From Cyclobacteriaceae bacterium (GTDB taxonomy: Bacteria; Bacteroidota; Bacteroidia; Cytophagales; Cyclobacteriaceae), in contig JAUUZS010000266.1 in assembly GCA_030589835.1 (NCBI GenBank), positions 1-6,359 on the forward strand: 6,359 nt of DNA. Reading direction: 5' to 3'. The position numbers and the translations under genes are program-made. Position 1 is the first letter of the stretch, and each line of letters opens with the position of its first letter. The notes beneath the pieces are model-generated. The model did no database searches. It was not told the DNA's origin and was given only the letters and a program-made list of their open reading frames with translations. Shown one piece after another: positions 1 to 6,359 of the stretch.

Positions 1-358
1 TTATTATCAAACCATTTGTAAAGCCATCACTATTGAAAAATAAAGAAACATATCTATTGCTTGTAATTGTGCTTGAGACATTGAAAATGTTAAACCGGGT
101 TCTGTTTCCTAATCCGTTCACATTAAATACCAATCCAGTATGACCGCCTGGCGTTGAAAACAATGCTTCATGGACACCATTTTTCCAAGATAAAACACCT
201 CCATTGACTTCAAACAGACTTGATGGTGTCGTTACACCCACCCCCACATTTCCATTATAATGATAAATAGGGCTGTTGCTATCTCCTACCTGAGTGCCCT
301 GGCTGTAAGCCATAAAAGGTAAAATTGCTAAGCTTATCAATACATAAACCTTTCTCAT
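1..358 (-). CDS. Exported tail-fibre-like protein, N-terminal part (3' end outside window)
   Basis: The ATG at 358-356 opens a frame that stays open for 119 codons to the window edge. It begins MRKVYVLISLAILPFMAYSQ, a clear signal peptide with probable cleavage after AYS (about residue 19), so the product enters the periplasm. Residues 35-52 read YNGNVGVGVTTPSSLFEVNG, which matches the 'GNVGIGTTTPSAKLEVNG' motif seen near the N-terminus of many exported Bacteroidota proteins with phage-tail-fibre-like stalks. Those often end in a peptidase S74 (endosialidase chaperone) domain; whether this one does cannot be seen here. The rest (GGHTGLVFNVNGLGNRTRF and onward) looks like beta-rich stalk sequence. 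The start is the only ATG joined to the signal peptide. No Shine-Dalgarno is visible, which is normal for this phylum. A role in surface attachment is inferred from family resemblance only. Confidence 0.8.
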   Translation of the reverse strand, partial: MRKVYVLISLAILPFMAYSQGTQVGDSNSPIYHYNGNVGVGVTTPSSLFEVNGGVLSWKNGVHEALFSTPGGHTGLVFNVNGLGNRTRFNIFNVSSTITSNRYVSLFFNSDGFTNGLII

Positions 359-394
359 CTTGTCAATTTTTAAACATAATAATTCTGTCAAAAT

Positions 395-410
395 CAAAAT
401 CACGATTTTG
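395..410. repeat. Palindrome CAAAATC-AC-GATTTTG upstream of the tail-fibre-like gene
   Basis: The arms CAAAATC (395-401) and GATTTTG (404-410) are perfect inverted copies separated by 2 bases. The loop is too short for a stable RNA hairpin, so if it acts at all it would be as a protein-binding site. It lies 36-52 bases upstream of the start codon at 358, a plausible operator position. In A+T-rich DNA such a palindrome can arise by chance. Confidence 0.3.
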
Positions 411-514
411 TATTTTTATCCTCACAAAGTCTCTTTAGAAAATTGTAAACAAAAAATAATCAACCCTTAAAGCAAATAGGACTTATTTTTTGTCTATAAA
501 CAGTAGTTGTCTAA

Positions 515-567
515 AAATATTTACAGCGGCTTTCTCCACAAAATCTAAACGAGGGATGTAAATATTT
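515..567. repeat. Inverted repeat AAATATTTACA ... TGTAAATATTT
   Basis: AAATATTTACA at 515-525 is the exact reverse complement of TGTAAATATTT at 557-567, with 31 bases between. After one mismatch (514/568), pairing resumes for two more base pairs (512-513 with 569-570). Each arm also contains the self-palindrome AAATATTT. It could be a paired binding site or the stem of a leader RNA for the leftward gene. The composition is very A+T-rich and the spacer shows no further structure, so chance is possible. Confidence 0.4.
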
Positions 568-781
568 ATAATTGAATATAGTTTACTAACATAATATCTG
601 TCAAGTATTACTAGCATTTTTTTAGGAGGGAAGCAAATATTCTTATTTTATTCGCATCTTATATTTAAAGAGTACTATTTATATCTCTCGTCCATCTTTG
701 CCGGGAGAAAGCAGTCTGAAAAATGCATGATTTATCCGTCCTGGAAAGTTATAAATATCGTGGAGGAGTATATTAAGTTCT

Positions 782-822
782 AAAAAATTAAGGATAGGCT
801 ATCAAGGCTAAGGTTAAGCCTT
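782..822 (-). terminator. Possible terminator after the OmpA-family gene
   Basis: Just past the stop codon (829-827), reading leftward, the RNA can form a 6-bp stem AAGGCT/AGCCTT with a 7-base loop (822-804). A run of six T follows at 787-782. The T run is separated from the stem by about 16 bases, longer than in a textbook rho-independent terminator. The spacer holds a further AGCC copy and the palindrome GATAGGCTATC (793-803), so alternative pairings nearer the T run exist. The position fits; the shape is imperfect. Confidence 0.35.
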
Positions 823-826
823 TGAC

Positions 827-2863
827 TTATACCCCTACGGCCAATACTTTTATTTCTACTCTACGGTTTTTGGCCCTGTTTTCTTCGTTGTTGTTTGGAG
901 CAATGGGTTTGGCGCCACCATATCCGACGGTTTCTATGCGTTTGCGATCTATACCAAATTCTATCAGATAATCTTTAATGCGCTCTACCCTTTGGAAGGA
1001 GAGGGTTTGTTTTGCCCTTGGAGATCCTAAACCATCTGTATGCCCTGCCAATTCTATTTTAAGCTTGGGATTTTCCAGGAGTATTCCAATAAGTTTCTCG
1101 AGTGCCAGATAGGAGTCTTCCATTAAGGTTGACTTGCCGCGTTCGAACAGGAGGTTATTGATCGTAAATATCTGATTGGCCATGATTGGGGTGAGGTAGA
1201 TATTTCGATATATCTTATTATCCTGGCCAGGGGATTGCAGCGTTGTTTTTTCAAAAAATGTGATATATCCCGGGGCTTTAACAGTAAATTCATACGCGTT
1301 ATTTTTAGGAATATAGAACAAAAAATTTCCGGTTAAATCATCTGATGATGTTCTGTATGGGTTGCCATTTGTTGTGTTTTCAAGTATGATGTGTGCATTG
1401 ATCGGCTTTTTACTATTGGCATCAAATGTTTTCCCCTGAAAAGCAATTAAATTATTCGATAATTCTGGTGTGATATCCTGTAACAGAGGAATGCGGTATA
1501 TATTTTCTGAACCGTTCCGATTTCCTTCTGAGGAGGCAAAATAGGCATAATCCCCGGAAACTGTAATACTGAAATAAGCATCCCAACTTGAGGTATTTAC
1601 CGCAGGGCCTACATTGTTTGGTTTTGTCCAGCGTTGCCAGGTTTCATCCATTCGTTTTGTTTTGAATATATCACTTTGTCCATAACCTCCATGACCATCA
1701 GATGCGAAATAGAGGGTTGTATTATCAGGTGAGAGAAAAGGAGCAAATTCAGCTTTGGAAGTATTTATAGCCAGCCCCAAATTTTTAGGACTGGAGTAGT
1801 TTTCTGGACCCGTTTTCAGGCTTACATAAAGATCCTGGTCACCATAACCTCCCTCGCCTTCGATGGCCATAATGATTATTTGCTCATCGGCCGAAAGAAA
1901 GAAGTCCTGAAAGTCGCTGAAGTTCTTGTAATTTTCGATGTGCAGTTTCCGTGGAGCGCCCCACCCACTTGCTGATCTGGTGGAAATGGAAACCCCCGGA
2001 GTAATGGAGCCATCTGATTGATACCCATTGATCACAAGGAGTTTATTCCCATCTGGAGAGATGGAGCAAACGCCATTGGCAAACTGATCATTTAAGGGGA
2101 ATCCCATGTTTTCTGCACCTGTCCATTCGCCATTAATATATTTTGAAACATAGATGTCCTGAGGATCAGACTTCCCTCCGGTGTTATCGGGGTGATAAAG
2201 CCTGGAAAAATAAAGGGTGTTTCCGTCATGTGATACCAGGGGTTTTGCCTCTGTAAACTTAGAATTTATCTTGTCAGTAAGGTTTTCCTTTTCGGCGGTA
2301 AAGGTCATCACTTGCTGCACGTTGTAGTTTGCCCCTGAAAGGATATTTCGTATATCCGAAACGCTTGCTCTGTCAAGTATTCCTACAGCATCGATCTGGC
2401 AATTTCCTCGGGCAGGAATCGAATTCATTTTTATTTCTATAGATTTTACATTGTATTCCGTCCTGGGAAGGCTCAATACCATCGATCTGAATCTCGCACT
2501 GGCATTGTGAGGTTCCTGCTGAAAAATGATGTGGTTGATCCCGGCTTCATCGACTAATTTTATCTGGGTAATTCTGCCGGGTTCGTTATTTTCAATAATG
2601 ATTACCTGTTGAACCTGCTGAGCAGTGGCAAAGCCAATATTCAGGGTTCCAAATTCTGAATCGCTTGTTAGGCGAAAAGCATTTTTATTTATACGTCCTG
2701 GAGGAAAGGCATCAGGGGGCCCCAGTGCCTGATGGCCTGAATAATCAACTTCCTGATATTGATTGTATTGATATAATAAGGTCGATGCCCATTGTATTTT
2801 TCTGATCTGGCCATATGCCGAAAATGACCATAGACAGCAAAATAGTAGAATTGCTTTTTTCAT
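827..2863 (-). CDS. OmpA-family envelope protein with discoidin-like, PD40 propeller and regulatory-like domains
   Basis: Complete, 678 residues. A signal peptide covers residues 1-19 (MKKAILLFCCLWSFSAYG, then Q); the two Cys in it are not in a lipobox. Residues about 22-164 look like the F5/8 type C (discoidin-like) module common in Bacteroidota envelope proteins (ALGPPDAFPPGR ... GNCQIDAVGI). Residues about 203-460 hold PD40/WD40-like propeller blades, recognisable by VSHDGNTLYFS, SISPDGNKLLV and FLSPDNTTLYFASDG. Residues about 475-560 resemble a carboxypeptidase-regulatory-like beta sandwich (FQGKTFDANSKKPINAHIIL). Residues about 566-675 are an OmpA C-terminal domain with AGHTDGLGSPRAKQTLSFQR; D610 and R625 have the spacing of the Asp/Arg pair that binds diaminopimelate in peptidoglycan. 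The usual Asn of this motif is Lys618. The order propeller, regulatory-like, OmpA matches T9SS-associated PorE, but PorE starts with TPRs and this does not, so I do not assign that symbol. It probably sits in the periplasm attached to the cell wall. It lies 82 bp downstream of the cohesin-like gene with no own promoter seen. Confidence 0.92.
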   Translation of the reverse strand: MKKAILLFCCLWSFSAYGQIRKIQWASTLLYQYNQYQEVDYSGHQALGPPDAFPPGRINKNAFRLTSDSEFGTLNIGFATAQQVQQVIIIENNEPGRITQIKLVDEAGINHIIFQQEPHNASARFRSMVLSLPRTEYNVKSIEIKMNSIPARGNCQIDAVGILDRASVSDIRNILSGANYNVQQVMTFTAEKENLTDKINSKFTEAKPLVSHDGNTLYFSRLYHPDNTGGKSDPQDIYVSKYINGEWTGAENMGFPLNDQFANGVCSISPDGNKLLVINGYQSDGSITPGVSISTRSASGWGAPRKLHIENYKNFSDFQDFFLSADEQIIIMAIEGEGGYGDQDLYVSLKTGPENYSSPKNLGLAINTSKAEFAPFLSPDNTTLYFASDGHGGYGQSDIFKTKRMDETWQRWTKPNNVGPAVNTSSWDAYFSITVSGDYAYFASSEGNRNGSENIYRIPLLQDITPELSNNLIAFQGKTFDANSKKPINAHIILENTTNGNPYRTSSDDLTGNFLFYIPKNNAYEFTVKAPGYITFFEKTTLQSPGQDNKIYRNIYLTPIMANQIFTINNLLFERGKSTLMEDSYLALEKLIGILLENPKLKIELAGHTDGLGSPRAKQTLSFQRVERIKDYLIEFGIDRKRIETVGYGGAKPIAPNNNEENRAKNRRVEIKVLAVGV

Positions 2864-2943
2864 AAAAATTCATTTTTGCTGTGTTAACGGACTATATAGA
2901 GGTTACTTCTTTGGTTGAATAATTTTCAAAGTAATGAATTTGA

Positions 2944-2955
2944 GCCTATTTAGGC
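2944..2955. repeat. 12-bp palindrome GCCTATTTAGGC overlapping the stop codon of the cohesin-like gene
   Basis: GCCTA (2944-2948) and TAGGC (2951-2955) are perfect inverted arms around TT and include the TAG stop (2948-2946) of the leftward gene. As RNA it could form a small hairpin between the two minus-strand genes, but no T run follows in the leftward direction, so it is not a convincing terminator. That agrees with read-through into the OmpA-family gene. Confidence 0.4.
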
Positions 2956-4736
2956 AAGTTTTTTATTACTTTCCTTGTGATCATTTTTCCGTCTTTACGA
3001 ATTTTTATAAAATAAATTCCTTTAGATGAACCACTTAAATACAAGTCTATAAACTTATCCTTTATTTGTGTATAATCATAGAGCAGTGTGCCTTGCACAT
3101 CGTATATGTTTACAAATTCCAGCGATCCTTTTTCATTTGATAACCTGATGAATTCATTAAATGGATTGGGATATAGGATAATCTCACCCTTCAATTCATC
3201 CAAACCGGTGATGCCAAAATACACGATTTCCGAATCACTCGTACAGCCATAATTATTTGTTACGTTTATGGAATACGCCCCCGTGTTTTCAGGAATTAGA
3301 AATGAACTGGCCGATCGAACAAGCACGCCATCCCTGAACCAGTTGGCCTGCTCATCATTTGCATAAAGGGTATCATTCGCTTGTGTCACGATGGCATCAG
3401 GGTATATTTCGTTCTGATTCACTACAATTGTTGCTGAGGTGTGGCAATCAGAGTTCAAATCTATTACCCAGGCTTTATAGGTTCCATGTTGGAGATTTTC
3501 CATTTCCTGACCTGAAAATCGGGCATTTGCTGTGTCAATGACATCATTTTCGTAAAACCAAAAATAGCGCGGATCGAATTCCTGGGAATTGGCGAGTGAA
3601 ATCGATGCCGAGCCATTTGCCCCATTTTCACAGTAATTGTCTTCTGTGGATGTTAAGGTAATCTGCAATTCCAGTAAATCTTCTGCTACGGTTGCTTGCA
3701 AAAATGTCTTGCATAGATTTGATTTATTTTCTACAGCTATTTCATAATTTCCAGCAAGGAGTTGCTCTGCCTGGTATAAGTCTCTAAAATCGATCAGCTC
3801 CTGGCCGGTTTCAGAGCCATCCACCCACCACGAAATGTTATACAATCCTTCAGCTTGTTCACCATTTACGCTTAAATTAATGGCACCCGTTTGTTTTTCA
3901 GAATCAGTAGTACAACTGGATTGAGGAGTATTTGCCACCAACGTCAATATATCTTTTTGATAAATGGATTCATCTAATACTTCACCGGTAATTGCTTCGG
4001 TTAATATCAGATTATTGTCATCTCGTATTTGAACCGTGTAATTCCCCGGAGGAACGGAATCATACTCAGGACCGATCCAATCTGCGGTGGCTTTTACTTC
4101 ACTGCCAACAAACCATTGAATGTTGAAGTTGGCGGTGTTGCCTGCCATATACACTGATAAAGCTCCATTAGGTGCCTTTTCATCACAGGAAGTATTGGGT
4201 TGTAGCACCAAATCAATTAAATCGCTTTTATTGATGGCAGTATAAATGCTTCCTGATGTAGCATTTACGGGAATGATATCATAGTTGCTGTTTGCAATTT
4301 CTATCGGAAAAGCAGGAGATGAAAAGGTATCTTCAAAAGAAATAGCAACCGCTTGTGTGGTATTTGTAATGACTTCGAATTGTACGGAAAAAATCATGGA
4401 TTGATCGTCAATGCTGACCGGGTTGGCATCAGCGGGTTCCCAAACAAAGCGGATATGCCCATTGCCTGCATTTGTCGTACCAAAATTGCTGACTCCTAAA
4501 TCCTTGATGCCAAAATCAGCAACACTTATGAAAGAGAGCATCGTGGGATCCCAGTTTAACGAGGCCTGGAAGGCAATAATATCTGTAAAATTATTTACTC
4601 TGATATAGATATTGATGATTTCCCCCTGTATGCCATAGCTTTCAGAAGCGGATAATGATACTGCTTCCTGAGCGCTTAAGTTTTTAGGAAAAAAGAGGCC
4701 GAAAAAAAATAAAACAAAAAATATATTTCGAGTCAT
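2946..4736 (-). CDS. Secreted cohesin-like domain protein with T9SS type A sorting domain
   Basis: Complete, 596 residues. A signal peptide covers residues 1-22 (FFPKNLSAQ, then E). Residues about 25-168 resemble a cohesin fold (VSLSASESYGIQGEIINIYI ... FQASLNWDPTMLSFISV). Three degenerate modules follow at about 174-252, 263-350 and 355-440. Each has a Cys near its start (C184, C275, C369), a small-residue strand (NGALSV, TGAINLSV, NGSASISL), a Trp (W208, W303, W393) and a closing G-x-Y strand (GNYTVQI, GNYEIAV, GTYKAWV), as in SprB-like repeats. Modules two and three also end in a Cys (C342, C431), allowing a disulfide within each; module one lacks it. An Ig-like module spans about 445-508 (ANWFRDGVLV ... 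GAYSINVTNNYGC). Residues about 512-596 are a type A T9SS sorting domain (ILYPNPFNEFIRLSN, VNIYDVQGTLL, GIYFIKIRKDGKMITRKVIK). The protein should cross the outer membrane and be released or surface-attached. No catalytic domain is visible; a binding or scaffold role is inferred. The start is supported by the signal peptide and by a promoter box 25 bases upstream. Confidence 0.92.
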   Translation of the reverse strand: MTRNIFFVLFFFGLFFPKNLSAQEAVSLSASESYGIQGEIINIYIRVNNFTDIIAFQASLNWDPTMLSFISVADFGIKDLGVSNFGTTNAGNGHIRFVWEPADANPVSIDDQSMIFSVQFEVITNTTQAVAISFEDTFSSPAFPIEIANSNYDIIPVNATSGSIYTAINKSDLIDLVLQPNTSCDEKAPNGALSVYMAGNTANFNIQWFVGSEVKATADWIGPEYDSVPPGNYTVQIRDDNNLILTEAITGEVLDESIYQKDILTLVANTPQSSCTTDSEKQTGAINLSVNGEQAEGLYNISWWVDGSETGQELIDFRDLYQAEQLLAGNYEIAVENKSNLCKTFLQATVAEDLLELQITLTSTEDNYCENGANGSASISLANSQEFDPRYFWFYENDVIDTANARFSGQEMENLQHGTYKAWVIDLNSDCHTSATIVVNQNEIYPDAIVTQANDTLYANDEQANWFRDGVLVRSASSFLIPENTGAYSINVTNNYGCTSDSEIVYFGITGLDELKGEIILYPNPFNEFIRLSNEKGSLEFVNIYDVQGTLLYDYTQIKDKFIDLYLSGSSKGIYFIKIRKDGKMITRKVIKNLPK

Positions 4737-4760
4737 TAATGCTAATGATATTATTTAGGA

Positions 4761-4793
4761 CAAATATAATTATGGATGCCGGATAAAAGGCAA
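4761..4793 (-). promoter_or_regulatory. Bacteroidota-type promoter for the cohesin-like/OmpA gene pair
   Basis: On the minus strand TATATTTG (4768-4761) is an exact match to the Bacteroidota -7 consensus TAnnTTTG. TTG at 4793-4791, 22 bases further upstream, fits the -33 element at accepted spacing. Transcription would start near 4755, giving a leader of roughly 20 bases before the ATG at 4736. It is the only perfect box I found upstream of any gene here, and it suggests a transcript covering 4736-827. Confidence 0.65.
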
Positions 4794-5023
4794 TAAGTAA
4801 CCTATTGATTGATGTGAATGGCATGAAAGAGATAAAATTCCTGACTTATGATGGTTTGTTGTGAATGTATCCAATGCTGACCTATATAATTTAGGTTCTA
4901 ATTAGCAATACGGTTAAAGAGCCAAAAGACATAGAACCAACATTATCTTATAATATTAGCACTATGTAAATCTAAAAGCCAACGGCTGCTCCCTTATCCT
5001 TAAATTGAGAATATCAATGAAAT

Positions 5024-5072
5024 TAATGGCTCATGATACGCATAATTACTGAATGCTTATTATGAGCCATTA
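5024..5072. repeat. Long near-perfect hairpin
   Basis: TAATGGCTCAT (5024-5034) pairs perfectly with ATGAGCCATTA (5062-5072). The stem continues inward as a G-T wobble (5035/5061), three pairs (5036-5038 with 5058-5060), one C-T mismatch (5039/5057) and four pairs GCAT/ATGC (5040-5043 with 5053-5056), closing on a 9-base loop. That gives 18 Watson-Crick pairs in a 49-base unit. Neither side is followed by a T run, so a standard terminator is unlikely. It ends 8 bases before the target duplication of the adjacent MITE-like element. It may be a separate palindromic repeat or a binding site; the function is unknown. Confidence 0.7.
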
Positions 5073-5148
5073 GGATTATTTAGAGCCTGTCTATAAAGTC
5101 ATCGAATTGAAATATTCATCTTTTTGCGCTTTTTTACTAAGCTCAACT

Positions 5149-5165
5149 TGCCTAATACCCAGGCA
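5149..5165. repeat. Small palindrome TGCCT-N7-AGGCA in the centre of the MITE-like element
   Basis: TGCCT (5149-5153) and AGGCA (5161-5165) form a 5-bp stem with a 7-base loop. It lies in the 28-base central loop enclosed by the CTAAGCTCAA/TTGAGCTTAG stem, so it caps the large foldback. The same arms and spacing recur at 5195-5211. Confidence 0.55.
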
Positions 5166-5194
5166 TTTGCTGCATTGAGCTTAGCAAAAAACCC

Positions 5195-5211
5195 TGCCTA
5201 CCGGACAGGCA
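5195..5211. repeat. REP-like palindrome TGCCTACCGGACAGGCA in the right arm of the MITE-like element
   Basis: TGCCT (5195-5199) and AGGCA (5207-5211) enclose ACCGGAC. Comparing the two arms of the element, this G+C-rich unit of about 20 bases has no counterpart in the left arm, so it looks like a later insertion. Similar palindromes built on TGCCT...AGGCA are, as I recall, frequent intergenic repeats in Bacteroidota genomes; copy number cannot be seen from this window. Confidence 0.55.
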
Positions 5212-5393
5212 AGCATCAAAAATATAAACCTTTCAAAAATCAAGCACTTTATAGACAGACTCTAGTGAAGCGTAAAATTATCTATTTAATGACGAATTCC
5301 ATATAAGGAATCAAATATAAATAGTAAGCTGGTTTTCGTGAAGTATTTATTTCTATGTTTATATTGTGATTTCAACCACATGATTAAACCACT

Positions 5394-6359
5394 ATGGCAA
5401 GTATTAACTATCCAATTAAAAAATTTATTTTACTGATTTCATTTTCCTTTTTTGCTTCCTTGCTTAATGCTCAAACTGTAGCAATAAAAGCCGGATATTT
5501 ATTTGACTCTGAATCAGGTAAATTCATCCAAAATCAAATGATAACCATTGAGAATGGTAAAATAAAAAGTGTAGAAAAAATAACCTCCTCCGTACATGCT
5601 GATGAGGTGATTGACCTTTCAGATTCCTGGGTAATGCCGGGATTCATGGATCTTCATGTTCATTTGGAAGGACAGTCATCACCAAGCGCATATCTGGATC
5701 AATTCCGAAAAAATGAGGCTGACCGGGCATATGATGCTGCAGTGTATGCAAAACGCACTTTGCTGGCCGGCTTTACCACCGTTCGCGATCTTGGAGGTTC
5801 AGGGGTAAACACATCCTTGTCAAAGGCTGTTGCTATGGGTAAAGTAGATGGGCCAAGGATTTTTTCTGCCGGGAAATCTATTGCGACCACAGGAGGCCAT
5901 GCTGATCCCACCAATGGGTTTCGGAGTGATTTGATGGGTGACCCGGGACCGGATGATGGAGTTGTGAACAGCAGGGAAGAGGCGCGAAAGGCGGTACGCC
6001 AGAGGTATAAAAATGGTGCGCAGGTAATTAAAATTACCGCAACGGGTGGAGTGCTAAGTCTGGCAAAAAGCGGTATGGCGCCTCAATTCACAATGGATGA
6101 ACTCGCTGGAATTGTGGAAGCTGCCAATGATCTTGGTATGATCACCGCAGCACATGCCCATGGAGCAGAAGGGATGAAAAGAGCAGTTTTAGCGGGTATC
6201 ACCAGCATTGAACATGGTTCCTTAATGACAGAAGAGGTTATGGACCTGATGGTGGAAAAAGGGACTTACTATGTGCCCACTCTTCTTGCCGGCGTATTTA
6301 CCATGGAAAAGGCAGAAATTAAAGGTTATTACCCGGATATTGTGGTGCCAAAAGCAAAA
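5394..6359 (+). CDS. Exported metal-dependent amidohydrolase (imidazolonepropionase-like/prolidase-like), N-terminal part
   Basis: The ATG at 5394 opens 322 codons to the window end. An in-frame TAA lies just upstream (5385-5387), so no longer start exists. Residues 1-26 are a signal peptide (KKFILLISFSFFASLLNAQ), placing the enzyme in the periplasm or beyond. Residues about 27-80 form the small N-terminal beta domain, followed by MPGFMDLHVHLEG with the HxH metal ligands H88 and H90. TTGGHAD (166-171) is a conserved loop. VIKITATGG carries K213, the likely carboxylated bridging lysine, and H254 (AAHAHG) and H274 (SIEHGS) are the next metal ligands. The final Asp ligand lies beyond the window; about 100 residues are probably missing. 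The pattern fits the COG1228-type amidohydrolases with a binuclear metal site, whose characterised relatives cleave Xaa-Pro or Xaa-Arg/Lys dipeptides. The signal peptide argues against a cytosolic histidine-degradation HutI. The exact substrate is unknown. It is transcribed away from the cohesin-like gene; no strong promoter box is visible. Confidence 0.9.
   Translation, partial: MASINYPIKKFILLISFSFFASLLNAQTVAIKAGYLFDSESGKFIQNQMITIENGKIKSVEKITSSVHADEVIDLSDSWVMPGFMDLHVHLEGQSSPSAYLDQFRKNEADRAYDAAVYAKRTLLAGFTTVRDLGGSGVNTSLSKAVAMGKVDGPRIFSAGKSIATTGGHADPTNGFRSDLMGDPGPDDGVVNSREEARKAVRQRYKNGAQVIKITATGGVLSLAKSGMAPQFTMDELAGIVEAANDLGMITAAHAHGAEGMKRAVLAGITSIEHGSLMTEEVMDLMVEKGTYYVPTLLAGVFTMEKAEIKGYYPDIVVPKAK

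Follow-up and report, generated by a model that had tools for sequence, protein, structure and literature searches.

The window analysed here, a 6,359-bp stretch of DNA from a Cyclobacteriaceae bacterium (GenBank assembly GCA_030589835.1, contig JAUUZS010000266.1, forward strand), contains a 180-bp unit that folds back on itself and raises the question of what such a unit is, how it came to lie there and which enzyme might have moved it. It is located between divergent genes, 131 bp from the ATG (5394) of an amidohydrolase gene, in agreement with the distance of about 130 bp given in the initial annotation, which had described it as a transposase-less miniature element (MITE) with a TA target duplication. 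The neighboring genes are both on the minus strand: the one at 2946-4736 encodes a protein that combines a cohesin domain with a Por_Secre_tail sorting domain, and the one at 827-2863 encodes an OmpA/PD40 protein. The features of the unit are as follows.

5083..5262, no strand: probable MITE, 180 bp between the outer edges of the terminal inverted repeats (sequence, inverted-repeat search, fold and end match)
5083..5099, plus strand: left terminal inverted repeat GAGCCTGTCTATAAAGT, 0 mismatches to GAGYCTGTCYATAAAST
5246..5262, minus strand: right terminal inverted repeat, reading GAGTCTGTCTATAAAGT inward, 0 mismatches to GAGYCTGTCYATAAAST
5077..5082, plus strand: left flank TATTTA, which agrees with the family target TANNTA (sequence; rule from the pairs of relatives)
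5263..5268, plus strand: right flank TAGTGA, which agrees with the left flank in 4 of 6 bases, the duplication not being perfect (sequence)
5130..5146, plus strand: left arm of the internal inverted repeat (inverted-repeat search)
5175..5191, plus strand: right arm of the internal inverted repeat (inverted-repeat search)
5193..5209, no strand: palindrome-like short stretch CCTGCCTACCGGACAGG, followed by CAAGC (sequence; side hairpin in the fold)

The anatomy annotated initially was confirmed. The two ends, GAGCCTGTCTATAAAGT at 5083-5099 and ACTTTATAGACAGACTC at 5246-5262, form 17-bp terminal inverted repeats with one mismatch, and TA is present on either side at 5081-5082 and 5263-5264, so that the span of 5081-5264 first noted comprises the 180-bp unit plus both TA dinucleotides. 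The second, internal inverted repeat, placed at 5137-5146 and 5175-5184, is present, and its extent was found to be longer, with arms of 17 nt at 5130-5146 and 5175-5191 that are 94% complementary. Folding of 5079-5266 as single-stranded DNA gave a z of -5.5, and none of 200 shuffles was equally stable, in keeping with one long imperfect hairpin. The single listed open reading frame (ORF) of at least 60 aa that overlaps the unit (5124-5306, TTG start) extends beyond its right end and had no match in Pfam, and scanning the window against Rfam with gathering thresholds gave no match. The unit thus is short, bears terminal inverted repeats and has no recognizable transposase gene, whereas its target duplication is imperfect (TATTTA/TAGTGA, 4 of 6). 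Of 300 dinucleotide-shuffled windows, 4 contained an inverted repeat of 17 bp with at most one mismatch and arms 60-300 bp apart, indicating that a repeat of this quality is by itself unlikely to arise by chance, yet is not decisive. What is decisive for the predicted family assignment is that both window ends match, with 0 mismatches, the consensus of its relatives, GAGYCTGTCYATAAAST, which in shuffled windows had a mean of 0.07 matches at up to 3 mismatches.

Just upstream of the unit we observed another hairpin at 5024-5072, TAATGGCTCATGATA...TATTATGAGCCATTA, with 20-nt arms that are 90% complementary and a fold z of -7.2. A search of 59 relatives with 5' and 3' surroundings included (4900-5393) yielded no match over this hairpin at E <= 0.001.

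We investigated the distribution of the ends in related genomes. The amidohydrolase search returned 21 loci, the closest of which were L001 in genome G001 (82% at the amino acid level, whole query) and L002 in G002 (84%, residues 26-322), making G001 the nearest relative by full-length match. The ends matched G001 at 53 places at up to one mismatch and at 88 places at up to two, versus 1 and 43 for the reversed pattern, which served as the control for end counts and, at up to one mismatch, matched at most twice in any of 146 genomes (G001 and its relatives). Across these genomes, 36 contained at least one end match at up to one mismatch and seven contained at least four (G001, 53; G011, 7; G026, 56; G059, 17; G063, 4; G089, 62; G092, 26). 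An exact end match was found in 4 of 390 genomes sampled across the whole order, and a scan of viral contigs with a single exact 20-bp end pattern gave 0 matches. The family is patchy, since G002, G003 and G004, which are also close by amidohydrolase, showed no enrichment over the control (13 versus 17, 13 versus 30 and 4 versus 24, respectively, at up to two mismatches).

To describe the elements themselves, 100 loci around end matches were fetched (G001, 60; G089, 18; G026, 13; G059, 7; G014, 2), which, being chosen by end match, are not a random sample. A facing end pair within 262 bp was present in 68 of them (43/60 in G001, 13/18 in G089, 6/13 in G026, 6/7 in G059 and 0/2 in G014), giving 71 pairs in total when the nearest partner and a slightly wider end pattern were used; one was dropped for too little flank, and the remaining 70 span 119-257 bp. 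An earlier count of 78 pairs (30 perfect 6-bp flanks, 7.3 expected) included nested or false pairings. By their interiors, the paired units fell into four clusters of 40, 21, 7 and 6, some of them nested, and five singletons. The window unit is a further singleton, having in common with its relatives the ends and short stretches only. No second copy of its interior was detected in 9 genomes, in the 59 genomes searched or among the fetched elements, and the best interior match outside the ends and the palindrome was 71% over 70 bases of one G026 element (E of 0.005). The outer 25 bp of the window unit, including TATTTA, is an exact match to a G026 copy (G026:C81); read by eye, this copy (L196) is flanked by TATTTA on either side, and its right end has diverged further.

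We next considered the target site. Identical 6-bp flanks on the left and right were found in 29 of the 70 pairs, against 7.2 expected by partner shuffling (maximum of 14 in 1000 shuffles), whereas identity at 2-5, 7 or 8 bp showed no excess over shuffled partners; at 2 bp it was 39 of 70 versus 38.1. The duplicated 6-mers were TAATTA (13), TATTTA (7), TAAATA (3), TAACTA (2) and TAATTG, TAAGTA, TACATA and TACTTA (1 each). Another ten loci, taken from G092, G063 and G011 and counted without a shuffle control, included four with a perfect 6-bp duplication, and of the six misses two (L278 and L279) look wrongly paired. These results show that in the relatives the family target is TANNTA, of which 6 bp is duplicated. 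The 2-bp TA duplication originally proposed is therefore wrong and is reassigned to 6 bp, and the TA beside the window unit belongs to a 6-bp TANNTA target, whose inner edge it forms. In two tandem arrangements (L092, 510-820; L121, 534-811), one TANNTA copy is common to both neighboring MITEs, which look as if one element had entered the target duplication of its neighbor.

In the window copy, the left flank obeys TANNTA, and the right flank is altered or the product of a rearrangement. Imperfect 6-bp flanks also occur in 41 of the 70 family pairs, and the absence of a perfect duplication speaks against recent movement more than against family membership. Since the flanks do not match, the window copy, which presumably was mobile in the past, is likely old or rearranged. 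In L001-L003 the amidohydrolase is preceded by a different gene than in the window, and because of this difference no orthologous empty site can be read in these loci.

Candidates for the parent insertion sequence (IS) were examined. G014 contains a 1625-bp unit with ends GAGTCTGTCCATAAAGT and GAGTCTGTCCCTAAAGT, one of them with a mismatch, and flanks TAGCTA/TAGGTA that are identical at 5 of 6 positions. Its transposase is split into two ORFs of 246 and 207 aa; Pfam detected DDE_Tnp_1 in the second and gave no match for the first, and the best NCBIfam model for both was ISNCY_1 (NF033593; 5.5e-39 and 7.4e-60), followed by IS5, with scores of 134 and 203 bits that both lie below the whole-protein cut-off of 325. 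The MITE thus has its ends in common with an IS that carries a split transposase and resides in a genome other than that of the window. A relic in G059, 57% identical to the C-terminal piece of the G014 transposase and also matching NF033593, adjoins an exact end and TAATTA, with only one matching end beside it. G014 and G059 gave the two best NF033593 matches among the 146 genomes and were the only 2 of 391 genomes (G014 and its relatives) to match the C-terminal piece at E <= 1e-30, both of them with family ends.

The searched genomes yielded no intact parent IS. For the N-terminal piece of the G014 transposase there was no match in G001, G026 or G092 and one of 45 residues in G089 (E of 1.2e-4). 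NF033593 matches, all below the cut-off, were present in 25 of the 146 genomes, which do not include G092; none was found in G001 or G026 at E <= 1e-10, and the single G089 match (126.5 bits versus the cut-off of 325) has other ends. In the MITE-rich genomes without a recognizable parent, either the autonomous element was lost, or it was missed by the draft assemblies, or a more distant enzyme serves the ends. Open ISNCY_1-like frames were found in 3 of 395 members of the class, one over the cut-off and two just under it, and the fetched flanks of these three contained no family end at up to 4 mismatches. At 22 of the NF033593 loci, together with the three open-frame loci, the paired ends were examined and the family pattern was looked for at the same tolerance. 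This loose pattern matched near the ORF ends of L218, L220, L221, L224, L229 and L242, which were rejected as family IS because their paired ends are other sequences, and L222, L226, L230, L232 and L244 had no clear end pair. End pairs 1196 bp apart in L082 (G001) and 2203 bp apart in L194 were likewise rejected as parent IS, because their ORFs look like ordinary genes (judged for L082 from the translations).

We considered three other explanations for the unit. It could be what is left of a longer, decayed IS whose middle was deleted and which was never mobile as a short element, which would fit the lack of a sibling with the same interior in the searched genomes and the imperfect flanking duplication. 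Against this, its length and paired layout correspond to those of the multi-copy elements found in relatives, its strand forms a foldback structure, and the single ORF inside has no Pfam match; we regard such an origin as improbable. A MITE of the IS630/Tc1-mariner type, which duplicates TA, would account for the TA on both sides of the window unit and beside many relatives. This assignment is already disfavored by the flanks, where the excess over shuffled partners appears at 6 bp and not at 2 bp, and by the IS with family ends, whose DDE_Tnp_1 transposase is nearest to ISNCY_1 and then to IS5, and we consider it very improbable.

That the unit is a terminator or regulatory hairpin of a divergent intergenic region, and not mobile, would agree with the strong fold and with its position; since both ends exactly match a multi-copy family with target duplications and the window has no Rfam match, we give this explanation hardly any weight. 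A regulatory role acquired later by the hairpin is possible, and the unit may influence the amidohydrolase gene 131 bp downstream.

The window unit is thus very likely a non-autonomous miniature insertion element of a Bacteroidota lineage, with ends served by an ISNCY_1-type transposase and inserted at TANNTA sites, an interpretation that draws on its anatomy, the many end-sharing relatives, the 6-bp duplication in these relatives and the IS with the same ends. The initial designation as a transposase-less MITE is supported by the matching ends of the relatives and of the parent-like IS, and the unit is very likely a genuine MITE of an ordinary kind that has a probable ISNCY-type parent. We infer that mobilization occurred in trans: the DDE transposase of an IS nearest to ISNCY_1 (NF033593) would recognize both 17-bp ends, cut there, insert the element at TANNTA and duplicate 6 bp. 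The ends are the conserved part, and the interior, which would have no coding role, varies between subfamilies. Lacking such a transposase in trans, the window element would be immobile.

The interiors of the MITEs were examined for smaller units. In the largest cluster (L082-L168 and L202), members differ at two fixed points, each of which may or may not hold a sharply bounded insert. Insert A is mostly 19-21 bp long (GCCTGCCTGCGGTAGGCAG in its 19-bp form); insert B, mostly of 36 bp, contains a palindrome. Among 31 aligned members of the 40 in the cluster (30 from G001 and 1 from G026), 12 have neither insert, 6 have A only, 4 have B only and 9 have both; these tallies include one A of 12 letters and one of 70, and one B of 29 and one of 34, and the right side is incomplete in 3 of the 31 (L084, L089 and L092_512). 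The other nine members, left out by hand, were five nested pairings of listed elements and four short pairings that are listed nowhere else (L088, L099, L107 and L114). The palindrome of the window unit at 5193-5209, followed by CAAGC, is similar by eye to insert A of the G001 MITEs. This stretch with its flanks was matched at E <= 0.001 in G011, G032 and G013 among the 59 genomes, and several matches of 19-28 bases were found in G001. A strict 20-base palindrome pattern, which does not fit the 19-bp insert A itself, is rare, occurring at 1 place each in 5 of 8 genomes. Inserts A and B may be mobile, or they may have been lost by deletion between short repeats. A more speculative and rather doubtful reading is that the MITEs host still smaller palindromic mobile units (hairpins of 19-21 bp and 36 bp) at mirror positions by CAAGC/GCTTG in the stem, the family then being a nested, parentless fold-back ecosystem; it invokes the occurrence of all four insert combinations, the window palindrome by CAAGC and the apparent absence of an autonomous IS in the MITE-rich genomes.

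In the titles and abstract openings of the papers listed for Bacteroidetes or Cytophagales MITEs, for ISNCY together with MITEs and for ISDol1, we found nothing about this end family. A lone hairpin is now tied to an end-sharing MITE family in seven related genomes, with its 6-bp TANNTA target rule and likely type of transposase named. Such elements thereby become annotatable and their effects on neighboring genes testable, as opposed to unexplained intergenic hairpins.

Compared with IS that carry an ISNCY_1 transposase (NF033593), which include the ISDol1 group of ISfinder, the window unit has ends equal to those of the 1625-bp IS of G014 and differs in having no transposase. Other DDE IS of the relatives, with NF033593 scores below the cut-off (ends such as AGGGYCTGCTGA), resemble the family in that several lie at TAATTA or ATTTA-type sites. 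Their end sequence is unlike that of the family, so that they are not likely partners; its start, GGGYCTG, resembles the family ends at up to 4 mismatches. Since these other-ended IS (L216, L218, L229, L245 and others) occupy such sites, the target preference may be broader than the end-sharing MITE family.

Among known MITEs, MITECca01 of Cardinium is said to be maintained by intact copies of its IS982-family parent (PMC9769881). Unlike this parent, the parent-like IS of the window family is of the ISNCY type, is degenerate and was seen in other genomes only. Set beside prokaryotic MITEs as described in that report and in a review (PMC10969869), the window unit is like them in being shorter than 300 bp and without a transposase gene, and its family is like them in having ends in common with a probable parental IS and in being multi-copy, here in the relatives.
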